From Armatimonadota bacterium (lineage in GTDB: Bacteria; Bacteroidota; Ignavibacteria; OLB7), in the NCBI GenBank assembly GCA_020850315.1, contig JADZEY010000015.1, forward strand, positions 1-40,066: DNA of 40,066 bases, written 5' to 3'. Position 1 is the stretch's first letter; each line of letters begins with the position of its first letter. The translations under genes and the position numbers were made by a program. The notes under the pieces were generated by a model that did not search any database, was not told the origin of the DNA, and saw only the letters and a program-made list of their open reading frames with translations. Positions 1 through 40,066 of this stretch are shown here, piece after piece.

Positions 1-57
1 CATACGAAGTGCTTCCATCTTAAACTCTTTGGTAAACGTCCTGCGTTGTTCTCCCAT
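1..57 (-). CDS. IS3-family transposase OrfA, N-terminal 19 residues (partial)
   Basis: An ATG at 57 on the minus strand opens a frame that reads MGEQRRTFTKEFKMEALRM to the window edge. The RRTFTKEFK...EA pattern is the usual start of IS3/IS911-type OrfA proteins, which carry a helix-turn-helix that binds the element ends. An AGGAGGA site about 8 bases upstream supports this start. Only 19 codons are visible, so whether the full gene is intact is unknown. Confidence 0.6.
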   Translation of the reverse strand, partial: MGEQRRTFTKEFKMEALRM

Positions 58-125
58 GGGTCGTTCCTCCTGATGATTGTAAAATACCCTCTTATCTCCT
101 TCTTCACTTTTTCGGGGGAGGATCA
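1..125 (-). mobile_element. IS3-type insertion sequence, left-end fragment (runs off window)
   Basis: The stretch starts at a plausible element tip near 125 (minus-strand TGATCCTCCCCCGAAAAAG), runs through a short leader with a strong AGGAGGA ribosome site, and enters a transposase orfA start at 57. The TGA...CCCC-rich tip is like IS3-family terminal repeats (family knowledge), but the other end lies outside the window, so the inverted repeat cannot be confirmed. The adjacent SBBP reading frame takes its stop codon from this tip, which suggests the element landed inside that gene. Confidence 0.55.
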
Positions 126-776
126 CCCTTCGCCTGTCACTCCTATCCCGCGATCAGGCTTGGTTGTTGGTTGCTCCGCTATCGGTTCTTTTTGCCGCTT
201 CCCAATGGCGGTTCCGGTTGGGTTCATCTTCACCACAAAGGCATCGTTCCCCAAGCGGTTGGTTTGGAACGCTCCGTAGCTTAGGGGGAAGTTGCGGCTG
301 TTGGTCCACCCTGTTAGATACGGATTGCCGCTGGTTCCTACTTGGTCAACGGCAACGTCCTTCCCTTCGTCGGTTTCCAATCCTCCAATCCAGGTTCCCC
401 ACACTACGCCCCCCGTTCCACCGTTGAACTTCGCAAGGAAGGCATCGCTTGCGCCGCCACCGTAATCCCCCTGGTAGCCCGTGGCTGCAACCAACGGGCC
501 AACCGGAAGGGTTGCGGTTCCGGCATCCCCTTTCCCCCCAACAACAAGGTTTCCTTGTTTATCTACGGCAATCCCGTAGCCATGCTCGTTGGTGGCAACG
601 GGGGAACCGAAGTAGGTACCCCAACCCGCGCCCCACGCAAGCAGGGCCGGCACCACCCGTGCAACAAAGGCATCGGTTGCCCCAGTGAGCGCGGTTGCTG
701 TTGAGACTGGGAAGTTCGCGCTTGCGGTGCCGCCCGTGTAATAGAAGTTTCGGTAGTGCAATTTTTCAACCGACAC
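123..776 (-). pseudogene. SBBP-repeat (seven-bladed beta-propeller) protein fragment, truncated at both ends
   Basis: The frame encodes about 200 residues of SBBP-type repeats. Recognisable repeat phrases are YYTGGTASANFP, GYGIAVDKQGN, DAFLAKFN, GTWIGG, DEGKDVAVD and YLTGWTNSRNFP, each typical of secreted beta-propeller surface proteins in this phylum. The first residues (MSVEKLHYR) are encoded by the terminal repeat of the neighbouring IS1 element, and the stop codon TGA is supplied by the tip of the IS3-type element at 123-125. The real gene therefore lost its 5' end, including any signal peptide, and its 3' end. The last 25 or so residues (KRQKEP... onward) no longer look like SBBP repeats. 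It is almost certainly non-functional. Confidence 0.75.
752..774 (+). repeat. IS1-family left terminal inverted repeat
   Basis: It begins GGTAGTGC and pairs with the right terminus (1554-1576) at 16 of 23 positions. The insB stop codon (766-768) lies inside it, as is common in compact insertion sequences. Confidence 0.75.
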
Positions 777-1170
777 ATTGAAGGTTGTACTTGTAGGCGA
801 AGAGCTTGAAATGGAGGTTGAGCATGGACTCCTTCTTGGAAAACGAGAGCGACTTCTGCACCATCCTGCTCCATCGTTGGCGAATCGTGTTGTTCAAACG
901 TTCCACATGAGCGGTTTCTCCCGTCTCCTTCCCAACCTTCTGGTGACGCTCGGCGGGGAGGCAGTTGTCGCAACGCCAGAGATCACTGAAACTCCTGCAT
1001 CGCAGATACTCATACGGCAGCTTCCGCCACAGCCGCTTGCAGGACTCCATCGAGCCGTCACCGATGAAGAACGAGAGAATCTGCCGGGTTCTCCTGCACT
1101 GCGCGATCCAGATGCGTACCATCTGGGTTTTTACGCGAATAAAGGTGAAAATCTCGTCCACTTCGATCAC
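766..1170 (-). CDS. insB: IS1-family InsB-like transposase catalytic region
   Basis: This frame carries the DDE catalytic domain: VDEIFTF holds the first Asp, FIGDGS the second, and HVERLNNTIRQR the Glu, followed by the SLSFSKK signature typical of IS1 transposases. The frame is open upstream from 1170 (a GTG) to the A8 run at 1258-1265, so the functional protein is probably the InsA-InsB' fusion made by -1 frameshifting across 766-1511. The fused product would be about 248 residues. The linker holds three tandem 15-bp repeats that add Ser-Thr-Asp-Ala residues not expected in IS1. All three acidic residues are present, so it may be active. Confidence 0.82.
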   Translation of the reverse strand: MIEVDEIFTFIRVKTQMVRIWIAQCRRTRQILSFFIGDGSMESCKRLWRKLPYEYLRCRSFSDLWRCDNCLPAERHQKVGKETGETAHVERLNNTIRQRWSRMVQKSLSFSKKESMLNLHFKLFAYKYNLQCVG

Positions 1171-1215
1171 ATCGGTGTTGCTGGCATCGGTGCTGCTGGC
1201 ATCGGTGCTGCCAGC
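1171..1215 (+). repeat. Three 15-bp tandem repeats in the transposase linker
   Basis: The units ATCGGTGTTGCTGGC, ATCGGTGCTGCTGGC and ATCGGTGCTGCCAGC follow one another directly. In the insB frame each unit encodes a five-residue phrase of the type (S/N)TDAS. Being a multiple of three, the array keeps the frame open and is likely to be a slippage-generated linker extension. Confidence 0.75.
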
Positions 1216-1244
1216 AGCAGTGGAGATGCTCTGTTTGAAGGGAG

Positions 1245-1511
1245 CTATGGAACGAGCTTTTTTTTGAACAGAGATCGGACAAAGAACTCACTCACACCGA
1301 AGATGCGTGCGGTGGCTCGGAAGCTCTGGCGTTCGCTGTAGGTTCGCAGGATCGCCTCGGTGTCAAGCGATCGGCTGGGTTGCTTGCTGTCGAGGACGTG
1401 GCAGCAGTTGCAGTCCTTGCAGTTGTAGGTTTGGGTGCCAGAGGTATTTCTGCCGTTTTTGACGATGTTCGTGCTGTGGCATCGGTGGCAGCTACGTTGT
1501 TCGGTGATCAT
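1245..1511 (-). CDS. insA: IS1-family InsA-like protein (zinc finger plus HTH)
   Basis: An 88-residue protein with an N-terminal four-cysteine zinc finger (CHRC near residues 8-11 and CKDC near 31-34) and a C-terminal helix-turn-helix (SFRATARIFGVSEFFVRSLF). This is the InsA layout of IS1: it binds the terminal repeats and, when translated alone, represses transposition. The ATG at 1511 is the only good start. The frame ends in a run of lysine codons (AAA AAA AAG) that forms the slippage site into insB. A small share of ribosomes would shift -1 there to make the full transposase. Confidence 0.85.
   Translation of the reverse strand: MITEQRSCHRCHSTNIVKNGRNTSGTQTYNCKDCNCCHVLDSKQPSRSLDTEAILRTYSERQSFRATARIFGVSEFFVRSLFKKKLVP
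1258..1265 (-). other. Probable programmed -1 frameshift site (A8) joining insA to insB
   Basis: On the minus strand the insA frame reads TTC AAA AAA AAG. Slipping back one base at the eight-A run puts ribosomes in the frame that continues KKARSIAPF into the DDE domain, with no stop between. IS1 itself uses an A-rich -1 slippery site at the same place. No frame-restoring mutation is needed to explain the two overlapping frames. Confidence 0.75.
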
Positions 1512-1553
1512 GCTCTGTGATATGATTGATGAAGCAATGAACCAAGCTACGCA

Positions 1554-1576
1554 ATCAGTCGGGAAACCGCACTACC
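1554..1576 (-). repeat. IS1-family right terminal inverted repeat
   Basis: Read on the minus strand it begins GGTAGTGCGG and matches the left end. It sits about 43 bases upstream of the insA start and is the likely place for the transposase promoter and the InsA binding site, by analogy with IS1. Confidence 0.75.
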
Positions 1577-1602
1577 GGAATGCCAAGTGTCCAGCAATCG
1601 CT

Positions 1603-2967
1603 TTATGGAGTAGCGGGGGCCTGTTCGGCAAGGCGTTGGCGAACAAGTGTCCGGAACCGAAGGGAGTGCAGCACCGCAGCAATGCTGAGTCCAATGGTCA
1701 ATCCCCACCACAATCCGTAGCCCCCCATGTTAAACACAAAGCAGAAGAGCAGCCCGGTTGGAAGCCCCAGCAGCCAATACGCCACCAAGTTGGTCACCAT
1801 TGGAATGGTGGTATCCTTCATGCCACGCAGCGCGCCCATGGCGGTAACCTGCAATCCATCGGAAAGCTGGAACGCGCCGGCAATCATCAGCAATCCGCCG
1901 GCGTACTGGACCACCGCTGGGTCGCTGATGTAGAGCGTCACAATCGGCTCCGAAAAGAGCACAAAGATGAGCCCCGTAAGGCACATAAACGCTCCACCGA
2001 TTCCAACGCCCACCCACCCAGCAAGCGCGGCCCCGTGGGGATCGCGCCGGCCCATGGCGTTCCCCACCCGTGTGGTGGTTGCGGTTGCAACGCCCAAGGG
2101 GGTCATAAACGTGAAGGCTGCAACGCTGATTGCCACCTGGTGCGAAGCCACCGCCACCGTGCTGAGCATCCCCATGACGATGGAGGTTAGCCCAAACACC
2201 CCTTGTTCCATGCTGTTCCCCATGCCGATTGGAATCCCCAGTTTCAGCAGCACAGCAATGCGTCCGGCATTGGGGCGGCGTGCTTTTTTCAGGAAGTGAT
2301 ATTGCCGGAACTCTTCGGTGCGAAGCAGATAGAAGAGGAGAATTGCCAGCATGATAAAGTTTACCGCAGCGGTTGCGATTCCGGCCCCCATCACCCCCAT
2401 GCTTGGGAGCCCCAGCCCGCCAAAAATCAGAAGGTATGCCAGGGGGATGTTGATAAACGCTCCGATGAACGATATCACCATCGTCACCCGTGGCTTCCCC
2501 AAACCAACGGTGAAGGCGCGAAGGTTGGCGTAGATTAAATTGGCAATCATCCCGATGCTTAACGCCCGAATGTATTGCTCGGCCAGCGTAACAACGGCGG
2601 GTTCTTGCTTCAGCAGTAGCAGTATCGGCCCGGCGTTCCACATGACGGCCATGCCAACAATCCAGAGACCCCCCACTATCCAGAACCCTTGCCCGGTTGC
2701 GTTGCCAATTTCATCGTGATCGCCTGCGCCGTGGGCGTGGGCAACGGTTGGGGCAATTGCCGTCAGCGCGCCGTAAGCAAACACCATGAAGAAGTAGTAG
2801 AGTGAGTTGGTGATGCCAACCGCAGCCAACGCCTCCTGGCCAAGTTTGCCAACAAGAATGGTGTCGGCAATGCCCATGCTCATTCCGCCGATGTGATCCA
2901 GGATCACCGGAAGTGCCAACGCAAGCATGGTGCGGATTTCGGTTCGTATGGGATGTGTGGTGGTCAT
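1603..2967 (-). CDS. MATE family multidrug/cation antiporter
   Basis: A polytopic inner-membrane protein of about 454 residues, the usual MATE length, with roughly 12 hydrophobic segments in two homologous halves. The N-terminal half has the family hallmark around LALPVILDHIGGMSMGIADT and VGKLGQEALAAVGI. The second half repeats the pattern (MGNSMEQGVFGLTSIVMGML, and MGRRDP in the loop). MATE proteins export drugs or metabolites using a Na+ or H+ gradient. I chose the ATG at 2967. A TTG at 2982 would add five residues, and neither start has a clear ribosome site. It lies 37 bases downstream of the btpA-like gene, so the two are probably cotranscribed. The substrate cannot be read from sequence. 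Confidence 0.92.
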   Translation of the reverse strand: MTTTHPIRTEIRTMLALALPVILDHIGGMSMGIADTILVGKLGQEALAAVGITNSLYYFFMVFAYGALTAIAPTVAHAHGAGDHDEIGNATGQGFWIVGGLWIVGMAVMWNAGPILLLLKQEPAVVTLAEQYIRALSIGMIANLIYANLRAFTVGLGKPRVTMVISFIGAFINIPLAYLLIFGGLGLPSMGVMGAGIATAAVNFIMLAILLFYLLRTEEFRQYHFLKKARRPNAGRIAVLLKLGIPIGMGNSMEQGVFGLTSIVMGMLSTVAVASHQVAISVAAFTFMTPLGVATATTTRVGNAMGRRDPHGAALAGWVGVGIGGAFMCLTGLIFVLFSEPIVTLYISDPAVVQYAGGLLMIAGAFQLSDGLQVTAMGALRGMKDTTIPMVTNLVAYWLLGLPTGLLFCFVFNMGGYGLWWGLTIGLSIAAVLHSLRFRTLVRQRLAEQAPATP

Positions 2968-3004
2968 GGTAGAAGCCAGCAAGTACGCGCCGGCGAACGC
3001 TGCG

Positions 3005-3820
3005 TTACTGCAACGTGATGGAGGCTTGCCGTGCGACCTCCATCAATCGTTTCACCCGCTCGGTATCCACTGGGGCCGCAACGTTTCCATCCCGTTTCAG
3101 CCAGCTTCCAACAATCGCGCCGTCGCACTCGGCAAGGATGTCGCGGATTGTGGCGTTGGTCACGCCGCTTCCGGCAAACACCGGGGCGTGGGTTGCGCCG
3201 CGTGTGCGGCGAAGTTCTTCCAGCGCCACCCCCGCGCCAGTGCGGCTTCCGGTGACGATCAGCGCGTCGGCAAGTCCCCGCTCGGCTGCGTCGGCGGCAA
3301 GTTCTTCGATGGGGAAGGGGACAAGGGGGAGGGCGTGTTTTACGCTTACGTCGGCCATCACGTTCACGGCAACGCCCAGGGTTGTTCGGTAGTCAATGGT
3401 TCCCCGTGCGTTTCCTTCAATAATCCCTTGGTCGGTCACCATCGCGGCGGTGTGGACGTTGACGCGGATCATTGCCCCGCCGCAGGCAGCGGCAATGCCA
3501 AGCGCGGCCAACGGGTCGTTCCGCAACGCATTGATCCCCAACGGAAGTTGGGTGGTGCGTTTCACTTCGGCAGCAACCAGTGCCATCAACGCAATGGTGT
3601 GCGGCTCCAGCCCTGATTTACGGAAGGGGACATCGCCGTAGTTCTCCACCATCATTGCATCAATCCCACCGCTGCGTAGTGCTTCGGCATCGGCCATTGC
3701 GTGGTCAAGAATCTGCTGCACCGACCCGCCGTACCGGGGCGTGCCCGGCATCGGCAGAAGGTGAATCATCCCGATGATTGCGCCGTGACGCAGCGGGTGT
3801 AGCAGCCGTTGATCCTTCAT
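3005..3820 (-). CDS. BtpA/SgcQ family protein
   Basis: A 271-residue protein that matches the BtpA family along its whole length: IGMIHLLPMPGTPRYGG at the N terminus, GGIDAMMVENYGDVPF, LPLGINALRNDP, IRVNVHTAAMVTDQGIIEG, DALIVTGSRTGAG and VFAGSGVTNATI near the phosphate-binding end. The family folds as a TIM barrel. The cyanobacterial member stabilises photosystem I, while members elsewhere are of unclear enzymatic role, perhaps acting on sugar-phosphate-like substrates. A photosystem role is not implied here, as nothing photosynthetic is nearby. It sits between ybaB (32-base gap) and the MATE gene in one probable minus-strand unit. Confidence 0.9.
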   Translation of the reverse strand: MKDQRLLHPLRHGAIIGMIHLLPMPGTPRYGGSVQQILDHAMADAEALRSGGIDAMMVENYGDVPFRKSGLEPHTIALMALVAAEVKRTTQLPLGINALRNDPLAALGIAAACGGAMIRVNVHTAAMVTDQGIIEGNARGTIDYRTTLGVAVNVMADVSVKHALPLVPFPIEELAADAAERGLADALIVTGSRTGAGVALEELRRTRGATHAPVFAGSGVTNATIRDILAECDGAIVGSWLKRDGNVAAPVDTERVKRLMEVARQASITLQ

Positions 3821-3852
3821 GGAGTAAAGATTGCTGGCGATGGATGTTGCGG

Positions 3853-4182
3853 TTATATCCCCAAGTTCAGCCCAGGAATATCTGGCATCATCCCATCGGT
3901 TGCCGAGCGTAGTTTTTCCGCTGCGGCTTCCTTTGCGGCGTTGGTTGCGCGGTTTACTGCGGTGATGATCAGATCCTCCAGCGTCTCCTTCTCACTTGCT
4001 TGCAACATCGAAGGATCAATCATCAATGTGGTGACTTCGCCATGTCCGTTTGCTGTGGCGCAGACCATTCCTCCGCCGGCTTCTTCGGTTATCAGAAGTT
4101 GGCCAAATGTTGCTTGTGTCTCCTCCATCCGCCGCTGCATCTCCTGCATCTGCATCATTGCCTGCATCAGTTGGTTGGTCAT
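3853..4182 (-). CDS. ybaB: YbaB/EbfC nucleoid-associated protein
   Basis: A small protein (109 residues from the ATG at 4182) with a Met/Gln-rich N-terminal helix (MTNQLMQAMMQMQEMQRRM) followed by the family core: GGGMVCATANGHGEVTTLMIDPS, LEDLIITAVNRATNAAKE and a C-terminal PDIPGL tail. YbaB/EbfC dimers bind DNA and are often encoded beside dnaX and recR, but not here. A longer reading from a GTG at 4266 would add 28 basic, Gln/Lys-rich residues not typical of the family, so I prefer 4182, although no ribosome site is visible at either. It is probably the first gene of a ybaB-btpA-MATE unit. Confidence 0.88.
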   Translation of the reverse strand: MTNQLMQAMMQMQEMQRRMEETQATFGQLLITEEAGGGMVCATANGHGEVTTLMIDPSMLQASEKETLEDLIITAVNRATNAAKEAAAEKLRSATDGMMPDIPGLNLGI

Positions 4183-4316
4183 TGTTTGCTTGGTTTGGTG
4201 TTGTTGTTTCTGTTTCTGTTTTGGGGGACGGATTGGCTCAACATAACTGACCTTTCGCAGCACCACTATAGAGCTTGGTGATTGCAGTACTTGGGTGTTC
4301 CACCGGAACTCACCCT

Positions 4317-4373
4317 CCGCTCATGCTGAGCTCCGTCGAAGCCTGCCCTGAGCCTGTCGAAGGGTATGAGCGG
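4317..4373 (+). repeat. Intergenic REP-like palindromic element
   Basis: An outer inverted repeat CCGCTCAT...ATGAGCGG (4317-4324 and 4366-4373) encloses two copies of a CTGAGC...GTCGAAG motif, one of them CCTGAGCCTGTCGAAGG. This motif is a widespread intergenic repeat in environmental bacterial genomes. It lies in the gap between lysC and ybaB, where a terminator would be expected. It could act as one or be a non-autonomous mobile palindrome. Confidence 0.6.
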
Positions 4374-4468
4374 AGCCACCCGCACGGGCAAGCTCTCGCT
4401 CTTCAAACTACCCATATGAGTTCAAGCGCAGAGAGGTGTTTTCACCTGCCCCGCGCCCTGCCTGGGAT

Positions 4469-5860
4469 TTATTCAAACAATGCGCTGTGTGTTCGCTGCA
4501 ATGCTTCGGTGGCGTGCTGTTCGGCAACGCCAAGCAGGATGATATGATCGCTTGAACCAGCCACCACAAAACTGATGGGGATAGCACCCAGCGCAGAAAG
4601 GGGGGTGCTGATAATCCCGGGTTGGCTCCGCAGGCCCGCGCCAATCAATCCGATCACTGCCATTTCGGGCATCAGTTCCACTGCATAATCTGCTTCCAGC
4701 CCAGCAAGGATCACATCGTTGAACCCGGCTGATTCCACCGTGATGATTGCCCGCGCTTCGGCCACCGCAGCGCACTGAATCGGAAGATTGTGTGCCGCAA
4801 AAATCCCCAACGCTTTCTGGAACCCAAGCGATGTTGCGCGTGGGTCGCGCGGGCCAAGCATCACCGAAATCATCCCCCGTTTGCTGGTGATGGAGTGAAT
4901 GCCGCAGGAAATCGGCGAGCCATCGGGAAGGATGCGCGTGCCGGCATCATCGGGGCGCATGGAGTTTTTGATGACCACTGGAATCGCCCGCTCCACCGCC
5001 GGAACAATCGTATCTGGGTGGATCACCTTCGCGCCGAACCATGCCAGCTCGCGTGCTTCGGTGAAGGTGACGTGCGGCACAACTGCGGCTTGCGGAACGG
5101 CGCGTGGGTCGGCTGTTAAAATTCCGCTAACGTCAGTCCATATCTGAATTTCGGTGGCGTGCAACGCCGCGCCAACCAGCGCACCTGTGTGATCCGATCC
5201 CCCCCGGCCAATGGTTGTGGTGATGCCGTTCAGCGTGCGGCCAATAAACCCTTGCGCCACCACCACTTCGTGGCGTTGCACCAGCGGGATAAGGTGTTCG
5301 GCCACGTGCGCATCAATCTCCGGCATCAGCGGGGAAGCGTTCACGAAGTTGGAGTCGGTGATGATGAACTGGCGGCTGTCGGCAACCGCTACGTCCCATC
5401 CCGCAGCACGGAACGCATCGCCAAGCAGCAGGCTGGAAAGCCGTTCGCCGAAGCTGGCAAAAGCGTCAAGCGTGCGCGGGGTTAGTTCCCCCAACAGCAC
5501 AACGCCGCGAGCAAGTTGCTCGATTTCATGCAACAGCTCCGTCAGCTCTTCTTGGCAGGAACGCTCCAGCGGTAATCCCAGATCGCCCAGAATCTCTAAA
5601 TGCCGTTGGCGAAGGTGGCGCACGTTCTGCAACGCGCCGTTCAGGTCGCCAGTGCCGCCGCATCGGGCGGTGGAAAGGAGCATATCGGTGACACCGGCAC
5701 ACGCCGAGGTGACAACAACCGGGTGGTTGCCCCGCTTCCGTTCAACAATTTCCACCACACGGCGCATTGCTTCGGCATCTTTCACCGAGGTTCCGCCGAA
5801 CTTCAGCACCACTGGCTGCTGTTCCGATGTTGCTTGCTGCTCCGTTTGCTGTTCGGTCAC
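4469..5860 (-). CDS. lysC: Aspartate kinase (aspartokinase III-like)
   Basis: This 463-residue enzyme phosphorylates L-aspartate, the first step to lysine, threonine, methionine and diaminopimelate. The kinase domain starts with KFGGTSV (residues 20-26) and contains FGERLSSLL, GRGGSDHTGALVGAALHA (substrate/ATP site) and IWTDVSGILTADPR. About residues 310-463 form a tandem ACT region for feedback control by an amino acid, matching monofunctional lysine-sensitive enzymes in length. No homoserine dehydrogenase is fused. The start is a GTG at 5860 that overlaps the stop of the upstream gene (GTGA), so translation is probably coupled to it. The first 15 residues are Gln/Glu-rich and not conserved in the family. 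Confidence 0.95.
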   Translation of the reverse strand: MTEQQTEQQATSEQQPVVLKFGGTSVKDAEAMRRVVEIVERKRGNHPVVVTSACAGVTDMLLSTARCGGTGDLNGALQNVRHLRQRHLEILGDLGLPLERSCQEELTELLHEIEQLARGVVLLGELTPRTLDAFASFGERLSSLLLGDAFRAAGWDVAVADSRQFIITDSNFVNASPLMPEIDAHVAEHLIPLVQRHEVVVAQGFIGRTLNGITTTIGRGGSDHTGALVGAALHATEIQIWTDVSGILTADPRAVPQAAVVPHVTFTEARELAWFGAKVIHPDTIVPAVERAIPVVIKNSMRPDDAGTRILPDGSPISCGIHSITSKRGMISVMLGPRDPRATSLGFQKALGIFAAHNLPIQCAAVAEARAIITVESAGFNDVILAGLEADYAVELMPEMAVIGLIGAGLRSQPGIISTPLSALGAIPISFVVAGSSDHIILLGVAEQHATEALQRTHSALFE

Positions 5861-6585
5861 GGTTGTTGCTCCCCCTCGTTGTCTTCCGCCTCGTTATCGA
5901 AGTCATCATCATCCTGCTCCATCTCCATTTCGGCGTGATGGCTGGCCGGAGCGATAGGGTGATGAGCAACGCTGTGCCCCATCATATTCATTTCTGGTGA
6001 TGGAGTCTGATCCTCTTCGGGAACGGTCAGCAGCAGCGCGCCTTCGGAGATCAGCCAAAGGATCATCCGCTTCGCCTCGGCCAGCGAAACGCCGTACATG
6101 TAGGTGAACCGCCAAAGGTCAATCGGCCCGCGCCAGACCTCCACCATAAAGGCTTGATCCATGGTAAGCCGCCCGTTTGCGGCAAGAACATCCAGCGCGG
6201 CATCCACCATCAACTTCCCTTCGTCGTGGGTGATGTTGTGGCTGCTGAAAATGAAGTTCTGTTGTTCGGCAAGGTCGCAAATCAGGAACCCACGCCGCCC
6301 GGGAAGAAGGTCGCTTAGATAACCAAGGCTAACAATGTATGGCTCCTGATCGCCCCCCCACAGATCTTCCCAAACAGGGGCATCATGTTGGCGAAGCCAT
6401 TCAAAAAATTGTTGTTCCCGTTCGGGAAGCCGGATGAGTGTGTTGCTGCCAAATCGCGCAAGCAGTTCTTGGACTTGTTCGGCGGAAAGCTCGCTCATCT
6501 CGGCATCGCTGATCTCAGCAATGTGGACGGCAGTGTTGGCCGGATCAAGCCGGTGTATCAGCAGGGAAAAAGTGTCGGAATTCAT
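5857..6585 (-). CDS. Hypothetical protein with acidic C-terminal tail
   Basis: A soluble protein of about 242 residues, with no signal peptide or membrane segment, that I do not recognise. The ATG at 6585 (MNSDTFSLLIHRL) is preferred over an in-frame upstream start at 6621. The N-terminal two thirds look like a mixed alpha/beta domain (IRLPEREQQFFEWLRQ, GYLSDLLPGRRGFLICDLAEQQNFIFSSHN). Past residue 200 comes a low-complexity, His/Met- then Asp/Glu-rich tail (HHAEMEMEQDDDDFDNEAED). Its stop overlaps the GTG of lysC by four bases, so the two genes share a transcript and probably translation. The link may be regulatory or only positional. Confidence 0.75.
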   Translation of the reverse strand: MNSDTFSLLIHRLDPANTAVHIAEISDAEMSELSAEQVQELLARFGSNTLIRLPEREQQFFEWLRQHDAPVWEDLWGGDQEPYIVSLGYLSDLLPGRRGFLICDLAEQQNFIFSSHNITHDEGKLMVDAALDVLAANGRLTMDQAFMVEVWRGPIDLWRFTYMYGVSLAEAKRMILWLISEGALLLTVPEEDQTPSPEMNMMGHSVAHHPIAPASHHAEMEMEQDDDDFDNEAEDNEGEQQP

Positions 6586-6836
6586 CGGCGGCGAAGATAC
6601 CATGCGCCCTTGTTCCAACAAGGTTTGGAAGCGTTAGCAATTGGCGTGAACGCCGTGGCAGCATCGCCATTGCCCCCGAACCTTACCGAATCTTACAGGC
6701 CGCGCCGCATCAGAACGGGGAACGGTTCGTCGGGGGGGATGGTGATGATTGGTAGAAAGGACGCTACCCATTGCTGATTACTCACTCACCGTGTTTCTTC
6801 CCTTACAACTGACCACTTGACAACAAACAACCACGT

Positions 6837-8345
6837 ATGATCCGTTTCCTCCGTTCGCCGCTTTCACTGCTTTTGCTGATTGCCATCGCGCCCGTTGCGG
6901 GGGCTGCCGATGAGATTGATCGCTTGGTTCAGCAAGGGATCGAGCAGTTGTACAGCGTGCAGTTCGATGCCGCCGCCGCTAGCTTCGACCAAGCAATCAA
7001 GGCCGATCCCAGCGACCCTCGCGGGCATTTCTACCGAGCGAATGTTCATTTGTGGAGCTACCTGTTTGCGCGGCAGCAAGCGCAATCGCTCCTGTATTTC
7101 AATGCCAGCGACCGGGTGATTAAGGTTGCTGAAGCACGGCTGAAATCGAATCCCGGCGACCACCGCTCGCGGATGTTTTTGGGGATGACCTACGGCTACC
7201 GTGCCATTGCCAACGCCCGCGCCGAAAACCTGATGTCCGCTGCCCTATCGGCCAAAACCTGCTACGACCAGTTGACCACAGTTGCGAAAGCCGATCCGAA
7301 ACTGGCCGATGCCCAGTTGGGGCTGGGGATTTTCCATTTCGTTTTCGGTTCGGTTCCCAAAGCTGCGGGGGTATTGGCGGGGCTGGGCGGGGTGAAAGGG
7401 GATGCACAGTTGGGATTGCGCGAGATTGAAAACGCGGCTGCCCGCGGCTTCTACTTCCGCAACGATGCCAAGCTGATACTGGCATTGCTGAACATCTACT
7501 ACCGCGATGACTTCAAAGCTGGCGAAAAAACGCTGAGTGAAATGGCGCGGAAATACCCCAAGAACGTGGCAATCCTCTACGCGCTCGGCAATGTGTATCT
7601 GGATCAAGAGCAACCGGAACAAGCGGTGATCTACTTGGATAAAGTGACGCAACTGGGGAACATTGATTTCCGCACCATCAATGACTTTAGCTACCAGCGT
7701 TGTGGCATGGCGTTCTTCACCCAAAACAACTTCCCACGCGCCAAAACCTACCTGCAAAAATTCCTCCGCCGAAGCGATGAGAAGATACTGAAAGCCTACG
7801 CGTGGTATCTGTTAGGTGTCTGCTTTGAGATGGAGGGGGCGCGAAGCGATGCGGTGGCTGCCTACCAACGCGCCTTGAAAAGCCCAAACTACGGCACACC
7901 GGAAGACATAGTGGGCCACCGCCGCGCAAAAATGCTGATTGCCACACCGCTAACCCCGAACGACATGGAGGCGATTCGGGCATTGAACAACGCCACCGCA
8001 AGCAAGTTTGATGGTGCCATTACCACGGCCAACGCACTGCTTTCCCGCCACGACGCTACCCCCGCACAACGGGCGCAAGCCCACTACGCGGTTGGGCAGG
8101 GATTGCAAGGGAAGAAGCAGTATGCAAAAGCAATCGAATCGTACCGAAGCGCGGCCTCGGTTGGGAAGCATCCCGAAACCTGGGTAACGCCCTTCAGCTT
8201 CCTTCACATTGCCCAGTGCTACCTGAAGCTAAACGACCGAACCAACTGGCAAAAGAACCTTGAGACTGCAAAAACATTCCACGGCTACGACAACGAAAAA
8301 ATCCTCCGTTTCCAGATTGAGCGAGATGTGACGATGATTGATTGA
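6837..8345 (+). CDS. Secreted TPR-repeat protein
   Basis: A 502-residue protein with a signal peptide (MIRFLRSPLSLLLLIAIAPV, cleavage near AGA-AD) followed by tetratricopeptide-like helical repeats along its length, for example AAAASFDQAIKADPSDPRGH, NVAILYALGNVYLDQEQPEQ, AYAWYLLGVCFEMEGARSDA and AHYAVGQGLQGKKQYAKAIE. It probably acts in the periplasm as a protein-interaction scaffold. The partner is unknown. The middle (SAKTCYDQLTTVAKADPKLADAQLGLGIF...GSVPKAAG) resembles uncharacterised TPR proteins common in Bacteroidota. The start has no clear ribosome site. The 3' end runs into a short GATT/GATG tetranucleotide run. The OmpA-type gene follows after 137 bases, with a palindromic repeat between them. 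Confidence 0.85.
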   Translation: MIRFLRSPLSLLLLIAIAPVAGAADEIDRLVQQGIEQLYSVQFDAAAASFDQAIKADPSDPRGHFYRANVHLWSYLFARQQAQSLLYFNASDRVIKVAEARLKSNPGDHRSRMFLGMTYGYRAIANARAENLMSAALSAKTCYDQLTTVAKADPKLADAQLGLGIFHFVFGSVPKAAGVLAGLGGVKGDAQLGLREIENAAARGFYFRNDAKLILALLNIYYRDDFKAGEKTLSEMARKYPKNVAILYALGNVYLDQEQPEQAVIYLDKVTQLGNIDFRTINDFSYQRCGMAFFTQNNFPRAKTYLQKFLRRSDEKILKAYAWYLLGVCFEMEGARSDAVAAYQRALKSPNYGTPEDIVGHRRAKMLIATPLTPNDMEAIRALNNATASKFDGAITTANALLSRHDATPAQRAQAHYAVGQGLQGKKQYAKAIESYRSAASVGKHPETWVTPFSFLHIAQCYLKLNDRTNWQKNLETAKTFHGYDNEKILRFQIERDVTMID

Positions 8346-8396
8346 TTGATGGATGGATATGCTCACATCAAAGAAGTTTGCGAAAACCTAATCGCT

Positions 8397-8443
8397 GTCA
8401 TTCCCTGTTTACCCCGACCTGTCGGGGCGAACGCGGGAATCCG
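8397..8443 (+). repeat. Intergenic palindromic repeat (REP/MITE-like)
   Basis: A perfect inner hairpin CCCCGACCTGTCGGGG (8412-8427, 7-bp stem, 2-base loop) sits inside an outer ATTCCC...GGGAAT pair (8400-8405 and 8435-8440). This ATTCC...GGAAT design is common in intergenic repeats of many bacteria. It lies between the TPR and OmpA genes and could affect read-through or mRNA stability, but no T-run follows. Confidence 0.6.
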
Positions 8444-8482
8444 CAAACTGCTGTTCGCCCCGATTCCCTTACTTTGCCCTGC

Positions 8483-10555
8483 ATGAAAACGGAGTTGTTC
8501 CCCACAACCGTGTTGAATGTTTTGGCGAATATCTTGGCAACTGTTGTTGCATTGCTGGCAACGGCTGCTGTGCTATCGGCCCAGCCGATTTCTTCCATCC
8601 CCGAACCCCGCCCGGCCTACGGCATTTTTGGCGACTTGAGCCTGAACATCCACGAGGCAGAGTTCGCCAGCCTTCCCGGGATACCAAGCTGCTGCCCCCG
8701 CTACGAAAGCGGAACCGGGGTGGGGCCTTCGGTTGGGCTTTTCTACGAGCTGCCGCTGGGCGGGCAGACCTTGCTCTATCTGCGTGCCGGATATTTTTCG
8801 CACAACGCCACGCTGACCACCACCGAACAGACCACCGTCATTGTTGGAAATGAAACGCAGGATGGGAGGTTCGAGCATCGCCTTGATGCTTCGCTTGCTT
8901 CGATTGGGATCGAGCCGCTGTTTGGCGTGCGCCCTGCTTCGGCACTGACGCTGCATATTGGTGGGCGGCTGGGAAGTGTTCTCACCAAGCAGTTCGGCCA
9001 GCAAGAAACGATTGTGAAACCGGAGGATGTTGGTGTGTTCGAGAACGGACGGCGCACCCGCAACGACACCGCTGCCGAAATCCCCAACGCCTCTGCAATG
9101 GAGGTCGCAGCGGTTGCTGGGCTCAGCTACCAGCTTCCGCTAAACCGCCAGCGAACGTTGTTCTTGCAACCGGAACTCTTCTTTTCGCTTGGCCTTACCA
9201 ACGTTGCAACGGATGTTGATTGGAACACTGGCAGCATCCGTTTTGGGGTGGCGGTGAAGTACCGCCCGGCAGAGGAACCAACGGTTGCCGCCGCCATTCC
9301 CAACGCCACCCCGGAAACTGAGCTGCCCCCGGTTGTTGCTGAATCCCCCGCAGCCCCGGCGGGCCTCACCGCAGCCATTGTTGCCGCTGGTGTTGGCCAC
9401 GACGGAATCGAACGCCCGGTGGCAAGCATCCGTGCCGAGGAGTTCATCTCCACCTCACTCCGTCCGTTGCTGAACTATCTGTTTTTTGATGAGAACAGCA
9501 GCACTCTGCCCGATCGCTACACCCGCATTCCGGCTGGCATGACGCAGGGGTTCCAGATTGAGCGGCTGCATAATCTGGAGACGCTTCCCACCTACTACCA
9601 CTTGCTGAACATTATCGGCAGGCGGCTGCGCCAGCATCCCGAAGCAACAATCACTATCACCGGATGCAGCCCCGAACAGCCGGCCCAGCCAAACGCCAAC
9701 GGGCTTGCAGCGCGCCGTGCCGAGGCGATTCGGCAATATCTTGCTGAGGTCTGGGAAATCCCTTCCGGGCAGATGAGTATGGCTGCGCGAACCATGCCGG
9801 GGAAGCCATCGAACCCTGCGGAAACTGACGGCGTTGCCGAGAACCGCCGTGTGGAGATCACCGCAAGCATCCCGCAGATTCTGGAGCCAGTGGTGACAAC
9901 TGATACCATCCGAACAATCAACCCGCCGATTGTTCGGTTTCGGCCAACTGTTGTGGCGCAAGCGGGGGTGCTGGACTGGCAACTGAGTGCTACGCAGGGG
10001 GAGAAACCATTGCGCCAATTCAGCGGAGTTGGAAGCCCGCCGCCGCTGTTGGATTGGAATATCGAACAGGAGCCGCAGACGATTCCCCGCAACAATGCGG
10101 CGTTGCGGTATCAGTTGGCGGTGGAGGATTTGAAAGGGGGGGAGTGTGCGGCAGAAGGGGAGTTAGCAGTGGAGCAAGTAACCATCCAGAAAAAGCGAAC
10201 CGAGCGGATTGCCGACCATGAAATTGACCGCTACAGCCTGATCCTGTTCGACTTCGACCGCGCAGAGTTGAACGAAGCGAACCGCCGGATTGGGGATCTT
10301 ATCCGTGGGCGCATCACCCCTTCGGCAACCGTTGCCATCACCGGCTACACCGACCGGATTGGCGAGCCGGAGTACAACCAGCAGCTATCGGCCCAGCGGG
10401 CCCAGGCAACAGCGCAAGCGTTGGGGATGCGCCAAGAGCAAGCGTCGGGGAAGGGTGAGAACACGACGCTATTCAACAACGACCTTCCCGAAGGCCGATT
10501 CTACTCCCGCACGGTGACGGTAGTGGTGGAGACACCGGTGAGGAGTGAAGAGTGA
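8483..10555 (+). CDS. Outer-membrane barrel protein with two OmpA-like peptidoglycan-binding domains
   Basis: A 690-residue protein starting at the ATG at 8483; the in-frame upstream extension would translate through an intergenic palindrome. A signal peptide (LATVVALLATAAVLSAQP) leads to a beta-strand-rich region of about 20-290 that looks like an outer-membrane barrel (GVGPSVGLFYELPLGGQTLLYLRAGY). Two OmpA-like domains follow: one at about 329-475 (FFDENSSTLPD...ITGCSPE...ARRAEAIRQYL...ENRRVEI) and one at about 582-680 (ILFDFDRAELNEAN...VAITGYTDRIG...SAQRAQATAQAL). OmpA domains bind peptidoglycan, so the protein probably anchors outer membrane to cell wall. The duplicated domain is unusual. 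The last codons lie inside a GAGTGAA repeat array, so the natural C terminus may have been replaced. Confidence 0.88.
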   Translation: MKTELFPTTVLNVLANILATVVALLATAAVLSAQPISSIPEPRPAYGIFGDLSLNIHEAEFASLPGIPSCCPRYESGTGVGPSVGLFYELPLGGQTLLYLRAGYFSHNATLTTTEQTTVIVGNETQDGRFEHRLDASLASIGIEPLFGVRPASALTLHIGGRLGSVLTKQFGQQETIVKPEDVGVFENGRRTRNDTAAEIPNASAMEVAAVAGLSYQLPLNRQRTLFLQPELFFSLGLTNVATDVDWNTGSIRFGVAVKYRPAEEPTVAAAIPNATPETELPPVVAESPAAPAGLTAAIVAAGVGHDGIERPVASIRAEEFISTSLRPLLNYLFFDENSSTLPDRYTRIPAGMTQGFQIERLHNLETLPTYYHLLNIIGRRLRQHPEATITITGCSPEQPAQPNANGLAARRAEAIRQYLAEVWEIPSGQMSMAARTMPGKPSNPAETDGVAENRRVEITASIPQILEPVVTTDTIRTINPPIVRFRPTVVAQAGVLDWQLSATQGEKPLRQFSGVGSPPPLLDWNIEQEPQTIPRNNAALRYQLAVEDLKGGECAAEGELAVEQVTIQKKRTERIADHEIDRYSLILFDFDRAELNEANRRIGDLIRGRITPSATVAITGYTDRIGEPEYNQQLSAQRAQATAQALGMRQEQASGKGENTTLFNNDLPEGRFYSRTVTVVVETPVRSEE

Positions 10556-10592
10556 GGAGTGAAGAGTGAAGAGTGGAATGGAGAATGGAGAG
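10540..10592 (+). repeat. Degenerate GAGTGAA/GAGTGAG heptamer array
   Basis: The stretch is built of repeated GAGTGAA-, GAGTGAG- and GAATGGA-type units. It begins within the last codons of the OmpA gene and supplies its stop codon. A related A-rich array lies at 21635-21672, so this is a dispersed family of simple repeats. Confidence 0.65.
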
Positions 10593-10624
10593 ATTTTGAG
10601 TTGTCTTTTCTCCCGGCTTTGATT

Positions 10625-10720
10625 CCCTCTCCCGCCCGACGAATGACGCGGTAACAGTTCCAACATCAGCTTGGGAGAGGGGCCGTGCCGATAGGATCGG
10701 CATCTTCGAGGGGGTGAGGG
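10625..10720 (+). repeat. REP-like element, CCCTCTCCC...GGGAGAGGG...GGGGTGAGGG
   Basis: CCCTCTCCC at 10625-10633 pairs with GGGAGAGGG at 10673-10681, followed by a smaller GCCGAT/ATCGGC hairpin and a GGGGTGAGGG tail. The same architecture recurs at 21761-21830, which shows a mobile or dispersed palindromic family. Confidence 0.65.
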
Positions 10721-10764
10721 CTGGCAGTGCAAGGGGTGGTATTCCTTCCCATCCCCAACAACAT

Positions 10765-10810
10765 CACAAACGCCCGGCTACGGCAGCAATGCCATGGCCG
10801 GGCGTTTGTG
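10765..10810. terminator. Strong hairpin terminator between convergent genes
   Basis: A perfect 14-bp stem CACAAACGCCCGGC / GCCGGGCGTTTGTG (10765-10778 and 10797-10810) with an 18-base loop lies just past the stop of the minus-strand gene at 10827 and downstream of the plus-strand OmpA gene. There is no long T-run on either side, so termination may be partly factor-dependent. Confidence 0.6.
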
Positions 10811-10826
10811 TGATCGTGCAGAAATG

Positions 10827-11474
10827 CTACAGCCCAATCGTTCCCATGATCGGTTTCAGGTAGTCCCACCCTTCGCTTCGCATATCGGACCAACTGAAGC
10901 CATCTTGGTCGTTGCCGGGCATGATAAAGACGGCATCGCCGATGGAGTATTCAAAATCAACGTAGTTCACTGCTTCAACCAGCGTCTGGAAACCGGAGGG
11001 GGTGAAGTAGTCATCTTCGGCGATTCCCTCCACCATCTCCATGAACTGCGTCAGGCTTGGGGTGTACTCCAGAATAAGCGCCAGCGTGACCACTACGTAA
11101 TCTTTTTCGCTGCTCATCCGGTAGGCTTCGTCAACCTCACGCCCAAGCTCTTCCGGCACGGTGGCGGCGGTTGCTTCAATGCCGGCCACCCAGTCGTCGA
11201 ACTCGGCGGTGGCATCGTCGGCATCGGTGATGTAATCCCAGTAGCCATATTCAAAAAAGTGGATGTTCTCACGAAGCACCGCTGTGATTCGCTTGTAGAA
11301 CATGAACTTCTCCCCTGGCGATTCGGTTGGCATCTGCTGGTTAATCACCTGGTAGAGTTGCGCCCGCAGCGTGTCCTCGCCATAGACGTTAATCACACAC
11401 TGGATTCCAAAGAACAGGGGATCCCCTTCGCGGCGGCGGTTGAAGAGGTTGGAGAAAAATCCGCGACGGTTCAT
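10827..11474 (-). CDS. Hypothetical protein
   Basis: A 215-residue soluble protein with a basic start (MNRRGFFSNLFNRRREGD), then an alpha-helical, acidic body (NVYGEDTLRAQLYQVINQQM, ITDADDATAEFDDWVAGIEA, TLALILEYTPSLTQFMEMVEG) and a C-terminal stretch ending near EGWDYLKPIMGTIGL. No signal peptide is seen. I do not recognise the family. It overlaps the stop of the lipoprotein-like gene by ATGA, so the two are almost certainly translated together, and their products may interact. A strong hairpin follows its stop. Confidence 0.72.
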   Translation of the reverse strand: MNRRGFFSNLFNRRREGDPLFFGIQCVINVYGEDTLRAQLYQVINQQMPTESPGEKFMFYKRITAVLRENIHFFEYGYWDYITDADDATAEFDDWVAGIEATAATVPEELGREVDEAYRMSSEKDYVVVTLALILEYTPSLTQFMEMVEGIAEDDYFTPSGFQTLVEAVNYVDFEYSIGDAVFIMPGNDQDGFSWSDMRSEGWDYLKPIMGTIGL

Positions 11475-12799
11475 CCGCTGTACCCCCTTCCGCTGCTGCG
11501 CCCGTAGGATCCGCTGCTTCCGCTGCGGATTCCGGTTGTGCGTCCTGTCCCGTCAACACGGGTGGAGACCCGCCCGAAGCCGCTTGGCCGCTGCTTCCCA
11601 ACTCCGCTTCCGCCGCCAACAGTCCGCCCGCTAAACATGGTTGGGCGGCGTGCGGGTGAGTAGGTGCTGCCGCGCAACCCGGTGGCCGGAAGGCGCGAGG
11701 CCGCCGGAATGCCGGTACCGATAAACACCGGATAATGATAGAAAAACCACGGTGAGAAAAATGGGCTTCCGCCGTAGTGATAGACCGTGTGGTGCGTTGT
11801 TGTTCCGCCGCCAGCAAGGGCTGCTGCTGAGTCAGCTTGCTGCTCCTTGGGGTCGGGGGTGAAGTCCGAAAGGGCGATCATTGAGACGTTGACCCCTTTC
11901 TCCTTGTAGCTTGCAAAATCGTCGTTCAGGTCGTCCCGCTCGGTTGTTACCCCTTTATCGGGGACGGCATAAATCACGTTGGTGGTTTTCATGGCTTGCA
12001 GCTTATCAACGGCGGGGATTTTGGCCACATAGCGATTGTCGAACTGAGTATCGGGATCTACTTCGGCGGCAATGCGGTTGGCATCCAACACCAGCACCCC
12101 GGGGGCGTTTGCCGAGCGTTTTGCTGCTTTTGCGGAAACCTCGGCAGCGTAGTAGAGCATTGCTCCCAACGTCTCGTGCGATTTCACCACACCAAGCGGG
12201 TGGGGCCAGTTATCGAAGGTGATAACGGGGTCGGCAACGTCGGCAATGGCAGCGGCGTAGGCCACGGCTTCTGGGCCGGGGATGTCCACCACAATCATGG
12301 TGGTTTCGGGGTTTTTAGTTTTCTGCAGAATCTCCCGCATCCCTAACCCGCGCGAGTAAGCAGTGCGCATGGCAGGGGTAAACACCGGCCCGATTTCCCC
12401 TTTCAGCGACGGCTGATCCAATGCCTGCACCAACGTTGGGACGATGTAGGGTTGCCAAGCGGAATTCTTCACTCCCCAGGCTTTCAGCAAGGCGGCAGAG
12501 GTGTTGAAGTTAGACCAATCCATTGTGCCCTGGCTATCGGTGCTGGTCTTTCCGGTAAAGGTCAATTTCTTATCGGTGGAGCCAGCGTTCCAGCCATCTT
12601 TTTTCTGAAGCTCAAGGGCATCCTGTTGGAGTTCGGTCGAGCCGTCGTCGGCATCCTCGGAGTCATCCCCGCAGCCAACAACGCCAACGCCGGCAGCAAC
12701 CGCCAGCGAAGCGATTCCAATTTTTGCAATAGTCTTGTTTGCTTCCCGGCGGGTCAGCATCTGCTGCCACCAGGGGGCATCCTTTTCGTTCGTGTTCAT
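11471..12799 (-). CDS. Lipoprotein-like protein with Gly/Ser/Arg-rich tail
   Basis: A 442-residue protein with a twin-arginine-containing N terminus (LTRREANKTIAKIG) and a hydrophobic stretch ending in a lipobox-like VVGCG at about residue 43, so it is probably an exported, lipid-anchored protein. The middle (VVDIPGPEAVAYAAAIADVADPVITFDNWPHP) reads like a globular alpha/beta domain of unknown function. Beyond about residue 345 come a Tyr/Phe/Pro-rich patch (GSPFFSPWFFYHYPVF) and a low-complexity Gly/Ser/Arg tail (SGSYGRSSGRGYSG). The start is ATG at 12799. Its stop overlaps the next gene by four bases. I do not know its function. Confidence 0.72.
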   Translation of the reverse strand: MNTNEKDAPWWQQMLTRREANKTIAKIGIASLAVAAGVGVVGCGDDSEDADDGSTELQQDALELQKKDGWNAGSTDKKLTFTGKTSTDSQGTMDWSNFNTSAALLKAWGVKNSAWQPYIVPTLVQALDQPSLKGEIGPVFTPAMRTAYSRGLGMREILQKTKNPETTMIVVDIPGPEAVAYAAAIADVADPVITFDNWPHPLGVVKSHETLGAMLYYAAEVSAKAAKRSANAPGVLVLDANRIAAEVDPDTQFDNRYVAKIPAVDKLQAMKTTNVIYAVPDKGVTTERDDLNDDFASYKEKGVNVSMIALSDFTPDPKEQQADSAAALAGGGTTTHHTVYHYGGSPFFSPWFFYHYPVFIGTGIPAASRLPATGLRGSTYSPARRPTMFSGRTVGGGSGVGKQRPSGFGRVSTRVDGTGRTTGIRSGSSGSYGRSSGRGYSG

Positions 12800-12939
12800 G
12801 ATTATTCTTGGTTGTTCCTGTGTGGGGATTGCAAGCCGCCCCTAACGCTGACGACCGCCCAAAGATACGGCCTGCCGTGGGGAAAATTGTGAGAAGAGTG
12901 GGTGGTAGTAAAAAATTAGCGCGACTCCGCCTGCCAAGC

Positions 12940-12980
12940 CTCACAAAAAACACACGGCTTGCCGGTTGCGGCAAGCCGTG
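12940..12980 (-). terminator. Rho-independent terminator of the VWA-OmpA gene
   Basis: An 11-bp perfect stem CACGGCTTGCC / GGCAAGCCGTG (12953-12963 and 12970-12980) is followed in the minus direction by TGTGTTTTTTGTG. It lies 24 bases past the stop at 13005. Confidence 0.8.
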
Positions 12981-13004
12981 GTTGCTTGTTCAAGCTGTGC
13001 GTCC

Positions 13005-15830
13005 TTACCGCACAATCCTGAACTCCACTCGTCGGTTCAAAGCGCGCCCTTCTTCGCTGTCGTTGCTGGCGATTGGCTCGGTTTCGCCGTACCCGCGCGA
13101 GCTTAGCCGGCGGCGCTCGATGCCTTGTGTGGCCAAGTAATCCATTGCCGATTTTGCGCGGCGGTCGGAAAGGTTCAGGTTGTAGGCATCGTTCCCTTGC
13201 GCGTCGGTGTGCGCGCCAATCTCAATCTGCACTGTCGGGTTCTCCCGCAGGAATTTCACCAGACGATCAAGCTCGGTCATGCTCTCCGGTTTCAGGTCGG
13301 CTTTGTCGTAATCGAACAACACGTTCCGCAGCACAAACGGTGTGGTGTCGGTCACGCTGAAGGCACGGGTGACGCGAAGATTCTGCACAGATTTGGACCC
13401 CGGCTCAACATCGCGTGCGTCGAACGCCTCGGTGAAACTATCATATCCGGCCGCCGATGGGGTCAGGCGGTAGTTCAGCCCTGGGGTGATTTCGGTTTCG
13501 TAGTAGCCGCCAGCATCGGTCTGCAACGTGGCGATCTCCTTCCCAATCGCTGCATCTTCAACCTTCACCTTCCCCGCCACAATTTTCCCGTTCTCGTCAA
13601 AAATTCTTCCCGATAGCACCGTTGCCAACCGCTCCATCACAAAATCCCGCACTACAGTATCGCCAGGCTTGATTTTGCTCAAGTCAATTTCCCCACTTGC
13701 TGGGCGGAACCGCTCGGCGTTTAGCCGTGCCGATAATTTGGTGGGTTCATCAATGATAAGCTGGTAGCTGCCGTCGGTTTGGGCGGTGTTTACGTCGGCA
13801 TAGCGGCGGCCATTAGCATCGGTCATCAGCAGCTCGGCAGCAACGGGTCGCCCGGTTTTTGCTTCGGTCACGCGCCCGCGAAGCACGGTTGGCCGTGGGG
13901 CTTCTTCCTGCTTCAGCTTGGATTGATACACCAGTTTGTAGGTGGTGGTGATGTCGGTCCCAAGCTCATCAAGAATGGAGTTGAAGGAGCTTTGGATGTC
14001 GTACTCGCGCCCCAACGTTAGCCGTGTGGTGATGGCGTTGTTGTTGCGGCAAGGGTTCTGGATGGAGTAGAGCCGCGCCCCTTTATCCCACAGCATCTCC
14101 GTCAGGTCTGATTCTGTCAGTCGGGAATTTTCCTGCATCACCCAGTCGTCGGTAATCATCACCAGCACCCGTTGCGCTTCGGGGCGGAACCGCATGGTGG
14201 CGGCTTCGCGAATGGCAAGCGAGCTGATTTCATCGCCGCCGATTGCTGCGGCTTGGTCGGCAAAATCGCGGAAGCGACCAAGATCGCTGGTGGGGTGGAT
14301 TGTGTCGTAGATTGCTGACCCGTACAGCACACCGCCGATGCGGTAATCGGCGCCGCGAGCCTCCATATTTTTCACGAAACTCTGGACGTTATCCCGCACG
14401 GCATCAATCTCATCGCCCATGCTGCCGGAGCAATCAATCATCAGCACGATGTCCACCGGAACACTGAGCGTGGCATCGGTTGGCTGCACCGAGACGATCC
14501 GGATGGAGGTGTCGCGGAATTGGAAATCGTTGGCCCCTAGGCCAGCAACGTTTCGCCCGTTGGCATCGGCCACCTGCATCACCACCGAGACCAGCGGGAA
14601 CGCGCTGTTATCCACGCTTTGCACACCGATGGAGTAACCTTGTTTGGAAACGATTGCAAGGGAGTCACCGCTTTTCAGTTCGCGGCTGCGGGTTTGCTGG
14701 CGCAGGTAGTACTGGTTAGCAATCGCGCTGAAAATTTGGTCATCGTTTGGTGAGATTTGCCCCAGTTTTTGGGCAAGCCGCAAGTAGTCGTTGCCTGATT
14801 TGCGCAGTTCACTCATGATTGCACCGGGGGTGGCAAAGCGGGTGTCGCCGCCGGCAACGCATGATTTGACCAAGGCATTCGGGGAAGGGCCTGCATCGGT
14901 GGTGGCCGTGCTGTACTCCAGCCCAACTGGTGAGTAGGAGCGTTCTGGTTCCCAACGGTTGGCAACCGGGCCGCTGTAGCCGCCGCTGCCTGCGCGTGCG
15001 GTGTTGGAGTAACGGGCGAACAGATTGGCCCCGGTATAGGCATCGCTTCCATCCATATCCCAATCGCTTAATGCTCCCACGCTAAACCGGTTGGGGATTA
15101 CTTCCACGCCGATGCGAAGGTCCTTATCGCTAAGGTTGTAGGTGGCACTAATCGCCAGCCCGCCGTCGGAGAAGTTCAGGCCTGCGGTTAGCCGTGTGTT
15201 CCATGCTGATTTTCCGTTGGCGGTGTCGTCGGGATTGCTGAGGGCAAGGATTCCGAAGTGCCCAATGTCGCCAACGAAAGTTCCATCAAGCCCCAGTCTG
15301 ACGCTACGTCCCCCCGCGCCAGCGATGTTGTACAAGGATGCGCCAGCGATAAAATCCTCGGCAGCCATCCATGTTCCCGACAGGGTGTATTCGGCATCTT
15401 TCAGCAGATCGCCGCCGGGGATATCGAACAAATGTGCGGCAATGCCCAAGTTGATTTCGTCATCTATCGGCAGGCCAAACCCGGCGTAGTAGGTGGCGTG
15501 GTCGGTGGTGTCGCCGCCTACCGTTCCGGTTGTTCCCAGCGCAATCGGCCCCACTTTTCCGTAGATGCCAAAAGGAACCTTGGAAAGCTCAAATTTTCTA
15601 TCCAACCCGAACCCAACAAGAAAATCGTAGGAGCGGAAACTGGTGATGTTCCCCAGCATTGCGGGGTTCCAGCCGACGGCGGTGGCATCGTTCGCCAGTG
15701 CGTACCGGCGGTTGGTTAATTGCTCCGGTGTGGCTGGTGGAGCAGGTTGGGCGATAAGCTGAGGCGTTGCTACCGAAAGCAGTAAGAAGGCAAGCAGTAG
15801 GAATGGAGCAACGGAAGATCGAGTGAGCAT
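13005..15830 (-). CDS. Large envelope protein: barrel/PorV-like N terminus, VWA domain, regulatory-like repeats, OmpA domain
   Basis: A 941-residue exported protein. A signal peptide (FLLLAFLLLSVATPQLIAQP) is followed by an outer-membrane-like beta-rich region (about 25-300; ATAVGWNPAMLGN). A von Willebrand A domain spans about 457-640 with the metal-site motif DCSGSMGDE. Two carboxypeptidase-regulatory-like beta domains follow at about 655-815 (LRGRVTEAKTGRPVAAEL and LSGRIFDENGKIVAGK). The C terminus, about 835-941, is a canonical OmpA domain (VLFDYDKADLKPESMTEL...IGAHTDAQGND...LNRRVEF). Such proteins tether a ligand-binding module to peptidoglycan. A cell-surface adhesion or motility role is an inference. 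It is monocistronic, with a terminator downstream and a 426-base divergent gap upstream. Confidence 0.9.
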   Translation of the reverse strand: MLTRSSVAPFLLLAFLLLSVATPQLIAQPAPPATPEQLTNRRYALANDATAVGWNPAMLGNITSFRSYDFLVGFGLDRKFELSKVPFGIYGKVGPIALGTTGTVGGDTTDHATYYAGFGLPIDDEINLGIAAHLFDIPGGDLLKDAEYTLSGTWMAAEDFIAGASLYNIAGAGGRSVRLGLDGTFVGDIGHFGILALSNPDDTANGKSAWNTRLTAGLNFSDGGLAISATYNLSDKDLRIGVEVIPNRFSVGALSDWDMDGSDAYTGANLFARYSNTARAGSGGYSGPVANRWEPERSYSPVGLEYSTATTDAGPSPNALVKSCVAGGDTRFATPGAIMSELRKSGNDYLRLAQKLGQISPNDDQIFSAIANQYYLRQQTRSRELKSGDSLAIVSKQGYSIGVQSVDNSAFPLVSVVMQVADANGRNVAGLGANDFQFRDTSIRIVSVQPTDATLSVPVDIVLMIDCSGSMGDEIDAVRDNVQSFVKNMEARGADYRIGGVLYGSAIYDTIHPTSDLGRFRDFADQAAAIGGDEISSLAIREAATMRFRPEAQRVLVMITDDWVMQENSRLTESDLTEMLWDKGARLYSIQNPCRNNNAITTRLTLGREYDIQSSFNSILDELGTDITTTYKLVYQSKLKQEEAPRPTVLRGRVTEAKTGRPVAAELLMTDANGRRYADVNTAQTDGSYQLIIDEPTKLSARLNAERFRPASGEIDLSKIKPGDTVVRDFVMERLATVLSGRIFDENGKIVAGKVKVEDAAIGKEIATLQTDAGGYYETEITPGLNYRLTPSAAGYDSFTEAFDARDVEPGSKSVQNLRVTRAFSVTDTTPFVLRNVLFDYDKADLKPESMTELDRLVKFLRENPTVQIEIGAHTDAQGNDAYNLNLSDRRAKSAMDYLATQGIERRRLSSRGYGETEPIASNDSEEGRALNRRVEFRIVR

Positions 15831-16256
15831 AACGGGACGTTGGTACTTGGTTGTGTTGTTGGGACAGTCCGTGCGGCAGCAGATATGTCGGGCAATTATA
15901 CGAAACCACTGTTGATTGGTCGGCAGAGAGGTGCTGTCTGCCCCACGCCGCTGCGGCGCATTGCGGAGTTCATCTTTGCCCCCATGACTTTTTGCGACGC
16001 TGACAGATCATGAATGCAACGCAGCCCGGTGATGTTGGGAAAACAGAAGTAGGACAATCTTTTATTACTGATAGTTGTTGAAACAAGAATTCATTATTGG
16101 TGTTGTGTAGCGTGCGGCGTTCGCAAAGGGCGCGCACTGCTACGGAACCTATCATCTGTGCTGCTCACTAACCGGCGGGTTGTGATACCTTCACAACAGT
16201 GAGGTTAGGGCTGCTTAACACATCAACGCATTCGTACTTTTTCACTGGCCAATTCA
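15831..16256. promoter_or_regulatory. Divergent intergenic region
   Basis: This 426-base gap between the VWA-OmpA gene (minus) and the Rieske gene (plus) must hold both promoters. It has an AT-richer core around 16040-16110 and a small inverted repeat at 16179-16197. I see no convincing gene and no clear sigma-type -10/-35 pair that I would assert. Confidence 0.4.
16179..16197 (+). promoter_or_regulatory. Inverted repeat, possible CRP/FNR-like operator
   Basis: GTTGTGA and TCACAAC flank a five-base spacer (TACCT), a perfect 7-bp dyad about 60 bases upstream of the Rieske start. The half-site TGTGA matches CRP-type operators, but those normally have a six-base spacer, so this is only a candidate. 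Confidence 0.3.
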
Positions 16257-17015
16257 ATGGAACAACAGAAGACAATATCCCGCCGAACATTCCTTGCTGG
16301 CGCAGCGGCAGCAACAGTGTTTGCCACGGTGGGGGGGAAGGAGATACTGGGAAAGATCATCCCGAAACTGAACAGCGCAGCTGCTACGGGGCGGCTTGCC
16401 GGAACGTTCTCGGTAAGCTTAGATCAGTTTGCGGCGCTTCAGCAGGTGGATGGCTCGGTTCGGCTTTCGATTGCTGGACTGAATCATAAAGTGTTGGTGA
16501 CACGCGTTGCCGAAACGGAGTTCACAGCGGTTTCCGAAGTCTGTACCCATTCCGGTTGTGCGATTGGTAATTATGAGGTTGCCAACAAGCGGTTCCAATG
16601 CCCCTGCCACGGATCCCGTTTTGCTGCCGATGGAAGCGTGCTTCGCGGCCCGGCTCCGCGTGCGTTGGATAGCTACCCGGTGGAGTTCGATTCTGCGGCC
16701 AACATGGTGCATCTGGAGATTGCGGGAATATCTGCTGCGCCGGATCAGCCGGATGCGGCAGCGTACTTGGCTCCGATTGCTGTCAGTAATGGTATGGCCA
16801 ACGTCCGCTACGGGCTGGCTGCGCCCGCACGGGTGACCCTCACTATCTGGACGGTGGCAGGGGAACAAGTGATGATTCCAGTGGAACAAGCCCAAGAGGC
16901 TGGGGAGCATACGGCGGTGATTGCTATCGGCCAGCTGCCAGCGGGGCAGTATCTGTGCCGTATCCAAACTTCGGACGGGTTTTCGGCTACCGAGAAGTTT
17001 GTGGTGGTTCGGTAG
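16257..17015 (+). CDS. Rieske [2Fe-2S] protein with Tat signal and T9SS-like C-terminal domain
   Basis: A 252-residue protein. The Tat signal SRRTFLAG (residues 8-15) is followed by a Rieske domain of about 50-160 with CTHSGC (C96, H98, C101) and CPCHGS (C115, C117, H118). C96, H98, C115 and H118 fit the cluster ligands, and C101-C117 the disulfide of the bc1/b6f type. The last 75 or so residues (VRYGLAAPARVTLTIWTVAGE...LPAGQYLCRIQTSDG...KFVVV) look like a T9SS type A sorting/FlgD-like Ig domain. Bare Rieske proteins normally function at the inner membrane, so a sorting domain on one is odd. No cytochrome b gene is adjacent. A terminator follows. Confidence 0.88.
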   Translation: MEQQKTISRRTFLAGAAAATVFATVGGKEILGKIIPKLNSAAATGRLAGTFSVSLDQFAALQQVDGSVRLSIAGLNHKVLVTRVAETEFTAVSEVCTHSGCAIGNYEVANKRFQCPCHGSRFAADGSVLRGPAPRALDSYPVEFDSAANMVHLEIAGISAAPDQPDAAAYLAPIAVSNGMANVRYGLAAPARVTLTIWTVAGEQVMIPVEQAQEAGEHTAVIAIGQLPAGQYLCRIQTSDGFSATEKFVVVR

Positions 17016-17040
17016 GGATTGGTTTCTGGGATTGATTGCT

Positions 17041-17081
17041 AACCGGATGCAACGGGGTTCCGCTGCATCCGGTTTTTTTTT
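17041..17081 (+). terminator. Rho-independent terminator of the Rieske gene
   Basis: The stem AACCGGATGCAACGG / CCGCTGCATCCGGTT (one mismatch in 15) with a four-base loop is followed by a run of nine T residues, 26 bases past the stop of the Rieske gene. Confidence 0.9.
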
Positions 17082-17150
17082 CAGGCCCCGGGCAGGCTGT
17101 TGGATCGCTCTATCTGCTTCGTAGCGTCTTTGCGTGAACCCTCTTCCCTT

Positions 17151-20100
17151 TTACTTCACCAACGCCAACAACACATATTTCGTTGCCGTCAACGCCCGAA
17201 CCTGCACCACATAGCTGCCAGCCGGCAACGGCGAAGCATCGAACGGAACCTCGTTAGTGCCCGGGTTTGCCGCTCCTGCAAACACCTTCAATGCTTGCCT
17301 TCCCGACGGATCGAACAGCGTCACCTGCGCATCCACCGCACGTGGCACTTGGAACCGGATTGTCCCGCTGGATTTGGTTGGATTTGGCGTGACCGCTTCC
17401 ACAAACACACTATCCTCAAACGTCGGTGCCGCTGGCGACTCACCCCGGGTGAACCAGCGCGGATGAAACACCGCTTGCTCCGGACTTAATTTCAGGAAGG
17501 AGAGTTGATTGTTCAAGCGGGTGTAGAACAGGAACGCTTGCTGCGATTGCGTAGTGAAGCATATCTGCCGATCGTCGGGGCTGAACGTTGGGCGGTCGGC
17601 ATCAAGAATCGGGTTCCCTTGGATGTTGAAATTCTGGATACTGAGCCCTTGCTCGATGTTGGTTGCAAAATTCACCAGCGTCACATCTTCCACATCCCCA
17701 ATCACATTAAATGCCAGCACATCAGGATCGGTGTTGCTGTAGGTGACGTTCCCCACACTGACATCCCCCGGCTGGGCGGGGATAAGATTGTAGATCCGCT
17801 CTGCGTCGAAGTCAATCTCATACATACTCCAGAAGGAGGTTGTCCCACCAGCAATATCCAACTGGCGGAAGGCATCAAAGGCAATTTTGGGCAGCTGCAA
17901 ATTTGGCGACCACGAGACCACATCGGGGAACTGGATGGACTCATCGGTGATGCCGGTTTGTGTGGTTTGCGGCTTCAGTTCCACCACGCTCAACTTGCTG
18001 GTAGCTACCTCAAAGAAATAGAGGTTCGGGTCTTTCTCGTAGGCCGAGACCAACGTCACAAAACTTTCATCAGGGGCAACCGATGCGTTCCAAATATCTG
18101 GGCCGCTACCGTTGGCATTGATTCGCAGATCGGGGAAGACGCTGACTTGCCCCGTGTTCACATCAACGTTGGCAAGCTGTTGCTGGGTGTTCACAAACCA
18201 TATCCGCGAGCCGTTGCGGGCTGTGCTCAGCTGGCTGCGATCCACATTGTTCCCGTCGCGGTTGACGCGTGCCACGGCGTTATCGAACATCTGCACGCTG
18301 TTGGCATCAACATCCAGCAATCCAATCGTCCCATTGTCCAGCATGAACGCAATCACCGAGTTTGTTCCTTGCGCTGGCGGGACGTTATTGTCGCCGCTGT
18401 TGTTGCCGCCGCTGGTGTTCCCGCCACCGCCGGTGCTTCCGCCATCGTCGGTACCAATGCCCACTGCGGCGAATGATTTCCGCACAGCCGAGGCCTCGGC
18501 ACCATCGCCGTGCAGATCTTTTGCGGCTTGCAGCACTGCGTTGCGGCAGTCAATAAAATTGCTGTTGCGGGTTAGGTAGTTGGTAAGTGCGCGGTAGTAG
18601 ATGGTCTCCACTTTCTCCCGCCCAATCTCCTGAATTAGCAATGCCGCCGCACGGTTGGGAATGCCGCTGTTGACGTGAACGCCACCATTATCCTGATCCA
18701 ACCCAAGCTGGCGGAACTGATTCATGTGTGCTGGCTGCGGGCTAATCACATTGTTGTTATCGGGGTTCAGCATATCGCGCAAGGCAACCCCAAACTGTGC
18801 GCGGGTGATGTCCTCGCCAATCAAGAAATCTGCCCGATCCACCATCAGCCCAAACACGTCGGCGAATGATTCGTTCAAGGCTCCGGATTGGTTCTGGTAG
18901 ATTAGGTTCGCGCTGTGTTCAATCACCCCGTGGGTCATTTCGTGCCCGGCAACATCCACCCCGCCAGCCAGCGGCGTGAACGCTTGGTTCCCATCGCCAT
19001 AGGCCATCACCCGCCCGTTCCAGAAAGCGTTATCCATCGGCTGCCCCTCTTCGGTAACGTGGATGATGGAGACGATAGACTCATCCTTGTTATCAATGGC
19101 GTTGCGGTTGTGGGTGTTCTTGTAGTAATCGTAGGCCACCTTTGCGTTGGCGTGTGCCGAAACCGAGGAGCGGTCGCCCCAAGTGTTGTTGGCCGAGGTG
19201 ACGTGCGCCAGCTGCACGCTTTGCGTAAGGTCATTGTTTCCCGCGCTGATGGTGATTGCCCCGCCAGCTGGGTTATCGGGAAGCTGGGATTTTGCTTGAT
19301 TGAAATTGGGAAGATCGAACACCATGTAGTGGATGTTATCGGTGTGTTGATACACCCGGAAGGTTTGCGCCTTCCCGTTCAGATCGGTTGCCGTGGCGTT
19401 CTTGAATCCAGCAACCGCAACCCCTTGTGCCGATTGCACCGTTGGCGCGTTGTTGGTGTGCAGCCCCCCCGCAAACCCGCTCACCCGTGGCGGCGCGGCG
19501 TTTCCCGTTGGCGGAACAATGCTGCAATGGCGCGGAATCCGGTTCAGAATTTCCCCGTTGCCAGCATCCACCAAGTAGGTGAAATGCTCAATCAAATTTG
19601 GATAGATCGCCACCTCCCACGCCAACCGCATTGTGCCATTGGCCATTGGGAACAACACCAGTTGGGCCGTTGGTGCATCGAACTTCAGGGTCACTGCGGC
19701 ATCGGCTGGCAATGGCTCCCATCGGCCTTTTGCTCTCAGGTCGGCAATGGTGGTTTCAATGGCGTTGTTGCCGGAAATGCTGGCTGTGGTCTGGGCCGAA
19801 ACGGGCGTTGGTTCGTAGGCTCCGTTGATAACGTAGGCGGCTCCATCCGGCGTTGCATGAACGTACAGGTCGCGCCCCCACACCGGAATGTTCTGCCACG
19901 TTTGTGCAAACCGGAAGTGAGTGAAACCAACCGGATCGGTGGTGATGCTTATCGGCGTTAGCTCCTGCAACGGATTGCGCAGCCCCAACACTTCCCGATA
20001 GCTCTGCAGCAGTTGCAATGCCGCACGCGAGGCCGATTGCAGCCCGCCCCCTTGCTGCTGTTTTGGATCACGCACTTGGATGTTTCCCAACGCCCCTTCC

Positions 20101-20441
20101 AGCCAACGCACTGTTCCATTTTCGGCACGCTGCACCGATAGCCGTAGCACGGTTTCGCGGGGGGCCGCAGCGGTGTCGGCATTGTTGCGGAGAAGTTGCT
20201 GGCGTGGTGTGGTTGCAACCGTGCGGCGTTCCGGCAAGCCATACGGAGTGATTGTTGGAGGGGCTTCCCCCAACGGAGATTTTTCCGGTGAACCGAACAG
20301 CGGAATCCCTTCCGGGCGGCCTTGCATGGTGCGCAAATCCACCGCTGGTTTGGATTGTTGGCGTTGCTGTGCCGCAATCGGGGCAACAACGCCAGTGAGC
20401 AGAAGAAGGCCAAGCGATGCAGAGATCAGCGAACGGTTCAT
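17151..20441 (-). CDS. Secreted M4 (thermolysin-type) metalloprotease with beta-propeller and T9SS-like sorting domain
   Basis: A 1096-residue protein from the ATG at 20441 (MNRSLISASLGLLLLTGVVA signal peptide); the reading can extend upstream to 20534 but without a signal sequence. It has an FTP/PepSY-type propeptide (about 60-290) and an M4 catalytic domain with VAGHEMTHGV (about residue 499), GALNESFADVFG (about 522) and GVHVNSGIPNRA. A Gly/Asn/Ser linker follows, then a beta-propeller-like region of about 720-1030 (FVTLVSAYEKDPNLYFFEV, RPTFSPDDRQICF). The C terminus is a type A sorting domain (TPNPTKSSGTIRFQVP...LPAGSYVVQV). It is probably exported by T9SS as a zymogen. The propeller after an M4 domain is an unusual addition. 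Confidence 0.9.
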   Translation of the reverse strand: MNRSLISASLGLLLLTGVVAPIAAQQRQQSKPAVDLRTMQGRPEGIPLFGSPEKSPLGEAPPTITPYGLPERRTVATTPRQQLLRNNADTAAAPRETVLRLSVQRAENGTVRWLEGALGNIQVRDPKQQQGGGLQSASRAALQLLQSYREVLGLRNPLQELTPISITTDPVGFTHFRFAQTWQNIPVWGRDLYVHATPDGAAYVINGAYEPTPVSAQTTASISGNNAIETTIADLRAKGRWEPLPADAAVTLKFDAPTAQLVLFPMANGTMRLAWEVAIYPNLIEHFTYLVDAGNGEILNRIPRHCSIVPPTGNAAPPRVSGFAGGLHTNNAPTVQSAQGVAVAGFKNATATDLNGKAQTFRVYQHTDNIHYMVFDLPNFNQAKSQLPDNPAGGAITISAGNNDLTQSVQLAHVTSANNTWGDRSSVSAHANAKVAYDYYKNTHNRNAIDNKDESIVSIIHVTEEGQPMDNAFWNGRVMAYGDGNQAFTPLAGGVDVAGHEMTHGVIEHSANLIYQNQSGALNESFADVFGLMVDRADFLIGEDITRAQFGVALRDMLNPDNNNVISPQPAHMNQFRQLGLDQDNGGVHVNSGIPNRAAALLIQEIGREKVETIYYRALTNYLTRNSNFIDCRNAVLQAAKDLHGDGAEASAVRKSFAAVGIGTDDGGSTGGGGNTSGGNNSGDNNVPPAQGTNSVIAFMLDNGTIGLLDVDANSVQMFDNAVARVNRDGNNVDRSQLSTARNGSRIWFVNTQQQLANVDVNTGQVSVFPDLRINANGSGPDIWNASVAPDESFVTLVSAYEKDPNLYFFEVATSKLSVVELKPQTTQTGITDESIQFPDVVSWSPNLQLPKIAFDAFRQLDIAGGTTSFWSMYEIDFDAERIYNLIPAQPGDVSVGNVTYSNTDPDVLAFNVIGDVEDVTLVNFATNIEQGLSIQNFNIQGNPILDADRPTFSPDDRQICFTTQSQQAFLFYTRLNNQLSFLKLSPEQAVFHPRWFTRGESPAAPTFEDSVFVEAVTPNPTKSSGTIRFQVPRAVDAQVTLFDPSGRQALKVFAGAANPGTNEVPFDASPLPAGSYVVQVRALTATKYVLLALVK

Positions 20442-20565
20442 GGCAGAAGTAGGAAGGAAGTTTGTGAAGCAAACCAGCACAGCAGTCGGGACGAATATGC
20501 AAAAAAGAACTGCTGGCGATTCATCAACCAACAATCTTGCTGCCGCCCGCTTTGCTACCCCCAGC

Positions 20566-21537
20566 CTAACGCTGGTGCCGATAGGGGAGAGGGTGGTTAT
20601 CGGAGAGGTCTAACTTCTTCGGTTCGCTGCTGCCGCCATCGTCATCTTCCACCGATGTTGCCAGCGGTGCTGTGGTGAAGCTGCGGCTTACGGAAAACGG
20701 CCCACGCTTCCCACCATTCAAAGCGCGTACCCGCCAGTGATACTTGTTTGATCCACGCACCAAGTTTTTGAAAATTGCCGAGGTGGAAAGCACGGAGTCC
20801 TTGAATGCCAATGTTGAAAAATCGGGGTCGCTGGAAAGCTGAACTTCGTACAGAATTGCCCCTTCGACCGCGCCCCACCGGACTTGCTGGGTTGCCGTAA
20901 CGTTCATGGTGTCGTCCGATGGCGTGCGCAGTTCGGTGATTGCTGGCGTTGTGGTGTCGGTTCCGGTTCGGGCAACCACCATGGCAATTTTTTGCTGGGG
21001 GATTTCGGTTCCGCTTTTCACCGGCGATCGCACAATCGTGTCGGCTATCTCCATCCCAGCAATCACCCGCCCATAAATTGAGTAGCGTTTATCCAACCCT
21101 GGGGCCGCCGCCACACAGATAAAGAACTGCGAGGTCGCGCTGTTCGGGTCATCGCTGCGGGCTGCCGAAAAGATGCCCCGTTGGTGCGACAGCTTGCTGA
21201 ACTCCGCCGGAACCGTCTGCTGCGACGGGTCGCCCGTCCCCCATGTTGATTCATCGCCGCTGCGGGTGTTGGGGTCGCCCCCCTGGATCACAAACCCGGG
21301 AACCACACGGTGGAAGGCTGTGCCATCGAAGAACCCAATCCCGGCCAAGCTGTCGAAATTGGCAACGTGCTTCGGGGCAATGTCGGGGAACATCTCCACC
21401 ATGATAACCCCCAACGGAGCCCCGCCACGGGTCACGCTGATGGTGTACAACGGTTTGCCAAGTTGGGCAAACGTTGGGCATCCAATGGCAAGGAACAGAG
21501 CAATCAGGCAAAAGGAACGGTTGATGCTGGTAGTCAT
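20566..21537 (-). CDS. Secreted peptidyl-prolyl cis-trans isomerase (cyclophilin type) with FN3-like extension
   Basis: A 323-residue protein with a signal peptide (FCLIALFLAIGCPTFAQ) and a cyclophilin domain of about 28-195. It holds the catalytic arginine in FHRVVPGFVIQGGDP and the conserved SQFFI stretch, plus IYGRVIAGMEIADTI. After residue 200 an Ig/fibronectin-like domain follows (TQQVRWGAVEGAILYEVQLSSDPDFS...YHWRVRALNGG). The enzyme assists folding of proteins outside the cytoplasm. The last 25 residues are acidic/polar and lack a sorting domain. It lies 124 bases upstream of the M4 protease on the same strand, so the two may share a transcript, and it could assist that protease. Confidence 0.88.
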   Translation of the reverse strand: MTTSINRSFCLIALFLAIGCPTFAQLGKPLYTISVTRGGAPLGVIMVEMFPDIAPKHVANFDSLAGIGFFDGTAFHRVVPGFVIQGGDPNTRSGDESTWGTGDPSQQTVPAEFSKLSHQRGIFSAARSDDPNSATSQFFICVAAAPGLDKRYSIYGRVIAGMEIADTIVRSPVKSGTEIPQQKIAMVVARTGTDTTTPAITELRTPSDDTMNVTATQQVRWGAVEGAILYEVQLSSDPDFSTLAFKDSVLSTSAIFKNLVRGSNKYHWRVRALNGGKRGPFSVSRSFTTAPLATSVEDDDGGSSEPKKLDLSDNHPLPYRHQR

Positions 21538-21634
21538 AGCTGTGCGGAAAGTTGAGTAGATAGTGCGAACCGAGGCAAACTACATCTTTGCATCAGGGTA
21601 TCCCAATGAATTGCCCAGCGTTGGCCATGGTTTG

Positions 21635-21672
21635 GAGTGAAAAGTGAAAAGTGAAAAATGAAGAGGGAAGAG
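21635..21672 (+). repeat. Degenerate GAGTGAAAAGTGAAA repeat array
   Basis: Units of the GTGAAAA type follow one another (GAGTGAAAAGTGAAAAGTG), then GAAGAGG units. It resembles the heptamer array at 10540-10592. Confidence 0.6.
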
Positions 21673-21760
21673 GGTTGAGACTGCGTTGTTCAGCGTGTGG
21701 GAACCAGCTTCTCTCTTGTGCCGCTCTTTTGCTCCTCTCTCTTACCCGGCTTTCTCTTAC

Positions 21761-21830
21761 CCCCCTCTCCCGCCGGAGCGAAGCGGTGCTTGCTGCGGCG
21801 AATCGGGAGAGGGGGCAGGGGGTGAGGGGA
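21761..21830 (+). repeat. REP-like element, CCCCCTCTCCC...GGGAGAGGGG
   Basis: CCCCCTCTCCC (21761-21771) pairs with GGGAGAGGGGG (from 21805), followed by CAGGGGGTGAGGGG. It belongs to the same family as 10625-10720 by its ends and its GGTGAGGG tail. Confidence 0.65.
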
Positions 21831-21890
21831 ATGTCGAGCTACAGCTTATTCAAGCTCAACCAAACAAACACAACCAAAAACCTTTCAACG

Positions 21891-23087
21891 ATGACCATTC
21901 TTCAAACGCCTCGGCTGCTGCTTGCAACGTGGTATCGCGCCGACCTTGATTTGCTTCGGCCAATCGCCACCGACCCGGAAGTGATGCGGTTTATCGGCAC
22001 CGGAGAATTGTGGAATGATGAACGGATTGTTCAGTTCATCGAACGGCAAATGGGCCACTACAACCGCTTTGGATATTGCATGTGGAAGCTGATTGATCGC
22101 CACAATGGTAGGCTGATTGGCTTGTGCGGATTGCAGCCGCTGGCGGAAACGGAGATGGTGGAAATTGGATGGTGGCTTGCAACCGATTGCTGGGGAGCAG
22201 GGCTGGCCACCGAAGCCACCCAAGCGGTGCTGGCATTCGGTTTTCACCGGAAACGGCTGCCGGAAATTGTTGCCATTGCCCACCCGGACAACCACGCCTC
22301 GCTGAAGGTCATGGAGAAGATTGGCCTTAGCGTAAGCCACCACACCAACAGCGACGCGCTTGGGTTGGCAGTCAGTGGCGTTCCGTTGGTGCTGTGGCGG
22401 ATGAGCAATCCGTTCCTGGGCGAAAACACTTCGCGGCTAATTGATCTAAGCCACACGGTGGAAGCTGGGATGATAACCTACCGGGGGCTTCCCGCACCCA
22501 TCATCTGCGATTTTCTGAGCCGTGAGGCCTCCCGCAGCTTCTACACCGAAGGAACCGAGTTCCAGATTGGAAAACTTGAGATGGTGGCGAACACCGGAAC
22601 CTATCTTGATTCGCCATTCCACCGCTACCGCGAAGGGGATGATTTGGCCGATTTGGAGCTGGGCTTGCTTGCCGATTTGGATGCTGCTGTGGTGCATCAT
22701 AGTCCCGAGCGCGGCCAGCGCGCCATTGACGCTTCCGCCTTTGCGGGCCACGACCTTGCCGGGAAAGCTCTGCTGATCCACACCAACTGGGCGCAACATT
22801 GGCGCACCGATCAGTACTTCGAGGGGCATCCGTTTCTGACGCTGGATGCGGCTATCTACCTGCGTGATGCTGGTGTGCGGCTTGTGGGGATTGACTCCTA
22901 CAACATTGACAGCACCGACGACATGGAGCGTCCCGCCCACACCATTCTGTTGGGAGCCAACATCCCCATTGTTGAACACATGCGTGGATTGGAGATGCTG
23001 CCCGATAGCCATTTCCGTTTCTACGCTGTTCCGGCCAAAGTGAAAGGGTTCGGCACCTTCCCGGTGCGTGCGTTTGCGGTGGTGTAG
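21891..23087 (+). CDS. Fusion protein: GNAT acetyltransferase plus cyclase (kynurenine-formamidase-like)
   Basis: A single 398-residue frame from the ATG at 21891. Residues 1-175 are a RimJ-type GNAT N-acetyltransferase (TPRLLLATW at the start, acetyl-CoA loop WGAGLATEAT at 101-110, HPDNHASLKVMEKIGL). Residues 180-398 are a cyclase/KynB-family hydrolase (LIDLSHTVEAGM, GTYLDSPFHR, DAGVRLVGIDSYNID, PAHTILLGANIPIVEHM). In that family the metal site is usually HxGTHxDxPxH. Here the first His is Asn234 and the second is Tyr238, while Asp240 and His244 remain. No start or stop separates the halves. The likely substrates are unknown. A hairpin follows the stop. Confidence 0.85.
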   Translation: MTILQTPRLLLATWYRADLDLLRPIATDPEVMRFIGTGELWNDERIVQFIERQMGHYNRFGYCMWKLIDRHNGRLIGLCGLQPLAETEMVEIGWWLATDCWGAGLATEATQAVLAFGFHRKRLPEIVAIAHPDNHASLKVMEKIGLSVSHHTNSDALGLAVSGVPLVLWRMSNPFLGENTSRLIDLSHTVEAGMITYRGLPAPIICDFLSREASRSFYTEGTEFQIGKLEMVANTGTYLDSPFHRYREGDDLADLELGLLADLDAAVVHHSPERGQRAIDASAFAGHDLAGKALLIHTNWAQHWRTDQYFEGHPFLTLDAAIYLRDAGVRLVGIDSYNIDSTDDMERPAHTILLGANIPIVEHMRGLEMLPDSHFRFYAVPAKVKGFGTFPVRAFAVV

Positions 23088-23136
23088 TGCGGGAAGAGCT
23101 TCCCATTCCCCCCTTGCTGGCAAGAGAAATAATAGA

Positions 23137-23200
23137 GGCACAGAGAACACAGAGTGGGAAAGGAGAAGGTTGTTCTCCTCGACTCTGTGTTCTCTGTGCC
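23137..23200. repeat. Long perfect hairpin between convergent genes
   Basis: Two 19-base arms, GGCACAGAGAACACAGAGT and ACTCTGTGTTCTCTGTGCC (23137-23155 and 23182-23200), are perfectly complementary. An inner AGGAGAA/TTCTCCT stem lies within the loop. It sits between the GNAT-cyclase stop and the FN3 gene stop and is probably a bidirectional terminator or a mobile palindrome. No T-run follows. Confidence 0.7.
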
Positions 23201-23218
23201 AACCTCAGCCCCCATCGC

Positions 23219-25303
23219 CTACTTCCCAACCTTCCCCTTCACCCCCTCGCTCAATCGCCACTCGGCATCGCGCGATTGCACGGTGTACTCGTACTCTCCG
23301 GAAGGATCAACGTACCAATCCTTGAACTCACGCTCGGTGCTTTTTGGTTGCGCTATCGTTCGCTTCTCGCCGGTCTTTCGTTCTGTTCGGGTTATCACGT
23401 AGCCAGCAACGGTTGCTGCTGGTGCTTCCCACTGGATTCGCAGGTGGTTGGCCCCAGGCTCCACCGTCACTGAACGGGGCGGGGCAGGGCGTTCCTGGCG
23501 GCGATAGCTGACCGGTACAGGCTTGGATTGCCCCCCCTCGTTGCCGGAAGAATCAACCGCAGAAAGTGAGTAGAAGTAGCGTCCGTCGGCGGCAAGCGGC
23601 TCGGTAAACTCAGCCCCGGAAGTTTCGCCAACACGCTGGGGTTTTCCGTTTGCATCATTGCTTCGGTACACCCGATACCGCGCAACGTCACGCTCGCTGT
23701 TCGGCATCCAGCGGAGGGTTGCCTTCCCGTCGTTCACCTCCAATCCAGTGATCGTTGGGGCGGTGGGGGGGGCCACATCGGGCATTCGCGCAACGATCAT
23801 CGCCGATGGTTTTGAGCGGTTGTAGCTTCGGTCAATCGCCGTCACCACGTAGCCGTAGGCCGTCTCCGATTGGCGCGGCAAGCGGTCAACAATGCTGGTT
23901 GCGGCAACAATCGAATCGTTCAGCAGCAAGCGGCTGATGCGGGCATCGTCCGACGAACGCTCAACCTGGTATCCAAGCAAGTCGCGCTCGCGGTTCGGCT
24001 CCCAACGAATGGTGATGCTGCCGGTGTCGGCAACCGCCACAACACCGGTTGGCGGTGCGGGGGGCGTTGCGTCAAGTGCCCGGTAGCTTACCGTGTCCGA
24101 TGTCTCGCTTTCCAAGCCGTTGGCCCCAACCGTCCGGGCGAAGTAACGATACTCGCTCCCCTCCGTCACCGAAAGGTCCACCCACTCCCCAGCGCGGAAC
24201 CGCGTGGCCGATAATGCAGGGCTGACCTCACGAAATTCTTTCTCCTGGGCGGTAACCTCAATCCTGTACACCCGCAACTCCGCAACCCCCGTTTTCGATT
24301 GCGGAACCCACGTCACCCTTGCGCTTCCGGCAAAATCTTCCACGGCAATGCTCTGTGGCGGCGGCGGGATTTCGCCGCTTCCTGTGGTGATCTCCACCGT
24401 CACGCTTGGCTGCCCTTCAATCCCAAAAGGGTTCACCGCGCGGATGTGGTAGAAGTATGTTTTGCCCGGTTCAAGGTATTCATCGCTGAAGGTTTGTTGA
24501 TTCTGATCCTGCGGCGATTGGTCGGATGAAACGTTGATCGGCAACAGCGCGGTGGTGTTGATCTGCTGGAACGGGCCAAGCACGTTTTCGGCACGGTAGA
24601 TATTCCACGTGATGACTTGGCCCTGCTGCTGCAACTCCGGATCCCGTTCCCAACGGAGCGTCGCGCTGCGGTCGCCCGGTTCGCCAAGAAGATCCGCAAC
24701 GGGGGGGATGGTGTCCGGTTCGGTTCCAACCGGGTTGCTGATCCCAAGCTCACGCTCGGCCCCGCCGACGATTGCGGTGATCCGATACTCAGCATCGCTT
24801 CCGGCGGGGAGTGTGCTGTCGAAATAGAGTTCGCCCAGCAGCTTCCCAAACTCCGAGTTGACAACGCAAATGGCTTCAAACAGCCCGTTGTTTTGCCGAG
24901 ATAGCACGCGGTCGTAGTCGGCTGCGGTTAGGTCGCGGGGCGGTTTTGCGGCATCGAACAACGTCAGATAGAGGTCGGTTTTGAAGCCGGCAATTCGCTC
25001 GATCTCCTGTTGGGTTGTTGCCCGTTGCAGTGGCGTTGTTGTTAGCCGATTCCATTGGCCACCGGCTGTTTTTCGTTCAACATGATAGCCCGCAAACCCC
25101 GGTTGGCGGACCCCTTGCCAGCGCAGATGCACCCCCGTTTCGGTGCGGAAGGTGATGACCTTCGGCTGGGCGGTGGTGGCGGCGGCAGCCACCAGAAGAA
25201 GCAAGAGAATGGCAAACGGAGCGCGCTTCCCCACACGGGCATGATGTGCCATGCCCGTGTGAACGATGTGTGCAGCAAGTGCGAAGGTCTGTGTGGTGTT
25301 CAT
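23219..25303 (-). CDS. Secreted fibronectin type III-repeat protein
   Basis: About 694 residues from the ATG at 25303, which has an AAGGAG ribosome site 8 bases upstream and lies 19 bases past the preceding stop. In-frame upstream ATG codons would lie in the giant gene. A hydrophobic segment (PFAILLLLLVAAAATTAQ) acts as a signal peptide. The rest is a chain of FN3-like domains, for example VHLRWQGVRQPGFAGYHVER, ATLRWERDPELQQQGQVITW, SITIRWEPNRERDLLGYQVE and ATLRWMPNSERDVARYRVYR, with spacers rich in Pro and Thr. A final FN3 domain ends at the C terminus without a sorting domain. It is the third gene of the barrel/giant-coil/FN3 operon and may bind another surface component. Confidence 0.85.
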   Translation of the reverse strand: MNTTQTFALAAHIVHTGMAHHARVGKRAPFAILLLLLVAAAATTAQPKVITFRTETGVHLRWQGVRQPGFAGYHVERKTAGGQWNRLTTTPLQRATTQQEIERIAGFKTDLYLTLFDAAKPPRDLTAADYDRVLSRQNNGLFEAICVVNSEFGKLLGELYFDSTLPAGSDAEYRITAIVGGAERELGISNPVGTEPDTIPPVADLLGEPGDRSATLRWERDPELQQQGQVITWNIYRAENVLGPFQQINTTALLPINVSSDQSPQDQNQQTFSDEYLEPGKTYFYHIRAVNPFGIEGQPSVTVEITTGSGEIPPPPQSIAVEDFAGSARVTWVPQSKTGVAELRVYRIEVTAQEKEFREVSPALSATRFRAGEWVDLSVTEGSEYRYFARTVGANGLESETSDTVSYRALDATPPAPPTGVVAVADTGSITIRWEPNRERDLLGYQVERSSDDARISRLLLNDSIVAATSIVDRLPRQSETAYGYVVTAIDRSYNRSKPSAMIVARMPDVAPPTAPTITGLEVNDGKATLRWMPNSERDVARYRVYRSNDANGKPQRVGETSGAEFTEPLAADGRYFYSLSAVDSSGNEGGQSKPVPVSYRRQERPAPPRSVTVEPGANHLRIQWEAPAATVAGYVITRTERKTGEKRTIAQPKSTEREFKDWYVDPSGEYEYTVQSRDAEWRLSEGVKGKVGK

Positions 25304-25322
25304 TGGTTGATTTCTCCTTCGC

Positions 25323-28300
25323 TTAAATGCTTGCTGTGTATCCAACATCCACCGACTCATCCACCGTGAACCAAAGCACCGAACCACGCACGCGGGCCGT
25401 TCCGGTAAAGGAAACGGTGCTTGTGTTGGCAGCAAGCGTTGCATCCACGGCGATTGTTCCCGCAAGCAGATCAAGCATCCCAACCGGGGTGTCAAGGTTC
25501 ACATCCCAGGTCCCTTCAAACTTCAACTTGGCGGTCAGTGATTGATCTTTGTTGACGTACTTCAGTTTGGTCTTGATGGAAAGATGGAGGTCCACAATGG
25601 CGGTGGCCACAAGAAGCGAGAAGCTCTTGTTTAAGTCGTACCACAACCTCCCGTCGGCCTCAATCTTCTCCTCGGTGAACTCCAAGTTGGCCTCGGCTTT
25701 CACCTGCTTCAGCACCGCGCCCTCGATCTTCTCGCTGCGGATGTACTTCTGGCCATCGCGGTATTTGAAGTTGATCTTGCCGTTGAAGTAGAAGACCCCA
25801 CCCTCGGCATCGGGAAGGCCCACGAACATCCGCACGAATCCTTCCATCCCCGGCTTGTCGTTCCAGTACAACGTCAGTTGCCCTTCGCCGAACATATTTT
25901 CTTCCTGCTTCAGCAGCCACAGCTTGCCGTTCAGCGTGAAGTATTCGTCGGTCAGCACCATCGTCAAACGGCCAGCGAACACCTCGCCCGATGGCGCGTT
26001 CCCGATCCCCACAATCGCCTTGAACGACAGTGAGTTGGAGTTGCGTGGCGAGCCAGGCTGGTCGCCAACTGGTGGGGCGTAGTTCCAGCCAACGCCGCCG
26101 CCAAGCTCAAGCAACGCCAATCCGGTTTGCCCAAGCAGAACCCCTTTCAGCCCAAGCGACATCTCCACATACCAGTAGGTGAAGTTGCTCTTGTCGTCAA
26201 TGGCTTGCGTGCCGACGATGAATGACCCTTTGATCCCTTTATCCAGCAGCTTCTTGATGCCGATCTCGAACGCGCCACGGAACTCATTCCCGTTGTACGC
26301 CAGCTCGCCATCGAACTTCACCGCGCCATTCTCGAAGCTCAGTTTTGCTTCGTCCAACTTCACGGAAATCTCCGGGCCGGGGGCGATTGCGATTGAGCCT
26401 TTCAGCTTGTCAATGCCGATTGCGGGGATCATAAATCCGCCAGTCAACGATAGGCCGTACTCGCCCCCCATCGCCACAAATTTCACTTGATCCACCTCCA
26501 CCGTCAGTCGGTTGTTGAAGGTGATTGCCTTGTTGAAATTGAACTCCCCTTTCACCTCACCCTTGCTGTTGAACTCGAAGCCGTTGATGTCAATGTCGCC
26601 GAACTTTGTGCTGCTGATGACGGCATCCAATTTCAGCGTCCCCACCGACTCCTTTTCGTCGTAGATGATCTCACCTTTGCGCAGCGTGAAGACCGTTTGC
26701 AGCCGTGGCAGCGACACCGGGTTGTCGGTTCCGATGCTTGCTTTCCACTCGTCGCCGGTTTTGCCGATGCTGACGCGAAGTTTCCCCTCCATCGGTGCCG
26801 GAAGCGCGACTTCGCCAGCGAATGTTCCGCCGCTGAGTTCGCTCTTCTCAAAGTTGAGGCTTACCTCGTCGGCTTGGAACTCGTAGCCAGCATAGCCGAA
26901 GGTGAAGAACTTCCCTTGCAGTGCCACCTTCCCGCCAAAGCCTGCGTCGGCGGTGCCGATGTAGAAATCGGTGACGCTAAGGGTGCTTGGCGCGCCTTCG
27001 CGTCCGTTGAAGATTTGCGGCAGTTGCAGGCTGGCTTCGCGGATCAGCAGACCCTGCCAGTCGTCGGCCATCCCCTTGTCGCTTTTTGCGGGATGGAGGT
27101 CAATCGCAAACGATGTCCCTTCCTTCAGCGTGAATCCGGCAACGGCGATTTCTGGCACGTCGGAAACCTCGCCGTAGAAGTCCCCTTTGGTGTTCATCTC
27201 GGCGTAGAAACTGACAGGTTGTTCCAGCTTTGCGTGGCCCAGCTTGCCGCCAATTCCCGCGCCGCTTTCGGCACGGATCACCACCGAATCAAGCTCCACC
27301 GCAAAGCCAAGAATGTTGGCTTTCACAGCATCACCGCTTGGCTTCCACGAAACCGTTCCGGCGCTGGCGGTTGGGATTTCTTCGTCGCCCTCCTCCAGCA
27401 TCACATCGCTGATGGTTAGGGTAATATCCTTCAACTCGGTAATTAACATTCCGGCGGCGTTGATCTCGATTTTTCCGTTGCCGTTCACCGGCTCGCCGCG
27501 TGCTGGCGGGTCGTCGGGGATGATGACGAACAGGTCGCCCGGCACGCCAATCTTGAACTTTTCGATCTTGGCGGAATTGTACGTCCCCTCCACCACGAAC
27601 GGGCGCGAGACCGGTTTGTATTTCTCCTCCGGGTTTGCCTTCAGCGTGAGCGCGCCTTTTTCCGGCGGGTCCTGCACCACGGTTCTGGCAATGCCGAACA
27701 ACTCGGTTGTGGCCTCTTCGGGATCAACCTTGAAATCACCTGCTGGTTTGAAGAAGAGTTTTTCGCCAACCACCGAATCGCGGTTTTCATCCAGCAACCC
27801 GGCCACCGCAAAGACCTCGCTTTCGTAGTTGCCCTCTTCGGCTTCCGGCATTCCTTTCAGCACGTCGGGGGCCGAGCTTCCTTCCCAGACCTTCTTGGCC
27901 GCATCCCAAGCAACCGTTGGCGCGCCGCTGGTGAACCGGAGGAACTGCGGATAGAGTGGTGAGGTTGCGATGATCTCCTTTGGCGGAGGGCATTCGCCTG
28001 GGCGTTTCCACTTCGCCTCAATCTTGAATTTCGCGAAGCCTTCGCCAAAATGGAGTTCGGCTTTGGCGTAGCCGTCGCCATCGGTTTTTTTGGTGACGGT
28101 TGCGCTGGTTCCGTCAAGGCCGTAGTCCTTTGCTTCCCCTTCCAGCAGGGTGATGGTGAACTCCACATCCTCGCCTGGCCGCCCTTTGTGATCCCCTTTC
28201 ACCACCCGCGCTTTTACGGTATCAATCCGCTTGGGCCAGCCCACCAGCGAGTCTGGCGTTTCGATCAGCACGCCGGGGACAACTTCGGGGAGGGTTTCCC

Positions 28301-31300
28301 GCTCCACGGTGGGGTCGCCTGCAATCGCGCTGGCGATGTAGGTGGTTTTTACTGTCGCCTTTTTCTTGCAGTCGGGTTTGGGAACGTCAATCGTTTTCCA
28401 GAAAACACGTTGGTAATCTGCGCCGTTGATGTAGCTGCCATCGCCTCCCCAAAGGAAGGTGACAAGGTCGGCAATGCCGCCGCCGGTGCCGCCGGGGGGA
28501 AGGCACTTTTTGGGATCAACCGGAACGCAGACTTGCCTCCATGAATCGCCATCGCTTCCGCGGGCAACCATCCGAACAACATCGTCGGTTAGCACCGGTG
28601 CCGATGCCGGGATCACTGGCCACTCGGGCCACAGCGGTTCCCCTTTTTTGTAGATCAATGCAATGGTGCGCGGCTCCGGCATTTCAAGGGCTGGAGGAAT
28701 TGGCACAATCGGCCCCGGCGGAATAAATCCCACTTGCGGATTGCATCCGGCAAGCTGTTTTTTGGGCGCGATTTTTACGCTGGGATAGCTGTCGCTGAAC
28801 ACCGGAACACGGTCGCCAGGGTAGCGGAGTGTGGTGAGGATCGTCACGGTGTCGTCCTGTGCGCGGAAGCCATCCAACGGGCTGTCAACCGCCTTGATCG
28901 TCAGCTTCACTTCGTGGGTCACCACCTTGAACTCTTCATCCAACAGATACTGCCGCAGCGAGTCCTTCGCCGACTGAAGTTTCTTGCGTGCGTTCTGCAC
29001 GGTGTCCTTCATCGCTTTGGTGATGTCGTCGCGGCGGCGTAGCGCGCTGGCGATTTCTTCTTCAGCTTTTTTCATTGCTGCTTCGGCTTCTTTGGCTTGC
29101 TCCTCGGCGGCTTTCTTCTCCTCATCTTTTGATTTCACCGCGTCGTCGTCGTTCACTGCGTCGGCAATTTTTTCTTGGAATTGCTTCCGTGCGTCGTTGC
29201 ACTTCTCGATTTCCCCTTCGGCTTTTGCCAGCACCATTCGCCAGTAGTTCAGCCCTGTCAGAAGCTCCTCCATCTGCTCGTTCAACTCCACCAACGTGTC
29301 CTTTGCGTTGCGAAGCTCTTGCTGTTTTTTTACCAGTGATTCGCTGCGCCCAACCAGTGTGTCCTCGGCGGTGGCCGCCCGTTGCTGCGCCGATTGGTAG
29401 CTGCTGGCAATGCTTGCCACGCCGCTTTCCAGCGTGGTGATTGCCGTCTTCTTTGCGGCCACCGCGCCCTTTCTGCTGCTGACTTCTGCGTCGCTTGCAA
29501 TCTCGCGGCGGGCGTTGCTGCGTGCGGCCGCACGGCTTGCCGATTGCTGCGCGCGCGATAGGTCGTCCTCCAGCTCCTGAAGTTCGCGGCGGGCGTTGTT
29601 CAGTTCGGCGGTTCGCTCGGCAAGGGTGTTCTTGGCGTTTTGGCGCAAGCCTTCCTCGTAGCTGAGTTGTGCGCGGGCATCGTTCAGGTTGGTTTCCAGC
29701 GTTTCTATTTCCTTCTCCAAGCCTTCAATCCGCTGGCGTTGTTGCTCAATTTTTTGGGCAAGCGTCGCGCTGTCGGCCAGCCCTTCGCTGATTCGTTTTT
29801 CGGCGGTGTCCTTGTGTGCTTCGTTCCGCTCAAGGATGTCCAGCAGCCGGTTTTGGTAATCTTGGTACTCCTGTGTTTTGTTGTTTTTCAGCGTGGAAAG
29901 TTCGCGGTCAAGGTTGTTGGCTTCTTCCTCGGCTGTCTTCTTTTCGGCTTCGGCTTTTTTGTAGTTGGTCATCTGGCGGGCAATCCGCTCAAGCTCTTTT
30001 GTCAACTTCTTCTGCGCCCCAGCTTTGAACTCCTGCGCAATCACCAGGCCCCGCTCGGCTGCGGCAACGGAGTCCTTCAGTGCTGTGAACTTCGGCTCGT
30101 TCTTCAAGATTTCTTCCAGTGGCGGCGGGATGTAATAGACCAGCGCGCCTTCGGCAGTTTTGTTCCCTTCGGCCAACGTCTCCTTGCTTTTCTTCAAGTC
30201 TTCAAGCTGCTTTTTCAGCTTCTCCTGCTCCTTCTCCAGCGCGGCGATTTTTGCTACCAGTGGCTTCTGGGCATCCTCAATTTTCAGATCAAGAATTTCT
30301 TGGAATTTTTTCTGAAGCTCCGTCAGTTGCTTCTTCTCCGTTTCTAACTCAGCCTTGACTTGTTCCAGATGTTCTTTCAGGCGATTGAGCCGTGCTGTGT
30401 CGTTGTCAATCTGGGCGATGGTGTCGCGCAGGGCATCGGCAGCGCGAAGCATGGCATCGCGGCGTGAGTGGTGGCCGTGGCGTTCCACCAGATACGATTC
30501 CCGTTTCTGCTCAAGGTCGGTCTGGCGTGCTTTCACCAGCAGTTGGTATTCGCTTTCAAGCGTTGCCACCCGCTCGTTTTTGGTTGCGGCGGTTGCCAGC
30601 AACGCCGAACGGTCGGTTTCCAAGCCTTTGATGGTGGTGGTGTAGCTGCGGAGCGCGGCCTCGTAGTCGTCGCTTTTCCGCTCGACGGTTTTGGATGCGC
30701 TGTTGATTGAGCCTTCCTTTGCCGTAAGCTTTGTGCGTGTTGCCGAAAGATCGGCAAGAAGCGCGGGGCTAAGTTTGTAGGCTGATTTCAGTGCCGCATC
30801 AAGCGCGCCGTCATAGGCGGCGGCGGCGGCGTGGAGCGCGGGGAGGTCGCCAGTGCAGGCCGATTTCTTGTCGGCATCGGCAATGCCACTGCAAGTGAGT
30901 GCGGTTTTCAGTGCCGCCATCCGTGTGCGGAATGTGGCAAGCGCAGTGGTGCGGACTGCGGTGCTGGATGAGGCTAATCCACTTTCGGCAGCGTCGTTCA
31001 GTTTGTTCAGCGATCCCCCAAGCGTGGTTTGCGAACCAGGAAGGTGACGGCCAATGAAACTGCTGGCCGCAAGGTCCCAGGCCCGCTGTGCGTTGAAGTA
31101 GGCGCGGGCAACCGATGGGCCGTAGAGCTTCTTGTTCAGATCAGCAACCTTTTTCGTCTCGGCCTCACCGCCGCGTTTCAGCGATTCGTAGGCGGCGGTG
31201 GCTGCGGCAAGTTCGGCGGCGGCGTTGTCAACGGCGGTTTTCAGCCGCGCCGATTCGGTTTGGATGTCGCGCGTTTTGCGGGCCACGCTGCTGTCGGCAG

Positions 31301-33314
31301 CGGTGGCGGCGGTCCGGGCGGTGTTGATTTCCGTGAGCTTTGCGCGCTCTTCCGCCGTCGGCTTCCCGGCAAGGATTGCGTCCAGCGAGTCAATGGATTT
31401 TTTTGCGGCTGTGGCAATCGTGATGGAGTCGTTCCGGGCTTTCACCATTGCTTCCCGAAGCGATTTCAGTGTCCCCAGCGAGTCGTTGGTTGTTGTTAGG
31501 CTGTCGGTAGCCCGTTTCAGTTCGGCAGCAACGGAATCCAGCCGAATCTTGATCTGCTCAATCTGTTTTTCAGCATCTTTTTTCTGCGCTTCCAGCCGTG
31601 TGCGCATCGCGGCGGTGTCGGCTTTTAGTTGGTCTAACGAGTCGGCAATTTCGGCCAACCGCTTGGCAACGGCGGCAATGGAGTCGTCAGTTTTTTTCAT
31701 TCCATCCAGATCGAACGGAACGTTCAGCGAGCCTTTCCCTTCCAGCTTCCACTGGTAGCTTTCCACACGGTCGCGGACCGGCTTCCAGATTGAAGCAACC
31801 CCGCCTTCGCAATCAAGGCAGCGGAAGATTGCGTAGTCCATATCCACAGCATCGGCACGGAGCGGGACGGCGCGGGGGTAGGGGAACAAATCGGGTTGAT
31901 CCAGCATTGCCCCCAGTGAAATGCCCGGCCCCTTGTTGTTCTTTGGGGGAAGCGGGCTGCATAGTGGAGTTGTCGTCGTTGTCGGGATCGTATCAATCGT
32001 TGGAATTTCCGGCGGAAACTCAATCGTATCCAACTCGGTAACGGTGGGCGGGCGGGTGGTTCCACCATCTGTGCCGCCAAGCTCGTGTTCGAACGTGCCG
32101 CTGCACGTGCTTGCTGCCGAGTTTCCGCAGCGCACCGATGCCTCAACTTGGATAATTGCTTTCGCGCCCGCAGCCAATGTGAAGGGGAGTGTGATGATGG
32201 TGGATTGGCCGGTGGCAACAGCGGTATGGGTGGTTCCGTCGCCGTTTATCACCAGCACGCTCCATTTCACTTCAAGGACTGGCGGGCAGCCGGGGGGGCA
32301 GTTGGCGGTGACATCGGCTTTCACCTGAAGCCCGCTACCGATTGGCGTTCCGGGGGCATCGCCTGCCGAGCGTGTGGTCTCCACCCGCTCGACGCTTACC
32401 CCTTTAATCAGGCAGCTACCGGGGTTGCATTTCACCTCGGTGGTGTGGTCGGGGTTCTTCACGGTGAAGGTGAATGGCGCGGCGTAGCCGTTGGGGTCGG
32501 CCAACGTGCGGCCAGCTTCGTCCAGCGTCTGGACGCTCCAGATGTAGGGTTGATCGGGGCGCGGGCCAAGGATATCCGGCGGCCACAGCAGCGATGGAAC
32601 GCCGAATGTTTCGGCTTCCAGCACCGGGCGGTTGGCAAGGAACGCGGACATCGGTTGCTGCCCGGGCAACACCTCGAACACCCGCAGCACGTAGCGCGGC
32701 GGGGTTGGAGTCTGCGGAACAACAGGGGTCCAGGTGAAATTGATTCGGCTTGACTGCTCGGCATTCAGCGTGCTGTTGTTTGGCGGAAGCAGAAGCTGCG
32801 GCAGCTGGTAGCTGGTGACGGTGAAATTGGCGCAAGCATCGGGGGAGAGGGGTTGCTCGGTTTCGGCATCCACCACCCGCGAGCAGATGCGGTAGCTTCC
32901 CGCCGGGATTTTTCCCGATTGCACAATCGCTTGCTCCCCTTCGCCATACACCTTAATTGCCCGCACGGGGATGATGTTTTCGGCGTTGCAAACGAACGTC
33001 CCCGGGCCGTTCACCGACAGCACCGGCATATCCGGCATTTTGGTTTCGGCCTTCAGGTTCCCGTTCAGAAAAATCTGTGTTTTGATTTTGAACGTCAGGC
33101 GATTCGGCGTTGGGTTAATCACCTGAAAGGTCGCCGTCTCGCGCCGCTGCTGCCAGTCGGACAGGTAGGGCGAGGGGTTTGGCGACATGATAAGGTTCAC
33201 CTGAACGCCGCTGGTTTGGGCGTTCAGTGGTTTGGCAAACAGTAGTGGCAGTGCAATCAGCACAACCCTCGTCATCAACAGCCCGAACGTGCGGGGATGT
33301 ATCCATCGTTTCAT
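25323..33314 (-). CDS. Giant secreted coiled-coil and beta-rich protein (2663 residues)
   Basis: A signal peptide (VVLIALPLLFAKPLNAQ) is followed by an N-terminal beta-rich region (about 35-540) resembling the start of large Bacteroidota surface proteins (SPNPSPYLSDW...ATFQVINPTPNRLTFKIK, RICSRVVDAETEQPLSPDAC). Residues 535-1460 form a very long coiled coil rich in Ala, Glu, Lys, Asp and Arg (SIAAVAKRLAEIADSLDQLK, QQRQRIEGLEKEIETLE). Near 1690-1780 there is an invasin-like Ig domain (GRPGEDVEFTITLLEGEAKD). The last 760 or so residues are repetitive amphipathic beta-strands (FEFNSKGEVKGEFNFN) without a sorting domain. Middle gene of a three-gene operon: 64 bases below the barrel gene and 19 above FN3. 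No function is known. Reading frame intact throughout. Confidence 0.85.
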   Translation of the reverse strand: MKRWIHPRTFGLLMTRVVLIALPLLFAKPLNAQTSGVQVNLIMSPNPSPYLSDWQQRRETATFQVINPTPNRLTFKIKTQIFLNGNLKAETKMPDMPVLSVNGPGTFVCNAENIIPVRAIKVYGEGEQAIVQSGKIPAGSYRICSRVVDAETEQPLSPDACANFTVTSYQLPQLLLPPNNSTLNAEQSSRINFTWTPVVPQTPTPPRYVLRVFEVLPGQQPMSAFLANRPVLEAETFGVPSLLWPPDILGPRPDQPYIWSVQTLDEAGRTLADPNGYAAPFTFTVKNPDHTTEVKCNPGSCLIKGVSVERVETTRSAGDAPGTPIGSGLQVKADVTANCPPGCPPVLEVKWSVLVINGDGTTHTAVATGQSTIITLPFTLAAGAKAIIQVEASVRCGNSAASTCSGTFEHELGGTDGGTTRPPTVTELDTIEFPPEIPTIDTIPTTTTTPLCSPLPPKNNKGPGISLGAMLDQPDLFPYPRAVPLRADAVDMDYAIFRCLDCEGGVASIWKPVRDRVESYQWKLEGKGSLNVPFDLDGMKKTDDSIAAVAKRLAEIADSLDQLKADTAAMRTRLEAQKKDAEKQIEQIKIRLDSVAAELKRATDSLTTTNDSLGTLKSLREAMVKARNDSITIATAAKKSIDSLDAILAGKPTAEERAKLTEINTARTAATAADSSVARKTRDIQTESARLKTAVDNAAAELAAATAAYESLKRGGEAETKKVADLNKKLYGPSVARAYFNAQRAWDLAASSFIGRHLPGSQTTLGGSLNKLNDAAESGLASSSTAVRTTALATFRTRMAALKTALTCSGIADADKKSACTGDLPALHAAAAAYDGALDAALKSAYKLSPALLADLSATRTKLTAKEGSINSASKTVERKSDDYEAALRSYTTTIKGLETDRSALLATAATKNERVATLESEYQLLVKARQTDLEQKRESYLVERHGHHSRRDAMLRAADALRDTIAQIDNDTARLNRLKEHLEQVKAELETEKKQLTELQKKFQEILDLKIEDAQKPLVAKIAALEKEQEKLKKQLEDLKKSKETLAEGNKTAEGALVYYIPPPLEEILKNEPKFTALKDSVAAAERGLVIAQEFKAGAQKKLTKELERIARQMTNYKKAEAEKKTAEEEANNLDRELSTLKNNKTQEYQDYQNRLLDILERNEAHKDTAEKRISEGLADSATLAQKIEQQRQRIEGLEKEIETLETNLNDARAQLSYEEGLRQNAKNTLAERTAELNNARRELQELEDDLSRAQQSASRAAARSNARREIASDAEVSSRKGAVAAKKTAITTLESGVASIASSYQSAQQRAATAEDTLVGRSESLVKKQQELRNAKDTLVELNEQMEELLTGLNYWRMVLAKAEGEIEKCNDARKQFQEKIADAVNDDDAVKSKDEEKKAAEEQAKEAEAAMKKAEEEIASALRRRDDITKAMKDTVQNARKKLQSAKDSLRQYLLDEEFKVVTHEVKLTIKAVDSPLDGFRAQDDTVTILTTLRYPGDRVPVFSDSYPSVKIAPKKQLAGCNPQVGFIPPGPIVPIPPALEMPEPRTIALIYKKGEPLWPEWPVIPASAPVLTDDVVRMVARGSDGDSWRQVCVPVDPKKCLPPGGTGGGIADLVTFLWGGDGSYINGADYQRVFWKTIDVPKPDCKKKATVKTTYIASAIAGDPTVERETLPEVVPGVLIETPDSLVGWPKRIDTVKARVVKGDHKGRPGEDVEFTITLLEGEAKDYGLDGTSATVTKKTDGDGYAKAELHFGEGFAKFKIEAKWKRPGECPPPKEIIATSPLYPQFLRFTSGAPTVAWDAAKKVWEGSSAPDVLKGMPEAEEGNYESEVFAVAGLLDENRDSVVGEKLFFKPAGDFKVDPEEATTELFGIARTVVQDPPEKGALTLKANPEEKYKPVSRPFVVEGTYNSAKIEKFKIGVPGDLFVIIPDDPPARGEPVNGNGKIEINAAGMLITELKDITLTISDVMLEEGDEEIPTASAGTVSWKPSGDAVKANILGFAVELDSVVIRAESGAGIGGKLGHAKLEQPVSFYAEMNTKGDFYGEVSDVPEIAVAGFTLKEGTSFAIDLHPAKSDKGMADDWQGLLIREASLQLPQIFNGREGAPSTLSVTDFYIGTADAGFGGKVALQGKFFTFGYAGYEFQADEVSLNFEKSELSGGTFAGEVALPAPMEGKLRVSIGKTGDEWKASIGTDNPVSLPRLQTVFTLRKGEIIYDEKESVGTLKLDAVISSTKFGDIDINGFEFNSKGEVKGEFNFNKAITFNNRLTVEVDQVKFVAMGGEYGLSLTGGFMIPAIGIDKLKGSIAIAPGPEISVKLDEAKLSFENGAVKFDGELAYNGNEFRGAFEIGIKKLLDKGIKGSFIVGTQAIDDKSNFTYWYVEMSLGLKGVLLGQTGLALLELGGGVGWNYAPPVGDQPGSPRNSNSLSFKAIVGIGNAPSGEVFAGRLTMVLTDEYFTLNGKLWLLKQEENMFGEGQLTLYWNDKPGMEGFVRMFVGLPDAEGGVFYFNGKINFKYRDGQKYIRSEKIEGAVLKQVKAEANLEFTEEKIEADGRLWYDLNKSFSLLVATAIVDLHLSIKTKLKYVNKDQSLTAKLKFEGTWDVNLDTPVGMLDLLAGTIAVDATLAANTSTVSFTGTARVRGSVLWFTVDESVDVGYTASI

Positions 33315-33378
33315 TCCTCTTCATCTCCTCCGGTGTGTGGTTCCGGTGTGTTCTTGTTATGGTGTTCTGTGTGTTGGT

Positions 33379-35097
33379 TTAGAATCGTGTTGTCATTCCA
33401 GTCCGCAGGAACTGTTCGCTTGCCGAGCCACCCCCGCGCGAGCTTCCGTAGCTGTACAGCGTAGTGGTTCCGCTCAGGTCCCAGGTCAATGTTTCGGTGA
33501 TGCTCCATGCTGCATCGGCTTGCAGTGTGAGGCTGTTGTCGGGGGTGAATCCAGCAAACGTATTCCGCGACCAGCCCAGCCGCAGCGATGGCCGCAGCCT
33601 TCCTTCCATCAATCGGTATCCGCCGCCGATCGCTGCCGAAAGCAAGCTCAACTCTGCTCCCGAAAACGTGTTCTGCACGCTGCTCAACGTTGCCGAAAGG
33701 GTCAGCGGGAAGGCTTGGAACGCCGTGGTCCAGGTTCCGAACAGCGAGGTGGTGTTGGAGTTGTTCAGCGCGCCGGTTAGGGTGTTGGCATCGGAGTAAT
33801 CGTTCAGGGCAACCGTGGCGGTGATGGTGTGGAGTAGCGATTCGCCCCGGAGCGTGTAGCTGGGGGTGATGCTGAACGACTGGTTCACGGTGCGGATTTT
33901 TAGCGTGTCGTTCTGGATGTTATTCCGCAGCCCAAAGTTGGTGTAGCTGGCGGCAACCATCAGTGCGTCGGTCAGTTGCGCAACCACGTTGGCCATTCCC
34001 AGAATCTGCGTTGCGGTCTGGAGGTTTGTGCCGGAAAGATTGTTGATCCGGTAGCCGATGGTTCCGTTCAGGATCAGCCGGTTGTCCAGAAATTGCGCCC
34101 GTGGCGAAAAGCGCAGCTCGAACAGGTCGGTTGGTTGGTAGGGGTATCCCAGCGGAACAAACCCATCCCCCAAGTAGCGAAGCTCGGCCTCGGCACCCCA
34201 AAAATTTTCATTGAAAACCACGCTGGCCATTGCCCCAACATCCAGCCGTGTGGATTCGCGAATCGGTTGGATGGGGGAGAGGAAGTCTAAATCGTTTCCG
34301 GCAAACTCTGCCGAGCGTTGGTCGCGTGTGAAGAGGGAGACTGCGCCCTCGGCCTTCAGCGAAAGCTGGTTGCTCAATCGGAAAAAGGTTGCCAGCGAAG
34401 CCAGCGAGCCTTGCTGTGGCGGAACAAAACCAATCGGCGCACCGATGATAGAGGTTGTGTCGTCGGCAACATGAACAGCGGTGAAATCAACGTAGCGGAG
34501 TTCACGGTCGCCAAGCCCAAGTTTGGCGGCAAGCATCGTCCGCCGGTACGCGCCAATGATATTGGCGGTGGAGTCGGGCTGGATTGCGCGCTGGGTTGTG
34601 CCGTAGAAACCGGCCACCAGCAGCGGCCCGGGTGCAAGCTCGGCTCCCACGCCAAACCCGGGAACATCCCCCGTGGAAAGCTCGGAGTAGCGAGGGGTCT
34701 GCGTCCCCAAATGGAGTTGCGCCCATCCATATTTAGGGGACAGGCTAACGGTGTTCAGCGGGTTTTGCAGGAACTGCTGGAAGCTCTGCTCCGGTGCAAA
34801 CGGAGTAGTAACGTTCGTCTGTTTGGAAGAAACGGCGATGGTGATCGGGAGTTGAAATTCTCCGTAGGCAACCGTTGGTGTCAGCACAAGGCGAAGCAGA
34901 GAAGAGGGGCGAACCGAGGGTTCGAAGCCAGTTGGGGAGGAGGAAGAGCCGTAAAAATCCCCGGCAAGCTGAGCTTGGCCGCTAAGCTGAAGCGACCCAG
35001 AATCAGCTTCCTGTGCAAAGGAAGAAGAGAGAGCAGAAAGGAGCATGAGCAGAACTGCCACGCCAGAGCGATCCCAAAAGCCGAAACCACAAGCCAT
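33379..35097 (-). CDS. Outer-membrane beta-barrel-like protein
   Basis: A 572-residue protein with a signal peptide (VAVLLMLLSALSSSFAQE) and a body made of alternating hydrophobic strands and short turns (LRLVLTPTVAYGEFQLPITIAV, GVGAELAPGPLLVAGFYG, LRPSLRLGWSRNTF), ending in an aromatic residue (GMTTRF), a typical last strand signal for outer-membrane barrels. The ATG at 35097 has a good GGAGG ribosome site 9 bases upstream. It heads the three-gene operon and probably anchors or exports the giant protein encoded next, a link inferred from position only. Substrate, if any, is unknown. Confidence 0.82.
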   Translation of the reverse strand: MACGFGFWDRSGVAVLLMLLSALSSSFAQEADSGSLQLSGQAQLAGDFYGSSSSPTGFEPSVRPSSLLRLVLTPTVAYGEFQLPITIAVSSKQTNVTTPFAPEQSFQQFLQNPLNTVSLSPKYGWAQLHLGTQTPRYSELSTGDVPGFGVGAELAPGPLLVAGFYGTTQRAIQPDSTANIIGAYRRTMLAAKLGLGDRELRYVDFTAVHVADDTTSIIGAPIGFVPPQQGSLASLATFFRLSNQLSLKAEGAVSLFTRDQRSAEFAGNDLDFLSPIQPIRESTRLDVGAMASVVFNENFWGAEAELRYLGDGFVPLGYPYQPTDLFELRFSPRAQFLDNRLILNGTIGYRINNLSGTNLQTATQILGMANVVAQLTDALMVAASYTNFGLRNNIQNDTLKIRTVNQSFSITPSYTLRGESLLHTITATVALNDYSDANTLTGALNNSNTTSLFGTWTTAFQAFPLTLSATLSSVQNTFSGAELSLLSAAIGGGYRLMEGRLRPSLRLGWSRNTFAGFTPDNSLTLQADAAWSITETLTWDLSGTTTLYSYGSSRGGGSASEQFLRTGMTTRF

Positions 35098-35471
35098 ACC
35101 TACAAACCTCCCACAGCAGTCGCGGGGCGACTGCTTAGTTGTGAATAATGTGTCTGGATCACCGCCATGTTCCTCAACTGGTGCGGTATCCGATTCACCA
35201 CCATGATCGTCGCTGCGCCTAAAATACTCTTAAAGCCAACACCTGGTACGCAGGCTGGTTGAAACATAGCAAGATTGGAGAGGTGGGGGAGGCAATTGAG
35301 AAGTTAGTCAGCTGTTTGCTGTTTGATTATCGGGCATAAAGGAGATTCCCACACACAGGTTGCACGCAGGTAGGCTCTTGTACAAGCATGGTGTAGTTGT
35401 TTTTGGATTGGCATAATAGTTGCCCTTTAGCAGCAAGGGAACATTCATCCATTCTTTAGAGATAGAGCTTA
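35098..35471. other. Divergent intergenic region
   Basis: 374 bases between the barrel operon (minus) and the zinc-ribbon gene (plus) hold both promoters. It contains the hairpin at 35115-35135 and AT-rich stretches such as 35310-35350. I see no gene; a short minus-strand frame at 35308-35526 lacks any protein-like features. Confidence 0.5.
35115..35135 (-). promoter_or_regulatory. Hairpin in the 5' leader of the barrel operon
   Basis: AGCAGTCGC and GCGACTGCT form a perfect 9-bp stem with a GGG loop, starting 17 bases upstream of the barrel start codon, next to its ribosome site. It might modulate translation or mRNA stability. No known regulator motif was recognised. Confidence 0.4.
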
Positions 35472-36032
35472 ATGGAGCAAGAACATCAACAGATGCTTGG
35501 GCACGAAGTAGGGGAGTACCAGGCAATAGTTGGGGTTGCGGCTATAGTATTATCGCCATCGCCAGCTGGCACTGCGGCAGAAGCGGCATTGCCCACCGGC
35601 ATGGCAAGCGCGACGGCAGCACTACTAACAGCCGTTCGGCAGGGGGCGGTAAGCCGCCAAGTAATGAGCGATGAACAGGCAGCACTGGCTTGGATAAAAA
35701 AGACGTTGCACCCGCAGGGGCTCTGCTGTCCACGTTGCGGAAGCAAATACCGCCGGGTTGCAAGGCATAAAGGCAAAATTCCAGCATGGCGCTGCACCGA
35801 TTGCGACCGGTACTACACAATGATGAGTGGGACAATTTTTGAAAAAACCAGACAAAGTGCCAATGGCCTTTTGCAGATTATTCATGGGATTTTTCAGGAG
35901 CGGCCATTAACCCATTTGGCACAGGAGATGAAAATGTCGCGCAAGCAGGTGTACAACATTCGCGAGAAACTTGCCCAGTTCGATAGTGAGTTTGAATTGC
36001 TGAATAAAGCAAGTCAAACATTGCCAGCATAG
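35472..36032 (+). CDS. Zinc-ribbon/HTH protein related to IS1595 transposase N terminus
   Basis: A 186-residue protein. Residues 82-110 form a four-cysteine zinc ribbon (CCPRCGSKYRR...WRCTDCDRYYTMMSGTIFE), like the N-terminal zf-IS1595 domain of ISXO2-type transposases. A helix-turn-helix follows (LTHLAQEMKMSRKQVYNIREKL). The DDE catalytic domain that normally comes next is absent: the protein ends 25 residues later, and a terminator follows. The first 65 residues are Ala-rich and unlike anything I recognise; an alternative start is the ATG at 35664 (MSDEQAALAW), but neither has a strong ribosome site. It is either a decayed transposase piece or a domesticated DNA-binding regulator for the fibre gene downstream. 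Confidence 0.7.
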   Translation: MEQEHQQMLGHEVGEYQAIVGVAAIVLSPSPAGTAAEAALPTGMASATAALLTAVRQGAVSRQVMSDEQAALAWIKKTLHPQGLCCPRCGSKYRRVARHKGKIPAWRCTDCDRYYTMMSGTIFEKTRQSANGLLQIIHGIFQERPLTHLAQEMKMSRKQVYNIREKLAQFDSEFELLNKASQTLPA

Positions 36033-36055
36033 CAGTTGGTATAGCTATTTCTATA

Positions 36056-36100
36056 ATCACTTAGCCGCAGGACAATATCCTGTGGCTAAGTGATTTTTTT
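36056..36100 (+). terminator. Rho-independent terminator of the zinc-ribbon gene
   Basis: ATCACTTAGCCGCAGGA and TCCTGTGGCTAAGTGAT form a 17-bp stem with one G-T pair (36056-36072 and 36078-36094), followed by seven T residues. It lies 23 bases past the stop at 36032. Confidence 0.92.
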
Positions 36101-36660
36101 ATAAAAGCATTTGAACATTTTGATAAATAGTGTTGCCGAGAAAGACCCTTCCAAATGCTGTGAAACCAAGTAAGTATAAGGTTTCCGAGGAGTGTCGTGT
36201 AATTATTCTGCTATTTATCCACATAGAAAAAAAATATGATAGAGAATTTTGTGTGCGGCATGAATAATATATGGTCGTAACAACGTTACTCCAGTAATGC
36301 TGAATCAATTTTGCAGGGAATTTGAATCAAAACGAGTGAAAGATTCATTCTTAAATGCGGAGTAACGCAATCGCGCTGCTGTACATTTACTGTTGCCTGT
36401 ATTGGGTACTCATTCTTTTGTCAGCAGAGCAATTGAGTGCGGATCAAAAAGCGGGATAGAGAATAGTCGTAGCGGCGGTAAGCGATGTATGAAGCGTTCC
36501 ACATGGGGACGCTTTCTTCATTTAATGAAGCATTGCAGACCAATTACACGCTGCGATTGCTTGCTGCCAAAGCTCATTCTCTTCCTTCAAAACCTCTATC
36601 AGGTTTCCTTCCAACATGCCTCATCTTCCATCTGTCTCATACAGAAGCAGGAACAATCTC
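36101..36660. other. AT-rich leader and intergenic region before the fibre gene
   Basis: This 560-base stretch is clearly more AT-rich than its neighbours, especially at 36101-36360. Two short frames (36099-36308 minus and 36393-36695 plus) have no signal peptide, ribosome site or family features. It presumably holds the promoter and a long leader for the repetitive gene at 36661. No tRNA-like or riboswitch structure was recognised. Confidence 0.5.
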
Positions 36661-39600
36661 ATGATTCCTTTGCGACACGTTTCTCCATCTTGTAGCCGCT
36701 GGATTGCTGTTGTAGCAATACTTGCTGCGCTGTTGCCATCTGCCACACAAGGGCAGGTTGTGTACGATCCCCACCCACGTGATTTTGCCACTCATCGCCT
36801 TGTTCTGGATGATGGCACCAACAACGGTTTCTGGGGTATCCTGCGTCTGACCGGGACGCTTACCAGTGACATCTACATTGATTTCCCTGCCGATGCCACC
36901 GGGCCTGTGATCCGTGGCAACTCAACTGGTGGGCAATCAATTACTGGCGGGCTAACCGTTGACGACTTAGCCCTAAGCACGCCGCTTGCGGCTATCTACG
37001 GCGGGACAGGCTTCAGTGCTTATGCGATTGGGGATATTCTGTACGCCAATACTCCTACCACGTTAGCGCGGCGGGCAATCGGCACCACAGGACAGATACT
37101 TGTGGTGGAAGGGGGCGTGCCGCAATGGTCCAACAGTAGCGTCTTTTCTTCTACTGGCGGGGCTACGCCTGTCACTGGCATTAATAGCGGAGACATCACC
37201 GCTGGCTTGCCGGAGGCAGTTACGAACATTGGCTACAACGATGCTGGCGGAGCAAATGGCCCCAGCACAACCAACATTGCTGGCAACACCAACATTGGAA
37301 GTGCCACCGGCGACAACGGTGGACCCACAACCACCACAGTCAACGGCAACGCCAACTTTACTGGCACAACAACATTTGCCGTTGCCCCAACGATTCCGTT
37401 GGCAACCGATAACATCTGGCGTGGCGTTGGCGGTGTGCAGACGGCATACGCGCCGGGCGCAGCCGGAACGGTGCTGACGGTGGTTGGCACAACGCCAACA
37501 TGGTCCAGCAGCATCGGCAACTCATCGGCACCGGAGAATGTGGTTGGTGGGCCGCTGAACCTGAACAGCACAGTAGCGGGATCGCCTTCGACAACGAACA
37601 TCAATGCCAGCCCAGCAACGGGTGGGACAACGAACATCGGGAACGGGACTTCGACAACGAATGTGGCAGGGACGACGAACCTGACAGGCCCGGCAACGCT
37701 GAGCGGCGCAACAACAACGATCAGCAGCCCAACAACGAACATCAACACTGCGCCGAACGCAGGTGGGACAACGACGATTGGGAACCCGACCTCGACAACG
37801 CAGCTGAATGGGACGGTGAACTTCACCAACCCGCCATCAATCCCGCTGGCGCAAAATGCCGTGTGGGTTGGGAATAGCTCCAACGTGCAGCAAGCGTACA
37901 ACTCCACAAATGTGAATGGTGCGGTGCTGGCCCAAAACGCCAGCGGCACGCCGACGTGGACAACCAGCACGGTGTTGGCAGCAACAACAGGAAGTGCCCC
38001 GGTGACGAACATCAACAATGGTGATGTGAACAACGGATCGGGAACGGAGTCGGTGACGAACATTGGCTACAACGACCCGGATGGAGGTGCTGGGGCAAAC
38101 GCTGCTTCAACCACGAACATTAACGGGAACACGGTGCTTGGCTCGAACACCGGAAGCGGTGGCGGCCCAACCACAACCACGGTTCTTGGAACGACGAATC
38201 TTCAGGGCGCGACAACGAACATCAACACCGCGCCGAACGCAGGTGGGACAACGACGATCGGGAACCCGACCTCGACCACACAGCTGAACGGGACAGTGAA
38301 CTTCACCAATCCGCCATCAATCCCGCTGGCGCAAAATGCCGTGTGGGTTGGGAATAGCTCCAACGTGCAGCAAGCGTACAACTCCACAAATGTGAGTGGT
38401 GCAGTGCTGGCCCAAAACGCCAGCGGCACGCCGACGTGGAGCACAACGAACAACTTCACGACAACAGCTCCGGCTGGTGGCGGCGCGGTGACGAACATCA
38501 ACACGGGTGATGTGAACAGCGGGAACAACAGCGAGGCAACAACGACGATCGGCTACAACGATCCCGACGGCGCGGTGGCAACAAACGCGGCCAGCCAAAC
38601 AACAGTGTTGGGGAACATCAACCTGAACAACACAAGCCCGGGAAGCACCTCGCCACAAACGACGACGATCGGGTACAACGATCCTGACGGAAGCGGTGCG
38701 AACGTGCCATCGCAGACGACGATACTTGGGAACACGAACATCAACGCAACGAATCCGAACAGCCCAACGGCGCAGGCCACAACGATCGGGTACAACGATC
38801 CGGATGGCGGAGGGCCGAACGCCGCATCAACAACGACGGTGCTTGGAACGACGAACCTTCAGGGGCCAACAACGAACATCAACACCGCGCCGAACGCAGG
38901 TGGGACAACGACGATCGGGAACCCGACATCAACCACACAGCTGAACGGGACGGTGAACTTCGCGAACGCGCCAGTGATTCCGCTGGCAACGGATAATGTT
39001 TGGGTTGGCGTTGGCGGTGTCCAGACGGCATATCCGCCGGGCGTGGCTGGCTCTGTTCTTTCCATTGTTGGAACAACGCCAACATGGAGCAGTGCTAACG
39101 TGCTGAACGCAACAGCGGGGCTTGCTCCAATCACCAACATCAACGCTCAGGATAACAACGTTGGCGGGGGGACCGAAGCGGTGACGAACATCGGTTACGA
39201 CGATCTATCATCTGGTGGATCCGATAATCCTTCCCAGACAAACATTCGTGGCAACACCAATCTGGGATCCAACAACGGCAACAACGGTGGCGCAACCACA
39301 ACCAGCGTTGTGGGAAACACCAATATCAACGCCAGCAACCCAAACAGCCCAACAACGCAGACCACGACAGTTGGCTACAACGATCCCGACGGAGCCGGAG
39401 CAAACGTTGCTTCCACAACCAATATCTTGGGAACAACCAACCTGACTGGCTCAACCAACAACATCGGCACAACGGACAATACTGCGGGGGGAGGACCGGA
39501 AAGCCAGGTCACAATCGGCTATAACGATCCCGACGGTGGTGGACCGAACGGCCCATCAAACACCACGATTAATGGCAACGTGACGTTCGCGAATGCGCCG

Positions 39601-40066
39601 GCGATTCCGTTGGCAACGGATAATATCTGGCGTGGTGTTGGTGGCGTGCAGACGGCATACGCGCCAGGGGCAGCCGGAACAGTGCTGACGGTGGTTGGCA
39701 CAACGCCGACATGGTCCAGCAGCATCGGCAACTCATCGGCACCGGAGAATGTGGTTGGTGGGCCGCTGAACCTGAACAGCACAGCAGCGGGATCGCCTTC
39801 GACAACGAACATCAATGCCAACCCAGCAACGGGTGGTACAACGAACATCGGGAACGGGACCTCGACAACGAATGTGGCAGGGACGACGAACCTGACAGGC
39901 CCGGCAACGCTGAGCGGTGCAACAACAACGATCAGCAGCCCAACAACGAACATCAACACGGCACCGAACGCAGGTGGGACAACGACGATCGGGAACCCGA
40001 CCTCGACCACACAGCTGAACGGAACGGTGAACTTTGCGAACGCGCCAACGATTCCGCTGGCAACGG
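36661..40066 (+). CDS. Giant repetitive Thr/Asn/Gly-rich secreted fibre-like protein (partial, open at right edge)
   Basis: An ATG at 36661 opens a frame with no stop for over 1130 codons to the window end. A signal peptide (CSRWIAVVAILAALLPSATQ) is followed by a short N-terminal domain, then a phage-tail-fibre-like phrase at about 112-160 (YGGTGFSAYAIGDILYANTP, GTTGQILVVEGGVPQWS). The rest consists of recurring modules: LATDNIWRGVGGVQTAYAPG followed by GTVLTVVGTTPTW; LAQNAVWVGNSSNVQQAY followed by GAVLAQNASGTPTW; TTTIGNPTSTTQLNGTVNF; and IGYNDPDG about seven times. It is likely a trimeric or beta-helical surface fibre or adhesin. The C terminus is outside the window. The opposite-strand frames here are shadows of its repeats. 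Confidence 0.82.
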   Translation, partial: MIPLRHVSPSCSRWIAVVAILAALLPSATQGQVVYDPHPRDFATHRLVLDDGTNNGFWGILRLTGTLTSDIYIDFPADATGPVIRGNSTGGQSITGGLTVDDLALSTPLAAIYGGTGFSAYAIGDILYANTPTTLARRAIGTTGQILVVEGGVPQWSNSSVFSSTGGATPVTGINSGDITAGLPEAVTNIGYNDAGGANGPSTTNIAGNTNIGSATGDNGGPTTTTVNGNANFTGTTTFAVAPTIPLATDNIWRGVGGVQTAYAPGAAGTVLTVVGTTPTWSSSIGNSSAPENVVGGPLNLNSTVAGSPSTTNINASPATGGTTNIGNGTSTTNVAGTTNLTGPATLSGATTTISSPTTNINTAPNAGGTTTIGNPTSTTQLNGTVNFTNPPSIPLAQNAVWVGNSSNVQQAYNSTNVNGAVLAQNASGTPTWTTSTVLAATTGSAPVTNINNGDVNNGSGTESVTNIGYNDPDGGAGANAASTTNINGNTVLGSNTGSGGGPTTTTVLGTTNLQGATTNINTAPNAGGTTTIGNPTSTTQLNGTVNFTNPPSIPLAQNAVWVGNSSNVQQAYNSTNVSGAVLAQNASGTPTWSTTNNFTTTAPAGGGAVTNINTGDVNSGNNSEATTTIGYNDPDGAVATNAASQTTVLGNINLNNTSPGSTSPQTTTIGYNDPDGSGANVPSQTTILGNTNINATNPNSPTAQATTIGYNDPDGGGPNAASTTTVLGTTNLQGPTTNINTAPNAGGTTTIGNPTSTTQLNGTVNFANAPVIPLATDNVWVGVGGVQTAYPPGVAGSVLSIVGTTPTWSSANVLNATAGLAPITNINAQDNNVGGGTEAVTNIGYDDLSSGGSDNPSQTNIRGNTNLGSNNGNNGGATTTSVVGNTNINASNPNSPTTQTTTVGYNDPDGAGANVASTTNILGTTNLTGSTNNIGTTDNTAGGGPESQVTIGYNDPDGGGPNGPSNTTINGNVTFANAPAIPLATDNIWRGVGGVQTAYAPGAAGTVLTVVGTTPTWSSSIGNSSAPENVVGGPLNLNSTAAGSPSTTNINANPATGGTTNIGNGTSTTNVAGTTNLTGPATLSGATTTISSPTTNINTAPNAGGTTTIGNPTSTTQLNGTVNFANAPTIPLAT
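37391..37822 (+). repeat. Long in-frame direct repeat, copy A of the fibre gene
   Basis: This stretch of about 430 bases is nearly identical to 39602-40033, at an offset of 2211 bases (737 codons). A few third-position changes separate the copies, for example GGCAACCGATAAC against GGCAACGGATAAT. The near-identity at the DNA level points to recent duplication or gene conversion within the gene. Confidence 0.85.
37732..37960 (+). repeat. Direct repeat, second family, copy 1
   Basis: About 229 bases encoding TTNINTAPNAGGTTTIG through GTPTW recur at 38212-38440 with an offset of 480 bases (160 codons) and only scattered differences. A shorter related copy is at 38868-38962. Confidence 0.85.
38212..38440 (+). 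repeat. Direct repeat, second family, copy 2
   Basis: The second copy of the 229-base unit. Upstream of it the stretch around 38175-38310 also matches 38820-38960, so repeat units overlap and nest. Confidence 0.85.
38868..38962 (+). repeat. Direct repeat, second family, short third copy
   Basis: Shares the ACAACGAACATCAACACCGC...CTGAACGGGACGGTGAACTT core with the copies at 37732 and 38212, then continues into the LATDN module instead of the LAQNA module. This is a junction where modules have been recombined. Confidence 0.8.
39602..40033 (+). repeat. Long in-frame direct repeat, copy B of the fibre gene
   Basis: The second copy of the 430-base repeat first seen at 37391. Similarity decays past about 40033, where GAACTTTGCGAACGCGCC replaces GAACTTCACCAACCCGCC. 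Confidence 0.85.

Follow-up and report, generated by a model that had tools for sequence, protein, structure and literature searches.

The gene for BadA of Bartonella henselae is a long fibre gene whose repeats are proposed to be reshuffled by recombination (PMC8859334). Periscope Proteins carry highly identical DNA repeats through which homologous recombination has been proposed to change the length of a surface rod (PMC8201768, PMC9704523), a class that explicitly excludes multimeric stalks (PMC9704523), and phage tail-fibre and receptor-binding proteins show domain mosaicism (PMC10684548). The 40,066-nt stretch of DNA analysed here (the window) is an entire contig, C15, of a 138-contig, 4.24-Mb genome (G000), and a giant fibre gene that can be set beside these three systems runs off its right end. 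We consider it likely that this gene encodes a secreted, tail-fibre-like modular protein of at least 2258 amino acids that belongs to a mosaic family and is diversified by intragenic recombination; an adhesive role at the surface is putative.

By analogy, BadA is the nearest described behaviour. With the BadA-like mosaic trimeric autotransporter adhesins the gene has in common a long, secreted, modular design, DNA repeats that appear to recombine, ends that are kept and a family of paralogues, as well as YadA-head repeats, which here lie in neighbours of the fibre gene. However, YadA_anchor (PF03895), the domain that defines that family, had zero matches in the whole genome (an E. coli control was positive), there are no coiled-coil neck or stalk domains, and the modules are instead tail-fibre-type linkers and TTTIGNPTST repeats for which Pfam has no models. 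The likeness to Periscope Proteins lies in the highly identical DNA repeats, the recombination proposed for them and the change of length, but Periscope arrays are uniform, tandem and monomeric, whereas the units of the fibre are interspersed and mosaic. Periscope repeats are tandem units of more than 50 amino acids with at least 80% identity, whereas the adjacent full units here (37834-38313 and 38314-38970) are 76% identical, with 77 codons within them 97% identical; Periscope repeat number varies among close strains, and the variation of the fibre gene was seen between two species. Phage tail fibres resemble it in a GGTGxxxYxxGDLLYA...GQVLxVxGGxPxW motif, in shuffled modules and in a Peptidase_S74 chaperone domain on one paralogue (the C50 protein, below). 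The fibre gene differs from them in being cellular, in having a signal peptide, in lying outside any prophage, in having other modules that were not found in phage collections and in the absence of Peptidase_S74 from its protein, a domain present in this genome only on C114 and C50. Peptidase_S74 acts as the chaperone in endosialidase and in tail fibres; many tail fibres, though not all, carry it as a C-terminal domain.

The features of the gene within the window are listed in Table 1. Its reading frame is open without a stop from 36616 to 40065 on the forward strand, and the contig end at 40066 cuts it. The ATG at 36661, an in-frame alternative to the one at 36616, leaves a clean signal peptide, and by this sequence feature the fibre protein is a secreted one. 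Upstream of the gene lies a strong terminator-like hairpin (36055-36095), made of an inverted repeat of 18 pairs and the T run behind it.

Table 1. Features of the modular fibre gene in the window (positions are those of the window).
Feature	Position	Strand	Remarks
5' part of modular fibre gene	36616..40066	+	1150 codons; rest of the gene on the minus strand of contig C98, from L010:13564 to 10136
N-terminal signal peptide MIPLRHVSPSCSRWIAVVAILAALLPSATQGQ	36661..36756	+	cleavage site by eye; hydrophobic-run score 12/12
Tail-fibre-type motif TPLAAIYGGTG..AIGDILYAN...LARRAIGTTGQILVVEGGVPQW	36964..37140	+	viral motif searches, PHROGs
Offset-2211 family, near-identical repeat copy 1	37372..37851	+	copy 2 at 39583-40062
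Module A149, first copy (LATDN...ENVVGGPLNLNS...TTQLNGTVNF)	37387..37833	+	
Offset-480 family, near-identical repeat copy 1	37729..37959	+	copy 2 at 38209-38439
Module B160 (LAQNA type), first copy	37834..38313	+	
Module B219 (LAQNA type), second copy, with extra IGYNDPDG units	38314..38970	+	
Candidate shared recombination block TTNINTAPNAGGTTTIGNPTSTTQLNGTVNF	38866..38970	+	more copies near 37729, 38209 and 39940; LAQNA or LATDN modules come next
Module A209 (LATDN type) with IGYND units	38971..39597	+	
Module A149, second copy	39598..40066	+	94.0% nt identity to first copy over 149 codons
Contig-end sequence, exact match to start of contig C98 (minus strand)	39962..40066	+	105 bp

Extending the contig, as the first-pass annotation had proposed, led to the C terminus. 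Within 3 mismatches the contig-end sequence has just two matching sites in the genome, the reading frames agree across the overlap, and the joined gene has 2258 codons with its stop at L010:10136 on contig C98. This join is independently supported, because in an unbroken contig of the sister species (L017) module A149' is followed directly by module A242, which is the order that joining C15 to C98 creates. The value of 2258 amino acids is a minimum: contig ends elsewhere in this assembly share about 125 bp, and further copies may hide at the junction or in the middle of the array. The protein ends in a 93-aa non-repeated domain (last residues FINYIVHQ) which, like the fibre modules, has no Pfam model, and which had no match in the phage collection. 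The C98 part of the protein has no Pfam match, and so no YadA_anchor; YadA-head type repeats are absent from the fibre protein; and so is a T9SS sorting domain (PF18962 type), in a 4.2-Mb genome that has 148 T9SS C-terminal sorting domain matches at E ≤0.001. Two other families of the class have short proteins that begin with a hydrophobic leader and end in this 93-aa domain, at 37-40% identity; those on L049 and L050 are 415 and 373 aa long, and after one of them comes another short secreted fibre-like protein. Scans of the fibre protein against Pfam, NCBIfam and PHROGs gave no useful match, a PDB sequence search returned a chance match alone (E 0.28), and an Rfam scan of the 40,066-nt stretch had no match. 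One DNA match, on C93, was discarded; it sits in an unrelated nucleotidyltransferase-like ORF.

The joined protein consists of a signal peptide, an N-terminal head that carries the tail-fibre linker motif, about 11 modules (LATDN or LAQNA linkers, IGYNDPDG units and TTTIGNPTSTTQLNG beta-repeat-like blocks) and the 93-aa C-terminal domain. Where about seven IGYNDPDG-type units had been counted at first reading, a search for [IV]GY[ND]D gives 8 in the part inside the window (5 IGYNDPDG, 1 VGYNDPDG and 2 degenerate ones) and 10 more in the C98 continuation. The LATDN and LAQNA modules, which a profile comparison relates with a probability of 98%, are clearly related, two versions of one element. 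An AlphaFold model of a module was of moderate confidence (pLDDT 69, pTM 0.40) and had no PDB match; the C-terminal part reached pLDDT 41 from 5 sequences.

The two in-frame, near-identical repeat families reported in the first-pass annotation are both real features of the DNA. The copies at offset 480 are 95.2% identical in nucleotides and 97.4% in amino acids, and the 480-bp copies at offset 2211 are 92.3% identical in nucleotides. The null for DNA identity was obtained by holding both proteins fixed and redrawing the codons from the gene's own usage in 500 draws, which gave a mean of 77% and a maximum of 83.5% for the offset-480 repeat, and a mean of 74.5% and a maximum of 79.3% for 37381-37854 of the offset-2211 repeat. 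Since the observed identities lie far above these values, protein conservation and low complexity do not explain the likeness. Every exact repeat that reaches 25 bp keeps the frame: 20 of 20 in the joined gene and 51 of 51 in the ortholog of the sister species. The switch between LATDN and LAQNA that had been placed near 38868-38962 was likewise confirmed: after block 38866-38970 comes LATDN (38971), while the copies that start at 37729 and 38209 and are 85-86% identical to the block lead into LAQNA at 37834 and 38314.

The earlier suggestion that the N-terminal GDILYA phrase resembles a phage tail-fibre motif proved well founded. The GDILYA...VPQW motif is encoded in more than 580 viral contigs, with identity up to 60%, in a search that used a motif-only alignment (a mixed motif alignment was too diverse for scanning). 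Seven of the motif-bearing viral proteins were checked; 4 match PHROGs tail-fibre or tail-spike families, a fifth matches a tail assembly family and Mtd_N (the major-tropism-determinant N-terminal domain), and the other two had no match. Judged by these matches, the phrase is a genuine tail-fibre motif. Profile comparison of LATDN with GDILYA covers 22 columns at a probability of 76%, so that descent of the LATDN and LAQNA linkers from this motif is suggestive at best; a relationship of LAQNA itself to GDILYA (probability 5%) was not convincing and was set aside.

Downstream of the fibre gene, on C98, are genes for two secreted proteins, 702 and 928 aa long, that contain YadA-head repeats, and the C110 gene has an N-terminal part in common with the fibre gene (49%), followed by YadA-head repeats. 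The secreted C50 protein (1934 aa; L012:2427-8231, minus strand) has an LAQNA-type module and a GNTGTTPGVGVGQNFLGATDDRDVVFAT module in common with the fibre gene, dozens of xxGGGxxNxASGxxSxI repeats, and its Peptidase_S74 domain near the C-terminus. Matches to the neighbour fibre were seen at many loci in the two genomes, 30 and 28 places.

Among 60 relatives searched, the full gene is confined to this genus, which we tentatively place in the Kapabacteria lineage, and carried by two genomes, both of them contig-broken within the gene. The second is that of the sister species Chlorobiota MAG-306 (genome G001), whose 2353-aa ortholog lies on two overlapping contigs (C29 and C37). Between the two A149 copies identity is 94% in the window species and 84% in the sister, and across species it is 82-85%, while the single-copy orthologous ends of the gene are 83-90% identical between species. 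As the sister copies are about as diverged from each other as copies are between species, homogenisation of A149 would have taken place mainly on the window-species side. The informative sites of A149 fall 23 to same-species grouping, 2 to same-position grouping and 1 to cross grouping (bootstrap 100), and two shorter repeat blocks are also more alike within than between species, being the best of 210 and of 15 labelings (1/210 and 1/15). From this greater likeness within each species we infer that homogenisation or re-duplication of the repeats took place after the species split. In each species one and the same module comes after the second A149 copy, which suggests that this copy has kept an ancestral position and that its sequence was homogenised; gene conversion is thereby favoured over an independent duplication.

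A stretch of 121 residues near the C-terminus is missing from the sister protein; this in-frame, module-exact indel has its breakpoint between two repeats and lies inside contigs of both species. At the breakpoint the sister's left flank resembles the left copy of the window species (0.72) more than the right (0.58), and its right flank resembles the right copy (0.86) more than the left (0.55). Since the two copies that flank the indel in the window species are only 55-58% alike, the indel is better explained by loss from the sister, through crossing-over between repeats, than by a duplication that arose recently in the window species. Module order in the middle of the array differs between the species, while each of the first two modules, and each of the last ones ahead of the indel, has a single counterpart in the other species. 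The expectation that recombination varies a surface fibre is thus borne out in its first part, by homogenisation after the split, by module shuffling and by the in-frame indel of a module that distinguishes the two sister species; the surface location is a prediction. We propose that homologous recombination between the repeats, by unequal crossing-over and gene conversion and with an assumed dependence on RecA, would add, delete and reshuffle modules while the ends stay fixed. The protein would be an outer-surface, probably trimeric beta-fibre for adhesion, and recombination would thereby vary its length and its surface chemistry.

Such variation could instead be a by-product, with no adaptive role, of neutral recombination among the repeats of a secreted repetitive scaffold. 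We judge this unlikely, although the protein has the low-complexity composition of such a scaffold (Thr 18%, Gly 15%, Asn 13%), purifying selection alone would keep the frame, and homogenised repeats are a generic outcome of recombination. Orthologous modules have 94-96% amino acid identity between the species while their same-codon identity is 61-70%, so the modules themselves are constrained, which weighs against a neutral scaffold but says nothing on whether the variation is selected. It is very improbable, in our view, that short-read assembly produced the repeats or their number. Both genomes are many-contig drafts broken inside the fibre gene, and junctions may collapse extra copies; however, the longest exact repeat in the gene (85 bp in the window species, 83 bp in the sister) is shorter than the contig-end overlaps of 105-125 bp, so copies within contigs are resolvable, the copies carry distinct substitutions, and an independent assembly of another species has the same modules and junction order. 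The concern over artefacts raised in the first-pass annotation is therefore largely answered for repeats within contigs, and the middle of the array could hide copies. Positions 1-125 of the window match exactly the ends of about 8 other contigs, a multicopy element or repeat where the assembly breaks.

Capture of a prophage tail-fibre gene in the contig is hardly credible. The spread of the GDILYA...P.W motif through viral contigs, in proteins that match tail-fibre PHROGs, speaks for it, but the fibre gene has a signal peptide (hydrophobic-run score 12/12), whereas 36 of 38 viral ORFs with the motif score below 10 and 2 of 38 have a hydrophobic leader. The whole fibre protein, moreover, had no match in the phage collection and none confirmed in IMG/VR, its neighbours in the window are bacterial (OmpA, TPR, an M4 peptidase with Por_Secre_tail, AA_kinase), and the fibre gene is conserved in the sister species together with the flanking secreted coiled-coil and fibre genes. 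A secreted modular protein of the cell diversified by intragenic recombination is the reading we prefer. A wider version of it seems to us quite improbable, namely a cell-surface fibre system of a T9SS bacterium whose module-sharing paralogues (the fibre gene and its neighbours on C98 as well as C110, C50 and others) act as a reservoir and swap tail-fibre-derived modules through ectopic recombination. Fibre length and specificity would then vary at the population level, and the 93-aa C-terminal domain would mark an undescribed route of export and anchoring.

The two sister genomes of this uncultured Chlorobiota lineage let concerted evolution and a module-exact indel be read directly in a giant fibre gene, and they show a secreted protein family of the cell that is built in part from reused tail-fibre linker modules. 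Draft metagenome assemblies break or shorten genes of this type, which calls for caution in reading them.

Adjoining the fibre gene, the window encodes a 2663-aa coiled-coil-like protein (25323-33314, minus strand) with weak SMC/Rad50-like coiled-coil matches in NCBIfam, and at the equivalent position (L016:1-4350) the sister encodes a similar coiled-coil protein, which has a signal peptide. The M4 peptidase of the window (17151-20534, minus strand) is a thermolysin-type metallopeptidase with a propeptide and a Por_Secre_tail T9SS sorting domain. Another genome of the class (G040) has four consecutive secreted tail-fibre-like genes (L043:829-12556); long collagen-like GPxG repeats occur in one of them, and another has GGxxSxTGGxGG repeats by the dozen.
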